From positions 1,120,001 to 1,184,000 of the forward strand of contig NZ_CP101827.1 of assembly GCF_024498295.1 (NCBI RefSeq): a stretch of 64,000 nucleotides of DNA. Direction: 5' to 3'. Positions 1-64,000 of the stretch are shown here, piece after piece (positions within the stretch are counted from its first letter, which is position 1; every line of letters begins with the position of its first letter). A program made the translations under genes and the position numbers. The notes under the pieces were generated by a model. The model was given only the letters and a program-made list of their open reading frames with translations. It made no database searches and was not told the origin of the DNA. This DNA comes from Thermocaproicibacter melissae (GTDB lineage Bacteria; Bacillota; Clostridia; Oscillospirales; Acutalibacteraceae).

Positions 1-200
<200 letters not shown>

Positions 201-227
201 TTAGCACTCAATGTTCCCGAGTGCTAA
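201..227. promoter_or_regulatory. CIRCE operator (HrcA binding site)
   Basis: TTAGCACTC at 201-209, a 9-nt spacer, and GAGTGCTAA at 219-227 form the perfect CIRCE inverted repeat. It lies between the groES promoter and start codon, where HrcA represses groESL in Gram-positive bacteria. The match to the consensus is seen directly; HrcA itself is not in the window. Confidence 0.97.
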
Positions 228-232
228 CATAT

Positions 233-261
233 ATTTTATCGACTTCCCTCTGAAAAATCAA
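233..261 (-). promoter_or_regulatory. Sigma-A promoter of groES
   Basis: Read on the minus strand, TTGATT (256-261) is separated by exactly 17 nt from TAAAAT (233-238). The CIRCE element follows about 5 nt downstream, so the repressor would cover the transcription start. Inferred from consensus and position. Confidence 0.75.
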
Positions 262-334
262 GAGTTTTTCTATGAAAATCGGGAAGTTAATAATTTTTTT
301 ACAAATAAAAAATGCCGTTCTGTCGCTGTTCCGC

Positions 335-1474
335 TCATTTTTCCTGCTCGTTCTTTTCTTTGAAATACATATAGTATTGGCAGCGAATCATTCCATTATA
401 AAGTTTTCTGCGTTTTGCGGCCCTTCTTCCGAAACATTTTTCAAAGGTTTCATCCGGTGTGATGAAGGAGTAGCTCCAACCGCGGCGCGGAACAAACACC
501 TTACCCATTGTACGGTAAATCTCCTCGGCTGCGCGAAGGTCAAGCAGGCGCTCTCCGTATGGCGGATTACAGATAACGCAGCCGAAATCTCCTTCTTCGC
601 GGAAATCTGCAATATCGCGTCTTTCAACGTGTACGCAGCCGGAAACTCCTGCTTTCTGCGCGTTTTCCGCCGCAAGTGCTACCGCCGCGGGGTCAATGTC
701 GTACCCTTTGGCGATAAAACCGGTATCGTGCATTTCGAGGGAACGGGCACGCTCGCGTTCCTTTTTCCAAACTCCGCTGTCGATGGTGTTCCACCCCTCT
801 GCATCAAACCGGCGCGAAACGCCCGGCGCAATATTCAGCGCTGTCAATGCTGCTTCAATCAGAAGAGTGCCGGAGCCGCAGAACGGATCTATGAAATTCG
901 CGTCGTGACGAACGCGCGAGAAATAAACCATTGCCGCGGCAAGTGTCTCACGAATCGGCGCTTCCGTGGCGTTGGCGCGGTACCCGCGTTTGTGCAAACC
1001 CGGGCCGCTCGTGTCAATCATGAGGCTGACCATGTCTTTCAGAATCAGAAAATGAATTTTGCGCGGAAGGCCTGTCTCCTCAAACCAGTTGACGGAGTAT
1101 TTGCTTTTCAGCCTTTCCACGACCGCTTTTTTGATGATGGACTGGCAGTCCGGAACGCTGGCAAGCTGCGAATTGAGGCAGGAACCGTTGACTGGGAAAG
1201 CATCGGTTTTGCCGATCCAGCGCTCCCACGGCAGATTTCTGACGCCTTGGAACAGTTCCTCAAAACTCCGTGCCGGGAAAGTCGCCATTAAGATTTGCAC
1301 GCGCTCGGCATAGCGGCTGCAGATATTGGCGCGCGCAATCATTTCGTCGGAACCGTCAAAAACGACACGGCCGTTCTGGGGTGCGACATTTTCAGCGCCC
1401 ATTTTCCGCAGTTCATCCGCCAAAGGTCCCTCAAGCCCAAACAGGCAGGGACAAACAAGCTGAAAATCACTCAT
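335..1474 (-). CDS. THUMP-domain class I SAM-dependent rRNA (guanine-N2) methyltransferase, RlmL/YpsC family
   Basis: A 379-residue protein. An N-terminal ferredoxin-like/THUMP RNA-binding region (about residues 1-160) is followed by a Rossmann methyltransferase domain. The SAM-binding motif FIDPFCGSGT is at 194-203 and the catalytic NPPYGERL motif (the NPPY of N2-guanine/N6-adenine methylases) at 303-310. Size and architecture match B. subtilis YpsC, the Gram-positive counterpart of the E. coli RlmL N-terminal half, which methylates 23S rRNA. The ATG at 1474 has an AAAGGAG site about 10 nt upstream. It lies downstream of hpf, separated by a terminator. The exact target nucleotide cannot be told from sequence. 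Confidence 0.9.
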   Translation of the reverse strand: MSDFQLVCPCLFGLEGPLADELRKMGAENVAPQNGRVVFDGSDEMIARANICSRYAERVQILMATFPARSFEELFQGVRNLPWERWIGKTDAFPVNGSCLNSQLASVPDCQSIIKKAVVERLKSKYSVNWFEETGLPRKIHFLILKDMVSLMIDTSGPGLHKRGYRANATEAPIRETLAAAMVYFSRVRHDANFIDPFCGSGTLLIEAALTALNIAPGVSRRFDAEGWNTIDSGVWKKERERARSLEMHDTGFIAKGYDIDPAAVALAAENAQKAGVSGCVHVERRDIADFREEGDFGCVICNPPYGERLLDLRAAEEIYRTMGKVFVPRRGWSYSFITPDETFEKCFGRRAAKRRKLYNGMIRCQYYMYFKEKNEQEK

Positions 1475-1497
1475 TACGTCCTCTTCTCCTTTGATTC

Positions 1498-1525
1498 AAA
1501 AAAAGGGGCTGCTTTGCGCAGCCCC
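1498..1525 (-). terminator. Rho-independent terminator of hpf
   Basis: On the minus strand an 8-bp GC-rich stem (1505-1512 with 1518-1525, 5-nt loop) is followed by seven T residues (1498-1504). It lies just after the hpf stop codon and before the methyltransferase start. Confidence 0.9.
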
Positions 1526-1542
1526 GCACAATCATAAGTTTC

Positions 1543-2076
1543 TTAAGCCGGTTCCGGTTCCAGCAGGCCGTAACCGCCGCCTCTCCGGCGGTACACAACG
1601 CTGATGTCTCCGGTTTCTTCGTTGCGGAACATAAAGAATTGATGGTCCAGAAGTTCCATCTGCAGAATTGCCTCATCCACACTCATCGGCTTCACGGCAA
1701 AGCGCTTTCTGCGAACAATTTGAAAGCTGTTCTCCTCATAATCTTCCTCCGAAGAATCGCTTTCGGGAATCAGCAGTTCAGCAGAGCTGAATTTCTTGTT
1801 CAAGCGCTTTTTATTTCTTCGGATTTGACTGCCCAAGGAAGCAATGACTTCATCGAGAGCAACATTCATTTCATTTGCGCGAGCTTCGGCGCGGTATATC
1901 ATTCCCCGGGAAAAGATGGTTATTTCGACGGTCTGGTGGTTTTTCTCCACTGTAACCACGACTTTCGCTTCTGCATCATCGCCGAAAAGACGGTCGAAAC
2001 GGGACAATTTCTTGGCTGCAAGTTCCTTGAAATTATCTTTCAGGTTAACCTTTCTTCCGATGAAAGTAAGTTTCAT
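1543..2076 (-). CDS. hpf: Ribosome hibernation promoting factor, long form
   Basis: The 177-residue product has an N-terminal S30AE/RaiA domain (MKLTFIGRKVNLKDNFKELA onward, to about residue 100). A C-terminal domain of about 60 residues follows (AVKPMSVDEAILQMELLDH..., ending in YRRRGGGYGLLEPEPA). This is the long HPF that dimerises and joins 70S ribosomes into inactive 100S particles in stationary phase or stress. I chose the ATG at 2076, which has a GGGGG site 8-9 nt upstream; the open frame extends 11 codons further without homology. The gene ends in a strong terminator. Confidence 0.95.
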   Translation of the reverse strand: MKLTFIGRKVNLKDNFKELAAKKLSRFDRLFGDDAEAKVVVTVEKNHQTVEITIFSRGMIYRAEARANEMNVALDEVIASLGSQIRRNKKRLNKKFSSAELLIPESDSSEEDYEENSFQIVRRKRFAVKPMSVDEAILQMELLDHQFFMFRNEETGDISVVYRRRGGGYGLLEPEPA

Positions 2077-2165
2077 GCCGTAAACCCCCTTCTTTCCAGT
2101 GGGAAACACAGCTCCCTGCTACTTTCATCATACCATAATTATGATAACCAATAAAGACTCCATGA

Positions 2166-3014
2166 TTAAATTAATACAGATTTATGCCGTGTTACATGGC
2201 AACCCATATTGACCGCAATCGGGAGCCCGGCAATGTGTGTGGCATACTGCTCGATATTCACGGCAAGAGCCGTAGTGCTTCCGCCGAAGCCCTGCGGTCC
2301 CACATTGAGCTCATTTACGCGGCGCAGCATGCGTTCTTCCAGTTCCGCATAAAACGGGTCTGCATTGCGCTGCGAGACAGGCCGGCAGAGTGCTTTCTTT
2401 GCGAGAAGCGCACACAGCTCAAAATCTCCGCCGATTCCTACGCCAATCACCACAGGCGGGCAGGGACGGCCGCCCGCGAGCTTCACCGTTTCTGCGACAA
2501 ACTCAATCAAGTCATCTTGCGACGCGGCAGGGGTAAACATCTTCAGGCGGCTCATATTTTCGCTGCCAAAGCCCTTTGGCGCAACGGTGAGCGCAATTCT
2601 GTCGCCGGGGACAATGCGGGTATGAATCACCGCAGGGGTGTTGTCGCCCGTGTTGCCCCTTCGGATGGGATCGGCTACAACCGAGAGACGAAGGAGGCCA
2701 TCCAGATATCCGCGCCGCACGCCCTTGTTGACAGCGTCTTCAAACGCGCCTCCGGTAATATGAACATCTTGGCCGATGTCGGCAAACACGACCGCCATAC
2801 CCGTATCTTGGCAGACGGGCAGATTGAGTTCCCGTGCCGCATCCATATTCGCACCGAGGTCAGCGAGAATGGATTTGCCGATTTTTGAGGTTTCCGTCTT
2901 TTCCGCTGCACGGATGACCTGCTCCAAATCTTCCGGCAGTTCTTTATTGGCTTCGATGCAGAGTCTTTTCACTTCTTCTGTAATCTGCTCCGCACGGATT
3001 TCTCTAAGTGACAT
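2166..3014 (-). CDS. Class I fumarate hydratase / L-tartrate dehydratase family, alpha subunit
   Basis: A 282-residue protein of the Fe-S hydro-lyase alpha family (TtdA/FumA N-terminal type). Family hallmarks are LPVCQDTGMAVVF, GSENMSRLKMFTP, GVGIGGDFELC and the C-terminal NMGCHVTRHKS. Cysteines at these positions should bind the [4Fe-4S] cluster. In Clostridia the enzyme is normally a heterodimer that interconverts fumarate and malate (or dehydrates tartrate), with the beta subunit encoded directly downstream. Here hpf follows downstream and yabR lies upstream; no beta subunit is in the window. The ATG at 3014 has an AAGGAG site. Substrate cannot be decided from sequence. Confidence 0.85.
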   Translation of the reverse strand: MSLREIRAEQITEEVKRLCIEANKELPEDLEQVIRAAEKTETSKIGKSILADLGANMDAARELNLPVCQDTGMAVVFADIGQDVHITGGAFEDAVNKGVRRGYLDGLLRLSVVADPIRRGNTGDNTPAVIHTRIVPGDRIALTVAPKGFGSENMSRLKMFTPAASQDDLIEFVAETVKLAGGRPCPPVVIGVGIGGDFELCALLAKKALCRPVSQRNADPFYAELEERMLRRVNELNVGPQGFGGSTTALAVNIEQYATHIAGLPIAVNMGCHVTRHKSVLI

Positions 3015-3140
3015 GACTTTTTGCTCCTTCTTTCAAAGTGGTATTCCGTGTGCGGGTAAATCCGGAAACAGGCTTGTCCCCGCTTTTCGCTATGGCATGT
3101 TTTCAGCATTGATAACAGGCATAAAATTCTCCGGTATAAC

Positions 3141-3165
3141 AAAAGGCGGAGTGCAAGCACTCCGC
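3141..3165 (-). terminator. Terminator of the yab operon (after yabR)
   Basis: GCGGAGTGC (3146-3154) and GCACTCCGC (3157-3165) form a perfect 9-bp inverted repeat. On the minus strand it is followed by a short T run (3141-3144). It sits 30 nt past the yabR stop. Confidence 0.8.
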
Positions 3166-3195
3166 TCAACGGAACAAATCCGAATCATTATGTCA

Positions 3196-3639
3196 TTACC
3201 GTGTAGAACCCCCACGTCTTGAAAAGCCGCCCCTCTTTGCCTCCATACAGCGCTTGAGGTCAGACATTTTCTCATCGCTTGTCTGCTTAAACTTTGCCAT
3301 CATGTCCTCAAAACTTGTAGGCTCGTTGCGCCGACCGGCCTGCCACTCGAAATTGCCCGGTCTGCCGCTGCTGTGCTGAGCAGACACTTTGCCGCTTTGG
3401 GGAGCTTCATTCACCCTTTTCATCGAAAGGCTGATCTTCCCGTCCGGGTTAATGGCAAGGACTTTGACCTTGATGACCTGATTTTCTGTCACATAATCGC
3501 GGATTTCCTTCACGAAAGTGGATGCCACCTCTGAGATGTGCACCATTCCCGTTTTGCCGCCAGGAAGTTCCACAAAAGCCCCGAACTTTGTGATGCCTGT
3601 TACTTTCCCCTCAAGAATCGCTCCAACCTCAAGCTGCAT
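3196..3639 (-). CDS. yabR: S1-domain RNA-binding protein (YabR / general stress protein 13 type)
   Basis: A 147-residue protein. A single S1 RNA-binding domain spans residues 1-75 (VGAILEGKVTGITKFGAFVEL, GMVHISEV, KVLAINPDGKISLSMKRV). A low-complexity tail rich in Ser, Gly, Arg and Lys follows. It is last in the yab operon, the same place as B. subtilis yabR next to divIC. The RNA target is unknown. The ATG at 3639 has a GGAGG site about 13 nt upstream, a little far but the best available. The operon terminator follows. Confidence 0.9.
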   Translation of the reverse strand: MQLEVGAILEGKVTGITKFGAFVELPGGKTGMVHISEVASTFVKEIRDYVTENQVIKVKVLAINPDGKISLSMKRVNEAPQSGKVSAQHSSGRPGNFEWQAGRRNEPTSFEDMMAKFKQTSDEKMSDLKRCMEAKRGGFSRRGGSTR

Positions 3640-3671
3640 AAATAAGTATTTTCCTCCTCAGTCAGGAATGT

Positions 3672-3968
3672 TTATTTTCCGGCTATATTAACAAAAACGC
3701 GCTCTCCGGGTTTCGAGTAGCCCAACGACTCGCGGGCAGCTTTTTCAATATAATCGCTCTGCCCTGAACCCAATGCATTTCTGAGATCATCGTTTTTGAT
3801 TTCTTGAATTTTGATTTGTTGTTCCACGGAAGCGAGCTCTTGCTTTTTCGCGTTGATCTCCGCCTGCTGCTGCACGAGGAGCATGATGGCGTAAATTGCG
3901 AAGGCGACGATTGCGACGCGCAGCAAAATGCTTTTCCGAGGTTTTTGACCTTTGATCAGCTTCATCAT
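3672..3968 (-). CDS. divIC: Septum formation initiator family protein DivIC
   Basis: A 98-residue bitopic membrane protein. It has a basic cytoplasmic start (MMKLIKGQKPRKS), one transmembrane helix at about 15-33, then a heptad-rich coiled coil (QQAEINAKKQELASVEQQIK...) and the closing AARESLGYSKPGERVFVN typical of FtsB/DivIC. DivIC forms a divisome complex with FtsL and DivIB. It sits between yabQ and yabR exactly as in B. subtilis. Two consecutive ATG codons could start it; the first is used here. The upstream yabQ frame runs 182 nt into this gene (see findings). Confidence 0.92.
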   Translation of the reverse strand: MMKLIKGQKPRKSILLRVAIVAFAIYAIMLLVQQQAEINAKKQELASVEQQIKIQEIKNDDLRNALGSGQSDYIEKAARESLGYSKPGERVFVNIAGK

Positions 3969-4488
3969 GGCGCACGCCTCTTTTTCTTGCCTTGCGTTTT
4001 TTACTTTTCCGTTTCGCTTTACGTTGATTATACACTACCGAACAGTGATGTTTCAAGCTATTTTTCCAACTTTGAAGCCGCTTTTGCCCCGATTTCGCAC
4101 ATTTCTTTGCTTTTCGTAATAATTTTCCCGAAGTGCGACGAAGCCATGCCGATGCCGGGTCAAAAAACTTGCGGTAGAGAAAGTCAAAAAGCCTGCGGAA
4201 GAGGCCGACCGTCACACGGCCGACCGTCCAGTGCCAAACGAACCATCCGAGCGTCTCGCCCGCAAAGAGATAAAGCCGAAGTTCACCGTAATTCACCGCA
4301 AGATTCACGAGGAACGTGAAATATGCGAGGAGGACCATGTAGAAAAAGTCCTGAAAAAAAACGGTGCGGCGCTCTGAACGGAACATTGCCCGCCAAATGC
4401 GGAGAATGTCATAGGCTGCACCGGCCACCGCACCAGTCGCAAAAAAGATGAGAAAACCGACAAGCTGAGATGTGAGAGTCAGATTCAA
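3787..4488 (-). CDS. yabQ: Spore cortex biosynthesis protein YabQ, with abnormal C-terminal extension
   Basis: Residues 1-120 carry the YabQ domain: hydrophobic segments (SQLVGFLIFFATGAVAGAAY; a second in FFYMVLLAYFTFLVNLAVNY) and the conserved GETLGWFVWH region. YabQ is a membrane protein needed for cortex formation during sporulation. Start is TTG at 4488, with GGGGAG about 9 nt upstream and the yabP stop 12 nt before. The 233-residue frame continues through a Lys/Arg-rich tail into an 182-nt out-of-frame overlap with divIC. In another frame a TGA overlaps the divIC ATG as ATGA, so a single-base change in an A tract (plus strand T6 at 3997-4002 or T5 at 3981-3985) probably destroyed the original stop. 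Confidence 0.85.
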   Translation of the reverse strand: MNLTLTSQLVGFLIFFATGAVAGAAYDILRIWRAMFRSERRTVFFQDFFYMVLLAYFTFLVNLAVNYGELRLYLFAGETLGWFVWHWTVGRVTVGLFRRLFDFLYRKFFDPASAWLRRTSGKLLRKAKKCAKSGQKRLQSWKNSLKHHCSVVYNQRKAKRKSKKRKARKRGVRHDEADQRSKTSEKHFAARRNRRLRNLRHHAPRAAAGGDQREKARARFRGTTNQNSRNQKR

Positions 4489-4502
4489 ACTGTCTCACTC
4501 CC

Positions 4503-4808
4503 CTATTTGAAAAGCCTGGAAAAAACGCCTCCCCCGGAGGAACGGTTTTCCGTGTATGTCATAGAGGTGATGTCGCCGTCAAGCGTTAATTCTCCGGTTT
4601 CCAGGTTCAGCTTGTCGATATGTAGGTTGCTTCCGTGCACGGTAAGGTCGCCAAGATCTGTAATGGCAACAACCGTCTCATCGTTGAAGCTGTCAACATT
4701 GGACACTCCCGTTGCTGTCAGCGTTCTGCGGTTCTCCAGAATCAGGCTGTGAGGCATCTTTCCGTTTTTCTGCTGCCCAGCAGTTTGCGCGGATTTCTGT
4801 TCGCTCAT
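4503..4808 (-). CDS. yabP: Sporulation protein YabP
   Basis: A 101-residue protein whose core (HSLILENRRTLTATGVSNVD, FNDETVVAITDLGDLTVHGS, LHIDKLNLETGELTLDGDIT) is the YabP/YqfC signature. In B. subtilis YabP is made in the mother cell under sigma-E and is needed for cortex formation together with YabQ. ATG at 4808 with GGGAGG 9 nt upstream. It is 14 nt from yabQ, clearly in the same operon. Confidence 0.95.
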   Translation of the reverse strand: MSEQKSAQTAGQQKNGKMPHSLILENRRTLTATGVSNVDSFNDETVVAITDLGDLTVHGSNLHIDKLNLETGELTLDGDITSMTYTENRSSGGGVFSRLFK

Positions 4809-4868
4809 GGAAGTCCCTCCCGCATTGTGTCTGTATCATTCTTATGCAGACGCGGTGGGACATATACT

Positions 4869-5117
4869 TTATTCGTCAGAAAGGATCTCGTAGAGGGAAG
4901 ATGCATCCGCTTTGGAAGCGTACTCATCCACGCTCAAAACTTTTGCGCGGATGTTTTTTGCCCCCAGCGCGATTTCAATCACGTCGCCCGGCTTCACATC
5001 GTAAGAAGCGCGTGCAGGCTTTCCGTTGACAGAAACGCGCCCGGCGTCGCAGGCTTCGTTGGCAACGGTTCTGCGTTTGATTAAGCGCGATACTTTCAGG
5101 TATTTATCCAGTCTCAT
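4869..5117 (-). CDS. rqcP: S4-domain RNA-binding protein RqcP (YabO/Hsp15 type)
   Basis: An 82-residue protein that is almost entirely an S4 RNA-binding domain (MRLDKYLKVSRLIKRRTVAN, GRVSVNGKPA, VKPGDVIEI). RqcP binds stalled 50S-peptidyl-tRNA complexes and supports RqcH in C-terminal alanine tailing during ribosome quality control. The position upstream of yabP matches B. subtilis yabO. ATG at 5117 with GGGAG upstream. Confidence 0.92.
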   Translation of the reverse strand: MRLDKYLKVSRLIKRRTVANEACDAGRVSVNGKPARASYDVKPGDVIEIALGAKNIRAKVLSVDEYASKADASSLYEILSDE

Positions 5118-5158
5118 AGGTTTCTCCCAAGTTCAAGATTTCAGAAAAAATGATAAGA

Positions 5159-5191
5159 GGGCTGTAACAAAGCAAAGCTTTGCTGCAGCCC
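5159..5191 (-). terminator. Hairpin between hup and rqcP, possible partial terminator
   Basis: On the minus strand GGGCTG (5186-5191) pairs with CAGCCC (5159-5164), and an inner arm GCAAAGC pairs with GCTTTGT. The tract after it (TCTTATCATTTTTT) is only moderately T-rich. It could attenuate transcription after the highly expressed hup while letting some polymerase into rqcP. Inference from structure only. Confidence 0.5.
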
Positions 5192-5212
5192 CAAATTTAA
5201 TTTACAAGAATT

Positions 5213-5488
5213 TTATTTTGCAACAGCGGTCTTGAACGCTTTGCCAGCTTTGAACGCCGGTACACGAGTTGCAGGAATAGTAATCGGCTTATTCGTGCGC
5301 GGATCGCGGCCCTGACGCTCGCTGCGGTTATGAAGCTCAAATGTGCCGAAACCGACAATTTGAACTTTTTCGTTCTTGGCAACAGTCTCAACAACCTTAT
5401 TGAGGAAGGCGTTAACCGCTTTGTCAGCATCCTTTTTGGAAATGCCGGCCTCGTCAGCGACAATAGAAATCAGTTCGGTTTTATTCAT
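5213..5488 (-). CDS. hup: HU family DNA-binding protein
   Basis: A 91-residue histone-like protein: MNKTELISIVADEAGISKKD, the beta-arm consensus VQIVGFGTFELHNRSERQGR DPRTNKPITIPA split across the arm, and the C-terminal VPAFKAGKAFKTAV. HU binds and bends DNA as a dimer in the nucleoid. It lies between mazG and rqcP inside the yab operon, an arrangement common in Clostridia but not in B. subtilis. A GGAGG site precedes the ATG at 5488. The 90-nt gap to mazG holds a small hairpin (5547-5565), so hup may have its own transcript. Confidence 0.97.
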   Translation of the reverse strand: MNKTELISIVADEAGISKKDADKAVNAFLNKVVETVAKNEKVQIVGFGTFELHNRSERQGRDPRTNKPITIPATRVPAFKAGKAFKTAVAK

Positions 5489-5577
5489 AGTTTTTGACCT
5501 CCGTAATTTTATTATTCAACAGCTGACGCTGAGAATTTTGTATCAACCACACCCTTGTGGCGTGGTATGACGGAAAA

Positions 5578-6288
5578 TCATTTATCTGCTTTCTGGTAGC
5601 TTGCAACAATAGAATCGCAATACTGTGCAAGTGTCTGTTCGGCCTCAACACCAAGCGCCTCGGAAAGCGACACAGCAGAAAAGAGAAGTTTTCCAATCGT
5701 CTGCATTTTTTCGCTTTCCTCCGCCGTTTCCGGAAGCTGTGAGACGTTTTGCACTGCTTCTTCCAACTCAGAAAGACTAACCGCCTTATCAGGAGTTTTC
5801 CCATCCGCTTGCAAAATTTTCTTTCCAATTTTCTGCGAACGCATCAGTGCGGGCAGTGCGGGGGAAACGCCTTCAAGAACCTGAGAAACGGTTTTGCGAC
5901 CTTTGGTGCGTCTCTTAATGGCATCCCAATTTTTAAGGACTTCGCTGCTGTTTTGAACAGTAACATTGCCAAAAACGTGGGGATGTCGCTCAATCATCTT
6001 TTTGGCCACGCCATCAACCACATCGGAAAAATCGAAGTTGCCGTTTTCCTTTTCCAGTTGAGAATGAAAAACAACCTGAAGTAAAACGTCACCCAACTCT
6101 TCCTCTAGCAATTCGGAATCTTCCTTATCAATTGCTTCTACAGCTTCGTACGTTTCTTCAATCAGATTATTCCGAATTGTTTTGTGGGTTTGCTCGCGGT
6201 CCCAAGGGCATCCTTCCGGTGAACGGAGAATCGTCATGATTTGGAGCAAATCATCCATTGTATATTTGTTTTTCCGTTCAAACCGCAA
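5578..6288 (-). CDS. mazG: Nucleoside triphosphate pyrophosphohydrolase MazG
   Basis: A 236-residue protein with the MazG signature SPEGCPWDREQTHKTIRNNL, then EETYEAVEAIDKED and EELGDVLLQVVFHSQ (EExxE...EExxD metal-binding helices, residues ~40-75). It hydrolyses non-canonical or excess NTPs to NMP and pyrophosphate. The B. subtilis counterpart is YabN, which carries an extra N-terminal methylase domain absent here. Start is TTG at 6288, with GGAGG 10 nt upstream; the next in-frame ATG (residue 11) would trim only the N-terminal tail. Confidence 0.93.
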   Translation of the reverse strand: MRFERKNKYTMDDLLQIMTILRSPEGCPWDREQTHKTIRNNLIEETYEAVEAIDKEDSELLEEELGDVLLQVVFHSQLEKENGNFDFSDVVDGVAKKMIERHPHVFGNVTVQNSSEVLKNWDAIKRRTKGRKTVSQVLEGVSPALPALMRSQKIGKKILQADGKTPDKAVSLSELEEAVQNVSQLPETAEESEKMQTIGKLLFSAVSLSEALGVEAEQTLAQYCDSIVASYQKADK

Positions 6289-6334
6289 AGCTATGCAGCC
6301 TCCACGTCAGTAATTCCCTAAAACTGCTCCTATT

Positions 6335-8101
6335 TTACCTTATCCAATTATGATTTTCAAGTATTTTCACGATTTTTTGTCCTTTTGGAAGCATAGAAAT
6401 GTCGTGTTTACTTAAAATTCGGAACCACAGCACACAAACGGCGTATAAAACCACCGCGAGAACCATCGCAAAGCAGACTGCAATCTTCTCCGAGATAAAC
6501 ACAGACACAGCGCGGAAGATCAAATAGGAAAATCCGATGCTCAGCAAAGACGCGAGCAGAGGCTTAAAGAAAATCGCAAAATAATTCATGCGGATCTTCG
6601 TCACGCGGAACAGGAAATAGAGCTCCAAAACCGTTGCAATGAGGTAGCACAGAAGCGATCCGGTTCCGGCTCCGAGAATATTGACTTCGGGGATTCCCAC
6701 GAGGGTATAGTTCGTAATGATTTTGATAACAAGGCCGACTCCGAGCAGCTTCACCGGAATATCGACTCTGCCGACCGCCTGAAGCATACTGTTGATTGGG
6801 GTGCTCGTAGCCGCGAAAGTCGACGCAAGGCCGAGAATTACAAGAATCCGCCCGATGATTTGTGTCCCCTGGTCACGGCCGGGGTAAATGAGTGCGGCAA
6901 TCGGCATTGAAAACACAGAAAGGCCGATACCGCTCGGAATCGTAATCAGCGTTACGATTCTCATAACGGACTCCATGCTGCGGCGGATATGCTTCGGGTT
7001 GCCTTCCGTCCACGCTTCCGTAACGCTCGGCAGCGCGCTAACGCCAAATGCCTGTGTAATCGCCGGAACGAGCATGAAAAGATTTGTGGCGTTGCCGAAG
7101 CATCCGTACAAAAAGGACGCCATCTTGTCCGTGGAGGCATACTCCTGCGGAATCAAAGAGGAATACATATTCAAAAGGGTATCCGCGTTTGTCTTTAATA
7201 AGTCGCCGATACGGCTCTGAAGCAGCATGCCGTCAACAAAAGACGAAAGGTTAATGGCAAGGGAACCGAGCGCAACCGGAATTGCGGTGCGTACAAGGCG
7301 CGAAATGGTGATCTTCATAGGTATTGGGCGCGGCGAGCTCAGAAGCATCTCGCGCGTAATGCCGTCGCCGTTTTTCTTATGGTAAAGGAACAGGTACAGG
7401 AACCCGAAGAAGCCTCCGAGCGTGACACCGAAAATTGCACCGGCCGCCGCGTACGGGAGTGTGGCTATTTTGGCATATGTTTCATTTGCTTTTTTGATGC
7501 CGTAGACGGTTCCGTATTGGGCATATTCCTTGAGGCCGGAGTTGACAATCAAAATTGCCGCGGACAAGCCGAACACAAGCCTGCTGATGGCTTCGATGAC
7601 TTCCGAAATCGCTGTGGGCGTCATGTTCCTGAGGCCTTCATAATAGCCGCGGTAAATCGACATCATGCTTGCGAAGAACACCGCAGGAGTAACCGCGTAG
7701 ATTGCCGGCAAGGCAACCTGCTCATTGCCGCGCAGCACGAAACGCGTGTACGGTTCCGAAAGGAGAAGCATCAGGGTCAGGGATAGAACACCCAGAATCA
7801 GAAATATTCTTACCGATGCACGGTGAATCTGGCGAATGTCGCGGTAGCGACCGTGGTAATAATTTTCAGAAACCATGCGAGAAATCGCAACTGGGAAACC
7901 TGCCGTTGCGATGCTGAACATCGGGCTGTATACCGAATAGGCATTTTGATAGTAACCATATCCGAGGGAGGTAATGACCCACGAAAGCGGTATTTTATAA
8001 ATCGCACCGATAATTTTTACTATGACGAGTGCAACAACGAGTATCAGAGCACCATGCAGGAAGCTCTGGCGATGCACCTTTTGTTTTTTTTGCTGTTCCA
8101 T
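6335..8101 (-). CDS. Polysaccharide flippase, SpoVB/YabM family (MOP superfamily)
   Basis: A 588-residue integral membrane protein with about 14 predicted transmembrane helices and the SpoVB/MurJ-type N-terminus (SFLHGALILVVALVIVKIIG, then IYKIPLSWVITSLGYGYYQN). Members flip lipid-linked peptidoglycan or polysaccharide precursors. Gene order before mazG matches B. subtilis yabM, a SpoVB paralogue upstream of yabN, so a role in envelope or spore-cortex synthesis is likely. It is first in the eight-gene operon ending with yabR. Whether it is the essential lipid II flippase or a sporulation-specific paralogue cannot be told. Confidence 0.88.
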   Translation of the reverse strand: MEQQKKQKVHRQSFLHGALILVVALVIVKIIGAIYKIPLSWVITSLGYGYYQNAYSVYSPMFSIATAGFPVAISRMVSENYYHGRYRDIRQIHRASVRIFLILGVLSLTLMLLLSEPYTRFVLRGNEQVALPAIYAVTPAVFFASMMSIYRGYYEGLRNMTPTAISEVIEAISRLVFGLSAAILIVNSGLKEYAQYGTVYGIKKANETYAKIATLPYAAAGAIFGVTLGGFFGFLYLFLYHKKNGDGITREMLLSSPRPIPMKITISRLVRTAIPVALGSLAINLSSFVDGMLLQSRIGDLLKTNADTLLNMYSSLIPQEYASTDKMASFLYGCFGNATNLFMLVPAITQAFGVSALPSVTEAWTEGNPKHIRRSMESVMRIVTLITIPSGIGLSVFSMPIAALIYPGRDQGTQIIGRILVILGLASTFAATSTPINSMLQAVGRVDIPVKLLGVGLVIKIITNYTLVGIPEVNILGAGTGSLLCYLIATVLELYFLFRVTKIRMNYFAIFFKPLLASLLSIGFSYLIFRAVSVFISEKIAVCFAMVLAVVLYAVCVLWFRILSKHDISMLPKGQKIVKILENHNWIR

Positions 8102-8200
8102 CGCGACACATCCGTTCTATCCTATATGTTTTAGAGGTTTGCTGTCATAATTTTTATGCACAAGCAGCCGTTTTCATTGCCTCTGAAGCGTAAATCAAAA

Positions 8201-8227
8201 AAGAAAAGGAGAGGCTTCCCTCCCCTT
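8201..8227 (-). terminator. Terminator of the zinc-ribbon gene
   Basis: On the minus strand a 9-bp stem (8219-8227 with 8206-8214, one G-U pair, GAAG loop) is followed by a T-rich tract. It lies 23 nt past the stop at 8250, upstream of the flippase operon. Confidence 0.85.
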
Positions 8228-8249
8228 CTTCGTAAAATGCCATTTCCCG

Positions 8250-8639
8250 TTATTCCCCGGACTCATCTTTCGGTTCTTCCCCGGAAAGCCGGTGGCCGCA
8301 TTTTCCGCAGAAGATATCATCCGCATCGTTTTCATGGCCGCAAACACTGCAAACTGTCTTCTTACGAGCTGACGAAAGCTGTGCATTCACTGCTGCCAGC
8401 TGCTCTTTCAGGTCGTCAATTGCTGCAATCGCTTCGGAGACTTCTTGTTCCGAGACGCTGCCAGCTTTGCGCCCTGTATACACCGTGCGCCCAAGCGATT
8501 CGTACCTGCGGTTAATTTCCGCATTCAGATCGGCAGCACTGATTCTGAGCTTGGAAATATCGACCAACTTCGTAGCTGTCTTACTCACAGCATCGGCTGC
8601 AGACTTGGCGTTGATAATTATATCATCCAGCATACTCAC
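8250..8639 (-). CDS. Small zinc-ribbon protein of unknown function
   Basis: A 129-residue protein. Residues 1-90 are helical and heptad-rich (LDDIIINAKSAADAVSKTAT..., SEQEVSEAIAAIDDLKEQLA). The C-terminus holds a CxxCG...CxxCG zinc ribbon (CSVCGHENDADDIFCGKCGH). Helical-plus-zinc-ribbon proteins of this size are common in Clostridia without assigned function. Start GTG at 8639 has AAAGGAG 9 nt upstream; an ATG two codons later is possible. It is monocistronic, between a terminator and the kinase gene. Confidence 0.75.
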   Translation of the reverse strand: MSMLDDIIINAKSAADAVSKTATKLVDISKLRISAADLNAEINRRYESLGRTVYTGRKAGSVSEQEVSEAIAAIDDLKEQLAAVNAQLSSARKKTVCSVCGHENDADDIFCGKCGHRLSGEEPKDESGE

Positions 8640-8725
8640 AGCAATCTGCTCCTTTCACAGCTGAACATAATATTAGATTATAATTATAACACAGTATATC
8701 ACAGAGCGGGCAAAAAATGCAACAG

Positions 8726-9697
8726 CTATTCCATATTTCCCCCGCCGATAAATTCTCGGATCATGGAGGACTCTGGGACAAACTCCGGCGAAAGCGGTTC
8801 AAAGTAGGAGAGGGCCTTTTTCAAACGCACCGCCGTCGGATATTCAGGGGATTCCGGCGGTACTGTGGAAAGCAATTGGAGCGCCGGTTTTACCAGAACA
8901 TTCAGCTCGTAGTCATGAAACGAATTGATGGTGGTATTCGCATCCTTGCGGAACGGTTTGATATATTGATACTCGCCGCGCATGACATTGGGCCACATGG
9001 AAAGCGTCGTCTGCGGCTCGGTGCCGCGGAAGTGATAATCGCGCACAAGGCGGCGCACAAGTCGGACATCGTTCGGCCCTAGAATATTGCCCTCATTGCT
9101 GTAAACGCCCTGCTTGACGCTGATATAGATTCGATGAACGCGATACTCCGGCAAGAGGCTGATGAGTTTCGGGTTCAGCGCGTGGATTCCCTCCACAACG
9201 GCAACCTCTCTGTCCTTCAGCTCGACATGCCTGCGGTACGGGAAGGGAACGTGGTGTTCAAAGTCGAACACGGGCATGTCGCAGCGATTGTTCTTCACCA
9301 GCTCATAGAGACATTTTTGAATCTCCGGCACATCAAGAGCTTCCAAAGCTTCATAATCGCGCTCTCCGTTCGGAAGAAGCGGGGCAATGTCCGCGCCGAG
9401 GTAAAAATCATCCAAGGAAACACTTTCACAGCCGACGCCGGCCTTCTCAAGCGCTTTTTTCAGCATATGCGCCGTCGTCGTTTTGCCGCTGCTGGAGGGC
9501 CCGGCAATCATAACGAGGCGGCAAGCGGGATTTTCCGCTGCGATTTCTGCGGCGATGCTTTCGATGTTCGTCTGATAGTCGGCCTCGGCAGCATCCACAA
9601 AAGAGGCTGGGTCCTCTTTTATCAAACGGTTGATTTCTTCTACTTGGTTACGGTATGCAACATATTCAGCGGTCTTTTTTGGGGTCGGTTCTTTCAT
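8726..9697 (-). CDS. Nucleoside (uridine-type) kinase, P-loop
   Basis: A 323-residue protein of the uridine kinase/phosphoribulokinase superfamily. Walker A is MIAGPSSSGKTTTAHMLK (about residue 65); SLDDFYLG and VVEGIHALNP follow. In many Clostridia this family carries an N-terminal TGS/ThrRS-like region that is absent here; only a ~60-residue helical leader precedes the kinase. I use the ATG at 9697; a TTG at 9706 is also possible. It overlaps the end of hemZ by about 32 nt, so it is translationally linked to it. The substrate nucleoside is not determined by sequence. Confidence 0.85.
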   Translation of the reverse strand: MKEPTPKKTAEYVAYRNQVEEINRLIKEDPASFVDAAEADYQTNIESIAAEIAAENPACRLVMIAGPSSSGKTTTAHMLKKALEKAGVGCESVSLDDFYLGADIAPLLPNGERDYEALEALDVPEIQKCLYELVKNNRCDMPVFDFEHHVPFPYRRHVELKDREVAVVEGIHALNPKLISLLPEYRVHRIYISVKQGVYSNEGNILGPNDVRLVRRLVRDYHFRGTEPQTTLSMWPNVMRGEYQYIKPFRKDANTTINSFHDYELNVLVKPALQLLSTVPPESPEYPTAVRLKKALSYFEPLSPEFVPESSMIREFIGGGNME

Positions 9698-11147
9698 AGA
9701 ATTCAATCACCCGCTCTTTCCGGCCTAAAATTTCCTCATATCGGTCAATATATTCATAAGGATACTTGAAGTTGAAAACCCGCTCGATTCTGTCGGTGTC
9801 GGGGTCTCTGAGCTTCGTGACGGCGCCGGCCCCGCAGGCTAAAATGGACTGGCACTCTTCCATGATGAAAACATTGTACAGATTCTCAAAGCCGGGTTTC
9901 GCCCACCCCGTGTTTTCGAGGTTGCCGACCATGCGGCTTTGACGGTAGAGATAATATGGCCGGTAACCGGTTTGCATCAGCGCATCGTACGCAAAGGTGA
10001 GCATTTGCTCCGCTGCATCTGCATTTCCCGATTTTCCTTCTTGGTTCAGGCGCGCAGCCCGCTTCAAAGCAAGGGTGTGCACCGTAATGCTTTCGGGAGA
10101 AAGCTCCAGCACGCGTTCCATCGTGCTGCGGAAACTCTCGGGCGTGTCCTTTGGCAGGCCGGCAATCAAGTCCATATTGATGTTATTGAACCCGTGCTCC
10201 CTTGCCAAGGCAAAAGCTGAGAGTGTTTGTGCCGCCGTGTGCTTTCTTCCGATGGCCTGAAGGACTTCGTCATTGAGCGTCTGAGGATTGATGCTGATGC
10301 GTGAAACGCCGCCGCGTTTCATGGCATCGAGCTTATCGGGAGTTATCGTGTCCGGCCGGCCCGCTTCCACCGTGAACTCCCGGCAATCCGAAAGGTCGAA
10401 GCTCTCCCGAACGGCGGAAATCAGCGCTGCAAGCTGGTCGGCAGAAAGCGCCGTGGGCGTGCCGCCGCCGAAGTAGACCGTCTGCAGACGCAGGCGAAGC
10501 CGGTTCGCAACCTGCGCGGTACGGCGGATCTCTTCGCACAGGAGCTCTACATATTTCGGAATCAAGTGAAATGTTTTTTCCACCGAAGAAGAAACAAACG
10601 AACAGTAGGCACAGCGCGTGGGACAAAACGGAATCGAAATGTAAAGGCTGAAGCCGTCTGGGCGCGCAAGGGAGAGAATCTTTTCTTCATTCTTCCAAGT
10701 TGTACGCGCCAGCTCCGTTTTTTCCTTGGAAACAAGGAATTCCTCTTGGAAATACTTTACAGCTTCTTCGGTTCCGCGCTCCGCCGCAAATTTGCCGAAT
10801 AATTTCACCGGGCGAATTCCGGTAAGGATTCCCCAGCTCGGGCGGAAGCCGAACTGCTCCGAGAACAGCTTCCAAAGCGTCACGGACATACGGAGCTTCT
10901 GCTCCTCTTCCTGCGCCCCGGCAGGCAGCAGCGCTGCTTTGCCTTTCGAGGAATCACCGATAACCAGACGCACCGTGAGCAAAAAACTTCCGTCGTCGCA
11001 CTTTTTCAGACCGGTGTAAACACACAAGCCGTCTTCTTTCGGTTCCTCTGCATTCTCCAATACAACAATCTTTTCCTGCGGGCAAAACAGGCGGCAGAGG
11101 TTTTCCATTTCATAATGAAATGGATGCCCGTCAATAATTAGTGTCAT
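9666..11147 (-). CDS. hemZ: HemZ-type radical SAM coproporphyrinogen III dehydrogenase-like protein
   Basis: A 493-residue protein. An N-terminal region specific to HemZ (ILTGIRPVKLFGKF) is followed by a radical SAM core whose cluster motif is CPTRCAYCSF (CxxxCxxC). FGGGTPTAL and INMDLIAGLP complete the HemN-like fold. The family is annotated as oxygen-independent coproporphyrinogen dehydrogenase, but heme synthesis genes are not seen here, so the substrate is uncertain. I chose ATG at 11147, one base after the MBL-protein TGA, giving a start like family members; the open frame extends 15 codons upstream. Confidence 0.88.
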   Translation of the reverse strand: MTLIIDGHPFHYEMENLCRLFCPQEKIVVLENAEEPKEDGLCVYTGLKKCDDGSFLLTVRLVIGDSSKGKAALLPAGAQEEEQKLRMSVTLWKLFSEQFGFRPSWGILTGIRPVKLFGKFAAERGTEEAVKYFQEEFLVSKEKTELARTTWKNEEKILSLARPDGFSLYISIPFCPTRCAYCSFVSSSVEKTFHLIPKYVELLCEEIRRTAQVANRLRLRLQTVYFGGGTPTALSADQLAALISAVRESFDLSDCREFTVEAGRPDTITPDKLDAMKRGGVSRISINPQTLNDEVLQAIGRKHTAAQTLSAFALAREHGFNNINMDLIAGLPKDTPESFRSTMERVLELSPESITVHTLALKRAARLNQEGKSGNADAAEQMLTFAYDALMQTGYRPYYLYRQSRMVGNLENTGWAKPGFENLYNVFIMEECQSILACGAGAVTKLRDPDTDRIERVFNFKYPYEYIDRYEEILGRKERVIEFYERTDPKKDR

Positions 11148-11148
11148 T

Positions 11149-11772
11149 TCATCGAATCCCCATGTAGGAATTATTGCGGCGCTCGTAGTCAAGCGTCGTC
11201 GCAGAGCCGTGTCCCGGGAAAACGCGGTAATCGCCGGGCAGTTCCCCTAGGCGGTGCAGAGAATTCAGAAGCTGAGAATAGTTTCCCGTCGGAAAATCCG
11301 TGCGGCCGCAGCTCAGCTTCATTAACGTGTCTCCGGAAAAGATTGCGTCTTCTACAAGAAAGCAGCAGCTTCCCGCCGTATGGCCCGGCGTCATCAATAC
11401 CTTGACTTCAAGTTTTCCGACGTTTACCGTTTGGCCGTCGCTGAGCGGAACATCCACATGGAATGGAGGTACCGACTCACCGAAGAACATACCGGCAAGG
11501 TTCAAGGAACCATCGGTTACAAAAAGCTGTTCGTCCGTGGGAAGGTAGATTTTTGCATTCGTCTCCTCCCAAATCTTGCGGACACCGGAAATATGGTCAA
11601 AGTGCCCGTGCGTCAGGAGAATGGCCTCCACATTTCCATCCTTCCGCACAAGCTCGGAAAGCTCCTCACTCTCGAAGCCGGGGTCAATGACGGCGGATTT
11701 CCCAGTTTCGTCATCCTTGAGCAAATAACAGTTTGTCGGCAGCGGACCGCCGGAAATTTTCGTAATCTGCAT
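11149..11772 (-). CDS. Metallo-beta-lactamase fold hydrolase (glyoxalase II-like)
   Basis: A 207-residue protein with all MBL metal ligands: LLTHGHFDHISG (HxHxDH), MTPGHTAGSCCF, FSGDTLM and the closing FPGHGSATT. It resembles the small YqgX-type glyoxalase II-like hydrolases, which act on thioesters such as S-lactoylglutathione analogues. It lies between relA and hemZ, a conserved order in Clostridia. ATG at 11772 with GGAGG upstream. The natural substrate is not known. Confidence 0.9.
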   Translation of the reverse strand: MQITKISGGPLPTNCYLLKDDETGKSAVIDPGFESEELSELVRKDGNVEAILLTHGHFDHISGVRKIWEETNAKIYLPTDEQLFVTDGSLNLAGMFFGESVPPFHVDVPLSDGQTVNVGKLEVKVLMTPGHTAGSCCFLVEDAIFSGDTLMKLSCGRTDFPTGNYSQLLNSLHRLGELPGDYRVFPGHGSATTLDYERRNNSYMGIR

Positions 11773-11796
11773 GGAAGCACCTCCTGCTTCACACCG

Positions 11797-13986
11797 TCAA
11801 GTACGGCGAATCGAAAGTACGCCCGGTACAGCCGATAGGCGTGACATGATTGTTTTCAGTTGTTCGATACCATGGACAGAAATGGATGCGGAAATAAACG
11901 CCGAGCCGTCTTTTGTCTCTCTGGAGTTCAGCGAGTGAATGAACAGATGCATATTGAACAGCTGCTGCGTAATATCCGCGAGCAGACCGGAGCGGTCCTC
12001 TGCGACGATTTCGATGGTCGTCTTGAATTCTTCGTTCACTTCACCGGCCCAGTGCACCTTGACCCAGCGCTCTGGCTCCGGAGCTTCGCTGATGTTCTGC
12101 GGAACATTCGAGCAACTGCGCTTGTGTATGGAAACGCCGTAACCGCGCGTAATAAAGCCGATAATCTCGTCACCGGGAAGCGGGTTGCAGCAGCGCGAGA
12201 ATTTGACAAGGCAGTTGTCCATACCGTCCACAATAACGCCTGCGGCGCTTTTGCGCGGCGCGGGCTGCCGCTGCTTTTCCTGTACATCCTGCTGCACGGC
12301 CGGGGCGGCCTGCGCGTGCTCCTTCTGCCAGGCTTCTTTCAGCTTCGGCATGATTTTCCACATTGGGATACCACCGTAGCCGATAGCGGCGTAAACATCT
12401 TCTACCGTACGGCAATTGTTGCGCGGTGCCAGTTTCAGGAGGATGGCGTTCAGCTTATCCTTCTCAAAGTCAATTCCGTTTCGGCGAAGCTCGCGCTCCA
12501 TTTCGCTTCGGCCTTCGGCAATGTTCTCATCGCGTTTTTCATGCTTAAACCAGGTGCGGATTTTGTTGCGCGCTTCACTGGTTTTGACAATCTTGAGCCA
12601 GTCGCGGCTCGGGCCGCGCGCTTCTTTTGCGGTGAGGATTTCTACGATTTCGCCCGTCTTGACTTTGTAGTCAAGCGGGACAATGCGCTTATCAACCTTT
12701 GCACCAATCATGCGGTTGCCGACGGCACTGTGAATCGCGTAGGCAAAATCAATGACCGTGGAACCCGCCGGAAGGCTGATGACGTCGCCGCGCGGAGTAA
12801 AGACGAAAACCTCCTCCGGCGCCAAGTCCGACTTAATCATGCGCACAAGGTCGGTAGCGTCTTCGCTGTCTTTCTGGCTCTCCAGCATCTGACGAATCCA
12901 GGAAAGACGTTTTTCAAACATATCTTCCTTACCGCTTGTTATGCCGAGCTTGTATTTCCAGTGCGCCGCGATACCATACTCCGCTGTATGATGCATCTCC
13001 CAAGTGCGAATCTGCACCTCAAACGGGATGCCTTCCTTGCCGATGACCGTCGTGTGGAGAGACTGGTACATATTCGGTTTCGGCGTGGAAATGTAGTCTT
13101 TGAACCGGTTCGGCAGTGGACGGAACATATCGTGAATAATGCCGAGCACGTTGTAGCAGTCATTCACGGTGTCCACGATGACGCGAACCGCGTAAATATC
13201 ATAGATTTCATCCATCGAACGACCCTGAAGGAACATTTTGCGGTAAATTCCGTTGATGCTCTTGACCCGTCCCTCAAGGTAAACATTCGGAATGGTCTGC
13301 GAAACGCGTTCCATGATGCGCTTCTTTGTCATTTCAATAAACGCATTGCGCTCACTTGCCCGCAGTTCCAACCCGTTTTCAATTTCGTGGTAAGCAACGG
13401 GGTCGAGGACGCGCAGCGAAAGATCCTCAAGTTCCTCTTTAACCGTTCGGATACCGAGACGGTGAGCGATAGGAGCGTAAACCTCCATGTTCTCACGGGC
13501 TTTGTCGCGCTGTTTCTGCTCATCCCAGTACTCGCTCGTGCGCATATTGTGAAGGCGGTCCGCCAGCTTGATAATGATAACGCGGATGTCCTCATTCATG
13601 GCAATCAGCATCTTGCGGAGATTCTCTGCCTGCTGAATTTCACGGGAAGAATACGGAATTCTGCCGAGCTTTGTCACTCCGTCCGTCAGGCTGGCAATTT
13701 CGCTTCCGAACTGCTTGCGCAGCTGTTCAAGCGTAATTGGCGTGTCCTCGATGACATCGTGCAAAAGGCCAGCGGCAACAGACTCGGTGTCCATGCCCAG
13801 CTCCACCAGAATGCACGCTACTGCCACCGGGTGGGAAATATACGGCGCGCCGGAAAGGCGCTTCTGTCCTTTATGGGATTCTTCGGCAAGGCGGTAAGCT
13901 CGCTCGATGACGTCCATGTCATACTCATGCTCGCTTGCCGCAATGCTTGCTTTTAAATCATCAAATGTTTTAAGAGGCGATGCCAT
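11797..13986 (-). CDS. relA: Bifunctional (p)ppGpp synthetase/hydrolase RelA/SpoT (Rel)
   Basis: A 729-residue long RSH enzyme. The HD hydrolase domain has H-D at 76-77 in LLHDVIEDT. The synthetase domain includes YDIYAVRVIVDT and DYISTPKPNMYQSLHT. A TGS domain (EEVFVFTPRGDVISLPAGST) lies near residue 400, a zinc-finger/CC region includes FSRCCNPLPGDEIIGF, and a C-terminal ACT domain ends the protein. It makes and degrades the stringent-response alarmone. The start ATG shares its first base with the recJ stop (TAATG), so the two are translationally coupled. Confidence 0.97.
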   Translation of the reverse strand: MASPLKTFDDLKASIAASEHEYDMDVIERAYRLAEESHKGQKRLSGAPYISHPVAVACILVELGMDTESVAAGLLHDVIEDTPITLEQLRKQFGSEIASLTDGVTKLGRIPYSSREIQQAENLRKMLIAMNEDIRVIIIKLADRLHNMRTSEYWDEQKQRDKARENMEVYAPIAHRLGIRTVKEELEDLSLRVLDPVAYHEIENGLELRASERNAFIEMTKKRIMERVSQTIPNVYLEGRVKSINGIYRKMFLQGRSMDEIYDIYAVRVIVDTVNDCYNVLGIIHDMFRPLPNRFKDYISTPKPNMYQSLHTTVIGKEGIPFEVQIRTWEMHHTAEYGIAAHWKYKLGITSGKEDMFEKRLSWIRQMLESQKDSEDATDLVRMIKSDLAPEEVFVFTPRGDVISLPAGSTVIDFAYAIHSAVGNRMIGAKVDKRIVPLDYKVKTGEIVEILTAKEARGPSRDWLKIVKTSEARNKIRTWFKHEKRDENIAEGRSEMERELRRNGIDFEKDKLNAILLKLAPRNNCRTVEDVYAAIGYGGIPMWKIMPKLKEAWQKEHAQAAPAVQQDVQEKQRQPAPRKSAAGVIVDGMDNCLVKFSRCCNPLPGDEIIGFITRGYGVSIHKRSCSNVPQNISEAPEPERWVKVHWAGEVNEEFKTTIEIVAEDRSGLLADITQQLFNMHLFIHSLNSRETKDGSAFISASISVHGIEQLKTIMSRLSAVPGVLSIRRT

Positions 13987-16052
13987 TACTGTTCACCTGC
14001 TTTCCCCGCGGAATGGAGCGATACCAAAAGCGGGGATTCCTCAAGATTCACTTTTCCGCTTGTCCGCATAACCCTGACCCGGTATGTATTGGATTCTCGG
14101 TCTTCCTCAATCAGCCCGCAATCTTGAAAAACGGCAAGCGCAGTTAGAAATGCGGCAAATCCGCCCGCGCCGGAAAGGCGGCTGAAGAAATACTCCGGTT
14201 CTCCGCAAAAGCCGCCGTTATCCCGCAGTGCACGGTAAACCGTTGAAAACACCTCACGTGTTGGGAGAAGTTCTGCCGTTTCCTCAGGGGAAAGCAGTTC
14301 TCCCCGCAGAGCTTTCTCATACAGGGCGCGGCCGGAGATAAGCGCTTCCTCGTCCATTCCGGCTAATCGGATATCCCGTACAATGACCGAAAGAGTCAAA
14401 TGTCCTCCGTACGGTCTTGCTTTCAAAACCACAGCAAGGTCGACGGTATCCCCCACACGAAAAGCGAACTGTTCCAGTGTTACGCCGAATTTCATGCAGG
14501 AAACGGATGTGTTGCCTTTTTTTACCGTTAAACGCAGATGTTTTCCTCCACCGACGGGCGTAATGTCCGTTATGACGACGCCGAAAAGCCCAAACAGCGG
14601 GAACGGATTGCCTGTTCCGAACGGTTCCAGCATTTGCAGGCTTTGCGGTATATCAACAGAAAGTTTCTCCGGTTTCAAAACGCAGTCAATCCGCAAAAGC
14701 GGAACGGGCATAGGCCCGGGCAGCGAAGCTGCATATTGGTTGATTCTTTTCCGGAATTCTTCAAGGTTGGAAACGGGCAGGGACATTCCTGCCGCCATGG
14801 GATGCCCGCCGTATTTCGTGAGCAGGTCATCGCAGGAGCATACCGCATCGAACAAGGAAAATCCCTCGACACTGCGGCCCGACCCCTTCGCATCTTTCCC
14901 GTTACAAGAAAGGACGATACATGGCTTGCCGAAACGCTCGGTAATTTTGGCCGCGACAATGCCGATGACGCCGTGGTGCCAGTTTTCTCCCCACACGACT
15001 AGAACCCGGTCATACAGCAGCGACGGATTCTCGCGGAAGCAGTTCATCGCTTCCTGCAGGACCTCGTCCTCGATTTTGCGGCGTGAGGCGTTTTCCGAAC
15101 AGATCTCGGCTGCCAAATTTTCCGCATCTTCCATCGAGTCTGCCGTAAGCAGCCTGACGGCGCGATCTGCAGCTCCCATGCGCCCTGTGGCATTGATTCT
15201 CGGAACAATGGTATACGCAACATCCATGGCTGTGAGCGGACGCTGGTCCATTCCGCAAAGCTCCAGCAAAGCCGCAAGGCCAGGGCGGTCTCCATTGGAA
15301 AGCGCGATGAGTCCGGAGCTGACAAGCTGGCGGTTCTCGCCGGTAAGCGGCACCACATCGCCGATGGTACCGATGGCGACAAGGTCGGCGTAATTATCGA
15401 GCAGGGCTTCCGCTCCAAATTCCGGACCTTCCAGAGCCGTCAGCAGCTTAAAAGCAACGCCCGCACCGGAATAATCCCGGTAAGGGCAGGTACAATCTTC
15501 TCGCCATGGGTCAACCACAGCGACGGCCTTCGGCAGTTCACTTTTCGGCCTGTGATGGTCGGTGATAACTGTGTCGATGCCGAGGCTTGCGGCGTATTCC
15601 ACTTCAGCGACGGAAGAAATCCCGTTGTCAACCGTAAGAATCAAGGAAACGCCTTCGTCATGCAGGGCTTTGACGGCATCCATGTTCAGGCCGTAGCCTT
15701 CTGCCTCGCGATCCGGAATATAAAAAATCACATTGCCGCCGCAGGATTCCAAGTAAGAGTACATCATAGCGGTGGCTGTGACGCCATCTGCGTCATAGTC
15801 TCCGTAAACGGCTATCTTCTCAAAGCTGTCCAGAGCGCGGCCGATGCGTTCAACGGCTTTCTGCATATCCGGCAACAAAAAGGGGTCAGAAAACTCGGCC
15901 CCGGGCGAGAGCATTGTCCGCGCCTGCCCGGGGTCTGTAATGCCGCGAGTCTGCAAAAGCACTCCGAGCAACGGAGGTACACCGACCTCTGCTGCCAGCT
16001 TCGTCGCTTGAATGCGGTCAAACGACATGACCTGCCATTTTTTGATGCTCAA
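13986..16052 (-). CDS. recJ: Single-stranded-DNA-specific exonuclease RecJ
   Basis: A 688-residue DHH-family 5'-3' exonuclease. Motif I is VYGDYDADGVTATAM (residues 82-96), the DHH motif is ITDHHRPK (165-167) and DHHA1 is GSGRSVEGFSLFDA. An OB-fold follows and a ~150-residue C-terminal extension ends the protein. RecJ resects single strands in recombination and mismatch repair. Start is TTG at 16052 with GGTGGGAG 4 nt upstream; a later ATG (residue 9) is less well placed. It is first in the recJ-relA-MBL-hemZ-kinase operon. Confidence 0.95.
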   Translation of the reverse strand: MSIKKWQVMSFDRIQATKLAAEVGVPPLLGVLLQTRGITDPGQARTMLSPGAEFSDPFLLPDMQKAVERIGRALDSFEKIAVYGDYDADGVTATAMMYSYLESCGGNVIFYIPDREAEGYGLNMDAVKALHDEGVSLILTVDNGISSVAEVEYAASLGIDTVITDHHRPKSELPKAVAVVDPWREDCTCPYRDYSGAGVAFKLLTALEGPEFGAEALLDNYADLVAIGTIGDVVPLTGENRQLVSSGLIALSNGDRPGLAALLELCGMDQRPLTAMDVAYTIVPRINATGRMGAADRAVRLLTADSMEDAENLAAEICSENASRRKIEDEVLQEAMNCFRENPSLLYDRVLVVWGENWHHGVIGIVAAKITERFGKPCIVLSCNGKDAKGSGRSVEGFSLFDAVCSCDDLLTKYGGHPMAAGMSLPVSNLEEFRKRINQYAASLPGPMPVPLLRIDCVLKPEKLSVDIPQSLQMLEPFGTGNPFPLFGLFGVVITDITPVGGGKHLRLTVKKGNTSVSCMKFGVTLEQFAFRVGDTVDLAVVLKARPYGGHLTLSVIVRDIRLAGMDEEALISGRALYEKALRGELLSPEETAELLPTREVFSTVYRALRDNGGFCGEPEYFFSRLSGAGGFAAFLTALAVFQDCGLIEEDRESNTYRVRVMRTSGKVNLEESPLLVSLHSAGKAGEQ

Positions 16053-16079
16053 TTACTCCCACCTGCCCTATAGAAATTT

Positions 16080-16108
16080 ATTTTACCATTTTAGGACATT
16101 CAATTCAA
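16080..16108 (-). promoter_or_regulatory. Sigma-A promoter of the recJ-relA operon
   Basis: On the minus strand TTGAAT (16103-16108), a 17-nt spacer and TAAAAT (16080-16085) lie just upstream of recJ. Consensus-based inference. Confidence 0.6.
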
Positions 16109-16150
16109 CTGCAACCCTTTCGTTCAACAAAATAATCCTTCTTTTCTTTG

Positions 16151-16178
16151 AAAAAGCCGCTCCGTCATGCGGAGCGGC
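16151..16178 (-). terminator. Terminator of ligA
   Basis: Perfect 9-bp stem GCCGCTCCG/CGGAGCGGC (16156-16164 with 16170-16178, 5-nt loop), followed on the minus strand by five T residues (16151-16155). It is 6 nt past the ligA stop. Confidence 0.92.
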
Positions 16179-16183
16179 ACAGA

Positions 16184-18824
<2,641 letters not shown>

Positions 18825-18915
18825 AATAATATCTCTCCCTGAAACTGAATTACCCTATAATACTCCGGGAGAAATTATTTTGTGAAAGAAACTTAAATCT
18901 ATTCCGGGGGACGAC

Positions 18916-18953
18916 AAAAAGGGCACAAAGAAACCCTTGGATTCTTTGTGCCC
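18916..18953 (-). terminator. Terminator of ispH-S1
   Basis: 12-bp perfect stem GGGCACAAAGAA/TTCTTTGTGCCC (18921-18932 with 18942-18953), followed on the minus strand by TTTTT (18916-18920). It starts 16 nt past the stop codon. Confidence 0.95.
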
Positions 18954-18968
18954 TGCAGCGCATAGAAA

Positions 18969-20963
18969 TCAGTTATTTTCGGATTCTTCGGCTTTTTCTG
19001 CCTGTTCTTCCAAAAGTGCGCGGATGGAAAGACTTACGCGGTGTCTGTCGAAATCAATATCCGTAATCTTCGCTTTCACCACATCGCCGACTTTGAGAAC
19101 ATCCTGCGGTTTTTCAATGCGGTGATCCGCAATCTGGGAAATATGAATGAGACCGTCAATGCCCGGAATAACCTGAGCGAATGCGCCGAAGGTGGTCAGG
19201 CCGACAACTTTAACATCCAGAACGGTTCCTACCGGGTACTGATTCTTCAGAATCACCCACGGGTTATCTTCTTCTTTCTTGTAGCCGAGAGAAATCTTGC
19301 CCTTCTCGCGGTCAAGCGCTTTGATATAAACCGTAACGGTGTCTCCCACGTTGACGACTTCGGAAGGATGCTTAATTCTCGTCCAAGACAGTTCGGAAAT
19401 GTGAATCATACCGTCAATGCCGCCAAGGTCTACGAATGCGCCGTAAGAGGTCAGGGACTTGACAACGCCGGTGTAAACCTTATTCACTTCCGCGGTCTCC
19501 CAGAACTTCTCTTCCAATGCCTTTTTCTCATCGCGTAGAACGGAACGGATGGAACCAACTGCACGCTTGCGGCCGCGGTTGACCTCAATGATGCGGAACT
19601 TAACCTGCTTCTTCAGGAGATCTTCCAATGGATCGTTGCGGGATGCGGTAGCCTGCGAAGCAGGGATAAAAATGCGCACGCCCTTTCTAACGACGATTAC
19701 GCCGCCCTTGACAACTTCGGTAACTGTTCCCTCGAGAACCGTGTTATCTTCAGCAGCAGCAACAACTTCTTCCCAACCCTTAGCAGCGTCAAAACGCTTC
19801 TTGGAAAGCATGATTGTTCCTTCCTGGTCGTTGGTACGCATGATAAGGAGGTCCATCTCATCTCCGACTTTGACGACATCCTCCGGCTTTACGTTCGGAT
19901 CAGCCGAAAGTTCAGACGCAGGGATGTAACCGGCCTGTTTTCTTCCGACATCCACAAGGACTTCGGTCGGTGTGACACCAACAACAACACCGTGGACCTT
20001 TTCATCGGTATTCAAGGTCTTGAGGGATTCTTCGAGCATTTCTTCAAAACTGCCCTCGGCCGGATTCTCCTTCGTATTTTCTGCAGCAGCTTCACCTGCC
20101 GTCTGCGTCGTCTCATTAACTTCTGACATGGTATCAAATACCTCCTTTATAATGCTTGCCGGCGTGGAAGCACCAGCAGTAATGCCAACCCGCTTGGCCT
20201 TTTTCAAGGCCTCAATCGGAAGCTCGTCCACGGCTTCCACAAAAAAAGTATTGCAATTCGCGCGGCACACATTGAATAGCTTAGCGGTGTTGGAACTTTC
20301 CCTGCCGCCTATCACTATCATTGCGTCACAGGCGCGTGACAATTCAGCCGCTTCCTTTTGGCGAATTGCAGTTACATTACATATTGTATCAAAAACAACC
20401 GCATTTGTATACACTTTTCGAATGATTTCCAAACAATTTTCCCACTCTGCAACGCTAAAAGTCGTCTGTGATACAACACAAACAGGGCTTTCTTTCAGGT
20501 TCTCCTGTTCGGAAGTAATCTTCTGGAGTTCCGCTGCGCTGCGGAAAACAAAGCTCGGCCCGCTGCAGTGCCCGAGGATTCCCTGCACCTCCGGATGGTC
20601 CGGATTTCCGGCGACTAAGACGGTTTTACCCTCTGCGGAAGCTTTTTTGACGATTGCATGAATTTTCGCAACAAACGGGCAGGTCGCGTCACAGAAGGAA
20701 AGGCCTCGTTTGGCGATTTCGTCATAAACATTTTGCCCAACTCCGTGAGAACGAATGACCAAAGTGGCATCCTGCGGAGCTTCGGCAACATTTTGTGCAA
20801 TGGTAACGCCGCGCTCCTCAAACTCCTTCAATGTCTGAGGATTGTGGATGATTGGGCCGAGCGTGCAGACTTTCTTGCCTGCATCAAGAAGCTCGGAAAC
20901 CATTTTGACTGCCCGACTCACACCGAAACAAAAGCCGGCCGAGGAAGCTACCGTAATCTGCAT
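18969..20963 (-). CDS. ispH: Fused 4-hydroxy-3-methylbut-2-enyl diphosphate reductase (IspH) and ribosomal protein S1
   Basis: A 664-residue two-part protein. Residues 1-278 are IspH, the last MEP-pathway enzyme. Its three cluster cysteines are in SSAGFCFGVSRA (C12), FCDATCPFV and DTICNVTAIRQ, plus IRSHGVG and GITAGASTPASIIKEV. From about residue 310 four S1 RNA-binding repeats follow (EKVHGVVVGVTPTEVLVDVG; NTVLEGTVTEVVKGGVIVV; NKVYTGVVKSLTSYGAFVDL; GTVLDVKVVGLTTFGAFAQV). The fusion is known in Clostridia. An internal AAAGGAGG plus ATG at 20129 would give free S1 of 386 residues (see findings). It ends the rpiR-flavoprotein-cmk-plsC operon and has its own terminator. Confidence 0.95.
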   Translation of the reverse strand: MQITVASSAGFCFGVSRAVKMVSELLDAGKKVCTLGPIIHNPQTLKEFEERGVTIAQNVAEAPQDATLVIRSHGVGQNVYDEIAKRGLSFCDATCPFVAKIHAIVKKASAEGKTVLVAGNPDHPEVQGILGHCSGPSFVFRSAAELQKITSEQENLKESPVCVVSQTTFSVAEWENCLEIIRKVYTNAVVFDTICNVTAIRQKEAAELSRACDAMIVIGGRESSNTAKLFNVCRANCNTFFVEAVDELPIEALKKAKRVGITAGASTPASIIKEVFDTMSEVNETTQTAGEAAAENTKENPAEGSFEEMLEESLKTLNTDEKVHGVVVGVTPTEVLVDVGRKQAGYIPASELSADPNVKPEDVVKVGDEMDLLIMRTNDQEGTIMLSKKRFDAAKGWEEVVAAAEDNTVLEGTVTEVVKGGVIVVRKGVRIFIPASQATASRNDPLEDLLKKQVKFRIIEVNRGRKRAVGSIRSVLRDEKKALEEKFWETAEVNKVYTGVVKSLTSYGAFVDLGGIDGMIHISELSWTRIKHPSEVVNVGDTVTVYIKALDREKGKISLGYKKEEDNPWVILKNQYPVGTVLDVKVVGLTTFGAFAQVIPGIDGLIHISQIADHRIEKPQDVLKVGDVVKAKITDIDFDRHRVSLSIRALLEEQAEKAEESENN
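20127..20148 (-). promoter_or_regulatory. Internal ribosome-binding site and in-frame ATG for free ribosomal protein S1
   Basis: Within the ispH-S1 frame the minus strand reads AAAGGAGG (20141-20148), an 11-nt spacer, then ATG (20127-20129) opening MSEVNETTQTAGEA. The site falls exactly at the junction between the IspH and S1 parts. The sequence is direct observation; its use in translation is inference. Confidence 0.6.
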
Positions 20964-20999
20964 TTTACCCTCCTGCTGATTGCAATGTCAGCCATTCGT

Positions 21000-21629
21000 T
21001 CATTTGCCGGAAGAAAACTCTTTGAGGCTTTCTTCGCGCAAAGTCGCAATTCGTTCCATGACAAGTTTGCTCGCAGCGCGAAGTTCGCTCGGAGTACCAT
21101 TCTTGATATTTAGTTCTTCCGGTTGAATCAATTCGCCGTAGGAAACGATGCACCGCCGAAAGAGTTTCGGCAACCCGCCGTCCTTTGCAGTGATGCAGCA
21201 AGGCAAAATGGGAACATTGCAGTTGTGTGCAATCAGCACGGCTCCGGATTTCGGAGGGAGAAGATTTCCGTCTTTTGAACGGGTTCCCTCAATAAAAATG
21301 CCGAGAACATCTCCGCGCCGCAGAATCTCGTACGCAGAGTTGATGGCGTTCTTGTCGCCTTTCCCGCGTTCGACAGGGAAAGCACCGAGCGCCCGAATAA
21401 TCGCCCCAACAGGACGGAACCGAAACAGTTCCGCCTTCGCCATAAAGTTGATTTGTCGCTTCTGAGAATATGCGATGCGAATCGGGTCCGTATTGCTCAG
21501 GTGGTTGCTGCAAAGAATAACCCCGCCGCTCTGGGGCATACGCTCACTGTTGTGGGCACGAAAAGGCATTAAGGTACAAAAGAACCACTTGAGGCCGTGA
21601 CGCGCAAATTGATAAAGCCAGCTTGTCAT
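21000..21629 (-). CDS. plsC: 1-acyl-sn-glycerol-3-phosphate acyltransferase
   Basis: A 209-residue membrane-associated acyltransferase. Motif I is NHLSNTD (N42-D48, the HX4D catalytic pair); motif III is EGTRS at 114-118, and ILPCCITAKDG corresponds to motif IV. It converts lysophosphatidic acid to phosphatidic acid in phospholipid synthesis. It is 36 nt upstream of ispH-S1 and 16 nt downstream of cmk, the usual cmk-plsC-ispH order of Clostridia. ATG at 21629. Confidence 0.95.
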   Translation of the reverse strand: MTSWLYQFARHGLKWFFCTLMPFRAHNSERMPQSGGVILCSNHLSNTDPIRIAYSQKRQINFMAKAELFRFRPVGAIIRALGAFPVERGKGDKNAINSAYEILRRGDVLGIFIEGTRSKDGNLLPPKSGAVLIAHNCNVPILPCCITAKDGGLPKLFRRCIVSYGELIQPEELNIKNGTPSELRAASKLVMERIATLREESLKEFSSGK

Positions 21630-21645
21630 GTTTCTTCCTATCCCA

Positions 21646-22323
21646 TTAAGTAATATTTGCGGAGGTTTTTTCCTGAATCAAGCGAATCAACAGTTCAACG
21701 GATTGTTCAAGCGTCTGCCCGGTCGTATCCATCACAACCGCGTCGGGGGCAGGCTTGAGCGGAGCGATAGCGCGGTGTGTGTCGTTATAATCGCGCTGTT
21801 TTAAATCTTCCAGAACTTCGTCATAGTCAGCTTTGATTCCGCTGTGAAGCAACTGAAAATAGCGGCGCTTTGCACGTTCCTCCGTGGAAGCAGTGAGAAA
21901 CACCTTGACCTGCGCATCCGGCAAAACGACCGTGCCGATGTCTCGCCCATCCATCAGGACGTTGTTTTCCTTTGCGATATCCCGCTGCAAAGACAAAAGG
22001 AAACTGCGCACCTCCGGAATGGCAGAAACGCGCGAGGCTGCCAGCGAAACATCGTCCGTGCGGATCTTGTCCGACACATCGTTTCCGCAGAGAAACACCC
22101 GCTGTTCCCCGCCGCAGTATTTCAAAGAAACCGTAATTTTTTTTAAAAGCGGAATTACCGTGTCGGCATCCCCCGGGTCAACGCCATTTTGCAGCATATA
22201 AAGCCCGATTGCCCGATACAGCGCACCAGTGTCTACATACAAAAATCCGAGTTTCTCAGCCGTTTTGCGGGCGACTGAACTTTTTCCTGCTCCTGCAGGG
22301 CCGTCAATTGCAACTGCGGTCAT
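21646..22323 (-). CDS. cmk: Cytidylate kinase
   Basis: A 225-residue P-loop kinase: VAIDGPAGAGKSSVARKTAE (Walker A), YVDTGALYRAIGLYM, and the CMP-binding MDGRDIGTVVLPDA. It phosphorylates CMP and dCMP to diphosphates. ATG at 22323, 7 nt after the stop of the flavoprotein gene. Full length. Confidence 0.97.
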   Translation of the reverse strand: MTAVAIDGPAGAGKSSVARKTAEKLGFLYVDTGALYRAIGLYMLQNGVDPGDADTVIPLLKKITVSLKYCGGEQRVFLCGNDVSDKIRTDDVSLAASRVSAIPEVRSFLLSLQRDIAKENNVLMDGRDIGTVVLPDAQVKVFLTASTEERAKRRYFQLLHSGIKADYDEVLEDLKQRDYNDTHRAIAPLKPAPDAVVMDTTGQTLEQSVELLIRLIQEKTSANIT

Positions 22324-22330
22324 TATTATT

Positions 22331-23596
22331 CTATCCTTTCGCTTCTACTTCTTCACGACGCATGGAATTTCCCGCGAGTCTTCCGGTACTGAAGGCAATC
22401 TGCAAGTTGAATCCCCCAGTGTAAGCGTCCACGTCAAGAACTTCTCCAGCGAAGTACAGGCCATGAACAAGTTTCGACTCCATCGTCTTAGGGTCGACTA
22501 AGCCGACCTCGACGCCGCCGGATGTCACAATCGCCTCGGCAATCGGGCGGAAGCCCTCGATGCCGATTTCAAAATTTTTGAGGAGGGACGCAAAGGAACG
22601 CCGCATCTCACGGGTCAGGGAGTGGCACTTCGTTTCCGGCGGGATTCCCGAACGGCGGACAGCCACCGGGATGAATTTATGCGGCAGCAGCTCCGACAGC
22701 GAATTTGAAAAATCCCGATTGCGGTTTTTTTCAAAGTCACGCAGAAGCCGAGCATCGAGCTTTTCCGGCGTGAGCGCAGGCTTTAGGTCAATGGAAACGC
22801 GGTAGCGCCCCGGTTCCATGTTGCGCATATGGGCGCTGGCGCTGAGAATCACAGGGCCGGAAAGCCCGAAATGCGTAAACAGCATTTCCCCGAAATCTTC
22901 ATAAACAACTTTCTTCGTCTTTGTGTCGGTAACACGGATGGCGATATTCTTCAAAGAGAGTCCCATCATGTCGCGGCAATCCTGCGCGTCTTCCGCCTGC
23001 GCGGTAAGAGGCACAAGCGAAGGCCGCAGCGGCGTCACCGGGTGGCCTGCCTGCTTTGCCAGAAGATAGCCGTCGCCGGTTGAACCCGTCCCGGGATATG
23101 ATGCTCCGCCGCAGCAGACTGCCACATTCGCAGCCGTGATAATTTTGCCGTCTTTCAATTCAACGCCGCGGACACGGCCGTCTTCGACCAGAAGCTTTTT
23201 TGCTTCGCCGCGGAGAATCTTAACGCCGGCACTGCGGACAAAGCCAATCAATGCTTCGGCGATATCGGCCGCTTTATCGGAAACAGGGAAAACCCGATTC
23301 CCACGCTCAACCTTCAGCGGAACACCGAGAGACTCGAAAAACGCCGCAGTATCGGATGGAGAAAACTGCGAAACCGCTCCGTAAAGGAAGCGGCCGTTTG
23401 TGGGGGTGGATTCCACAACCGTACGCACGTCACAGGCGTTCGTAACGTTGCAGCGCCCCTTGCCGGTAATGCGCAGTTTTTTGCCAAGAACTGCATTTTT
23501 TTCCAACAGCCAAACCGAGAGACCGTTCCGTGCTGCTGTTCCGGCAGCCATCATGCCGGCCGGTCCCCCTCCGATAACCAGTGCATCACAGTTCAC
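22331..23596 (-). CDS. NAD(P)/FAD-dependent oxidoreductase, HI0933/YhiN (BaiN-like) family
   Basis: A 421-residue flavoprotein with the N-terminal dinucleotide fold ALVIGGGPAGMMAAGTAARN, the RITGKGRCNVTNA motif, and a C-terminal TSGGVEVGLVDPKTMESK plus LYFAGEVLDVDAYTGGFNLQ, all hallmarks of this family. The physiological reaction is not established for most members. Start is GTG at 23596; its GTGA overlaps the TGA of the rpiR-type gene by 4 nt, so the two are coupled. It is followed directly by cmk. Confidence 0.88.
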   Translation of the reverse strand: MNCDALVIGGGPAGMMAAGTAARNGLSVWLLEKNAVLGKKLRITGKGRCNVTNACDVRTVVESTPTNGRFLYGAVSQFSPSDTAAFFESLGVPLKVERGNRVFPVSDKAADIAEALIGFVRSAGVKILRGEAKKLLVEDGRVRGVELKDGKIITAANVAVCCGGASYPGTGSTGDGYLLAKQAGHPVTPLRPSLVPLTAQAEDAQDCRDMMGLSLKNIAIRVTDTKTKKVVYEDFGEMLFTHFGLSGPVILSASAHMRNMEPGRYRVSIDLKPALTPEKLDARLLRDFEKNRNRDFSNSLSELLPHKFIPVAVRRSGIPPETKCHSLTREMRRSFASLLKNFEIGIEGFRPIAEAIVTSGGVEVGLVDPKTMESKLVHGLYFAGEVLDVDAYTGGFNLQIAFSTGRLAGNSMRREEVEAKG

Positions 23597-24465
23597 TTTC
23601 CGGCATCCTCTACCTTCTCATACACGCCATACTCGTCCCAAATATCTTCAAGCTTCTGGAAAGTCTGCTTGACCTCACCGGATTTTTTAATGGTAATCAT
23701 GACAATCAGCGCATTGATGAGGCTAAGCGGTGCGCAGAGCGAATCCACGATGGACGCGATGTCGCTGTGGGCAAGCAGTGTAAAGTCTGCATTCTCGGCA
23801 ATTGGGGACACGTTGGAGTCCGTAATGGCGACAACCTTTGCCCCTTGTTTGTGCGCAAACTCCATGGCGTGGGCAACTTTTCTCGAATAGCGAGGGAAAC
23901 TGATGCCGATGACCGTGTCGTTCTCATTCAGATGAATCATCTGCTCAAAGATTTCGCCCTCGCTTGTCGACTGCACCAAAAGGACATTTTCAAACAGCAT
24001 ATTCAGGTAGTTGAACAAGAACGTACCGAGTGCAAGGGCACTGCGTGCCGCGAGAATATAAATCTTGCGGGATGCCGTGATGGCGTCCACTGCACGGTAA
24101 AAATCCTCATGGGACGTTTCTTCCATTGTTCGACGGATTACGTCGATATCCTGATTGAACACATAATCAAGGACGTCGGAATCCCCGATGCGGGCAGCCG
24201 TAACGTTCATGCGCTGCTCCATCGTCAGTTTGTTGCGGATCATCTCCTGTATGGCTTGCTGAAGCTGCGGGTAACCGTCATACCCGATCTCCGTTGCAAA
24301 GCGTACCACAGTCGACTCGCTGACGCCGACCGTTGCACCGAGTTTCGACGCCGTCATAAATGCGACCTTGTCATAGTTCTCTCTGATATAGGCTGCGATT
24401 TTTTTCTGTCCTTTGGAAAACTCCATGGCTTTCCGTTGAATTCTGGCTTCCAGTAAATTATCCAT
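23593..24465 (-). CDS. MurR/RpiR family transcriptional regulator
   Basis: A 290-residue protein with an N-terminal RpiR-type helix-turn-helix (residues 1-75: SKGQKKIAAYIRENYDKVAF, ASKLGATVGVSESTVVRFAT). A C-terminal sugar isomerase (SIS) domain (residues ~120-260) includes ILAARSALALGTFLFNYLN and DTVIGISFPRYSRK. Such proteins sense phosphosugars. No sugar gene is adjacent; it leads the flavoprotein-cmk-plsC-ispH operon, so its regulon is unclear. I use ATG at 24465 (MDNLLEARIQRK), because the 27 extra residues of the longer frame lack family similarity. Confidence 0.88.
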   Translation of the reverse strand: MDNLLEARIQRKAMEFSKGQKKIAAYIRENYDKVAFMTASKLGATVGVSESTVVRFATEIGYDGYPQLQQAIQEMIRNKLTMEQRMNVTAARIGDSDVLDYVFNQDIDVIRRTMEETSHEDFYRAVDAITASRKIYILAARSALALGTFLFNYLNMLFENVLLVQSTSEGEIFEQMIHLNENDTVIGISFPRYSRKVAHAMEFAHKQGAKVVAITDSNVSPIAENADFTLLAHSDIASIVDSLCAPLSLINALIVMITIKKSGEVKQTFQKLEDIWDEYGVYEKVEDAGK

Positions 24466-24602
24466 GAAAACTGCCGTTTCTCCGCGCAAAAATTTCAGGC
24501 ACACGGCTCTGCGCGGGCTAGCCGTGGTATTGATTTCTCCCCACAAAAGATAGGCCGGAACCGCGTTCCGGTCTTTTCTATTGCCAATATTTTAAACGGA
24601 AT

Positions 24603-24653
24603 GCTAAAAAAAATCAAGTGTCTTTGCAGCGCAATTATGCAAAACACTTGATT
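24603..24653 (-). terminator. Terminator of the DUF5685 operon
   Basis: On the minus strand a long hairpin begins at the stop codon: AATCAAGTGT (24644-24653) pairs with ACACTTGATT (24612-24621). An inner TTTGCA/TGCAAA arm extends it, and a run of seven or more T residues follows. A second small hairpin CCGGAAC/GTTCCGG lies at 24555-24571. Confidence 0.92.
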
Positions 24654-25190
24654 CTAATTGTGAAATACTCTACGAACAATCGGGTGAATTTTTTCATAAT
24701 AGCCAATGGCAATCAGCGAAAGCGCGTAGTCATACACAAGGAATCCCGCGCTGGCGATGAGCAGAAGGAGCCACGGCAAATTCATGCCGAAAATCCTGTA
24801 ACTGCTTCTCGGAACACTGAGCAGGGTTACGGCAACCCAGAAATCGAGAAGCGCCGCTGCGTTAAAATACACAAGCTTCAAAACAAGGCTGTACCAACCC
24901 TTCGTCCGTTTCTCTATAACCGCCTTCAGGATTGGGTAACAGCCCAAAACAAGGATATAAGCCACAACCGCATGCTTATATGCAACAACAAAAACAGCAA
25001 GGAGTGAAACCGCAACGTATACGGACCACGCCCACGGCGTGCCAATCTCCGTTACGACGGCGATGAGCAATAGACCAGCAAGCCCCGCGAGCGCCATGCG
25101 GCCGAACGGGATAACGCCCGTGAGGAAAAGGACGGCAATGGAACCCCCAGTCATTATTCCGCAGAACGCGACTTTCACACTCCGACTCAA
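24654..25190 (-). CDS. Multi-pass membrane protein of unknown function
   Basis: A 178-residue hydrophobic protein with about five to six transmembrane helices: VAFCGIMTGGSIAVLFLTGV, MALAGLAGLLLIAVV, WSVYVAVSLLAVFVV, AVVAYILVLGCYPILKAV, LLLLIASAGFLVYDYALSLI. A charged EKRTKGWYSLVLKLVYFN loop lies mid-protein. I do not recognise a named family beyond conserved clostridial hypotheticals. Start TTG at 25190 has GAGGGAGG 7 nt upstream. It is third in an operon with a J-domain protein (25 nt upstream) and a DUF5685 protein, so a shared membrane-linked job is inferred. Confidence 0.8.
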   Translation of the reverse strand: MSRSVKVAFCGIMTGGSIAVLFLTGVIPFGRMALAGLAGLLLIAVVTEIGTPWAWSVYVAVSLLAVFVVAYKHAVVAYILVLGCYPILKAVIEKRTKGWYSLVLKLVYFNAAALLDFWVAVTLLSVPRSSYRIFGMNLPWLLLLIASAGFLVYDYALSLIAIGYYEKIHPIVRRVFHN

Positions 25191-25214
25191 CCGTATGCCC
25201 TCCCTCGGAATTCT

Positions 25215-25841
25215 TCAGCAGCAGGACCCAGCGTCGCCCAAGCAGTCGCAGCAGGCATCTGCAATGCAGAGCGAGGCGCAAACATCGCATCCGGTGCAAT
25301 TTCCGGTAGTGGGAACATTCGGGTTATAGCCGCCGTACATTCCGCTACGCTGACTGTTGAGCTGGTTCAGCGCCGCACGGTATTCCGCGTTGGACGGATC
25401 CATCTGGCAGGCTCTCACAAGGTCTTGATAAGCCTCATTCAGCCAGCCACGTCTGTAAAGCACGGAGCCTTTGAGAAAATACCACTCCGCGCTGCGGCGG
25501 TCGGTTGGGACTCCGTCGAGAATCTGCTCCGCGTCTGCAATACGGCCAGCTATAATCAGGTTTCTCACATCCTGATATTCCGAGCTGGAAGCGTAATAAG
25601 ATGTGGAATAACTGCCGGAAGCCGTACCTGCGTAGCCGCCCGCTTGTTTATTCTTCCGCTCGTTGATTATCTGGTCGTAAGCTTCGTTGATTTCCTTCAT
25701 TTTCTCACTGGCCAGGTCTGCGAGAGGACTGTTCGCATAGTTATCCGGATGGTATTTCTTCGCAAGAGTGCGGTATGCATTTTTGATCTCTTCGTCCGAC
25801 GCTGTCGGAGAAACACCGAGGATTTTATAAGGGTCTGACAT
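25215..25841 (-). CDS. J-domain protein with TPR-like middle and Cys-rich C-terminus
   Basis: A 208-residue protein. Residues 1-62 are a J-domain (DPYKILGVSPTASDEEIKNA, YHPDNYANSPLA). The HPD tripeptide needed to stimulate DnaK ATPase is present. A Ser/Tyr/Gly-rich linker is followed by a TPR-like pair (about 105-165). The tail holds nine Cys in the last 27 residues (CTGCDVCASLC, then ADACCDC, then SCC), suggesting metal binding. It lacks the DnaJ central zinc finger and client domains, so it is a specialised co-chaperone. The ATG at 25841 overlaps the DUF5685 gene by 17 nt. Confidence 0.85.
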   Translation of the reverse strand: MSDPYKILGVSPTASDEEIKNAYRTLAKKYHPDNYANSPLADLASEKMKEINEAYDQIINERKNKQAGGYAGTASGSYSTSYYASSSEYQDVRNLIIAGRIADAEQILDGVPTDRRSAEWYFLKGSVLYRRGWLNEAYQDLVRACQMDPSNAEYRAALNQLNSQRSGMYGGYNPNVPTTGNCTGCDVCASLCIADACCDCLGDAGSCC

Positions 25842-26715
25842 TGCCGCTCTCCTTCTTATAAAGTAGTTCTTTCTGCATCATCGGAAGTCCGTTGGCAACA
25901 ACATTGCGTACGACCGGCCCTAGGCTGTTCATTTCCAGCAGATCAATCGCCGCACGGAGCCGTACAAGCGTACTGTTCAACTCTTCGTTTGCAAAATCGC
26001 GTGCCTGTTCCAGCTGTTCTTGGGTGCTTTCCGGTGTCAGCTTGAAGTGGACCGCAAACGGATTGAAATTCTTCTTTTTTATATCTTTTTGTAGGTCGTC
26101 GGCAGCATCCATTAGGTAAATCCATCTGCCGAGGTAATACCCAGCTTCGTGAAGAATACGCCCTAAACTGCTGCCTGCGCCGATGGTCTCGAAAATACCT
26201 GCCAGCATTTTTGCCGTCGGTTCCGCAGCACGGTCTATGCCGCAGTCTTCGTGTTCTACCATGGCCTGCTCTTGCATGGCACTGGCAACGATTTTCTCAA
26301 GCTCAGGGTATTTTTTCGCTGCCTTTCGTTCTTTTTGCTTGAAAAAAGGAAGCACTATAAGCGAAAGCAGTCTCCGAAAGAAACCAGAATCTGCGATGTT
26401 ATCTTTGACTTTGTAATAAGCAAGAATCACTGTCAGCGCGGCAGCCGAAGCAAGTTCCTGCCCATTTTCCCGGCAAAAACCGCATTTTTTCAGCGGATTG
26501 ACGACGCACCGCCCTCGGTAGAAGTCAGGTTCGGTGCTCTCTGCAACGGCAAGCTGGAGAACCGCAAAAAATGTGCAGTCGTAATTCAGCACCAAGCGTG
26601 CCGGAAAGCCGTAGTCTTTTCCGAGCCTGCGGCATAGGGCACAGTAAACACCGCGGTATGCTTCAAATTCACGCACCAGTAATTCTGACTTCTGAGGTTT
26701 GACATAACCAAACAA
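25825..26715 (-). CDS. DUF5685 family protein
   Basis: A 296-residue, mostly alpha-helical protein. Family-like features are the start LFGYVKPQKSELLVREFEAY, the cysteine pair VYCALCRRLGKDYG, and a second set in CVVNPLKKCGFCRENG. An Asp-rich stretch near residue 210 reads YLMDAADDLQKDIKKKNFNP. The function is unknown. I place the start at TTG 26715, which has AAAGGTG 6 nt upstream and gives the family N-terminus; the longer frame from GTG 26724 would run through that ribosome-binding site. It is first in the operon with the J-domain and membrane proteins. See findings on its motif. Confidence 0.82.
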   Translation of the reverse strand: MFGYVKPQKSELLVREFEAYRGVYCALCRRLGKDYGFPARLVLNYDCTFFAVLQLAVAESTEPDFYRGRCVVNPLKKCGFCRENGQELASAAALTVILAYYKVKDNIADSGFFRRLLSLIVLPFFKQKERKAAKKYPELEKIVASAMQEQAMVEHEDCGIDRAAEPTAKMLAGIFETIGAGSSLGRILHEAGYYLGRWIYLMDAADDLQKDIKKKNFNPFAVHFKLTPESTQEQLEQARDFANEELNSTLVRLRAAIDLLEMNSLGPVVRNVVANGLPMMQKELLYKKESGNVRPL

Positions 26716-26891
26716 AATTATCACCTTTAAAATGCGTCAGAATCCGGGAATAAAGCAATTCTTATTGTACTAGAACGTATTTCTCATTTAATTAACAATT
26801 TATGAACTTTTCTGCAACGAATTTATCTTTTCAATCGAATGTGCTTTTACCTAAAATTATTCGCATTTGTGGAAAGATTTTGTCATCTGAA

Positions 26892-26920
26892 TTGACTATC
26901 CCCCAACCAAATGCTATAAT
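26892..26920 (+). promoter_or_regulatory. Sigma-A promoter of the 78-aa protein
   Basis: TTGACT (26892-26897), a 17-nt spacer and TATAAT (26915-26920) form a near-consensus promoter. It lies inside the longest open frame, which argues for the downstream start at 26961. Confidence 0.88.
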
Positions 26921-26960
26921 GCAGCTGGGATTTCTAAAAGCGGAGCAAGGGGGAAGCTGT

Positions 26961-27197
26961 TTGAAACTCTATAATATTGACGTACAAAAGCTGAGTGAGC
27001 TTCTCGACAAGGCGAAGGGAAATGTGTACCTGATTACCGACGACGGCAACAAGCTGAACCTGAAAAGCAAGCTCTGCCAAATGTACGGTATTCACACTTT
27101 GCTGGAAAAGACAAAGGACGCACCCATCACAGCAGAAATCAGCGTGGAAAACCCGGAAGATGAACTGATGTTTATCAATTACACCATGCAGAAGTAA
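26961..27197 (+). CDS. Small conserved clostridial-type protein of unknown function
   Basis: A 78-residue protein, LKLYNIDVQKLSELLDKAKG..., ending in MFINYTMQK. It has a predicted helix then alternating strands (NVYLITDDGNKLNLKSKLCQ; ITAEISVENPEDELMFINYT). It resembles a set of ~75-residue clostridial proteins without function, recalled from memory. Start is TTG at 26961 with AAGGGGG 7 nt upstream; the promoter at 26892-26920 excludes the longer frame starting at 26802. It is monocistronic, transcribed opposite to its neighbours, and ends at a hairpin terminator. Confidence 0.75.
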   Translation: MKLYNIDVQKLSELLDKAKGNVYLITDDGNKLNLKSKLCQMYGIHTLLEKTKDAPITAEISVENPEDELMFINYTMQK

Positions 27198-27247
27198 TTA
27201 TTCTGCCATATATCAAAAAACAGAAAAAGATTGCGCATAATTTGAAA

Positions 27248-27280
27248 GGAGATACAGCCTTGGCTGCATCCCCTTTTTTT
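27248..27280. terminator. Bidirectional terminator between the 78-aa protein and mreB
   Basis: 12-nt arms at 27248-27259 and 27262-27273 pair with two A-C mismatches on the plus strand, and as two G-U pairs on the minus strand. Seven T residues (27274-27280) follow on the plus strand. The two genes converge on this hairpin. Confidence 0.85.
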
Positions 27281-27292
27281 GTGCTATTCGTA

Positions 27293-28318
27293 TTAATAAG
27301 CTTCGCTGAGCGGGTTCAGAATTCCAAAGCTGTTACCATCGACACTGTCGATGAACTTAATGGATTTTCCCGCTCCCAGTGCGACGCAGTGCTGAGGATC
27401 CTCTGCAACACGCACCGGCATCTTTGTGCGCTTGGCAAGAAGCTGGTCTATGCCGTACAGCTGTGCCGAACCGCCGGTCAGAACCATGCCGTCGGAATAG
27501 ATGTCTCCCATCAGCTCCGGAGGTGTTTTCTCGAGCATCTCCTGCAGCACACGGATAATCTGCATAGCACTGTCAATCAGTGCTTCCAAAACTTCATCGC
27601 TTGTAATATCTGCCCACTGCGGGAGACCGGTCATTGCGTTGCGGCCCTTCACGCGGAAAGTTTGGATCTCTTTGCGCGGGAATACGCAGCCGATGGTCTT
27701 CTTACATTCCTCGCTCATTCGCTGGCCGATGATGAGGTTATATTTGCGGCGGATATACTTGATGATTGCTTCGTCAAACGCATCGCCCGCCACACGCACC
27801 GAGCGGCAGCAGGCTATGCCACGAAGCGACAGGACGGCCATATCCGTCGTGCCGCCGCCGATGTCCACAACGAGAGACCCGTGAGGCTTTGAGATATCGA
27901 GCCCTGCGCCGAGCGCGGCGGCAACCGGCTCTTCAATCAGACAGATTTTCCGCATGCCGGCCGAGCTTGCCGCGTCAACAACCGCACGCTTCTCGACTTC
28001 GGTGATTTGACACGGAATGCTGATGACCATGCGGGGCATAATCAGCTTGCTGATGCCAATTTGTTTCAAATATGTTTGGATTAGGCATTTTGCGAGGTCA
28101 AAGTCTGAGATAACGCCGCCGGAAAGCGGGTGGCACACTCGGATGCGCCCGGAAGTACGCCCCACCATGTTATAGGCTTGTTTTCCGGTTGCAACGATTT
28201 CATCCGTCTCCAGATTCACGGCGACAATCGCTGGCTCATCAAGAACGATTCCTTTTCCGTCCACATATATTTTTACGGAAGACGTGCCCAGGTCGAGCGC
28301 AATATCATTACCGAGCAA
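27293..28318 (-). CDS. mreB: Rod shape-determining protein, MreB/Mbl family
   Basis: A 341-residue bacterial actin. Phosphate 1 loop is DIALDLGTSSVKIYVDGKGI, then HPLSGGVISDFD, the phosphate 2 loop VVDIGGGTTDMAVLS and VLTGGSAQLYGIDQLL. It polymerises on the membrane and guides peptidoglycan synthesis. mreC and mreD are not adjacent, so this may be an Mbl/MreBH-type paralogue. Start is TTG at 28318 with a GGATGTGATG region upstream. The 111-nt gap to comFC holds a small hairpin (GCCGG 28358-28362 with CCGGC 28370-28374). Confidence 0.93.
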   Translation of the reverse strand: MLGNDIALDLGTSSVKIYVDGKGIVLDEPAIVAVNLETDEIVATGKQAYNMVGRTSGRIRVCHPLSGGVISDFDLAKCLIQTYLKQIGISKLIMPRMVISIPCQITEVEKRAVVDAASSAGMRKICLIEEPVAAALGAGLDISKPHGSLVVDIGGGTTDMAVLSLRGIACCRSVRVAGDAFDEAIIKYIRRKYNLIIGQRMSEECKKTIGCVFPRKEIQTFRVKGRNAMTGLPQWADITSDEVLEALIDSAMQIIRVLQEMLEKTPPELMGDIYSDGMVLTGGSAQLYGIDQLLAKRTKMPVRVAEDPQHCVALGAGKSIKFIDSVDGNSFGILNPLSEAY

Positions 28319-28429
28319 CTCATCACATCCATTTCTGTTAGTTGCAGAATATTTTATGCCGGAGCAAAACCGGCCAATCGTCGCATTTACTTATTTTGCA
28401 TATTTTTGTTTATCATATTACAACAGAAA

Positions 28430-29116
28430 TTACTTTTCAACAGGTTCCTTGTCTGTATGTGCAGCAGCGGCGCAAATAACTTCTTTTGCCCCGCTGCGAA
28501 GCAGCACTGCCGCGCACTCGGAGAGTGTTGCACCGGTTGTTACGATGTCATCGACCAGTAAAACGGTTTTTCCCTCCTGCGCGCTTCCGACCGCGGAATA
28601 GACCCCGCGCACATTTGCGGCACGCTCTTCCCGACGCAAAAGATGCTGGGTTCTATTTTCTTTAATTTTCCTAAGGCTCGGCAGACAGGGAATGCCGAGT
28701 TCCCGCCCAAGAAGGCGGGCAATCCATTCTGCTTGGTCGTAACCGCGTTTCTTCTTTCCGCTTACGGAAAGCGGAACCCATGTAACAAGCGAAAACGATG
28801 TTTCCGGAAAGACCTCCCGAACGAATGCAGCGAGTTTTTCGGCGTAATAGTCCCCACAGTGTTTTTCACCGCGGAATTTATAGCGCAGCATGGACTCGCG
28901 CACCTTGCCCTCATACGCAAACAGCGCGGCGCACGGCACAACGGAGTCCGGCGAATTCAAATGCAGCCTGAGGATTGTTTTCTTTGGCAGCACGGTTTTT
29001 TCGCACTTGCCGCAAATCTTCGTTCCGGGCGGAATCACCTCGCCGCAAAAGACGCAGCGCGGCGGAAACAGCAAATCCGCAAGGAAGCGAAAAACGCGTT
29101 CAGCCGTTCTTTTCAT
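28430..29116 (-). CDS. comFC: ComF family protein (phosphoribosyltransferase-like competence protein)
   Basis: A 228-residue protein. An N-terminal four-Cys zinc site (CVFCGEVIPPGTKICGKC, residues ~21-38) precedes the PRTase fold, which includes WVPLSVSGKKKRGYDQAEWI and the PRPP-binding VLLVDDIVTTGATLSEC. ComFC assists DNA uptake in competent bacteria. Here it follows recD2 with a 17-nt overlap. comFA is absent. With comEC elsewhere in the window this hints at a DNA-uptake capacity, though ComEC looks altered. Confidence 0.92.
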   Translation of the reverse strand: MKRTAERVFRFLADLLFPPRCVFCGEVIPPGTKICGKCEKTVLPKKTILRLHLNSPDSVVPCAALFAYEGKVRESMLRYKFRGEKHCGDYYAEKLAAFVREVFPETSFSLVTWVPLSVSGKKKRGYDQAEWIARLLGRELGIPCLPSLRKIKENRTQHLLRREERAANVRGVYSAVGSAQEGKTVLLVDDIVTTGATLSECAAVLLRSGAKEVICAAAAHTDKEPVEK

Positions 29117-31325
29117 CGTTTTCTGTTTCCCCCGCTAGAAAATCAAGAAGGCCGGTGTAGCGTCTGGTCTTTTTGTCGTTGGCGACCATCTGCCGGACGA
29201 TATCTTCCCGCCCCACTAAAATGAGCAGCGATTTAGCCCTTGTGACGGCGGTGTAAAGCAGATTGCGGTAAGAAAGCTGCGGCGCCACGCGGAACATGGG
29301 AATCACCACCGCCGGAAATTCGTTGCCTTGGCTCTTGTGAACCGTCATGGCATAGGCTAGTTCCAGTTCCTCCGCAGTTTCCTTTTCGTAGAGAATGACG
29401 CGGTCTTCCATGCGTACCGTGAATGCAGCGGCCCTGCGGTCAATTTTTTCAATGATTCCGAGGTCGCCGTTGAACACGCCCTCGCCGCAGGTTCCGTCTT
29501 CGCGCGTCCACGGAAGGTTATAGTCGTTCTTCACTTGCATGACCTTGTCCCCTTCGCGGAAAAGCACGCCTCCTACGGTCAACTCCTGCTTTTCCGGAGA
29601 AGGAGGGTTCACCGCCTGCTGCAGGCTGCGGTTCAGCTCTGCGGCACCGAGCTCTCCTTTTCGCCCGGGCGTGAGCACCTGAATATCCGAAAACGGCGAA
29701 TAGCCATAGCTGTTGGGCAGGCGCCTGCTGCACAGGTCAATGATGACGGATTTGATTTCCGCTGCGGAACGGTACGGCAGGAAGAAAAAATCCGAGGTGT
29801 GCACGGTCAAGTCGGGATCCTGCCCTGCGACAATGCGGTGTGCATTGGTAACAATCAGGCTTTTCATGGACTGACGGAAAATCTCACGCAGCTGCACCAC
29901 GGGGACAAGGCCGGAAGCAATCAGGTCGCCGAGTACGTTGCCCGGACCGACCGAGGGCAGCTGGTCGCAGTCTCCGACCATAATCAGTCTGCAGCCGAGC
30001 GGCAAAGCCCTTAGGATCGCTTCAAAGAGTGGCGTGTCCACCATTGACAGCTCGTCAAGAATCAGTGCGTCGCAGTCCAACAGATCTTTTTCGTTTTTCT
30101 CGAATTCGGGGCGGTCGTTTTCATCCCATTTCACGCGCAACAGCCGGTGAATCGTCTTCGCTTCCTTGCCCGTAAGCTCGGACATCCGCTTTGCGGCGCG
30201 TCCCGTCGGCGCCGCGAGCAAAACCTTCGCTCCATGAAACTCCAGAATACGGATAATGGCATTGAGCGTTGTTGTTTTTCCGGTGCCCGGGCCGCCGGTG
30301 AGAATCAACATTCCGCGGGTTAAAGCTTCGCGGATGGCTTTCTTCTGCAGGTCGGCATATTCCATGCCTTCCTCCGCTTCAATGGTGGAGATATACCCCT
30401 CTACCCCCTCAACCGGCTGCGGCGGAAAGCGGAGCATCATGCGGATGCGCCCGGCAATATACACTTCGGCACGGTACAGGCGGGGCGTAAACAGGAACTC
30501 CCGTTCCCGAATCACCCGTGAAACAAGGCTGCCGTCTGCTTTTAGTTCCTCTAAGGTAGCGGAAACCTTCTCCAGAGAAACTCCGAGCATTTTTGAGGTC
30601 GCTGCCGTGAGCTTGTCCGCAGGAAGGCAAGTGTGGCCGTTGCCCTCGTTATGTTTGAGCACAAAAACAATTCCTGCGCGCAGACGGCACCGGTCGTCCT
30701 GCGGAAATTCCAGCGAAGCTGCAATGCGGTCTGCGCGGAAAAAATCGATCTGAGGCCCATCTCCGCAGAGGCAATACGGGTCCTGCTTTACCATTTCCTC
30801 TGCCTGCGGGCCGAATGTCTTCCAAACGCGCACCGCTTCCTCCGGTGTAATTCCATAGTTGGCAAGCCGGAGCATGGTTTCTCGAATCCCGCCGACACGG
30901 CGGAATTCCTCCGAAATGCTCAGCGCTTTACTGCGGGTAATCCCCTTAATCTCGGCGATGCGTTCCGGCTCATTTTCCAGCACATACGCAGTGTTTTCCC
31001 CGAACGTCTCCACAATTTTCCGCGCCATGACCGGCCCGATTCCGCGGATTGCCCCGGATGACAGATATTTCAGCATCGCACCGGAATCCGACGGCTGACG
31101 GCGTTCAATTATCTGTGCCTTAAACTGGGTTCCATAGGTGGAATTGTTTACCCATGTGCCAATCACATGGAGCTGCTCGCCGACTCCGACGAACGGCATG
31201 GTTCCCACGACCACAACAAGGTCTTCTCCGTTGTTGAGTTCTATGACGGCATAGCCGTTTTTGTCATTCCGAAAAATGACCGACTCCACGGTGCCGGTCA
31301 TTTCAAGAAGCTGTTTCTGCTGCAA
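29100..31325 (-). CDS. recD2: ATP-dependent RecD2-type DNA helicase
   Basis: A 741-residue SF1B helicase. An N-terminal OB-like region (GTVESVIFRNDKNGYAVIEL) and helix-hairpin-helix repeats (GIGPVMARKIVETFG; IKGITRSKALSISEEF) come first. The motor includes Walker A ILTGGPGTGKTTTLNAI, Walker B LILDELSMVD and motif VI YTAVTRAKSLLILVG. RecD2 works without RecBC in Firmicutes, in repair and replication-fork maintenance. Start is TTG at 31325 with GGGGGAG 5 nt upstream. Confidence 0.95.
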   Translation of the reverse strand: MQQKQLLEMTGTVESVIFRNDKNGYAVIELNNGEDLVVVVGTMPFVGVGEQLHVIGTWVNNSTYGTQFKAQIIERRQPSDSGAMLKYLSSGAIRGIGPVMARKIVETFGENTAYVLENEPERIAEIKGITRSKALSISEEFRRVGGIRETMLRLANYGITPEEAVRVWKTFGPQAEEMVKQDPYCLCGDGPQIDFFRADRIAASLEFPQDDRCRLRAGIVFVLKHNEGNGHTCLPADKLTAATSKMLGVSLEKVSATLEELKADGSLVSRVIREREFLFTPRLYRAEVYIAGRIRMMLRFPPQPVEGVEGYISTIEAEEGMEYADLQKKAIREALTRGMLILTGGPGTGKTTTLNAIIRILEFHGAKVLLAAPTGRAAKRMSELTGKEAKTIHRLLRVKWDENDRPEFEKNEKDLLDCDALILDELSMVDTPLFEAILRALPLGCRLIMVGDCDQLPSVGPGNVLGDLIASGLVPVVQLREIFRQSMKSLIVTNAHRIVAGQDPDLTVHTSDFFFLPYRSAAEIKSVIIDLCSRRLPNSYGYSPFSDIQVLTPGRKGELGAAELNRSLQQAVNPPSPEKQELTVGGVLFREGDKVMQVKNDYNLPWTREDGTCGEGVFNGDLGIIEKIDRRAAAFTVRMEDRVILYEKETAEELELAYAMTVHKSQGNEFPAVVIPMFRVAPQLSYRNLLYTAVTRAKSLLILVGREDIVRQMVANDKKTRRYTGLLDFLAGETENDEKNG

Positions 31326-31387
31326 CGAACTCCCCCGATAAATTTTTGGTTTTTTTCAGTATAACCGAAACAAGCATGGTTTTCAAT

Positions 31388-31720
31388 TCAGTCGATCCAG
31401 AATTCGACAAATTCCTCCGGTGTGCAGAGGATAACCCCCGGATTATCCACGCAAATCATTTCAAGGATGGCCCGCGTTTCTTCATCCATCCCTTTGTCGA
31501 TGCAAGCGACCTGCACGCCTCCGGGCATCCAAGCGGCCCGCTCCAGCGCGTTCCTAAGGCGCAGTTCCGCCTGTTCGTCATGGCCGGAAAAGGTGAGTGT
31601 CAGCAGCAACCTGCCCGGGTGATCCGTCCGGAGAACTCGCAGCAGAATCATCCGGAAAACCTCCACCGCACCGATGACGGCCAGAACGGCAAAAAGGCAC
31701 TTGAATATGAATTCCGGCAT
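31388..31720 (-). CDS. Small membrane-anchored protein of unknown function
   Basis: A 110-residue protein. An N-terminal transmembrane helix (MPEFIFKCLFAVLAVIGAVE) is followed by a soluble domain that alternates strand and helix (LLLTLTFSGHDEQAELRLRN; GVQVACIDKGMDEETRAILE; VILCTPEEFVEFWID). No family recognised. ATG at 31720 lies directly after the T run of the metK terminator, and its only Shine-Dalgarno (GGGGTGG) is the 3' arm of that hairpin. recD2 follows 62 nt downstream. Confidence 0.7.
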   Translation of the reverse strand: MPEFIFKCLFAVLAVIGAVEVFRMILLRVLRTDHPGRLLLTLTFSGHDEQAELRLRNALERAAWMPGGVQVACIDKGMDEETRAILEMICVDNPGVILCTPEEFVEFWID

Positions 31721-31721
31721 G

Positions 31722-31758
31722 AAAAACCACCCCAGCACCATCCTATGTGCCGGGGTGG
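31722..31758 (-). terminator. Terminator of metK, overlapping the ribosome-binding site of the next gene
   Basis: On the minus strand a 12-bp stem with one G-U pair (31747-31758 with 31727-31738, 8-nt loop) is followed by TTTTT (31722-31726). The 3' arm ends in GGGGTGG, 6 nt before the ATG at 31720. Confidence 0.92.
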
Positions 31759-31768
31759 AATTTTGACA

Positions 31769-32953
31769 TTACTTTTTAAGGGCTGCCTTCAGGGCATCGA
31801 CCTTGTCGCGTCTCTCCCACGGAACATTCAGGTCCTCGCGGCCCATGTGGCCGTAGGTGGAAACAGCGCGGTAAATCGGTCTGCGAAGGTCGAGCTTGCG
31901 GATAATTGCGTTCGGGCGCAGGTCAAACACCTTGGAAACAGCCGCAGCAAGCTCGTCGTTGCCGTACTGTGATGTGCCGAACGTCTCAATCGCAATGGAA
32001 ACCGGGTGCGCAACACCGATGGCGTAAGCAAGCTGAACTTCGCACTTCTTGGCAAGGCCCGCAGCCACAATGTTCTTTGCCACATAGCGCGCCGCATAGC
32101 TTGCCGAGCGGTCCACCTTCGTGGGGTCTTTGCCGGAAAATGCGCCGCCGCCATGTCTGCCGTAGCCGCCGTAGGTATCGACAATGATTTTTCTTCCGGT
32201 CAGGCCGCTGTCGCCCACCGGACCGCCGATGACAAAACGGCCGGTCGGGTTGATGAAATACTTGGTGTTCTCATCGAGCCATTTTGCGGGAATGACCTTT
32301 TTGATGACATGTTCCTTGATGTCCGCGCGAATCTGCTCGAGCGAAACATCCGGGTCGTGCTGAGCGGAAACAACGACGGCATCGACGCGGACCGGCGTGT
32401 CGCCGTCATACTCCACAGTGACCTGCGTTTTTCCGTCGGGACGCAGGTATGTAAGCGTTCCGTTCTTGCGGACCTCGGTCAGGCGCTTGGAAAGCTTGTG
32501 CGCCAGAGAAATTGCCATCGGCATCAGTTCCGGTGTTTCGTCGCAGGCAAAGCCGAACATCATACCCTGATCTCCCGCGCCGATGAGGTCGTCTTCATCG
32601 CGGGCGCCGTTCTTCCTTTCGAGCGACTCATTCACCCCCATTGCAATATCCGGCGACTGTGCGTCGATGGAGGTCAGCACGCCGCAGGTGTTGCCGTCAA
32701 ACCCATAGGCTGGGTTATTGTAGCCGATATCGCAGACAACGCCGCGTGCAATAGCAGGGATGTCCACATAGCAGCTGGTCGAAATCTCACCCATTACATG
32801 GATGACTCCGGTGGTGGCCGTTACTTCACAGGCCACATGGGCATCCGGGTCTTGCTCAATGATAGCGTCGAGCACGGCATCGGCGATTTGGTCGCAGACT
32901 TTATCGGGATGGCCTTCCGTTACTGATTCCGAAGTAAAGAAGTGTTTTGACAT
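31769..32953 (-). CDS. metK: S-adenosylmethionine synthetase
   Basis: A 394-residue enzyme that makes SAM from methionine and [23 protein letters not shown] is the family N-terminus; [16 protein letters not shown] and [16 protein letters not shown] are the two MAT signature motifs. ATG at 32953 with AGGAGG upstream. The in-frame extension to 33079 reads through the SAM-I riboswitch terminator and is not coding. Expression is expected to fall when SAM is high. Confidence 0.98.
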
Positions 32954-33003
32954 TTTTACATCCTCCTGTTTTCCCCCGGCCGAGCGATTTCCTCTCCGGT
33001 TAT

Positions 33004-33034
33004 AAAAAATATGCCGCCCGAAACCGAGCGGCAT
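33004..33034 (-). terminator. Expression-platform terminator of the SAM-I riboswitch
   Basis: ATGCCGC (33011-33017) pairs with GCGGCAT (33028-33034); six T residues follow on the minus strand (33004-33010 region). It lies between the aptamer and the metK start, so SAM binding would end transcription here. Confidence 0.9.
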
Positions 33035-33044
33035 AGTATCACCA

Positions 33045-33140
33045 TACCTCATCTGTCGGTTTCCCGCAGGACTTGGCACCTTGCAAAAGCAGGTTGCCGG
33101 ACATCATAGGGCCTGTTCCCTCCGTCACTCTTGATAAGGG
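33045..33140 (-). ncRNA. SAM-I (S-box) riboswitch of metK
   Basis: The minus strand carries the S-box core in order: CTTATCAAGAG, TGACGGAGGGAACAGGCCC, TATGATGTCCGGCAACC, AAGGTGCCAAGTCC and the closing GACAGATGAG. These match the conserved P1, kink-turn, P3 and P4 elements. The gene behind it makes the ligand, and a terminator follows. Confidence 0.95.
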
Positions 33141-33163
33141 GCGTATATTTTTTTATATGTTTT

Positions 33164-33191
33164 ATTATAGCATGGCAAGAAAAAAAGTAAA
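33164..33191 (-). promoter_or_regulatory. Sigma-A promoter of the metK leader
   Basis: On the minus strand TATAAT (33164-33169) is preceded 16 nt upstream by TTTACT (33186-33191). The aptamer begins about 24 nt downstream. The -35 match is 4 of 6. Confidence 0.65.
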
Positions 33192-33217
33192 TATACAAAC
33201 GCAAAGTAATGTAATAT

Positions 33218-33856
33218 TCAGCAAAGCTTGCCATGAAGGATGGGGCTGACCCGTTTGTAAAGCAGCAAGGTGAGCGCGGAAACCACAGCACCTTTAAGCA
33301 GGTTAAACGGCACAACAATCAGCAGAACGAATGTGGGCAGGTCAGTAACCGATGCGTTTACTTTTGTTCCCATGGCAATCAGCGAATCGAGCGGAATATG
33401 GAACACGGAAGCATAGAGTGGGAGCAGAATATAAGCGTTCTGCAGCCAGCCCGCAATCGCCATGAGCACAATGCCGACGCACATGCCGATGAGCGCCCTC
33501 TTTTTTGTTTTTTTCCGGTTATAGAACAGTGCGGCCGGTACCACAAGGCAGCAGCCCGCAATAAAGTTTGCGATCTCACCGATTCCAGCCGTGGAACTGC
33601 CGTGAAGGAAGAAATACAGCACGTTTTTGAGGAATTCAATCATCACGCCCGCAAGCGGGCCCATGGCGAACGCGCCGATCATCACGGGAAGCTCGCTCAA
33701 ATCAATTCGGTAAAAGCCGGGAGCAAACCATACGGGAATCTCAAGTGACGCCAGAACAAACGCAATCGCCGCAAGAATACCCATTTGGGCAATATTGCGA
33801 ATGTCAAGCAAGGTTGGCTTTTTGCGGCAGACCGCCGCTGTGTTGGTGTTTTCCAT
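33218..33856 (-). CDS. ribU: Riboflavin ECF transporter substrate-binding component RibU
   Basis: A 212-residue integral membrane S-component with about six helices. The region FAPGFYRIDLSELPVMIGAF, AMGPLAGVMIEFLKNVLYFF and GEIANFIAGCCLVVP matches RibU. It captures riboflavin and associates with shared ECF energising subunits encoded elsewhere. The FMN riboswitch directly upstream confirms the substrate. ATG at 33856 with GGAGAG upstream. Confidence 0.95.
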   Translation of the reverse strand: MENTNTAAVCRKKPTLLDIRNIAQMGILAAIAFVLASLEIPVWFAPGFYRIDLSELPVMIGAFAMGPLAGVMIEFLKNVLYFFLHGSSTAGIGEIANFIAGCCLVVPAALFYNRKKTKKRALIGMCVGIVLMAIAGWLQNAYILLPLYASVFHIPLDSLIAMGTKVNASVTDLPTFVLLIVVPFNLLKGAVVSALTLLLYKRVSPILHGKLC

Positions 33857-33884
33857 AGCAATGCTCTCCTTTTCCGGCTGTCAA

Positions 33885-33916
33885 CGAAAACAGCCCCTGC
33901 AGAAAACTGCAGGGGC
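33885..33916 (-). terminator. FMN-riboswitch expression-platform terminator
   Basis: A perfect 10-bp stem GCCCCTGCAG/CTGCAGGGGC (33893-33902 with 33907-33916, AAAA loop on the plus strand) is followed on the minus strand by TGTTTTCGTT. It lies between the FMN aptamer and ribU. Confidence 0.88.
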
Positions 33917-33940
33917 CAAAAAGACGCAAAGATTGCGTTA

Positions 33941-34065
33941 TCTTCTTCTATCCGGACTATACCGTCGGCTCTGGAATCGCACCAGCTCCTGCGCATAGCG
34001 CTCGTGGGCTCGTCGGCTTACGCCGCATCACCACCGGTGGGGACTTGCACCCCGCCCCGAAGACA
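33941..34065 (-). ncRNA. FMN riboswitch (RFN element) of ribU
   Basis: The minus strand contains the RFN consensus blocks: TCTTCGGGGCGGGGTGCAAG, CCCCACCGGTGGTGATG, AAGCCGACGAGCC, GATTCCAGAGCCGACGG and TATAGTCCGGATAGAAGAAG. This aptamer binds FMN and represses riboflavin uptake and synthesis genes. Confidence 0.97.
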
Positions 34066-34088
34066 GCACTATTGTTAAATTTTATATT

Positions 34089-34117
34089 ATTGTATTCTTT
34101 TTTTCCCGTTTTGTCAA
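34089..34117 (-). promoter_or_regulatory. Sigma-A promoter of the FMN riboswitch/ribU
   Basis: On the minus strand consensus TTGACA (34112-34117), a 17-nt spacer and TACAAT (34089-34094). The -35 box overlaps the last codons of rnmV. Confidence 0.9.
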
Positions 34118-34722
34118 CCTTGCCCGCTCGGCTCCGATTCCTCGGAAGTGAGTCGCACAAAATCTTCGTAGCTCATCAGCGAATTGAGCACGCCCGGCAA
34201 TGAAGAAGCCGAGAGATGTTCGGGGAGGTTCAGCCTGCGGAGCAGTTTACGCCGTTTTTCCGAACTTCCCGGCCCGCCCGAAAGACCGGCAAGATAAAGG
34301 TCGGTTTTTGTAATCTTACGCCCTCCGGCATTTTCTTCCTGCTCCTCGGTGCCGACACCTGCACGCCGAAGTGCTTCGAGGATTGTCTCAACCGGAACGC
34401 CCTCCACACCGAGCTTTCCCTCTTTGGAAGGCGCCGCCTTGCGCTTTTCTTTTCCGAACAAATCCGGAATATAAGCGTGTTTAATCTGCTCTGCCGGAAT
34501 GGAGCCGGTGAGGTAATTGCGAATCAGAAAGCCCGCAGAATCGCTGTCTGTGAGAATCACGAGGCCCCGCGTCCGCGCCAGTTTGCGGAGCATGGCCATC
34601 TTCTCTTTGTCTTTGAAGATGCGGAAACCGTCCGTTTCGATAATCAGCGCATCTAAAAAGGAAGACAGCTTGATTTTATCGTATTTTCCCTCTACAACGA
34701 TTGCCTCTTTAACGTGAATCAA
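34114..34722 (-). CDS. rnmV: Ribonuclease M5 (5S rRNA maturase)
   Basis: A 202-residue Toprim nuclease: KEAIVVEGKYDKIKLSS (catalytic Glu), IFKDKEKMAMLRKLARTRG, VILTDSDSAGFLIRNYL (DxD). RNase M5 makes mature 5S rRNA from its precursor in Firmicutes, aided by L18. I use TTG at 34722, which has AAAGGAG 8 nt upstream and overlaps the holA stop as TTGA; the frame from 34749 would include the site itself. It is last in the alaS-to-rnmV gene run. Confidence 0.92.
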   Translation of the reverse strand: MIHVKEAIVVEGKYDKIKLSSFLDALIIETDGFRIFKDKEKMAMLRKLARTRGLVILTDSDSAGFLIRNYLTGSIPAEQIKHAYIPDLFGKEKRKAAPSKEGKLGVEGVPVETILEALRRAGVGTEEQEENAGGRKITKTDLYLAGLSGGPGSSEKRRKLLRRLNLPEHLSASSLPGVLNSLMSYEDFVRLTSEESEPSGQG

Positions 34723-35771
34723 GCGATCTTCTCCTTTTCCGCAATCCAAATCAGCTTCGCCAGCAGCTCCTCGAGCACCAGCCTGCGGTCTCCGCGCGAG
34801 CTTTTCAGCGCCACATCGGCTTCCAGCAAGGCGTCAAGGCTTTGGCGAATCATGGGCGTTGAAAAGCGCTTCGCTTCGTATGCCGCGTTGTTCAGACGAA
34901 ACTCCTTGCGAGCGTAGTCAAAATATTTCGCCGGCTCCTGCGCGGAGAATCCGCTCTGAAGCGAAGCCTTCACACGGTAGATATCGAGATACGCCCCCGA
35001 GAGGACCGCCAAGATGGAAACCGGTTCTTCATTCTGCTGAAAAAGCTGACCGAGGATCGTATAGGCACGGTCGCTGGCGCCCGCGAGAATCGCTTTGGAA
35101 AGGTCAAAGACACGCGCCTCTAGATTCCGGACCGTCATGGAATCGACCGTCTGCGCGGTGATTTCGCCGCTGCCGGTGTAAGCGCACAGCTTTTCGAGTT
35201 CGTTCAGCGCGGTTTGCAGATCCGTGCCGCAGAGTGAAAGCATTCTCGCGGCGTTCTGGCGGGTTATTGTGCACCCGCGCTTTTCCGCGCAGGCGCAGAT
35301 GAATTTTTCTATCTGCGCCTGCGAAAGGCGGCGGAACGGAACCGTAACCCCGATTTTATTGGCGGTCGTGAGGAACTTTTTCCAAGTTTTATCGCGCTTC
35401 TCGTCAAAATTGAAGGAGAGAAGGTAAATCACCAGAACGCAGGTGTCGGGAAGGTCGGAAAGAATTTCTTCGAGTTTTTTCGCATCTGTGCTTCGCAGGG
35501 CGCCAACGTCGAGGTCGGAGACTGCCACGCATTTTCGCTCCGCCATGACGGGCATCGCTTCTACCGCTGCAGCGATGGAATCCATATCCGCCTCACAGCC
35601 GTCGAATTTCTGAAAATTGAAGTCGCGCAGGCCTTCCGCGGAAGCTTTGGCAATCAGCCGCTGGGCATAATGCTCCACCATGTATTTTTCTTCGCCGTAA
35701 AGAAAGTACAGCTTGGCAAAGTTATTTTTTTCAATTTGCTTTTTCAGCTCCGCTTCGGTTATTTCAGGCAT
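34719..35771 (-). CDS. holA: DNA polymerase III subunit delta
   Basis: A 350-residue clamp-loader subunit. The N-terminal AAA-like domain starts KLYFLYGEEKYMVEHYAQRL (degenerate P-loop), then CVLVIYLLSFNFDEK and the lid region AARMLSLCGTDLQTALNELE. A helical collar (EPVSILAVLSGAYLDIYRVK) ends the protein. Delta opens the beta sliding clamp. The neighbourhood comEC-holA is common in bacteria. ATG at 35771 with GGGAGG upstream; the comEC stop is 1 nt before. Confidence 0.94.
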   Translation of the reverse strand: MPEITEAELKKQIEKNNFAKLYFLYGEEKYMVEHYAQRLIAKASAEGLRDFNFQKFDGCEADMDSIAAAVEAMPVMAERKCVAVSDLDVGALRSTDAKKLEEILSDLPDTCVLVIYLLSFNFDEKRDKTWKKFLTTANKIGVTVPFRRLSQAQIEKFICACAEKRGCTITRQNAARMLSLCGTDLQTALNELEKLCAYTGSGEITAQTVDSMTVRNLEARVFDLSKAILAGASDRAYTILGQLFQQNEEPVSILAVLSGAYLDIYRVKASLQSGFSAQEPAKYFDYARKEFRLNNAAYEAKRFSTPMIRQSLDALLEADVALKSSRGDRRLVLEELLAKLIWIAEKEKIA

Positions 35772-35772
35772 T

Positions 35773-37992
35773 TTACTTTTCCCTCCCGACGGACAGTTTT
35801 CGTTCCCCCGTCATATTCAGCACAAGATTTCCGTATCCGCCCGTCCAGACGGCTCGCCGTGCGGCCACAACGTCATGATTTTTCCGGAGTGTCTCATTTT
35901 CCATAGAGAAAACGGTACAGACCGGCGAAACATCTTCGAGCGCGGACGACGCGGACGCGACGACAAGGAAATCCGGAGTCTTCCAGTTCGCAGGCAGGCT
36001 CTTCACCCCGTCCGGACACAGAAGAACCGAAACGCCGTCAGACGTAATCCGCGCCGCTGTGGCCTTCCCCGCCTGCACCAGTTGAATTTTTACACGATTC
36101 CACACCGTACATTCCGCCTGCGACACAAACGGAATCAGCAGACTGTTCTGCGCTGCCCGCCTGACGTATCCGTCCGCGGCCGCAGTTTCCTGAGCAACGA
36201 CCTTCACCGGACGGAAGCGAGCCGCTATCTCTTTCGCGCAAGTAAACTCATCCCGATTCTGCGTCAGCACCGCAATGCCGTCCAGCTTTGATACGTTTTC
36301 GCTGCAAAAGTGCGAGAGCAGTTTCCCCGAGTTATAACTGTCACATCCGACGACAAAAGCATGTCCGCCCCGCGTAAGCACGGCGCATATGCCGTCCCCG
36401 CCGTCAAGCAGCGTCAGGCGCGTCACATTCTGGCGAGACAGCTGAAACGAGCCGATGCCAACAAGCAACAAAATAAAGGAAAGGCAGGCCGCCTGTGGGA
36501 AGAGCCGTTTGCCCTTCGCGAGAAACAGGGCCGCGGCAAACAAAAGCAGTGTGCCCGCAAGCCAAAGCGTTACGAATCCCTGCGAAGCGGAAACAGACGC
36601 AAACGGCAGACGAGCAAGAAACGCCGCGCTCGCACGCATATATTTTGCAAGCAGACCCGAAACAAGGGCAAACGGCATGGCGAGAAACGTCTGCGGCAGA
36701 AGCAGCTGAAAAATTGCGGCTGCTGCGCCGAAGCACAAGAGGAGCGATGAAGGTACAAGTTCCAGAATATTTGCCAGCGGTGAAACGAGCGACATGGTGC
36801 CGAAGCTCAGAATGATGATGGGAAGCGTGAACAGCGTGGCGCCCACCGAAGTGGCAAGCACACCGTTTATTCCCTTCACAAGCGGGCTGAGCGCCCGTAC
36901 CCGGTCAAACTTCTTATTGAGGAAAGCTGTAACGGGTCGCGTGCAGACGATGAGGCCGAGCGTGGCAAAGAATGAGAGCAGAAAGCCGACATCCGCCGCG
37001 GAGTACGGATTGGAAATGCAAATCAGCAAAGCTGCCGTACATAGAGAGTTCAGCGGGTCCGCGCGGCGTGAAAACAGCGGACCGGCAAGAAACAGCAGGC
37101 ACATGACGCCGCTGCGCGTGACGGACGGAACGAAGCACGTTACCGCCATGAATCCGAGCACGCCGCCGGCTGCTGCAACAGACGCAGCCCGTTTCGGAAT
37201 CCGACAGAACAGCAGCAGAAAGATGAGCAGCTCCGCAATGGTCGACATATGCAATCCCGAAACAGAGAGAATATGCGAGACTCCGTCCGTTCGGAAATCG
37301 TCCATCAAGCTGTCTGAGAGGCCGCTTGTATCCCCCAGCAGGATACCCTTGACGAGCGACGTCTCCTCCGGCGGAAGCACTTCATCGAGGGCATTCAGAA
37401 GCTTTTGCCGTACGCAAAGCGCATAGTAATACGGCGGCTTCTCGCTAGGCGGCAATACTTCCAACGTTTCGCCCCACGGCGCGTAAGCGGAAAGCATGAT
37501 GCCTTTTGAGGCGTAATAACTGCGCGATGTGAAGCCGTCGCCGCCTGACGGAAGGAAGAAGCTAACTTTTCCGCTGACTCGGGAATACGGCCCGACATCC
37601 AGCTGACTCGAGGAGGAAAGGCGAATCTTGAAATTCTTGATTTCCTCTGCGTCGCTGACGTTGTCGACGCGAATTACATAGTACCAGCGGCCGTAGCGCT
37701 GTTCGGGCAGTTCACAGACGGTGCCGGTAATCTCCGCGGTTTTCCCATCGAGAGAACGGGGCGGTTCCACCGCCGTGCGGGAGTACAAGCAAAACGACGC
37801 AAGCGCAACAGCAGCCGCCGCAAAGGCGAGCGGAAAAACAACTGCCCGCCGGGTACGCCACCAAAAAAACGTAACGGCAAATCCGGCGAGACAGACCCAT
37901 AACAGAACAAACGACAGACTTGCGCCGAAAAAAACGGCGGCCGCAAGCGTCAGCAGATAGCAAAATCCCACCAACACCAGCGGTCGTCTCAT
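35773..37992 (-). CDS. comEC: ComEC/Rec2 family DNA-internalisation channel, with degenerate MBL domain
   Basis: A 739-residue membrane protein in the usual three parts. N-terminal helices and an OB-like DUF4131 domain (ITGTVCELPEQRYGRWYYVI) come first. The competence domain includes HILSVSGLHMSTIAELLIFL and SVTRSGVMCLLFL. The C-terminal metallo-beta-lactamase-like domain spans about 525-739. ComEC normally carries DNA across the membrane and degrades one strand. Here the MBL motif reads LTQNRDEF where active members have an HxxxDH-type metal motif, and the domain aligns poorly. It sits between a PRTase gene and holA. Confidence 0.9.
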   Translation of the reverse strand: MRRPLVLVGFCYLLTLAAAVFFGASLSFVLLWVCLAGFAVTFFWWRTRRAVVFPLAFAAAAVALASFCLYSRTAVEPPRSLDGKTAEITGTVCELPEQRYGRWYYVIRVDNVSDAEEIKNFKIRLSSSSQLDVGPYSRVSGKVSFFLPSGGDGFTSRSYYASKGIMLSAYAPWGETLEVLPPSEKPPYYYALCVRQKLLNALDEVLPPEETSLVKGILLGDTSGLSDSLMDDFRTDGVSHILSVSGLHMSTIAELLIFLLLFCRIPKRAASVAAAGGVLGFMAVTCFVPSVTRSGVMCLLFLAGPLFSRRADPLNSLCTAALLICISNPYSAADVGFLLSFFATLGLIVCTRPVTAFLNKKFDRVRALSPLVKGINGVLATSVGATLFTLPIIILSFGTMSLVSPLANILELVPSSLLLCFGAAAAIFQLLLPQTFLAMPFALVSGLLAKYMRASAAFLARLPFASVSASQGFVTLWLAGTLLLFAAALFLAKGKRLFPQAACLSFILLLVGIGSFQLSRQNVTRLTLLDGGDGICAVLTRGGHAFVVGCDSYNSGKLLSHFCSENVSKLDGIAVLTQNRDEFTCAKEIAARFRPVKVVAQETAAADGYVRRAAQNSLLIPFVSQAECTVWNRVKIQLVQAGKATAARITSDGVSVLLCPDGVKSLPANWKTPDFLVVASASSALEDVSPVCTVFSMENETLRKNHDVVAARRAVWTGGYGNLVLNMTGERKLSVGREK

Positions 37993-38018
37993 AAAACTCC
38001 CCCGTATTTCGTTGAACT

Positions 38019-38561
38019 TTATTTGAAGAAAAGCGGCAGAGGTTCCAGATAAATAATATCGCTGCGGTCCTTTGCGTCGCCTTCTGCGAGCACGGCCGCG
38101 CGGCCGACAATGTTGCCGCCATACATTCCGACGAGCTTCTCCATGGCTGCAAGCGATTCGCCGGTGCTGATAACGTCGTCAACAATCAACACGCGCTTGC
38201 CGCGCAGAACCTTTTCGTCCTCTTCCGAAAGGAAAAGCTTCTGGATATGATCCGTTGTAATGGACTTCACTTCGACGGAAATCGGGTTTCTCATATATAC
38301 CTTGACGCTTTTGCGCGCCACAACATATTTGCCGCAGCCCTGCCTTGCCATCTCATAGCAAAGCGGAATTCCCTTTGTTTCGGCGGTCACGACGACGTCG
38401 TGTTCCGGGCACTTTTTCAGAAGTGCGGCGGCGGTCTTCTCCGTCAGTTCCACATCGCCGAGCATGATGAAGCCGGCAATGTCGAGGTGCTCATTAATCG
38501 GGCAAATCGGCAGCTGCCGCTTGCAACCTGCAATCGTCATTTCATAGTATTTCCCGCTCAT
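38019..38561 (-). CDS. Type I phosphoribosyltransferase of unknown base specificity
   Basis: A 180-residue PRTase. The PRPP loop is VLIVDDVISTGESLAAME, and an upstream VVVTAETKGIPLCYEMARQG corresponds to the adenine/xanthine PRTase-like region. It could salvage a purine or act as a PurR-like sensor. It is 26 nt upstream of comEC and 50 nt downstream of the HIT gene, in the alaS operon. ATG at 38561. Confidence 0.85.
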   Translation of the reverse strand: MSGKYYEMTIAGCKRQLPICPINEHLDIAGFIMLGDVELTEKTAAALLKKCPEHDVVVTAETKGIPLCYEMARQGCGKYVVARKSVKVYMRNPISVEVKSITTDHIQKLFLSEEDEKVLRGKRVLIVDDVISTGESLAAMEKLVGMYGGNIVGRAAVLAEGDAKDRSDIIYLEPLPLFFK

Positions 38562-38611
38562 AATCAGAACGACCTTTCAAAATGTAATCGGCATCCGTGC
38601 GCAGCCTTCCA

Positions 38612-38950
38612 TCAGCCGGGAGGCCACTTCATCGAACGCCCGCCAAGCAGGTGGAAATGCAGATGCGGCACAGTCTGGCCGCCGTCTTTGCCTGCGTTGC
38701 AGACGATGCGGAAGCCGTCATCGAGGTGCTGCTCCGCTGCAAGCTTTGCAGCTACTTCGTAAATATGTGCGACAACACTGCTGTTTTCCGGCGTGATTTC
38801 AGCCGCAGAAGCAATGTGCTCTTTCGGGATAATCAAAATATGCACCGGAGCCTGCGGCTCAAGATCATAGAATGCAAGGACTTTGTCGTCCTCGTAGACC
38901 TTTTTGCTCGGAATCTCGCCTGCGGCGATTTTACAGAACACACAGTCCAT
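38612..38950 (-). CDS. HIT family (HINT-like) nucleotide hydrolase
   Basis: A 112-residue protein: MDCVFCKIAAGEIPSKKVYE, HILIIPKEHIASAAEI, and the histidine triad TVPHLHFHLLGG. HINT proteins cleave nucleoside phosphoramidates and adenylates such as aminoacyl-AMP, which fits its place right behind alaS. I use ATG at 38950 with AAAGGAGG upstream; the longer frame adds seven residues that include this site. Confidence 0.94.
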   Translation of the reverse strand: MDCVFCKIAAGEIPSKKVYEDDKVLAFYDLEPQAPVHILIIPKEHIASAAEITPENSSVVAHIYEVAAKLAAEQHLDDGFRIVCNAGKDGGQTVPHLHFHLLGGRSMKWPPG

Positions 38951-38987
38951 CGCGGAACCTCCTTTGCACAACGGTATTATTATAGCC

Positions 38988-41627
38988 TTATTTCAACATA
39001 TCCGCAACAATTTTTTCGGCTGCGGAAAGAGCATCATCAAGCTTTGAAACATCTTTTGCGCCGGCCATGGCACTGTCTGGGCGTCCGCCGCCGCTTCCTC
39101 CCGCGACTGCGGCAACGCTGCGGACAATCTTGCCCGCATGGGCACCCTTGGCCTGTGCGTCTTTGCCTGCGCAGGCAGCAATGTTAATCTTTTCTCCGTT
39201 CACGCCGGCAATAACGGCGACGCAGTTCTGCGAGCGTTCCAGCACCTTGTCGCACATTACGCGCAGGGCGGCAGGCTCCACACCGGAAAATCTTGCCGTG
39301 ATGAGCTGAACGCCCTTCACGTCTTTTGCGGAAGAGAACAGGCTTTCCACACGCATGGCAGCTAGCTTCGCATTGAGTGATTCGACTTCACGCTCTTTTT
39401 CTTTCAGTTCTGCCGACAGCTGGCCGATGCGGTGAACAAGTTCTGCGGGGTTGTTGAGCTTCAGTTCGCGGGCGGCGTCTTCTACCATCTGGGTTGTTTC
39501 GTCGAGCAGCGCAAGCACATTCGTTCCTGTTACAGCCTCAATACGGCGGACACCCGCAGCGACAGAGCTCTCGGAAACGATGCGGAATAAACCGAGCTGG
39601 GCGGTGTTTGAAACATGCGTACCGCCGCAAAATTCCTTCGAGAAATCTCCCGCGGAAACGACACGGACGACCTTTCCGTACTTCTCGCCGAACAGGGCCA
39701 TCGCGCCGAGCTTTCTCGCTTCTTCAATCGGCATCTCACGGCTCTCGACCGGAACAGCGCTCAGGATTTCGTGGTTGACAAGCTCCTCCACCTTTTTCAG
39801 TTCTTCCTTTGTGAGGGCGGAGAAGTGCGTGAAGTCAAAGCGAACGCGCTTGTCGTTGACAAGCTGGCCCGCCTGTTCCACATGCGTGCCGAGCACACGG
39901 CGCAGAGCTGCCTGCAGCAAGTGTGCCGCTGTGTGGTTGCGCATGATGGCGGCGCGGCGGTCTGCATTCACCGCTGCCTTGACTTTATCTCCGACGCGAA
40001 TCTCTCCTGCCTGAACCGCAACATGGTGCAAGAAATTCTTCGCTTGGTTCTTCGTTGTGTTTGTTACCTCGAGCACGGCATCTTCGGACTCGATGGAGCC
40101 GGTATCGCCGACCTGGCCGCCGCTCTCGCCGTAGAACGGAGTGCGGTCAAGCACGAGGAGAACCTCGTCGCCGGCCGTAGCGGATTCCACGCGCACGCCG
40201 TCGCGGACGATGGCAAGCACTTTTGCCTCGGCTTCCAGAGTCTCGTAACCGAGGAACTCCGTCTCCGGCACCCCGTCGAGGACATTGCTCTCACCGGCCC
40301 AAGCATCGGCGCCGGCGTTTTTACGTGCCGCGCGGGCACGTTCGCGCTGTTCGCGCATCAGTCTGCCGAACTCTTCCTCGTCCACCGTGAGGCCGCGCTC
40401 GGCAACGATTTCTTTTGTGAGGTCAATCGGGAAGCCGTAGGTGTCGCTCAGGCGGAACGCATCTTCGCCCGGGAACACGGTCTTGCCGCTCTTGACGGTC
40501 TCGTCCATGTAGCCGTTCAGCAACTGAAGTCCCTGGTCGATGGTTCTTGCGAAGCTTTCTTCTTCCACGCGAATGAGCTTCGTAATCATGTCGCGTTTTT
40601 CGGCAAGCTCCGGATAAGCGCCCTGATTCTCATGCACCACGGTATCGACAATCTTATACAGGAATGTCTCGTGCATGCCGAGGAGGCGTCCATGGCGCGC
40701 CGCACGGCGGAGCAGACGGCGAAGCACATAGCCGCGGCCTTCGTTGGAAGGCATCACGCCGTCGGCAATCATAAAGACGGCGCTGCGCATGTGGTCGGTA
40801 ATAACGCGCAGGGAAATGTCTTTTTTCTCGTCGTCGCCATAGTTGACGCCGGTCAACTTGGAAACTTGCTTCGTAATGTTCTGCACGGTATCGACAAGGA
40901 ACAGGTTGTCGACACCCTGCATAATGCAGGCAAGGCGTTCAAGGCCCATGCCTGTGTCGATGTTCGGATGCTCCATCGGCGGGTAGTTGCCCTTGCCGTC
41001 GCTGTTGAACTGAGAGAAAACGACGTTCCAAAATTCCACATAACGGTCGCAGTCGCAGCCTACGCCGCAGGTTGGCTTGCCACAGCCGTGTTCCTCGCCG
41101 CGGTCAAAATAAATTTCCGAGCAGGGGCCGCACGGGCCGGATCCATGCTCCCAGAAGTTGTCCTCTTTGCCGAGGCGCACAATGTGCGACGGGTCGACGC
41201 CGACTTCCTTTGTCCAGATGTCGTACGCCTCATCGTCGTCGATATAAATTGTCACCCACAGCTTGTCCTCCGGAAGTTCCAGCACCTTGGTGCAGAATTC
41301 CCATGCCCAAGCGATCGCCTCATGCTTGAAATAATCACCGAACGAAAAGTTCCCCAGCATCTCAAAGAATGTGCCGTGGCGGTCCGTAATGCCGACGTTT
41401 TCAATGTCGCCGGTGCGGATGCATTTCTGGCATGTGGTCACGCGCTTGCGCGGCGGCGTTACCTCGCCGGTGAAATATTTCTTCATCGGCGCCATGCCGG
41501 AGTTGATGAGAAGGAGACTGTTGTCGTCCTTCGGAATCAGTGAAAAGCTTGGAAGACGCAAGTGACCTTTCGATTCAAAGAACGAAAGATACATCTCGCG
41601 CAGTTCGTTCAATCCTGTCCATTTCAT
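38988..41627 (-). CDS. alaS: Alanyl-tRNA synthetase
   Basis: An 879-residue class II synthetase of normal length. The catalytic core starts MKWTGLNELREMYLSFFESK and includes HPNIDTGMGLERLAC. The editing domain has HTAAHLLQAALRR and CGGTHVSNTAQLG (zinc ligands). A C-terminal DHHA1/C-Ala domain ends in GGSGGGRPDSAMAG. It charges tRNA-Ala and clears Ser/Gly mischarging. ATG at 41627; the open frame to 41729 reads through the T-box terminator and is not coding. Confidence 0.98.
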   Translation of the reverse strand: MKWTGLNELREMYLSFFESKGHLRLPSFSLIPKDDNSLLLINSGMAPMKKYFTGEVTPPRKRVTTCQKCIRTGDIENVGITDRHGTFFEMLGNFSFGDYFKHEAIAWAWEFCTKVLELPEDKLWVTIYIDDDEAYDIWTKEVGVDPSHIVRLGKEDNFWEHGSGPCGPCSEIYFDRGEEHGCGKPTCGVGCDCDRYVEFWNVVFSQFNSDGKGNYPPMEHPNIDTGMGLERLACIMQGVDNLFLVDTVQNITKQVSKLTGVNYGDDEKKDISLRVITDHMRSAVFMIADGVMPSNEGRGYVLRRLLRRAARHGRLLGMHETFLYKIVDTVVHENQGAYPELAEKRDMITKLIRVEEESFARTIDQGLQLLNGYMDETVKSGKTVFPGEDAFRLSDTYGFPIDLTKEIVAERGLTVDEEEFGRLMREQRERARAARKNAGADAWAGESNVLDGVPETEFLGYETLEAEAKVLAIVRDGVRVESATAGDEVLLVLDRTPFYGESGGQVGDTGSIESEDAVLEVTNTTKNQAKNFLHHVAVQAGEIRVGDKVKAAVNADRRAAIMRNHTAAHLLQAALRRVLGTHVEQAGQLVNDKRVRFDFTHFSALTKEELKKVEELVNHEILSAVPVESREMPIEEARKLGAMALFGEKYGKVVRVVSAGDFSKEFCGGTHVSNTAQLGLFRIVSESSVAAGVRRIEAVTGTNVLALLDETTQMVEDAARELKLNNPAELVHRIGQLSAELKEKEREVESLNAKLAAMRVESLFSSAKDVKGVQLITARFSGVEPAALRVMCDKVLERSQNCVAVIAGVNGEKINIAACAGKDAQAKGAHAGKIVRSVAAVAGGSGGGRPDSAMAGAKDVSKLDDALSAAEKIVADMLK

Positions 41628-41673
41628 AGTCCTTTTTGCCCCATTTCCGGCGCGGCCGAATTTATGGCCGCGC

Positions 41674-41915
41674 AAAAAAATAAGACTTCCCCGCCCGTAT
41701 GGGACGGAAAAATCCGTGGTACCACCCAAATTGCGCCCAAATAAGGCGCCACTCTGGCCCCCTTAACGCGGGAAAACGCCGCACCTCATCGGTGCGAAGC
41801 TCCGGGCCGGCTGCGGCACGGCTTCCGCAGGAACCTCACACCAACGGTTCCCTCTCTTGAGCGGACTTCCCTGCTGCTCTGCCCTTCAGCGCTTTTTTCC
41901 TATTCAAAACACTTT
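41674..41915 (-). ncRNA. T-box riboswitch of alaS
   Basis: The minus strand has the antiterminator T-box sequence GGGTGGTACCACGG (its plus complement is at about 41714-41729). Upstream is a long folded stem I region with GAGAGGGAACC...GGTTCC. The bulge UGGU would pair with an ACCA 3' end, as in tRNA-Ala. Downstream a terminator hairpin (CCGTCCC...GGGCGG with flanking pairs) ends in TTATTTTTTT (about 41674-41683). Uncharged tRNA-Ala should allow readthrough. I could not place the GCN specifier codon with certainty. Confidence 0.93.
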
Positions 41916-41918
41916 TCA

Positions 41919-41947
41919 AGTATAAACCGGGCAAAGAGAAAAGTCAA
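41919..41947 (-). promoter_or_regulatory. Sigma-A promoter of the alaS T-box leader
   Basis: On the minus strand TTGACT (41942-41947), a 17-nt spacer and TATACT (41919-41924). Confidence 0.9.
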
Positions 41948-41949
41948 TC

Positions 41950-42238
41950 TTTCCCGGAGCTGATTTTGCCGGTTTTCCCTGCCGGAGTGGCGCCTCTTCA
42001 CAATCAACACTCTTTCATCCTCCGTTAACGCTTTCCGCGTCCTTCCTTCTGCGGCAACCATCCCACATGATGTTCAGCACCATCTGCAGCAGTTGCCCCG
42101 CCAGAAGGCCCATCTTTTCCAGCACTTCCGGAGTGCGTTTTGATAATATCATCCAATCTTTTTGTGCGCCATCTTTTCTTTTTGAGTGCCATTTCTTGCT
42201 CAACTTCGGAAACCTTTTGCCATTTTGCGCAGATGCGC
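41950..42238. other. Intergenic stretch upstream of the GH43 gene, with remnant of a small frameshifted ORF
   Basis: About 290 nt between the alaS promoter and the GH43 promoter. On the minus strand two overlapping frames look coding-like: one starting at ATG 42192 (MALKKKRWRTKRLDDIIK) and one ending near 42015 (TPEVLEKMGLLAGQLLQMVL, then NIMWDGCRRRKDAESV). Joined at the TTTT run near 42140 they would make one ~58-residue basic, helical protein. No family recognised. It may be a decayed gene, a sequencing error or chance. Confidence 0.3.
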
Positions 42239-42267
42239 TTGTCCGCTGAATCTGCACGGCTTACAAT
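42239..42267 (+). promoter_or_regulatory. Probable promoter of the GH43 gene
   Basis: TTGTCC (42239-42244), a 17-nt spacer and TACAAT (42262-42267), 42 nt before the GH43 start codon. The -35 is 4 of 6 to consensus. Confidence 0.6.
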
Positions 42268-42309
42268 GAAAACAATTGACAGGCCTCGCCAGAAAGGAGA
42301 TTCAGCCTT

Positions 42310-43839
42310 ATGATAGGAACGAACCCGATTCTTCGGTGTGATTTTCCCGACCCCGATGTCATACGGGTAGGAGACACCTACTATATGGTAAGCACCACCA
42401 TGCACTTCATGCCAGGCGGCGTGATTTTGCGCTCCTATGACCTGATTCACTGGGAAATTGTAAGTTATCTCTACGATGAACTGGAAAACACCCCGGAAGA
42501 ACGGCTGGAAGGGGAAAAATGCGCTTACGGCCAAGGAATGTGGGCCGGTTCCCTCCGATACCACAACGGCACGTTCTATGTATCTTTCATTGCAAACGAC
42601 ACGCACCGCACCTATCTGTTCCGCTCAAAAAACATTGAGGGTCCGTGGCAGAGGCAGAACATAGAAGGCTTTTACTATGACAGCTCACTCTACTTTGAAG
42701 ACGACCGCGTTTTTATCGTTCACGGCAACACGGAAATCTACCTGACCGAGCTGACTTCCGACCTGACCGGTCCGAAACCGGGCGGCCTCAACCGCCTGCT
42801 GGTACAGGACAGGAAGAACGCCGGCCTCGGCTACGAAGGCTCCCACTTCTACAAAATCAACGGGAAATACTATCTGTTCCTGATTCACTGGCCGAATGAC
42901 GGAACCAAGCGACGGGTGGAAACCTGCTTTGTTTCGGACTCCCTGGAAGGGGAATTCCGCGGGAAAGACATAATGGACGACGACATGGGATTTTTCAACC
43001 AAGGCGTCGCGCAGGGCGGAATTGTTGACACGCCCGACGGGAAATGGTATGCCATGCTGTTTCAGGACCACGGCGCAGTCGGCCGCGTGCCGGTTCTCGT
43101 TCCGATGCACTGGGAAAACGATTTTCCGGTTCTGGGCATCGACGGGAAAGCGCCAAAGCTAGTCGAAACAACCAGCACCCGCCCCGAACACCGTTACGAG
43201 CCGCTTTACGGCAGCGATGATTTCCAAAGCGAAACGCTGAAAAGTTTTTGGCAGTGGAACCACATTCCCAATCACGACCTTTGGTCGCTGACGGAGTGCC
43301 CCGGGCATCTGCGCATCCGCAGCGGTAAGCTCTGCACCAACGTCTGCCAAGCCGTGAACACGCTGACGCAGCGCACCGTATTCCCCGAATGTGAAGCATC
43401 GGTCACAGTCGACGGTAGCGGTCTTCACGACGGCGATTATGCCGGACTTTGCACGCTGCAGGGCTGCTACGCGTTTCTCGCCCTTACAAAAGAGAACGGG
43501 AAGTACTATCTTGCCATGGTGGCGCGGGAATTAGAGGACTGCGGCCCAACACCGAACCGCGTTATCACGGAACCGGGCAGAGAATATGCGCGGATTCCCG
43601 TGGACGGGCCGGTCGTTACGCTGAAGGCGAAATGTACTCTTCCCGGCAAGGACGACGAGGCAGAATTTTTCTACCTGCACAACGGCGAATGGAAAAAACT
43701 CGGCATTACGCACAAGCTCTTTTTCCGGCTGGACCAGTTTGTGGGCTGCCGGTTCGCACTCTTCCTCTTTTCCACAAAAACAGTGGGTGGAGTCGCAGAT
43801 TTCTTCGATTTTCGCTACGACTGTCCGCCTGAGGAATAA
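42310..43839 (+). CDS. Glycoside hydrolase family 43 protein (beta-xylosidase/arabinofuranosidase type)
   Basis: A 509-residue protein. An N-terminal five-bladed beta-propeller opens with NPILRCDFPDPDVIRVGDTY (general-base Asp in DPD). It continues with YDSSLYFEDDRVFIVHGNTE and YEGSHFYKINGKYYLFLIHW (catalytic-acid Glu region) and then GGIVDTPDGKWYAMLFQDHG. A C-terminal jelly-roll domain spans ~305-505. There is no signal peptide, so it should act on imported oligosaccharides. ATG at 42310 with AAAGGAG. It has its own promoter and a terminator, is flanked by minus-strand housekeeping genes, and has no transporter or regulator beside it. Exact substrate unknown. Confidence 0.92.
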   Translation: MIGTNPILRCDFPDPDVIRVGDTYYMVSTTMHFMPGGVILRSYDLIHWEIVSYLYDELENTPEERLEGEKCAYGQGMWAGSLRYHNGTFYVSFIANDTHRTYLFRSKNIEGPWQRQNIEGFYYDSSLYFEDDRVFIVHGNTEIYLTELTSDLTGPKPGGLNRLLVQDRKNAGLGYEGSHFYKINGKYYLFLIHWPNDGTKRRVETCFVSDSLEGEFRGKDIMDDDMGFFNQGVAQGGIVDTPDGKWYAMLFQDHGAVGRVPVLVPMHWENDFPVLGIDGKAPKLVETTSTRPEHRYEPLYGSDDFQSETLKSFWQWNHIPNHDLWSLTECPGHLRIRSGKLCTNVCQAVNTLTQRTVFPECEASVTVDGSGLHDGDYAGLCTLQGCYAFLALTKENGKYYLAMVARELEDCGPTPNRVITEPGREYARIPVDGPVVTLKAKCTLPGKDDEAEFFYLHNGEWKKLGITHKLFFRLDQFVGCRFALFLFSTKTVGGVADFFDFRYDCPPEE

Positions 43840-43850
43840 ACAAAAAATGA

Positions 43851-43882
43851 AAAAGGGAAACCTCAAAAAAGGTTTCCCTTTT
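43851..43882. terminator. Bidirectional terminator between GH43 and pepV
   Basis: AAAAGGGAAACC (43851-43862) pairs with GGTTTCCCTTTT (43871-43882) around an 8-nt loop. T runs occur on both sides, serving the two converging genes. Confidence 0.93.
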
Positions 43883-43900
43883 TGCTGCGCTTTGCAGCGC

Positions 43901-45280
43901 TTATTCCGTCATCATGCGGTACATGGCTTCCAAGCAAATCTGCGCATGTTCCATGAACCGGGAAATATCGATGCTCTCGTTGGAATCGTGGAGCCTGCGG
44001 TTCGGCTCATCTGCAAAGAACGGTCCGAACGCCACAGCCCTGCCCGGAACCGAGCGGGCATAAGTACCACCGCCGGTTGCATACAGCTCGGCGGGAACGC
44101 CCTTCACAGCCCGGTAGGACTCCTGAAGCAGATGCACCAGCGGGTGGTCTGCCGGGAAGTAAAGCGGTTTCTGGTCGAGCAGAAGTTCCGCTTTGATGCC
44201 GGCTGTTTCCGCTTTGGAGCGAATCTTTTCAAAGATTTCCTCCCCATTTACGGTAACAGGGTAGCGAATGTCGAGCTTTGCTTCAGCCGAGGAAGCGTCG
44301 GCATGCAGGATTCCGAGATTTAGCGTCAATGCCCCGGAGGGTTCATCGCTGATTTTGACGCCCATGGAAGCACCGTCTGTTTCGGTGCCGACGGCATTCC
44401 GCAGGAATGCGAAAAAGCCACCCAACTTCTCGGTCGGGAGAACGTCAGCCAGCAGGCAAATCAAATTGGAAGCGGCGTTGATGCCTTCCTGCGGCTGCAT
44501 GGCGTGGCTTGCCTTTCCGATGGACGTAACTTTGACGCCGTTTGTTCTCTGTTCAAACTCGAATTTGCCATTTGTCTTTTCCGCAGCGGCCTGAAGCCTT
44601 GTAAGCAGGTTATCTTCTCCTTCGACGACAGCCTCCGCCAATGCGGGCACTGCGTTGACTACCGTTCCTGCCGAAAATTCTTTTACCGCTTCCATGCCGC
44701 TTCTGGCTGAGCTAAGCCTGACGCGCATGATCCCTTTTTCCCGGTTGCAGATGCCGTATTCGCTGTCCGGAGTAAACGCCATTACAGGCATCGGCTCCTC
44801 TTTAAAGTACATGGCGAGGTCATCGCTCGCAATCTCCTCGCCTGCACCGAAAATCACGCGCATTTTCCGTTTGCCCTTTACACCGGCGTCTTTTAAGGCC
44901 TTGAGGCAGTAAAGAGCAACGACAGCCGCACCTTTATCGTCTGCAGTACCGCGGCCATACAGCAGATTTCCCTTCTGCGTCATCTGGAACGGCGGCGTAT
45001 CCCAGCCGTCTCCAGCCGGAACAACGTCAACATGCGTAATTACCGCGGCAGATTCCTCACCTTGGCCGTATTCCGCGTGGCCTGCGTAATTGCCGACATT
45101 TTTTGTTGCAAAGCCCAGTCCTTCGGCAATTTTTAAAATTTCATTCAAAGCTCTGGCGGATTCCGCGCCGAACGGCTTGCCTTCTTCCGCTTCTGAGCAA
45201 ACGGAAGGTATCGCCACCATTCGGGCAAGATCACGAACAATTTCGTCTTGATAAGCCAGAATATTTTTTCCGAACTGCAT
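43901..45280 (-). CDS. pepV: PepV-type dipeptidase (M20 family metallopeptidase)
   Basis: A 459-residue M20 peptidase. Metal motifs: VITHVDVVPAGDGWDTPPF, YGRGTADDKGAAVVALY and FGAGEEIASDD (catalytic/metal Glu-Glu). The lid domain and C-terminal TGGGTYARSVPGRAVAFGPF match the PepV/Sapep dipeptidases, which hydrolyse dipeptides in the cytoplasm with zinc or manganese. ATG at 45280 with GAGAGG. Upstream is an extended -10 TGGTATAAT on the minus strand near 45310-45320, without a clear -35. Confidence 0.93.
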   Translation of the reverse strand: MQFGKNILAYQDEIVRDLARMVAIPSVCSEAEEGKPFGAESARALNEILKIAEGLGFATKNVGNYAGHAEYGQGEESAAVITHVDVVPAGDGWDTPPFQMTQKGNLLYGRGTADDKGAAVVALYCLKALKDAGVKGKRKMRVIFGAGEEIASDDLAMYFKEEPMPVMAFTPDSEYGICNREKGIMRVRLSSARSGMEAVKEFSAGTVVNAVPALAEAVVEGEDNLLTRLQAAAEKTNGKFEFEQRTNGVKVTSIGKASHAMQPQEGINAASNLICLLADVLPTEKLGGFFAFLRNAVGTETDGASMGVKISDEPSGALTLNLGILHADASSAEAKLDIRYPVTVNGEEIFEKIRSKAETAGIKAELLLDQKPLYFPADHPLVHLLQESYRAVKGVPAELYATGGGTYARSVPGRAVAFGPFFADEPNRRLHDSNESIDISRFMEHAQICLEAMYRMMTE

Positions 45281-45443
45281 GTATTGATTCCTCTCTTTCT
45301 CTACGGTTCATTATACCACAAAGAATAGTAGGTTTTACCCGAAATCGGCAATTAACGCCAGCATTTCCGCCCGTTTTTTCCATGAATATTGCCCACCCCC
45401 GAGCGAACAATGAAATTGTCGCTTGGAGGTGAATGCTGAAAAC

Positions 45444-45836
45444 ATGAAGAAATACGCGGTTCTTTTTATGATGGGCGGTACCCTCTACCCCGCTTGTGAA
45501 ATTTTATGCCGCGGAAGAACGGATTTTTCTATGGCTCTTGCAGGAGGAACCTGCGTCTGCCTGATTGATCGAATCTGCAACGAAAAGCTGCGCGCGATGC
45601 CGCTTTCTGTGAAATGCTTTGCCGGTTCCGGCATTATCACTGCCGTTGAATTCTTAACAGGCGTTATCGTAAACTTGATTCTCAAGATGGATGTTTGGGA
45701 CTATTCCCAGATGCCGATGAACATTCTCGGTCAGATATGTCTTCCGTTCTCAATTCTTTGGTATGCCGCAACACTTCCCGCAATGATGCTCGGCGAATGG
45801 TGCGGCAAAATTACCGCAGGAAAGCAAAAATCATAA
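45444..45836 (+). CDS. Small multi-pass membrane protein of the putative ABC-transporter type IV permease family
   Basis: A 130-residue hydrophobic protein with about four helices. Motifs are GGTLYPACEILCRGRTDFSM, GGTCVCLIDRICNEKL, AVEFLTGVIVNLILKMDVWD and YSQMPMNILGQICLPFSILW; the WDYS-P-N-GQIC pattern recurs in a clostridial family labelled putative ABC transporter permease. Transport has not been shown, and no ATPase is nearby. ATG at 45444; GGAGG lies 14 nt upstream, rather far. An upstream TTG at 45423 would place the site inside the gene. It ends before a large hairpin terminator. Confidence 0.7.
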   Translation: MKKYAVLFMMGGTLYPACEILCRGRTDFSMALAGGTCVCLIDRICNEKLRAMPLSVKCFAGSGIITAVEFLTGVIVNLILKMDVWDYSQMPMNILGQICLPFSILWYAATLPAMMLGEWCGKITAGKQKS

Positions 45837-45841
45837 ACGCA

Positions 45842-45917
45842 ATCCCCGGCGTTCAGGAATCGCCCCGTATGCAGCCAGCCGCCGCATCGGGCCCGTTCCG
45901 AAAAGCCGGGGATTTTT
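45842..45917 (+). terminator. Large nested hairpin with T tail after the small membrane protein
   Basis: Outer arms ATCCCCGGC (45842-45850) and GCCGGGGAT (45905-45913) enclose 54 nt that hold a second inverted repeat (GCCC...ATGC with GCAT...GGGC). T residues follow (45912-45917). It is unusually large for a simple terminator (see findings). Confidence 0.75.
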
Positions 45918-45928
45918 ATATGTTGTAG

Positions 45929-46198
45929 CTAGTCGAGGACCTGCACCGGTGTAAAATGATATTTTGTTTTGAACGGTATTGACGAAATCAGGCTTTTCCT
46001 TAAAAGTTCCCTCCCGCTGAGGCGCATGGTTTCGGGCAAGTCCCTTGTATCGACCAAAAGTGCATAATCGGAAGGAACTATGGTATTGACTTTATTCTGC
46101 AGTTCCGCGGCAAAAGTTCTGCTGTCATCTTCGGTGATGTTGCCTTTCATGACAACAGAAAAAACTTTTGCATACGTATTGATGCCAATCGTATACAT
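45929..46198 (-). CDS. Small protein of unknown function
   Basis: An 89-residue soluble protein, MYTIGINTYAKVFSVVMKGN, continuing VPSDYALLVDTRDLPETMRL and ending KTKYHFTPVQVLD. The strand-helix pattern with a VDTRDL turn faintly recalls a STAS/SpoIIAA-like half domain, but I cannot assign it. A strong AAAGGAG site precedes ATG 46198, supporting that it is translated. It is monocistronic, between the nested hairpin and an empty 300-nt region. Confidence 0.6.
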   Translation of the reverse strand: MYTIGINTYAKVFSVVMKGNITEDDSRTFAAELQNKVNTIVPSDYALLVDTRDLPETMRLSGRELLRKSLISSIPFKTKYHFTPVQVLD

Positions 46199-46498
46199 GA
46201 AGCATTCTCCTTTCGCAATTGGCCTATAAAGAACAGTTACATACTAGTATGACCCAATTAAAACTCTATTATTAAAGGGTAAATACACGGTAACACTTTG
46301 ATGAAGATTCCATGAAAAGCGAAATATTCATTTCTTCCGGTACAAAATATTGGTTCGTTCCACGCTTCGATTGTCAAAATGTTGAAAAATCAGTTTAATC
46401 TGTTGAAAAAGGCTCAATTATTACCCATCGTATTTTTTATGATTCTGCTACAAAATATTGCAGGAAGGACGACTTACAGTTTCGTTCAGTTTCGTTGT
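46199..46498. other. 300-nt AT-rich intergenic region with small repeats, no gene seen
   Basis: No convincing frame, tRNA or hairpin terminator. It holds a perfect 12-bp palindrome CATACTAGTATG (46240-46251), a 12-bp direct repeat TACAAAATATTG at 46341-46352 and 46449-46460, and a tandem 10-bp repeat CAGTTTCGTT at 46477-46496. The first may be an operator for the gene ending at 46198. Confidence 0.6.
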
Positions 46499-47356
46499 TT
46501 ACGGTGTCATGCTGCTCCCGTAAAAGCCTTGGATATTCACTTCGCCGGATAATACAGTCTGCAAGGAACCGTCCGGCAGGCGGACAATCAGCTCGCCCTC
46601 AGGGGAAATGTCAACTGCAGTGCCCGTCATCAAAACACCGCCGTGCCGGAACCCCACCTGTCTGCCGAGTGAGACGCAGTCTGCTTTGTACTGCTCAAGG
46701 AATGAGGCGCCGAGGCCGCAGGCATTTTCCTTCAGCAGAAGCTCCAGCCTGCGCAGGATCTCCTGCAAAAGTGCGATGCGGCGGACAGGTCTGCCGGTTT
46801 CGAGGAAGATGGATGTTGCCTTGTCACGCAGTTCCTCCGGAAAAGCCGTGGAGTTTACATTTACACCGATGCCGACGACTGCAAATTCCGCACACCCTTT
46901 TGTGACGTTCATTTCGGTCAGAATACCGCTTATTTTTCTGGTGCCGGCTACAATGTCATTCGGCCACTTAATTTTTACGTCGCATCCGGTAACTTCCCGA
47001 ACAGCACCGCAGACCGCCGTTCCGGCAAGGAGGGTGGTCGCCGCGATGTTCCTAGGGAGGACTTCCGGGCGAAGAAGAACCGAAAACCACATTCCGGTTC
47101 CGGGCGGTGAAACCCAGCTGCGGCCGAGACGTCCCTTGCCGCATGTCTGCTGTTCCGCAAGAAAGAGGCTTCCGCTGGGTGCGCCTTTCAGGGCCTGTCT
47201 TTTTGCTTCTTCATTCGTTGAATCGACTATGTCGTAACAAAAAACGGTGCGGCCGATTTTCTCGGTTTTGAGCCCAGCTACGATGTTCTCCGGTGTATAA
47301 CAGTCCGAGCCTCCCCCTTTCGGCAGCTGATGCAGCACCGTTTCTTTTTCCGACAT
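46499..47356 (-). CDS. birA: Biotin--[acetyl-CoA-carboxylase] ligase, monofunctional (no DNA-binding domain)
   Basis: A 285-residue biotin protein ligase. The catalytic core has VDSTNEEAKRQALKGAPSG, the biotin-AMP loop CGKGRLGRSWVSPPGTGMW and VKIKWPNDIVAGTRKISGIL; a short C-terminal SH3-like cap follows. The ~60-residue helix-turn-helix of bifunctional BirA is missing: only about 25 residues precede the ligase domain. I use ATG 47356 with AAAGGA 10 nt upstream, because a TATAAT box at 47390-47395 leaves almost no leader for the earlier ATG at 47377. Confidence 0.92.
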   Translation of the reverse strand: MSEKETVLHQLPKGGGSDCYTPENIVAGLKTEKIGRTVFCYDIVDSTNEEAKRQALKGAPSGSLFLAEQQTCGKGRLGRSWVSPPGTGMWFSVLLRPEVLPRNIAATTLLAGTAVCGAVREVTGCDVKIKWPNDIVAGTRKISGILTEMNVTKGCAEFAVVGIGVNVNSTAFPEELRDKATSIFLETGRPVRRIALLQEILRRLELLLKENACGLGASFLEQYKADCVSLGRQVGFRHGGVLMTGTAVDISPEGELIVRLPDGSLQTVLSGEVNIQGFYGSSMTP

Positions 47357-47389
47357 TTTATCGCCGTCCTTTGCCATACTTATTCCACT

Positions 47390-47418
47390 ATTATAGCTGC
47401 GAACCGCCGTCTCGGCAA
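47390..47418 (-). promoter_or_regulatory. Sigma-A promoter of birA
   Basis: On the minus strand TTGCCG (47413-47418), a 17-nt spacer and perfect TATAAT (47390-47395). It lies inside the longest open frame, which argues for the shorter protein. Confidence 0.8.
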
Positions 47419-47518
47419 GCACGCGCTGTTTCTCTTTCCCTGCGTTTATGTTATAATTGTGTGATATGAAGAGAAGCTATCTATGGCTTACAACCAAAAC
47501 GGGAAGGAGACACCACCG

Positions 47519-47716
47519 ATGGATGTCAGACCCGGCGATAAGCTGCTGATGAAAAAACAGCATCCCTGCGGGAACAACACATTCCTTGTGCTGCGCTCCG
47601 GAATGGATTTTCGCATTCGGTGCACAAAGTGCGGGCATGAAGTCATTGTGCCCCGCCTGAAATGTGAAAAGAACATCAAGAAAATCATCCGTGAAAACAC
47701 GCAGGATGAATTATAG
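47519..47716 (+). CDS. DUF951 family protein (YyzM-like)
   Basis: A 65-residue protein: MDVRPGDKLLMKKQHPCGNN, VLRSGMDFRIRCTKCGHEVI, then VPRLKCEKNIKKII. The HPCG and CxxCG pair with VPR is the DUF951 signature. Function unknown; it is often near translation or ribosome-associated genes and here precedes prfA. ATG at 47519 has AAGGAG 9 nt upstream; the longer frame from 47483 lacks a site. A TATAAT box lies at 47452-47457. Confidence 0.9.
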   Translation: MDVRPGDKLLMKKQHPCGNNTFLVLRSGMDFRIRCTKCGHEVIVPRLKCEKNIKKIIRENTQDEL

Positions 47717-47768
47717 AACTCCTTTTGCTGACTAAACGGGAAAATGTAAAAGGAGAAATACAAATACT

Positions 47769-48845
47769 ATGTTTGAAAACCTCGATGTTTTTGAGAAGCG
47801 ATATGAAGAACTGAGCCGCAAGCTCTACGACCCGAATATTGTTTCAAACCCTGATCTTTACCGCGATGTGATGAAGGAAACAAAAAGCATAGAACCGCTT
47901 GTCGAAGCATATCGCAGATATAAGAAAACTTTTGCGGACGAAGAAGACGCTCTTGCTCTTCTCAGCGATAATTCTGACCGTGAGCTGCACGAAATGGCCG
48001 AGGAAGAATTGAATACGGCGCGCGCCGAGCGAGAAAAGCTGACGGAAGAAATCAAGATTCTGCTTCTGCCAAAGGACCCGAACGACGAGCGCAACGTCAT
48101 TATGGAAATCCGCGGCGGGGCCGGCGGCGAAGAAGCGGCCCTCTTTTCCGCTGTTCTGTTCCGGATGTACAGTATGTATGCCCAATCAAAGGGCTGGAAA
48201 ACGGAAATTCTCAATGCCAGCGAAACGGAGCTCGGCGGATTCAAGGAAATCAGCTTCATGATAAGCGGCGAAGGCGCCTACTCACGCCTGAAATATGAAA
48301 GCGGCGTGCACCGCGTGCAGCGCGTGCCGGAAACGGAACAGCAGGGGCGCATCCACACCTCCACGGCCACGGTGGCCGTTCTGCCCGAAGTGGATGAGGT
48401 AGAAGTGGAAATCGACCCCAATGATTTGAAAATCGACACGTTCCGTTCCAGCGGCGCAGGCGGACAGCACATCAACAAAACTTCCTCTGCCATCCGCGTT
48501 ACCCACCTGCCGACGGGCATCGTGGTGGAATGTCAGGACGAACGAAGCCAATACAAAAATAAAGACCGCGCGCTGAAAATCCTGCGTTCACGCCTGTTTG
48601 AAATGAAGCAGAAGGAACAGGACGAAAAGGTAGCCGCGGAGCGCCGTTCTCAGGTAGGCACCGGCGACCGTTCGGAGCGCATCCGCACTTACAACTACCC
48701 GCAGGGGCGCGTGACCGACCACCGCATTGGTTTGACGCTGTATAAAATCGACGATATCCTCAACGGCGGGCTTGACGAAATCATTGACCCGCTGATTGCC
48801 GCAGACCGCGCCGCCAAGCTGAAGCAGGCGGAACAGTCCGTATAA
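47769..48845 (+). CDS. prfA: Peptide chain release factor 1
   Basis: A 358-residue RF1. The stop-codon recognition motif is P-E-T in [20 protein letters not shown] (x of PxT is Glu here). The catalytic GGQ lies in [17 protein letters not shown], where Gln would be methylated by PrmC. It ends translation at UAA and UAG. ATG at 47769 with AAAAGGAG upstream. No prmC is adjacent. It begins the prfA-tsaC-coaE-transglycosylase-M18 run. Confidence 0.97.
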
Positions 48846-48869
48846 TTTAGATAAAGGGAAGAGAAAAGA

Positions 48870-49892
48870 ATGCATACTCTGCTGCTGAACGCCGCCGAAC
48901 CGGGCGCAATTGAAGAAGCCGCCCGAATCATTCGGAACGGCGGACTTGTCGGCATGCCGACCGAAACCGTTTACGGCCTTGCCGCAAATGCACTGGACGC
49001 CAAGGCCGTTGCCAAGATTTTTGAAGCGAAGGGACGTCCGCAGGATAATCCCCTCATCGTTCATATATCCGCTTTCGAGCAGATTCGCCGGCTTGTGAAA
49101 TCCGTTCCCGAATCTGCGGAAAAACTTGCAAAAGCATATTGGCCCGGGCCGATGACCATGGTGCTGGAAAAATCCGATTTAATTCCGGACATCGTGAGTG
49201 CGGGGCTTCCCACCGTCGGTATCCGGTTCCCGTCCCATCCCGTTGCGCAGGCACTCATCACCGCGGCCGGGGTGCCGATTGCCGCTCCGTCCGCCAACCG
49301 CTCCGGTCTGCCGAGCACGACGACCGCCGAACACGTCATGCGCGACATGGACGGAAGAATCGACGCCGTGCTGGACGGCGGAACCTGCGGTGTGGGAGTG
49401 GAATCCACCATTGTAACGCTCGCCTCAGACCCGCCGCGCCTGCTTCGCCCGGGCGGGATTACGCTGGAACAGCTTCAGGCTGTCCTCGGCAGGGTCGATG
49501 TCGACAAAGCCGTCCTCAATCCTCTGCCGAAAGACGCAAAACCACTGTCTCCCGGTATGAAATACAAGCATTATTCTCCGAAAGCAAATATCATTATAAT
49601 CCAAAGCGATGAGAAAACTTTCGCAGATTTTGTCAATTCGCATAAAGCTCCCGGCGTTGCGGTCCTATGCTATACCGGCGAAGAAAAACTCGTTGATGTT
49701 CCAGCCGTCTGCTACGGCGGCGAAACCGACTATGAAGCGCAGGCGCGGGATTTATTTGAAGCGCTGCGCCATTTGGACGACATCGGCGCCAAAACGGTTT
49801 ACGCGCGCTGTCCGGAGCCGAAGGGCGTCGGGCTTGCCGTCTATAACCGGCTGATGCGCGCCGCAGGATTCGAGGTGCTAAAACTTGCGTAA
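48870..49892 (+). CDS. ywlC: L-threonylcarbamoyladenylate synthase (Sua5/YwlC type)
   Basis: A 340-residue protein. The YrdC domain (residues 1-200) has RNGGLVGMPTETVYGLAANA, AKGRPQDNPLIVHIS, and PSANRSGLPSTTTAEHV. The linker motif SPGMKYKHYSPKA and a C-terminal Sua5 domain follow. It makes threonylcarbamoyl-AMP from threonine, bicarbonate and ATP, the first step of t6A tRNA modification. ATG at 48870 with GGGAAGAG. It overlaps coaE by 8 nt. Confidence 0.96.
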   Translation: MHTLLLNAAEPGAIEEAARIIRNGGLVGMPTETVYGLAANALDAKAVAKIFEAKGRPQDNPLIVHISAFEQIRRLVKSVPESAEKLAKAYWPGPMTMVLEKSDLIPDIVSAGLPTVGIRFPSHPVAQALITAAGVPIAAPSANRSGLPSTTTAEHVMRDMDGRIDAVLDGGTCGVGVESTIVTLASDPPRLLRPGGITLEQLQAVLGRVDVDKAVLNPLPKDAKPLSPGMKYKHYSPKANIIIIQSDEKTFADFVNSHKAPGVAVLCYTGEEKLVDVPAVCYGGETDYEAQARDLFEALRHLDDIGAKTVYARCPEPKGVGLAVYNRLMRAAGFEVLKLA

Positions 49893-50499
49893 ACCCATCA
49901 TCGGTCTGACCGGGCCGACCGGTGCCGGAAAATCCACTGTGGCGGCCGCATTCCGCAAGCTCGGCTGTGCAGTCGTTGACGCTGACCGCGTCGCACGGGA
50001 TATTGTGCAGAATCCGGACTGCCTCGCCCGCCTGAAAGAAACCTTCGGCGACGATATTGCCGCGGCAGACGGAACGCTCGACCGCAGAAAGCTCGCCGAA
50101 CGCGCTTTTTCCACGCCGGAGAACACGAAGAAACTCAACGACGTAACGCACCCCGCCATTATCCGGGAATGTAAGCGTCAGCTGGCTGAGGCAGCCGCGA
50201 GCGACTGCAAAGCCGTGATTCTCGACGCGCCGCTGCTGTTTGAAAGCGGAACGGAGAATCTCTGCGATGCTACGGTTGCGGTTATCACACCGGACGCTTC
50301 CCGCCTGAAACGCATTATGGCGCGTGACGGGATTTCGGAGAAAGACGCCGCGCTAAGAATGGCGGCACAGCATGGGAACGATTACTACAAAGAACGAGCC
50401 GACTTCACGTTTGATGGCAGCACCCCGTGGGATGTTTTTGACGAAACCGTTGCGAATCTTTTGAACCGCATTATGGGGGATACGAATGAAGAAGCATAA
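49885..50499 (+). CDS. coaE: Dephospho-CoA kinase
   Basis: A 204-residue P-loop kinase: GLTGPTGAGKSTVAAAFRKL (Walker A), VVDADRVARDIV, and LDAPLLFESG. It phosphorylates the 3'-hydroxyl of dephospho-CoA, the last step in CoA synthesis. Start is TTG at 49885 with GAGGTG upstream, overlapping the end of ywlC by 8 nt and coupled to it. It overlaps the transglycosylase gene by 14 nt. Confidence 0.95.
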   Translation: MRKPIIGLTGPTGAGKSTVAAAFRKLGCAVVDADRVARDIVQNPDCLARLKETFGDDIAAADGTLDRRKLAERAFSTPENTKKLNDVTHPAIIRECKRQLAEAAASDCKAVILDAPLLFESGTENLCDATVAVITPDASRLKRIMARDGISEKDAALRMAAQHGNDYYKERADFTFDGSTPWDVFDETVANLLNRIMGDTNEEA

Positions 50500-51061
50500 A
50501 AAGCTGCTGATTACCGCCGCCGTTCTTGCGGCTATGGTTGTTGCGGCCATTTTTCTTCTGCGCTGGGTGCATATTCAGACACTCTACAAGATGTATCCTC
50601 GCGACTATGCGGAAGAAGTGACTGCTGCGGCAAAGGAAAACGGCTTAGACCCAAACCTCGTTTACGCGGTCATCCGTCAGGAAAGCCGCTTTCAGGCTGA
50701 TGCGGAATCCAGCGCCGGCGCCGTGGGGCTGATGCAGTTGACGCCGGAAACCTTCCAATGGCTTCAGAAACAGGAACACGGAAGTGTAACGCTTCCCACC
50801 AGTTCTCTACGTAACCCGGCAGTCAATGTGAAATACGGATGCCGTTTTCTCGCCTATTTAATTAAAAAATACGGCGTTCTTCACACGTCGCTCTGTGCGT
50901 ACAATGCTGGTTCGGGGCGGGTAGACAGCTGGCTCAAAGATTCCTCCCTCTCCAAAGATGGCAAAACCCTTCTTTCTGTTCCGTATCCGGAAACCGAGGA
51001 CTACGCCCGCAAGGTGGAACAGAATTACGAGCAATACAAAGAACTTTACGGTTCCGACTAA
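50486..51061 (+). CDS. Membrane-anchored lytic transglycosylase (SLT domain)
   Basis: A 191-residue protein. The basic N-terminus MKKHKK and one transmembrane helix (8-26) serve as a signal anchor. The SLT fold starts EVTAAAKENGLDPNLVYAVI, with catalytic Glu in RQESRFQADAESSAGAVGLM and the later AYNAGSGRVDSWL. It cleaves peptidoglycan glycan strands outside the membrane. It is translationally coupled to coaE. In Clostridia this gene often follows coaE. Confidence 0.94.
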   Translation: MKKHKKLLITAAVLAAMVVAAIFLLRWVHIQTLYKMYPRDYAEEVTAAAKENGLDPNLVYAVIRQESRFQADAESSAGAVGLMQLTPETFQWLQKQEHGSVTLPTSSLRNPAVNVKYGCRFLAYLIKKYGVLHTSLCAYNAGSGRVDSWLKDSSLSKDGKTLLSVPYPETEDYARKVEQNYEQYKELYGSD

Positions 51062-51097
51062 GCCGCATTTGAAAATACAATGAAGGAGTGTTTCAGC

Positions 51098-52507
51098 ATG
51101 GCAAAGGATACAGAGAAAATCGACGCAAAAAAACTTGCGGAGAAGTTACTCGTTGACCGCAAAAGCGGTCTCAGAAAAATGCCGGAATCTGTGATTCAGG
51201 CTTCCGACGAATACTGCGAAGGCTACAAGGCATTTCTCAACCGTGTAAAAACGGAACGGGAAGCCGTCGAATTTGCCGTTGAACAGGCTGAAAAAGCCGG
51301 ATTTGTCCCGTTTGACGCGACCAAAAAATATAAGGCCGGCGACAAGGTCTATTACAACAACCGCGGCAAGGCCGTTGTGCTTGCCGTCATCGGTACGGAA
51401 GGATGCCGCGAAGGCGTTCGCATTGCGGCTTCGCACATTGACTCTCCGCGCCTCGACCTTAAGCCCCATCCGCTTTATGAGAAAAACGAACTGGCGCTCT
51501 TCAAGACACATTACTACGGCGGCATCAAGAAATACCAGTGGACGACAATTCCGCTTGCCATGCATGGACGCGTCATTCTGAAAGACGGCACCCGCGTGGA
51601 CATAAACATCGGCGAGCGGGACGGCGAACCGCAGTTCTGCGTAACCGACCTGCTGCCGCACCTTGCCGACGAACAGATGAAAAAGACGCTCGTCAAGGGC
51701 ATTGAGGGTGAAAACCTCAACATTCTCATCGGCAGCCGCCCGATTCGCACCGACAAAGGCGACGACCTTGTCAAGCTGAACGTGATGAAGCTCCTTCATG
51801 AAAGATACGGCATGACAGAGGAAGATTTTGTTTCTGCGGACATTGAATTTGTCCCCGCTTTCCATGCTGTTGACCTCGGCTTTGACCGCAGCATGATCGG
51901 CGCCTACGGCCATGATGACCGCGTCTGCGCCTACCCTGCCCTAACCGCTGTTCTGAACGCAAAGAAGCCGAAGAAAACGATTGTTACGGTGCTCGCCGAC
52001 CGCGAAGAAATCGGCAGCTACGGCAACACGGGCCTAAACTCCGAATTTTTGCGCTACTTCATCGCCGACCTCGCGCAGGCGGAAGGCTTGGAGGCGCGCC
52101 ATGTTCTGAGCCGCTCCAAATGCCTCTCGGCAGACGTTACCGCCGCGTTTGACCCAACCTATGCGGACGCTTATGAAGCGCTGAACGCCAACTTTATTAA
52201 CGGCGGCGTTGGCGTCGCCAAGTACACCGGCGCCCGCGGAAAAAACGGCACCAGCGAGGCTTCGGCGGAATTTGTCTCCGAAATCCGCACCCTGTTCGAC
52301 AAGAACGACGTTCTCTGGCAAATCGGCGAAATGGGCAAAGTCGACCTTGGCGGCGGCGGAACCGTTGCTCTTTATATTGCCAGCCTGAATGTGGATGTCA
52401 TCGACATCGGCGTGCCCGTTCTCTCGATGCACTCCCCGTTTGAGGTTGTTTCAAAGCTCGATGTTTACATGACCTACAAGGGTATTCTTACCTTCTTTGA
52501 ATCATAA
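51098..52507 (+). CDS. M18 family aminopeptidase
   Basis: A 469-residue metallo-aminopeptidase. Zinc motifs are AASHIDSPRLDLK, GAYGHDDRVCAYPA and ADREEIGSYGNTG (catalytic Glu pair), with a late VLSMHSPFEVVSKLDV. The M18 family removes N-terminal residues, usually acidic ones, from peptides in the cytoplasm. I use ATG at 51098 with AAGGAG 9 nt upstream; the frame from 51080 includes that site. A strong terminator follows. Confidence 0.93.
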   Translation: MAKDTEKIDAKKLAEKLLVDRKSGLRKMPESVIQASDEYCEGYKAFLNRVKTEREAVEFAVEQAEKAGFVPFDATKKYKAGDKVYYNNRGKAVVLAVIGTEGCREGVRIAASHIDSPRLDLKPHPLYEKNELALFKTHYYGGIKKYQWTTIPLAMHGRVILKDGTRVDINIGERDGEPQFCVTDLLPHLADEQMKKTLVKGIEGENLNILIGSRPIRTDKGDDLVKLNVMKLLHERYGMTEEDFVSADIEFVPAFHAVDLGFDRSMIGAYGHDDRVCAYPALTAVLNAKKPKKTIVTVLADREEIGSYGNTGLNSEFLRYFIADLAQAEGLEARHVLSRSKCLSADVTAAFDPTYADAYEALNANFINGGVGVAKYTGARGKNGTSEASAEFVSEIRTLFDKNDVLWQIGEMGKVDLGGGGTVALYIASLNVDVIDIGVPVLSMHSPFEVVSKLDVYMTYKGILTFFES

Positions 52508-52536
52508 GGGTTTTCTTACCATATAAACGGACTGCG

Positions 52537-52575
52537 AAATCGGCGTATGTCTTTCGGAGATACGCCGATTTTTTT
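52537..52575 (+). terminator. Terminator of the M18 peptidase operon
   Basis: 12-bp stem AAATCGGCGTAT/ATACGCCGATTT (52537-52548 with 52560-52571), 11-nt loop, followed by T residues to 52575. Confidence 0.95.
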
Positions 52576-52607
52576 GCGCTTTTATTCGGATGCTTGTCGT
52601 TTTGCGA

Positions 52608-52642
52608 ATAAAAAACAGGTTCCGGATTTCTCCGGAACCTGT
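52608..52642 (-). terminator. Terminator of thrS
   Basis: 12-bp perfect stem ACAGGTTCCGGA/TCCGGAACCTGT (52615-52626 with 52631-52642), 4-nt loop, followed on the minus strand by TTTTTTATT (52608-52614 region). It is 22 nt past the thrS stop. Confidence 0.95.
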
Positions 52643-52663
52643 TTTCCGTGTGTATCGAAAGAA

Positions 52664-54574
52664 TCAATCGGCTGCTTTGGTATCGATTTCTTCCTTTGCT
52701 TTTTTGAGGAATGCTTCGAGCGTCATGCTGCCGAGGTCGCCTGCTTTGCGGCCGCGGACGGAAACCGTGCCGTTCTGCTGCTCCTTCTCGCCGACGACAA
52801 GCATATAAGGAATCTTCTGCAGCTGTGCTTCACGAATCTTGTAACCGATTTTCTCGTTGCGGGTATCGATTTCCACGCGGATGCCGGCAGCCTCAAGCTG
52901 GTCGGTAATCTTCTGCGCGTAATCGCGGGTGACATCGGAAATCGGCAGAACCTTTACCTGCACCGGTGCGAGCCACATTGGGAACGCGCCCGCATAGTGC
53001 TCCGTCAGGATGGCGATGAAGCGCTCGATGCTGCCGAAAACGACGCGGTGAACCATGACCGGACGATGCTTTTCGCCGTCTTCGCCTGTGTAGGTGAGGT
53101 CAAAACGCTCCGGCATCTGGAAGTCGAGCTGAATGGTTCCGCACTGCCAAGTACGGCCCAGCGAATCGCGGAGATGGAAGTCAATCTTCGGACCGTAGAA
53201 TGCGCCGTCGCCCTCGTTGATTTCATACGGCTTGCCGTTCGCCTTCAAAGCATGAATCAGGGCGTTCGTCGCCATCTCCCACTGTTCGTCCGTACCCATG
53301 GAATCCTCCGGACGCGTGGAAAGCTCAAGGCTGTAATCAAAGCCGAACACTTTGTAGAAGCTGTCAATCAGCGACATAACGCCGAGAATCTCGCTCTCAA
53401 TCTGGTCCGGCGTCATGAAGATGTGGGCATCGTCCTGCGTAAAGCAGCGAACGCGCATCAGGCCGTGAAGCGCACCGGAAAGCTCATGGCGGTGAACAAG
53501 GCCGAGTTCCGCCAGGCGCTCCGGCAAATCACGGTATGAGTGCATCTTCCGCTTGTAAACAAGCATGCCGCCCGGGCAGTTCATCGGCTTGATTGCAAAA
53601 TCGGCGTTGTCGATTTTGGTGGTATACATATTGTCTTTGTAATGATCCCAGTGGCCGGAACGATGCCACAGCTCTTCGCTCAGAATCATCGGGGTGCGGA
53701 TTTCCTGATACCCGCGTTTGATGTGCTCTTCGCGCCAGAACTGCTCCAGCTGATTGCGCAGAACCATGCCCTTTGGCAGGAAGAACGGGAATCCGGGGCC
53801 CTCCTCATAGATGTCAAACAAATCGAGTTCGCGGCCGAGTTTGCGGTGGTCGCGCTTCTTTGCTTCCTCAATCATGTTGAGGTACGCTTCCAGCTCCGAA
53901 GCCTTCGGGAAGGAAATGCCGTAAACACGCTGGAGCATTTTGTTTTTTGCGTCGGCGCGCCAGTAAGCTCCGGTGCAGTTTGTCAGCTTCACGGCCTTGA
54001 CACGCCCGGTGCTCATCAGGTGCGGGCCGGCGCACAGGTCAACGTAATCGCCCTGGCGGTAGAAACTGATTTTCTCACCCTTTCCGGCATGTTCTCGAAT
54101 CAGCTCGAGCTTATATTTCTGGTGCTCCTTCTCCATCAATGCGCAAGCATCTTCGGGGGAAAGCTCAAAGCGTTCAAGAGGAAGGTCCGCTTTGATAATC
54201 TTCTTCATTTCCTCCTCAATTGCCTTCATATCCTCGGGCGTAAGCGTGCGGGGAAGGTCAAAATCGTAATAGAACCCGTTTTCAATGGCAGGGCCGATTG
54301 CAAAACCCGCATCTGGGAAGAGATGCTTCACGGCCTGCGCCATGATGTGAGAGGTTGTGTGCCAGTATGCCTTTTTGCCTTCCGCATCGTCAAATGTCAG
54401 AATCTGCAACTCGCAGTCTTCCGTCACCGGTGTGCGAAGGTCAACCACTTTTCCGTTCAATTTTCCGGCGCATGCGGCTTTATAGAGTCCTGCGCCGATT
54501 GACTTTGCGATTTCCGCAACCGTCGTTCCGCTTTCAAATTCTCTGACGTCGCCCTTTAGGCTGACTTTTACCAT
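52664..54574 (-). CDS. thrS: Threonyl-tRNA synthetase
   Basis: A 636-residue class II synthetase. TGS domain starts MVKVSLKGDVREFESGTTVA; the editing domain has HTTSHIMAQAVKHLFPD and later YVDLCAGPHLMSTG. The catalytic core includes MNCPGGMLVYKRKMHSYRDL, HRHELSGALHGLMRVRCFTQ and a C-terminal anticodon-binding domain (APVQVKVLPISD). It charges tRNA-Thr. ATG at 54574 with AAGGAG upstream; the longer frame to 54682 reads through the T-box terminator. Confidence 0.98.
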   Translation of the reverse strand: MVKVSLKGDVREFESGTTVAEIAKSIGAGLYKAACAGKLNGKVVDLRTPVTEDCELQILTFDDAEGKKAYWHTTSHIMAQAVKHLFPDAGFAIGPAIENGFYYDFDLPRTLTPEDMKAIEEEMKKIIKADLPLERFELSPEDACALMEKEHQKYKLELIREHAGKGEKISFYRQGDYVDLCAGPHLMSTGRVKAVKLTNCTGAYWRADAKNKMLQRVYGISFPKASELEAYLNMIEEAKKRDHRKLGRELDLFDIYEEGPGFPFFLPKGMVLRNQLEQFWREEHIKRGYQEIRTPMILSEELWHRSGHWDHYKDNMYTTKIDNADFAIKPMNCPGGMLVYKRKMHSYRDLPERLAELGLVHRHELSGALHGLMRVRCFTQDDAHIFMTPDQIESEILGVMSLIDSFYKVFGFDYSLELSTRPEDSMGTDEQWEMATNALIHALKANGKPYEINEGDGAFYGPKIDFHLRDSLGRTWQCGTIQLDFQMPERFDLTYTGEDGEKHRPVMVHRVVFGSIERFIAILTEHYAGAFPMWLAPVQVKVLPISDVTRDYAQKITDQLEAAGIRVEIDTRNEKIGYKIREAQLQKIPYMLVVGEKEQQNGTVSVRGRKAGDLGSMTLEAFLKKAKEEIDTKAAD

Positions 54575-54603
54575 GCAAAATTCACTCCTTCTAAAAATTA
54601 ACG

Positions 54604-54857
54604 ACAAAAAAGCCTTACCCACATGGGGTAAGGCTCGTTCCTTACGGTTCCACCCAATTTCAGCGGGAAAACCCGCCCTCATTGACGGCTATAACGGTGC
54701 CGGCCGGCACGCCTTTTGCAAAAACTGCCACGGCGCACACTCAGAGGCGGTAGCCGTTCATCTTCTCCGCCGCAGGCGCTTTCAGCTTACAACGCCTGCT
54801 CTCTGCTGCGGCCTTGATGGGGCTTCCTCATCAACGCTTTGTAGTTATGCTGTTTGG
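54604..54857 (-). ncRNA. T-box riboswitch of thrS
   Basis: The minus strand contains the T-box core TTGGGTGGAACCGTAAGG (plus complement about 54640-54660). A 10-bp terminator stem AGCCTTACCC/GGGTAAGGCT (54611-54620 with 54626-54635) follows with six T residues (54605-54610). Upstream sequence to the promoter can fold into stem I. Uncharged tRNA-Thr should switch it on. Confidence 0.93.
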
Positions 54858-54861
54858 CCTC

Positions 54862-54890
54862 ATCATAGCACCAGTTTTAGCTGTTGTCAA
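54862..54890 (-). promoter_or_regulatory. Sigma-A promoter of the thrS leader
   Basis: On the minus strand consensus TTGACA (54885-54890), a 17-nt spacer and TATGAT (54862-54867). Confidence 0.92.
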
Positions 54891-54991
54891 GGGCACTTTC
54901 TACCCGCGGAAAACGCTTTTACAATTCTTTTACACAAATTTACACTCTGGAATTTGTACTGTGTTACCGCCTTGTGAATCAAGCAAATTCC

Positions 54992-55021
54992 TTGACAGGA
55001 GGGTGTGAAAAGATATACAAT
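54992..55021 (+). promoter_or_regulatory. Probable sigma-A promoter of rny
   Basis: TTGACA (54992-54997), an 18-nt spacer and TACAAT (55016-55021), about 100 nt before the rny start. Confidence 0.75.
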
Positions 55022-55119
55022 TAGTCTTATGATGCGATTGTGTGCATTTAGCAATTTTACCTTTTGATTTAGAAATACGGAATGTTACTTAAATTCTTAC
55101 CACAGGGAGGTGCCAGCAT

Positions 55120-56679
55120 TTGCATGTTGATTTGTATGTCTGCATAATAATTGCGGTTGTATGCGCAGTTGTTGCAGGTGTGATTTGCTTCATTTGGGGA
55201 ACAGAGCACCGCAAGAAAACTGCTGAATATACCATAGGTTCTGCAGAGCAAGAAGCAAAACGCATTGTAAGTGATGCCATTAAAACGGCAGAAGCAAAGA
55301 AAAAAGAAGCAATACTTGAAGGAAAAGACGAAATTCACCGCCAGCGCACAGAAGTGGAACGCGAGCTGAACGAGCGCCGAAAGGAAGTTCAGCGGCAGGA
55401 ACGCCGCATCCAGCAAAAGGAAGAAACCCTTGATAAGAAAATGGAAGCGCTCGAGGCCAAGGAAGAAGTTCTTAACAACAAGCACAAGCAAGTTGAAGAA
55501 CGCTTGGCGGAAGCGGATGCTTTAAAGAAAAGCCAGTTTGACATGCTGGAAAAAATCTCCGGATTCACCATGGAGCAGGCAAAGGAATACCTGCTAAACA
55601 GTCTTGATAATGAACTGACGCATGAAAAAGCCGTTAAACTCATGGAGTTTGAACAGCAGACGCGTGAAGAAGCAGAAAAAGCGGCAAGAGAAATCATTTC
55701 AACCGCCATTCAGCGCTGTGCCGCCGACCATGTTGCGGAAGCTACGATTTCCGTTGTGCCGCTGCCAAACGATGAGATGAAGGGCCGCATCATCGGGCGT
55801 GAGGGCCGGAACATCCGGGCGATTGAGACAATGACCGGCGTTGACCTGATTATTGACGATACACCAGAAGCCATTACCCTCTCTTGCTTTGAACCGGTCC
55901 GCAGAGAAGTTGCACGCATCGCACTTGAGCATCTGATTGCCGACGGGCGTATTCATCCCGCACGAATCGAAGAAACCATTGAAAAAGCTCGCCGCGAGGT
56001 TGATGCTACCATTAAGCAGGAAGGCGAGCGCGCTGTTCTGGAGGCCGGAATCAACGGTATTCATCCGGAACTTGTGAAGCTCCTCGGGCGCCTGCGCTAC
56101 CGAACAAGCTACGGTCAGAATGTTCTGAATCATTCGCTTGAAGTTTCTTACTTGGCCGGAATGATGGCCTCTGAGCTCGGAATTGATCCGTCAGTTGCAC
56201 GCAGAGCCGGTTTGCTGCATGATATTGGCAAAGCTCTCGACCACGAGATTGAAGGTTCGCATGTTGACATCGGCGTAGAAGTTGCTAGAAAGTACAAGGA
56301 AAACGACGCCGTCATCCACGCCATTCAGGCGCATCACGGCGATGTGGAAGCAAAGAGTATTGCCGCCTGCCTTGTTCAGGCTGCTGACGCAATCAGTGCC
56401 GCCCGTCCGGGTGCACGTCGTGAGAATGTTGAGAACTATATTAAGAGGCTTGAAAAGCTCGAAGAACTCGCTTCTTCCTTTGAAGGCGTTGAACAGTGCT
56501 TTGCAATTCAGGCTGGGCGTGAGATTCGCATTATGGTTAAACCGGAAGCGGTTAATGACGATCAGATGGTTCTTCTTGCAAGACAGATTTGCAAAAAAAT
56601 TGAAAGTGATTTGGAATATCCGGGTCAGATTAAGGTTAATATTATTCGCGAAAGCCGCGCAATCGAATACGCAAAATAG
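55120..56679 (+). CDS. rny: Ribonuclease Y
   Basis: A 519-residue membrane-anchored endoribonuclease. One N-terminal transmembrane helix ([19 protein letters not shown], about 6-24) precedes a long coiled coil (~40-190, [20 protein letters not shown]). A KH domain ([20 protein letters not shown]) and an HD domain ([28 protein letters not shown]) follow. RNase Y starts bulk mRNA decay in Firmicutes. Start is TTG at 55120 with GGGAGG 9 nt upstream. ymdB follows, as in B. subtilis. Confidence 0.97.
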
Positions 56680-56749
56680 CAATCAGACGATGAAGGGGAG
56701 CAGGCGACTGTTCCCCATCTTTTTATAGTTGAACCGGAGGATGTATCCT

Positions 56750-57517
56750 ATGAATATTCTTGCAATCGGTGATGTTGTGGGAAGCATTGGCTGCAATTTC
56801 CTGCGCAGCCATCTTCCCGCCCTGAAAAAGATGAAGGCCATTGACCTCGTTATCGTAAACGGAGAAAATTCCGCGAACGGAAATGGTCTGACGCCGGCTT
56901 CCGCGCAGTTTCTGTTTGACAGCGGTGTAGATATCATCACCACCGGAAATCACTGCTTCCGCCGCAGAGAAAGCTACGACCTCTACGACTCCTGCGAAAC
57001 GCTCCTGCGCCCGGCCAATTTTCCCCCCTCTGTACCGGGGCACGGCTTCTGCGTTGTCGATATGGGAAGGATTCAGGTCGGCGTCATCAACCTGATGGGC
57101 GTAGTCTACCTAGAAAGCATGGATTCCCCTTTTGACTGCGTTGACCGAATTCTCGCACAAGGTATGCCAAAAATCACAGTCGTCGATTTCCACGCGGAAG
57201 CGACCGGTGAAAAACGCGCGCTCGGCTATTACCTCGACGGCCGTGTCTCCGCGGTTTTCGGAACGCACACCCATGTGCAGACCGCGGATGAATGTATCCT
57301 GCCAAAGGGCACTGGATACATCACCGACCTCGGCATGACCGGCCCGATTCATTCTGTGCTCGGTGTTAAACCTGAAATCATCATTCAAAAAATGCGTACC
57401 AAGATGCCTGCAAGGTTCGATATTGCCGAAGGCGACTGCCGCATTGACGGGGCAATTTTTACCATCGACGAGGCCACAGGCAGAACAGTTGGGGTCGAAC
57501 GTCTTACGATCGTGTAA
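56750..57517 (+). CDS. ymdB: YmdB family metallophosphoesterase (2',3'-cyclic-nucleotide phosphodiesterase)
   Basis: A 255-residue protein: MNILAIGDVVGSIGCNFLRS, IVNGENSANGNGLT, ITTGNHCFRRRE, VVDFHAEATGEKRALGYYLD, and FGTHTHVQTADECIL. These are the di-metal ligands of the TIGR00282 family. In B. subtilis YmdB affects biofilm and motility gene choice and hydrolyses 2',3'-cAMP. ATG at 56750 with GGAGG 8 nt upstream. It lies between rny and spoVS in the order found in B. subtilis. Confidence 0.94.
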   Translation: MNILAIGDVVGSIGCNFLRSHLPALKKMKAIDLVIVNGENSANGNGLTPASAQFLFDSGVDIITTGNHCFRRRESYDLYDSCETLLRPANFPPSVPGHGFCVVDMGRIQVGVINLMGVVYLESMDSPFDCVDRILAQGMPKITVVDFHAEATGEKRALGYYLDGRVSAVFGTHTHVQTADECILPKGTGYITDLGMTGPIHSVLGVKPEIIIQKMRTKMPARFDIAEGDCRIDGAIFTIDEATGRTVGVERLTIV

Positions 57518-57626
57518 GATTTTGTTAAGAATTTACAGAATTTATTAAATTACTCTTGCAAAATTAGAATTTTAGTTTTATTATTTGAGTATAATATTAT
57601 TTCTTCCAAAAATGGGGGGATAGTCG

Positions 57627-57887
57627 ATGGAAATACTCAAGGTATCATCAAAGTCAGCGCCGAACTCGGTCGCCGGCGCAGTTGCAGGAGTAATCAGGGA
57701 ATCCGGATCAGTAGAATTGCAGGCTGTAGGTGCAGGTGCTACGAATCAAGCGATTAAATCAATTGCCATTGCGCGCGGTTATCTCGCTCCGTCCGGCATT
57801 GATGCCATCTGCATACCCGCTTTTGCCAGTGTTACAATCGACGGTGAGGAACGCACTGCAATCAAATTGATTGTTGAGCCGCGCTGA
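57627..57887 (+). CDS. spoVS: Stage V sporulation protein S
   Basis: An 86-residue protein, the usual size, with the conserved MEILKVSSKSAPNSVAGAVA and VELQAVGAGATNQAIKSIAI. SpoVS has an Alba-like fold and acts in spore coat and septation control. ATG at 57627 with GGGGGG upstream. An upstream TATAAT (57590-57595) lacks a clear -35. In B. subtilis the gene is sigma-H dependent, but I see no obvious sigma-H box here. Confidence 0.97.
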   Translation: MEILKVSSKSAPNSVAGAVAGVIRESGSVELQAVGAGATNQAIKSIAIARGYLAPSGIDAICIPAFASVTIDGEERTAIKLIVEPR

Positions 57888-57904
57888 ACATACTCCGCAT
57901 ACTT

Positions 57905-57936
57905 AACCCTCCGAAATACGGAGGGTTTTCTTTTTG
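57905..57936 (+). terminator. Terminator of spoVS
   Basis: 9-bp perfect stem AACCCTCCG/CGGAGGGTT (57905-57913 with 57919-57927) followed by TTCTTTTTG. Confidence 0.92.
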
Positions 57937-57962
57937 CATGAGCATGGCTTCCGATTTTATGA

Positions 57963-57991
57963 TTGAATCGGGGACAACGATATGGTATAAT
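57963..57991 (+). promoter_or_regulatory. Sigma-A promoter of fakA-recG
   Basis: TTGAAT (57963-57968), a 17-nt spacer and TATAAT (57986-57991). A direct repeat pair lies just downstream (see repeat entry). Confidence 0.75.
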
Positions 57992-57993
57992 TA

Positions 57994-58052
57994 CAGAATA
58001 AGATTGAAATAATTGCAAAATTAGTTTGAAGTAATTTCAGAATAAGATTGAA
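57994..58052 (+). repeat. 15-bp direct repeats in the fakA leader
   Basis: CAGAATAAGATTGAA occurs at 57994-58008 and again at 58038-58052, 44 nt apart. GATTGAATCG also occurs twice, at 57961-57970 and 58046-58055. All lie between the promoter and the fakA start, a layout that could serve a repressor or arise by slippage. Direct observation; role unknown. Confidence 0.8.
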
Positions 58053-58099
58053 TCGATGCGGGTAAACCCGTTTATACGATTTGAGGGAGTGCTGACAAA

Positions 58100-59770
58100 G
58101 TGATAAACGGAACCGACCTGAAAACGGCAATCATATCTGGTGCAAATAACGTTCTGAAATATCGTACGTCGATTAATGAACTGAATATTTTCCCAGTGCC
58201 GGATGGCGATACCGGTACCAATATGTCCATGACAATCAGCTCAGCTGTTCGTGAGCTTGAAAATAATAATTCCGATTCCGCCGGTGAAATCGCGAAGACA
58301 GCCGCAGGCGCAATGCTTCGCGGAGCGCGAGGCAACTCGGGTGTAATTCTCTCCATCCTCTTTCGAGGCTTTGCAAAAGGTCTTGAAGGAAAAAACGAGG
58401 TCGGCGGTGGAGATATTGTAGAAGCACTCGGCATCGGCGTTGAGGCAGCCTACAAAGCTGTTATGAAGCCGACGGAAGGAACCATCCTGACCGTTGCGCG
58501 CCTTGCCTGTGAAGCCGGACGAGCAGCGCTGGAAAACGGAAATGACCCTTGTACTGTCTGGCAGGCAGTCTGCAACGGCGCAGAGGAAGCCCTGAAACAG
58601 ACACCGGAATTTCTGCCTGTTCTGAAACGTGCAGGCGTTGTGGACGCCGGCGGAAAAGGGCTGTGCTGTATTTTTGAAGGTATGCTCAGTTATCTCCGTG
58701 ACGGTGTTGTGATTCAAGAGGATGTCAGCACGGAAAAAGTAAATATAGATTCTGATGAATTTTTCCGCAATGCAGCAGCGGAGTTTGACCAGGAAATTCA
58801 TTTTACCTACTGCACCGAATTTATTGTCGGGCGCAACAAGGAATGCACCAAACAGCCCTCCGAGCTGCGTGCATTCCTGGAAACAATCGGTGACTGCGTA
58901 CTCGTCGTGGATGACGACGAAATCATCAAAGTACATGTGCACACGGAAAATCCGGGCAATGCGTTGGAAGCAGGCCTTGCCTACGGCCAGCTGTTGACCG
59001 TGAAAATCGAAAACATGAAGGAACAGCATCGCAAAGCCGCGGAAGAAAACGAAGAGGCTCAGGCGAAGAATTCAGAAGAATTTCAGCCCGTTGAACCGAC
59101 CGAAGAAGTTGGTTTTGTTGCCGTAGCTGCCGGTGACGGCTTGAAGACCCTCTTTACCGACCTCGGCTGCGGGCAGGTTGTCAGCGGCGGCCAGACAATG
59201 AACCCAAGCACCGAGATGATTGCTGCGGCGGTTCGCGCTACGCCGGCAAAAACCGTGTTTGTTCTGCCGAACAATAAAAACATCATTCTCGCTGTGGAAC
59301 AAGCCATTCCGCTTGTAACCGACCGGAAACTTGTTCTGCTTCCTACAAAGACCATTCCGCAGGGACTTACTGCTCTGCTTGCTTATGACCCCGAAAGCAC
59401 AGTGGAAGAAAACACCGTCAATATGATGGAGGCTGCTTCGGCTGTTGCAACCGGAACTGTCACCTACGCGGCAAGGGATTCTGAATTCGGCGGCCGTAAG
59501 ATTCGCAAAGATGACACTATGGGCCTTGTCAACGGAAAACTCGAGATTATCGACCATAACCGCGATATCAGCAAGGTCTGCACAAAGCTGGTGCGCCAGA
59601 TGGTTTCCCGCAGTACCTCGTTTGTAACGCTTATCTACGGCAACAATGTCACCGAGGAGGAAGCCACCAACGTCTGCAACCAGATAAAGGCTAAGATCCC
59701 CAGCCACATTGAAGTAACGCTGGTAAACGGCGGTCAGCCTGTTTATTACTACATCGTTTCCGTGGAATAA
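58100..59770 (+). CDS. fakA: DAK2-domain fatty acid kinase FakA-like protein (YloV)
   Basis: A 556-residue protein. N-terminal DhaL/DAK2 kinase domain (residues ~8-200) has NIFPVPDGDTGTNMSMTISS and RGARGNSGVILSILFRGFAK, the ATP-binding loops. A middle domain (~230-320) and a C-terminal DegV-like domain (~330-556) follow. FakA phosphorylates fatty acids presented by FakB (DegV) proteins for membrane lipid synthesis. Start is GTG at 58100 with GAGGGAG upstream. No fakB lies in the window. recG follows 31 nt downstream, as in many Firmicutes. Confidence 0.93.
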   Translation: MINGTDLKTAIISGANNVLKYRTSINELNIFPVPDGDTGTNMSMTISSAVRELENNNSDSAGEIAKTAAGAMLRGARGNSGVILSILFRGFAKGLEGKNEVGGGDIVEALGIGVEAAYKAVMKPTEGTILTVARLACEAGRAALENGNDPCTVWQAVCNGAEEALKQTPEFLPVLKRAGVVDAGGKGLCCIFEGMLSYLRDGVVIQEDVSTEKVNIDSDEFFRNAAAEFDQEIHFTYCTEFIVGRNKECTKQPSELRAFLETIGDCVLVVDDDEIIKVHVHTENPGNALEAGLAYGQLLTVKIENMKEQHRKAAEENEEAQAKNSEEFQPVEPTEEVGFVAVAAGDGLKTLFTDLGCGQVVSGGQTMNPSTEMIAAAVRATPAKTVFVLPNNKNIILAVEQAIPLVTDRKLVLLPTKTIPQGLTALLAYDPESTVEENTVNMMEAASAVATGTVTYAARDSEFGGRKIRKDDTMGLVNGKLEIIDHNRDISKVCTKLVRQMVSRSTSFVTLIYGNNVTEEEATNVCNQIKAKIPSHIEVTLVNGGQPVYYYIVSVE

Positions 59771-59801
59771 ACATTTCACCGGACCGGTAGGTGGTGGAAT
59801 T

Positions 59802-61835
59802 TTGGCAACTCTATACCGGAAAGATATTCAGTCACTCAAAGGCGTCGGAAGTCGGCGCGCTGAGCTTTTTAAGAAGCTCGGCGTGTCTTCGGTCGGCGCC
59901 TTGCTTCGTTTCTACCCTAGAGCCTATGAGGACTTAAGCAATCCCTGCGCAATCCGCAACGCACCGATTGGTGTGCCGTGCGCTGTCCGTGCTGTTGTGA
60001 CGGAATCTCCGAAAGGCACGCGCATACGCGGCGGGATGACGCTCTACCGTGGGAAGGCGGATGACGGAGATTCCGAATTTTCCCTGTTGTTTTTCAACAA
60101 TCCCTATGTAACCGACCTTCTCAAAGAGGGACAGGAATACCTATTTTACGGGAAAGTCAACGCGAATTTTCTGAAGCGGGAAATGGTTTCTCCGGAATTT
60201 TTTCCTGCCGAGACCTGCCCTCCCATTCGGCCGATATACCGCCAGACACAGGGCCTCAGCAGCCGCCTGATTGCAAATTCGGTAAAGGAAGCGCTTGCGC
60301 TTCTGCCGGAAAAAATACGGGATCCGCTCCCTCAGCCGATTCGTGAACAATATGGCCTTTGCGGCCTTCGCGAGGCTATCGTACACATTCACTTTCCTCC
60401 GAATGCGGCGGCGGTGGAAGAAGCGCGCAAGCGGCTGATTTTCGAGGAACTCCTTGTCCTTCAGCTTGGGCTTGGTCTGATGCGGAACCACGAAACGATA
60501 AAAAGCGGCTTTCAGCTACAAAAAGACTTTTCTGCGGAGTTTTTCCGCCTTCTCCCCTATTCCCCCACAAGGGCACAACGCCGTTCCGTCGCTGAGGCGA
60601 TGGAGGACATGATGAGTGGGCGGGTCATGCATCGGTTGGTACAGGGAGACGTCGGCTCAGGCAAAACGGCGGTAGCGGCTGCCCTGTGTTACAGTACCGT
60701 GAAAAACGGAATGCAGGCTGCCTTGATGGCGCCCACGGAGATTCTCGCGCGGCAGCATTATGAATCTCTACGGAAACTTTTTGAGCCGGCAGGGATTCAG
60801 GTTGCGCTACTTACGTCCGCTGTTCCTCCGGCTCAGAAAAAGTTAATCCTGGAGGGCCTAGCGGACGGGAGCATCGGGCTTGTCATCGGCACGCACGCGC
60901 TGATTTCCAAAGCCGTTGCGTTTCGCCGCCTTGCCCTCGTTGTGACCGACGAACAGCATCGGTTCGGTGTGGCGCAGCGGGCTGCCCTTTCCGGGAAAGG
61001 CGACAACCCACACCTGCTTGTCATGAGCGCAACGCCGATTCCCCGCACCCTTGCGCTGATGATTTACGGAGACTTGGACCTTTCGATTCTCGATGAGCTG
61101 CCGCCCGGCCGCCAGGAAATCAAGACCTATTTTATTACGTCGGACAAGCGTCAGCGCGCATTCGGCTTCTTGAGAAAGCAAATCGAAGCGGGCCGCCAGT
61201 GCTACATCATCTGCCCCATGATTGAGGAAGGCCAGAGTGACATGGCTAGCGTGCAGCAATACACCGAAAAGCTCCGCAAAAAATGGCTGCCGGGCTGCTC
61301 GGTGGCAGCTTTGCACGGGAAGATGAAGGCGCAGGAAAAGAATGAGATTATGAACCTTTACAGCGCCGGAAAAATCAGTGTGCTTGTCTCTACCACTGTG
61401 GTTGAGGTTGGCGTCGATGTCCCGAACGCGACGGTGATGATGATTGAAAATGCTGAGCGCTACGGACTTTCGCAACTACATCAGCTTCGCGGGCGTGTGG
61501 GACGCGGAAAGCACCAGTCCTACTGTATTCTGATTTCCGATGCCCAGAATGAGGAAGCGACGACGCGCCTGAAAGTGCTTTGCTCCACAAACGACGGATT
61601 CCGAATCGCAAACGCCGACTTAAAGCTGCGCGGGCCCGGCGATTTCTTCGGAAACCGCCAGCACGGCCTGCCGGTGCTGAAAATCGCGGATATGGCGGCA
61701 GATATGAATACGCTGAACCTTGCGCAGGAGGCCGCGCAGAAGATTCTTTCCGCCGACCAGACTCTGGACCTTCCGGAACACCGGGGGCTTCGCGCCGAAG
61801 TGCGTCAGCTCTTTGCGCATCTTGAGCGTTCGTAA
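59802..61835 (+). CDS. recG: ATP-dependent DNA helicase RecG
   Basis: A 677-residue SF2 helicase. The N-terminal wedge OB domain starts KDIQSLKGVGSRRAELFKKL. Motor motifs: Walker A LVQGDVGSGKTAVAAALCY, Walker B VTDEQHRFGVAQR, and the TRG-containing LHQLRGRVGRGKHQSYCIL. RecG remodels stalled replication forks and branched DNA. Start is TTG at 59802 with GGTGGTGG upstream. It ends at a hairpin shared with convergent hypE. Confidence 0.96.
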   Translation: MATLYRKDIQSLKGVGSRRAELFKKLGVSSVGALLRFYPRAYEDLSNPCAIRNAPIGVPCAVRAVVTESPKGTRIRGGMTLYRGKADDGDSEFSLLFFNNPYVTDLLKEGQEYLFYGKVNANFLKREMVSPEFFPAETCPPIRPIYRQTQGLSSRLIANSVKEALALLPEKIRDPLPQPIREQYGLCGLREAIVHIHFPPNAAAVEEARKRLIFEELLVLQLGLGLMRNHETIKSGFQLQKDFSAEFFRLLPYSPTRAQRRSVAEAMEDMMSGRVMHRLVQGDVGSGKTAVAAALCYSTVKNGMQAALMAPTEILARQHYESLRKLFEPAGIQVALLTSAVPPAQKKLILEGLADGSIGLVIGTHALISKAVAFRRLALVVTDEQHRFGVAQRAALSGKGDNPHLLVMSATPIPRTLALMIYGDLDLSILDELPPGRQEIKTYFITSDKRQRAFGFLRKQIEAGRQCYIICPMIEEGQSDMASVQQYTEKLRKKWLPGCSVAALHGKMKAQEKNEIMNLYSAGKISVLVSTTVVEVGVDVPNATVMMIENAERYGLSQLHQLRGRVGRGKHQSYCILISDAQNEEATTRLKVLCSTNDGFRIANADLKLRGPGDFFGNRQHGLPVLKIADMAADMNTLNLAQEAAQKILSADQTLDLPEHRGLRAEVRQLFAHLERS

Positions 61836-61846
61836 AATTGAGCAGC

Positions 61847-61877
61847 AAAAAATCCCCACCATGAGGCGGGGATTTTT
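61847..61877. terminator. Bidirectional terminator between recG and hypE
   Basis: 8-nt arms TCCCCACC and GGCGGGGA around an ATGA loop (about 61853-61872). They pair with one A-C mismatch on the plus strand, and fully with a G-U pair on the minus strand. A and T runs flank both sides. Confidence 0.88.
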
Positions 61878-61891
61878 TTATAAGCAATCTA

Positions 61892-62875
61892 TCAGCAAAT
61901 ACGCGGGAGGCCTTCTCCGTAAAGAGGCCCGACGACGCGGGTTCCGCCGATTGGTGTTTTCAAAAGGACAGCACTGTCTCCGGCTAGAACGCGGCCGATG
62001 ACCGCAGCATTCTCTCCGTAGCGGCTTGCGCGGATGCAGGCAAGAGCCTTTTCGGCGTCTTCCGCCGCAACCACAGCGACCATCTTGCCCTCGTTGCCCA
62101 TGTAAAGCGGGTCAAGGCCTAACACGCCGCAAAAGGCGCGCACTTGGTCGGAAACCGGCAGGGATTCTTCCTGCAGCTCAATGGTGCAGTTCGAAGATGC
62201 CGCAAACTCGTTCAAAACGGTACCGAGGCCGCCGCGCGTTACATCGCGCATGGCGTGGATGTGAACGCTGCTCCGCTTCATGGCGTTGACCATCTCCACA
62301 AGCGGGGCGCAGTCGCTGACGATGGTGTTTTCAATGCCCATGCGCTTGCTCAAAACAGCCGCATGGTGATCGCCGAGGTTTCCGGAAAGCAGGATGACGT
62401 CGCCTTCCCGGCAGTTTTCCGCGCCGATGTCCACGCCCTCCGGGACAAAACCGACACCTGCCGTATTGATGTAGACGCCACCCTTGCCTTCCACGACCTT
62501 CGTGTCGCCCGCAACAATGCGCACGCCGGCCTCTTTTGCCGTTTCACTCATCGAGTGTGCAATCTTACGCAGGTCGTCGGTGTCGGCACCTTCTTCCAGA
62601 ATGAAGCCGCAGGTGATGTATTTCGGCTCCGCGCCGCTCATCAGCAGGTCGTTTACCGTTCCGCAGATGCACAGACGCCCGATGTCCCCGCCCGGAAAGA
62701 AAAGCGGTGTTACAACAAAGCTGTCCGTTGTCAGCGCAATCCGTCCGGAACCGGGAAGCACAGCGGAGTCTTCCATCTTGGAAAGTGTGGGGTCGCTGAA
62801 CTCTTTCTCAAATATTGTGCCAATCAGCTCGGAAGTGGACTTTCCGCCGCTTCCGTGCGCCATTGTAATCTTCAT
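61892..62875 (-). CDS. hypE: Hydrogenase expression/formation protein HypE
   Basis: A 327-residue protein of the AIR-synthase-related fold: MKITMAHGSGGKSTSELIGT, LPGSGRIALTTDSFVVTPLF, FPGGDIGRLCICGTVNDLLM, and the C-terminal PLYGEGLPRIC whose last Cys carries the cyano ligand. HypE dehydrates a thiocarboxamide to make the cyanide ligands of the [NiFe] site. I use ATG at 62875; it overlaps the hypD stop by 4 nt. The longer frame lacks family similarity. Confidence 0.96.
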   Translation of the reverse strand: MKITMAHGSGGKSTSELIGTIFEKEFSDPTLSKMEDSAVLPGSGRIALTTDSFVVTPLFFPGGDIGRLCICGTVNDLLMSGAEPKYITCGFILEEGADTDDLRKIAHSMSETAKEAGVRIVAGDTKVVEGKGGVYINTAGVGFVPEGVDIGAENCREGDVILLSGNLGDHHAAVLSKRMGIENTIVSDCAPLVEMVNAMKRSSVHIHAMRDVTRGGLGTVLNEFAASSNCTIELQEESLPVSDQVRAFCGVLGLDPLYMGNEGKMVAVVAAEDAEKALACIRASRYGENAAVIGRVLAGDSAVLLKTPIGGTRVVGPLYGEGLPRIC

Positions 62876-63912
62876 TTGGAACCTCTCCCGCTGATGTAAT
62901 AATTGTAGCAGCTGCCTTCCTGCGAAACCATGCAGGCGCCCTGCGGCGTCTGCGGTGTGCATACTCTTCCGAAAAGCGGGCACTGCGTCGGCGACACCGC
63001 GCCCGTAAGTACTTTGGCACAACGGCAATTTGTGTTGAAGCTGTGGTCTTGCAGCAATCCGTCGCTTCCGGCATCAAACATGGCATATTCGCCGTGCAGG
63101 CGCAGGCCAGAATCCGGAATCACGCCCATGCCCCTCCACGCGGCGGGGCACGGTTCAAAGCAATCCGCCATGGCGCGAAGCGCTTCTTCGTTTCCGTTCT
63201 CCGTGACGACCGACGGGTAAAGATTCATGACACGCGGCATCCCGCGCAGCTTCACCAACGCATAAATCGTTTCGAGCAGCTGTCCGCCCTCAAAGCCGGA
63301 AACGACAAATGGGATGTTATACTTTTTGGCTAATGGTTCATATATTTTCCAACCGGTAATAACGCTGACATGACCCGGAGCAATGAAGCCGTCTATCCCA
63401 CCCTGGTTGGCGCATACCCAGTCGAGGACGGGCGGCATAACCTTCAAGGAGGTCAGCAGGCGGAAATTCTTGATTTCCTTCTGCAAGGCCTCCTGCAGGA
63501 GCGAGGCATAAACGGCAGCCGTGGTCTCAAACCCAACCGCAGCAAAAACGCAGGTAAGCTGCGGGTTCTCCTCCGCGTAGCGCAAGGCGTCAAGCGGAGA
63601 GTAAACCATGCGAACGCTTCCCCCGGCAGCCTTCGCGTCGTTCAGGTTGCGCTCGGTACCCGGCACACGCATGAGGTCGCCGAACGTCAGAACAATCGTA
63701 TTCGGCTGCATGCAAAGTTCCGTGAGGCGATCGATGTAAGCGGTTACCGTAACGCAGACCGGGCAGCCCGGCCCGGAAATCAGCTGGATGTTCGGCGAAA
63801 GCATACAGACGATTCCGTTTTTGGAGATGGAAGCCGTGTGGGTCCCGCAGACTTCCATCAGACGGACCTTCGGCCCGTCATAATTTTTCAAAAATGTGCG
63901 GATATCGGTCAT
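62872..63912 (-). CDS. hypD: Hydrogenase formation protein HypD
   Basis: A 346-residue Fe-S scaffold: LMEVCGTHTASISKNGI, GPGCPVCVTVTAYIDR, FAAVGFETTAAVYASLLQEA and GFEGGQLLETIYALVKL, with a C-terminal cysteine set (NTNCRCAKVLTG, TQCPLFGRVCTPQTPQGACM). HypD and HypC assemble Fe(CN)2CO before transfer to the large subunit. ATG overlaps the hypC stop by 4 nt and hypE by 4 nt. Confidence 0.97.
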   Translation of the reverse strand: MTDIRTFLKNYDGPKVRLMEVCGTHTASISKNGIVCMLSPNIQLISGPGCPVCVTVTAYIDRLTELCMQPNTIVLTFGDLMRVPGTERNLNDAKAAGGSVRMVYSPLDALRYAEENPQLTCVFAAVGFETTAAVYASLLQEALQKEIKNFRLLTSLKVMPPVLDWVCANQGGIDGFIAPGHVSVITGWKIYEPLAKKYNIPFVVSGFEGGQLLETIYALVKLRGMPRVMNLYPSVVTENGNEEALRAMADCFEPCPAAWRGMGVIPDSGLRLHGEYAMFDAGSDGLLQDHSFNTNCRCAKVLTGAVSPTQCPLFGRVCTPQTPQGACMVSQEGSCYNYYISGRGSK

Positions 63913-64000
63913 ATTTCCTCCAGCTCTCGAAACAGTTCACGCATCTGTTCGCCTTCTTCCGGAGAAAGCACCTGAAGAATACAGCCGGCATGAACCAGAA
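63909..64000 (-). CDS. hypC: Hydrogenase assembly chaperone HypC, C-terminal part only
   Basis: The minus strand up to the window edge reads LVHAGCILQVLSPEEGEQMR then ELFRELEEI and a TGA. This is the expected HypC C-terminus: the second part of the OB-fold (VHxG) and a terminal helix. HypC passes the iron-ligand unit from HypD to the hydrogenase large subunit. The N-terminal cysteine lies outside the window. ATGA overlap with hypD. Confidence 0.9.
   Translation of the reverse strand, partial: LVHAGCILQVLSPEEGEQMRELFRELEEI

Follow-up and report, generated by a model that had tools for sequence, protein, structure and literature searches.

Evidence for a ribosomal protein S1 gene nested in frame within ispH in Thermocaproicibacter melissae and related clostridia

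The IspH-RPS1 fusion is known as a "Rosetta stone" protein (Chem Sci 2015, PMC4746011; NCBIfam NF000907), and the full-length C. thermocellum form has been purified from E. coli (PMC4746011). The fused S1 was the basis of a hypothesis put forward in that study, namely, that the ribosome carries an Fe-S switch connected with the stringent response. The fusion described there belongs to the same gene family as the protein examined here, which passes the NF000907 cut-off. In PMC4746011 the gene is treated as encoding one polypeptide, and neither a start codon nor a Shine-Dalgarno (SD) sequence nor proteolysis is mentioned in the text. A 46-kDa protein obtained together with purified C. thermocellum IspH-RPS1 was considered as a candidate for free S1 and rejected; it was identified in that study as E. 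coli Rho (69% coverage; PMC4746011) and is therefore no evidence for free S1. A multi-omics study of C. ljungdahlii (PMC6203783) was also considered and set aside, as RpsA is there assigned to Clju_c41620 and ispH is not mentioned.

Internal in-frame starts are a known mechanism. Cas11 (Cas11b) arises from internal in-frame initiation in cas8/cas10 (PMC11899642 and works cited there), which likewise involves one open reading frame (ORF), an internal start and a C-terminal part that is also made alone. The small product in that case is a subunit of the complex of the long product, whereas in ispH-rpsA it would be an entire ribosomal protein already known in its own right, and a promoter is nested there as well. 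The RpnL/RpnS gene-within-a-gene toxin-antitoxin system (PMC10327210) also uses an internal in-frame start, that of RpnS, but its proteins are unrelated to those considered here and include no ribosomal protein. No report of a nested start or promoter in ispH-rpsA was found in the literature searched, most subscription papers being outside that search. As far as we could find, it is new for this mechanism to involve a whole ribosomal protein gene lying in frame within a metabolic gene, promoter and ribosome-binding site (RBS) included, with the start kept across a phylum.

The window, by which we mean the whole 64,000-nt stretch of DNA that was analysed, carries on its minus strand an ORF whose full-length match exceeds the curated NF000907 (bifunctional IspH/30S S1) cut-off, fulfilling membership of that family (Table 1). 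In a profile search PF02401 had a single match in the genome, making the fusion its sole ispH; the remaining S1-domain matches of the genome lie in ORFs other than the fusion. The product read from an internal ATG at the domain junction fulfils membership of NF005208, the family of stand-alone four-domain 30S S1 proteins of Firmicutes, and has four PF00575 matches. From SFEEMLEESLKTL on, it aligns to the N terminus of E. coli bS1, and both begin at the same place. Unlike stand-alone Firmicute S1, rpsA in the window has no separate ORF, and its start is in frame inside ispH. An Rfam scan of the region gave no match.

Table 1. Features of the ispH-rpsA locus (positions in the window)
Feature	Positions	Strand	Evidence or remark
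ispH-rpsA fusion ORF, 664 aa	18969..20963	(-)	NF000907, 722 bits vs cut-off 624
SD (AGGAGGG) and ATG of full-length fusion	20961..20974	(-)	sequence
IspH domain, residues 1-278	20130..20963	(-)	PF02401, 312 bits
-35 element TATACA of putative internal promoter	20406..20411	(-)	4/6 (-35)
Putative extended -10 TGATACAAT, 17 nt after -35	20383..20391	(-)	9/12 plus TG; predicted transcript start near 20376
Hairpin 8-10 nt upstream of internal SD	20157..20178	(-)	third-codon positions covary
Internal SD AAAGGAGG	20141..20148	(-)	sequence and conservation in relatives
Internal ATG, putative start of free S1, residue 279 of fusion	20127..20129	(-)	sequence, conservation, least structured mRNA of gene
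Free ribosomal protein S1 (inferred product), 386 aa	18969..20129	(-)	NF005208, 373.6 bits vs cut-off 368
S1 domain 1	19797..20015	(-)	PF00575
S1 domain 2	19545..19751	(-)	PF00575
S1 domain 3	19278..19490	(-)	PF00575
S1 domain 4	19020..19235	(-)	PF00575
Terminator-like hairpin and T tract, 3' of rpsA	18919..18938	(-)	sequence; terminator-like sites overall not above shuffles

At the junction the minus strand reads ATAAAGGAGGTATTTGATACCATGTCAGAA, comprising AAAGGAGG, an 11-nt spacer and the in-frame ATG. The 3' end of the 16S rRNA in this genome is GGATCACCTCCTTTCT (...CACCTCCTTTCT) in three copies, and AAAGGAGGT is therefore a perfect 9-nt match to the anti-SD. The site thus meets the criterion of an SD complementary to the 16S 3' end at a working distance from an in-frame start codon, although a spacer of 11 nt is rather long, which counts against an internal start. 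The initial annotation had reported this SD, its spacing, the ATG and a product of 386 residues with four S1 repeats, close in length to stand-alone Firmicute S1; the SD, spacing, ATG and product were confirmed here from the sequence and the PF00575 matches. When GGAGG followed by an in-frame ATG 5 to 13 nt on was counted inside 53 genes of the window (57.6 kb of coding sequence), 6 such pairs were observed, compared with 5.7 +/- 2.3 in synonymous-codon shuffles. Since this count was at chance level, relatives were compared. The pair cannot be distinguished from chance by this genome alone; it lies far beyond chance once relatives are included.

Junctions were read from the order and class of the window, from named genomes and from the phylum. 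Flags reading "1 TAA inside" at some junctions were considered and dismissed, as they mark no stop at the junction. The class-level set held 274 distinct fused genes, with non-redundant sets of 203 genes below 80% identity and 92 below 60%. GGAGG and the in-frame ATG were present in all 274, at a spacing of 11 nt in 255, 8 nt in 18 and 5 nt in 1. The codon for Glu at residue 274 was GAG in 203/203 genes of the first non-redundant set and in 92/92 of the second, while GAG accounts for 44% of Glu codons in the same genes. The preceding residue varies among the class-level fusions (Lys, Glu, Arg, Gly, Met, Thr or Leu), and its third base is always G. Among 620 to 622 columns ranked for synonymous constraint, all drawn from the same alignment and hence sharing the phylogeny of the site, the two SD codons ranked second and fourth below 80% identity and first and second below 60%. 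The criterion of SD conservation at synonymous positions was thereby met. The residue after the internal Met was Ser, Thr or Ala in 199 of the 274 class-level fusions, as at true N termini. These counts are not independent, since the sequences are related; a sign test restricted to independent pairs had too little power, as well-supported branches provided only four of them, about 3.6 of 4 agreeing (p 0.125).

The simplest rival explanation is that amino acid and codon usage constraint alone yields AAG GAG GTN and the ATG, without any function. In its favour are the position of KEV near the IspH C terminus and the chance-level count in the single genome. Against it are the invariant GAG where 44% would be expected and the retention of G through every exchange of the preceding residue. 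The ispH genes that lack a downstream rpsA provide a further control, as GGAGG was found in 1/22 of them, with Leu or Ile instead of Met at the start-codon position, and GAA, GAT and GAC are used by stand-alone ispH at the SD Glu codon. Where rpsA is adjacent and has its own SD further on, the corresponding ispH codons are AAC GAA GTA, GAT GAC GTT, AAA GAA GTA, CAA GAC GTG and the like, with one exception (L297). Coding constraint as the sole cause is all but excluded.

Further controls were provided by relatives in which the two genes are out of frame. In six families (f16, f5, f47, f59, f85 and f129), the rpsA frame differs from that of ispH, the same SD is present and an ATG or GTG start follows 9 to 13 nt later, with IspH stopping a few to about twenty codons further on. 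In f129 (L362, L364, L366-L369 and L372) the genes overlap and the rpsA start is GTG after the same SD. Because the frame is broken between SD and start, S1 in these families can start only at that site, and they constitute natural frameshift tests of it. The IspH tree requires eight or more changes between the fused and the overlapping state, and one genus holds both (G566 overlapping, G634 fused).

That fused and overlapping states interchange might suggest that the site is a decaying relic of formerly separate genes. The proteins, however, are often less than 60% identical and the SD is nevertheless intact, GGAGG being found at the site in 342 of the 352 distinct fused junctions of the phylum, whereas decay would be expected of a relic. 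Loss was confined to family f175 and, with replacement, to f123, which makes the relic a very improbable explanation. In the five f123 junctions (L380, L410, L428, L432 and L434) the SD and start are lost from the usual site, and AGGAGG and ATG occur together about ten codons downstream, e.g., GCAGGAGGTATAGACATG. Three other junctions (L406, L411 and L429) have GAG GGG GTT in place of GAG GAG GTT, giving a weakened SD (GAGGGGG), and retain the ATG 11 nt on. The f175 junctions (L357 and L382-L385; three distinct fusions) lack both an SD and a Met at the usual position, a second S1 match is also missing, and this family may possibly depend on the fusion alone or on cleavage. The GAGGGGG and f175 junctions count against the internal start. 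More generally, free S1 might be released by proteolysis of the fusion in a variable linker instead of by internal initiation. The linker after residue 281 is indeed variable, its alignment columns not being scorable, but proteolysis does not predict the conservation of SD, ATG and promoter. It could act alongside internal starts but, with the possible exception of f175, not in their place, and as a general alternative we regard it as most unlikely.

A second peak of synonymous constraint was observed within ispH at residues 175 to 196, with residues 192 to 194 among the most constrained columns. In the consensus of this region, aat..TaAAAAAagt.T.TACAAA.gc...aaTtTTTGATACAATATGTAaTGC, an A-tract is followed by a -35 element and, 17 nt on, by an extended -10 TGATACAAT; the version found in the window is TATACA-17-TACAAT, also with the TG. 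The extended -10 was found in 227 of the 274 class-level fusions and was absent from 47; in the non-redundant genes it was present in 161/203, against 20.8 expected from codon usage. The -35 was TATACA or TGTACA in 176 of the 227 fusions with the -10 and TTGACA in some, and the -10 ended 247 to 268 nt before the ATG in nearly all. The region thus met the criterion for a sigma-A promoter, hexamers 16 to 18 nt apart that are conserved beyond codon need. It is retained in some overlapping or separate relatives with rpsA downstream (L280, L306 and L302). Most deeper lineages of the phylum lack the promoter and have SD and ATG intact; the RBS is therefore near-universal and the promoter clade-specific. 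The 4/6 match of the -35 and the absence of the promoter from those 47 class-level genes and from most deeper lineages weigh against it. Promoter activity is inferred from the conserved sequence, there being no RNA data and no mapped transcription start.

We consider it very likely that a complete rpsA gene lies nested within ispH in the same frame and that free S1 is made in the cell beside some IspH-S1. This is inferred from the sequence elements, their conservation and the frame-broken relatives, without expression data. That free S1 is made separately is suggested because the RBS and start codon, and in relatives of the window also the promoter, are preserved far beyond the need of the protein sequence. 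According to this model, ribosomes initiating at 20963 would produce IspH-S1, and 30S subunits binding AAAGGAGGT in the last IspH codons would initiate at the ATG at 20129 to give a normal 386-residue four-domain S1; initiation there is itself inferred. In most species of the class of the window, a sigma-A-type promoter in ispH (TATACA-17-TGATACAAT) would add an mRNA for S1 alone, its leader being about 250 nt long. S1 is needed at the level of ribosomes and IspH at the level of an enzyme, unequal needs that a two-product locus fits. The nested start and promoter would let each protein reach its appropriate amount, although the product ratio is likewise inferred.

The initial annotation had proposed an internal start yielding free S1 beside the fusion, and comparison with relatives supports this, protein production not having been observed. 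It had suggested aligning the junction in many fusions, which was done here and showed the SD conserved at synonymous positions and the start kept at a working distance. Its caveat that the SD could be a chance product of coding constraint is rejected by the GAG codon, by the ispH genes without rpsA and by the out-of-frame relatives. Its statement that one mRNA would give both products is probably incomplete, because the conserved promoter in ispH, which it had not seen, should add a shorter S1-only mRNA.

Hundreds of clostridial genomes are annotated with fused S1 only. Given that a nested start and promoter are conserved, the S1 on most ribosomes may be the ordinary form. The locus is a clear case of a ribosomal protein gene whose own promoter and RBS are retained within sequence that codes for a metabolic enzyme, and the frame-broken relatives serve as natural controls. 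S1 can be made from either arrangement, yet in-frame forms outnumber out-of-frame overlaps about 20 to 1, and so the fusion itself may also be selected; shared ancestry could, however, explain the excess as well. A bolder reading, which we offer only as a possibility, is that both products are under selection, free S1 being the bulk ribosomal protein from the nested promoter and start and IspH-S1 a minor S1 isoform that takes an Fe-S enzyme onto some ribosomes, in a proportion that depends on how the two promoters are balanced.

Nowhere else in the gene was the mRNA as little structured as around the internal ATG (mean -3.7 versus -8.5 kcal/mol), and synonymous shuffles folded more strongly in the ATG region, by 0.8 kcal/mol (t 3.9) and 1.2 kcal/mol (t 5.4). 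Structure 30 to 45 nt upstream of the ATG was stronger than in synonymous shuffles. At the upstream hairpin (Table 1), residues 263 and 268 show base-pair covariation at their third codon positions, with a z of 4.7 where the highest background value for the same spacing was 2.8. This was repeated in the phylum set (z 4.7); in stand-alone ispH the z was 1.4 (n=31). The hairpin bears on a remaining alternative, in which the SD-like codons would cause a programmed pause at the domain boundary, aiding IspH folding before S1, without any initiation. The site does lie exactly between the two domains and the covarying hairpin precedes it. A pause nevertheless leaves unexplained the start codon kept 5 to 11 nt downstream, the joint move of SD and start in f123, the out-of-frame relatives that are forced to start there, the Ser, Thr or Ala at the second residue and the open mRNA at the ATG, and as a substitute for internal initiation it appears very doubtful. 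With internal initiation as the preferred reading, S1 autoregulation, ribosome spacing or a pause are candidate roles that the hairpin might have.
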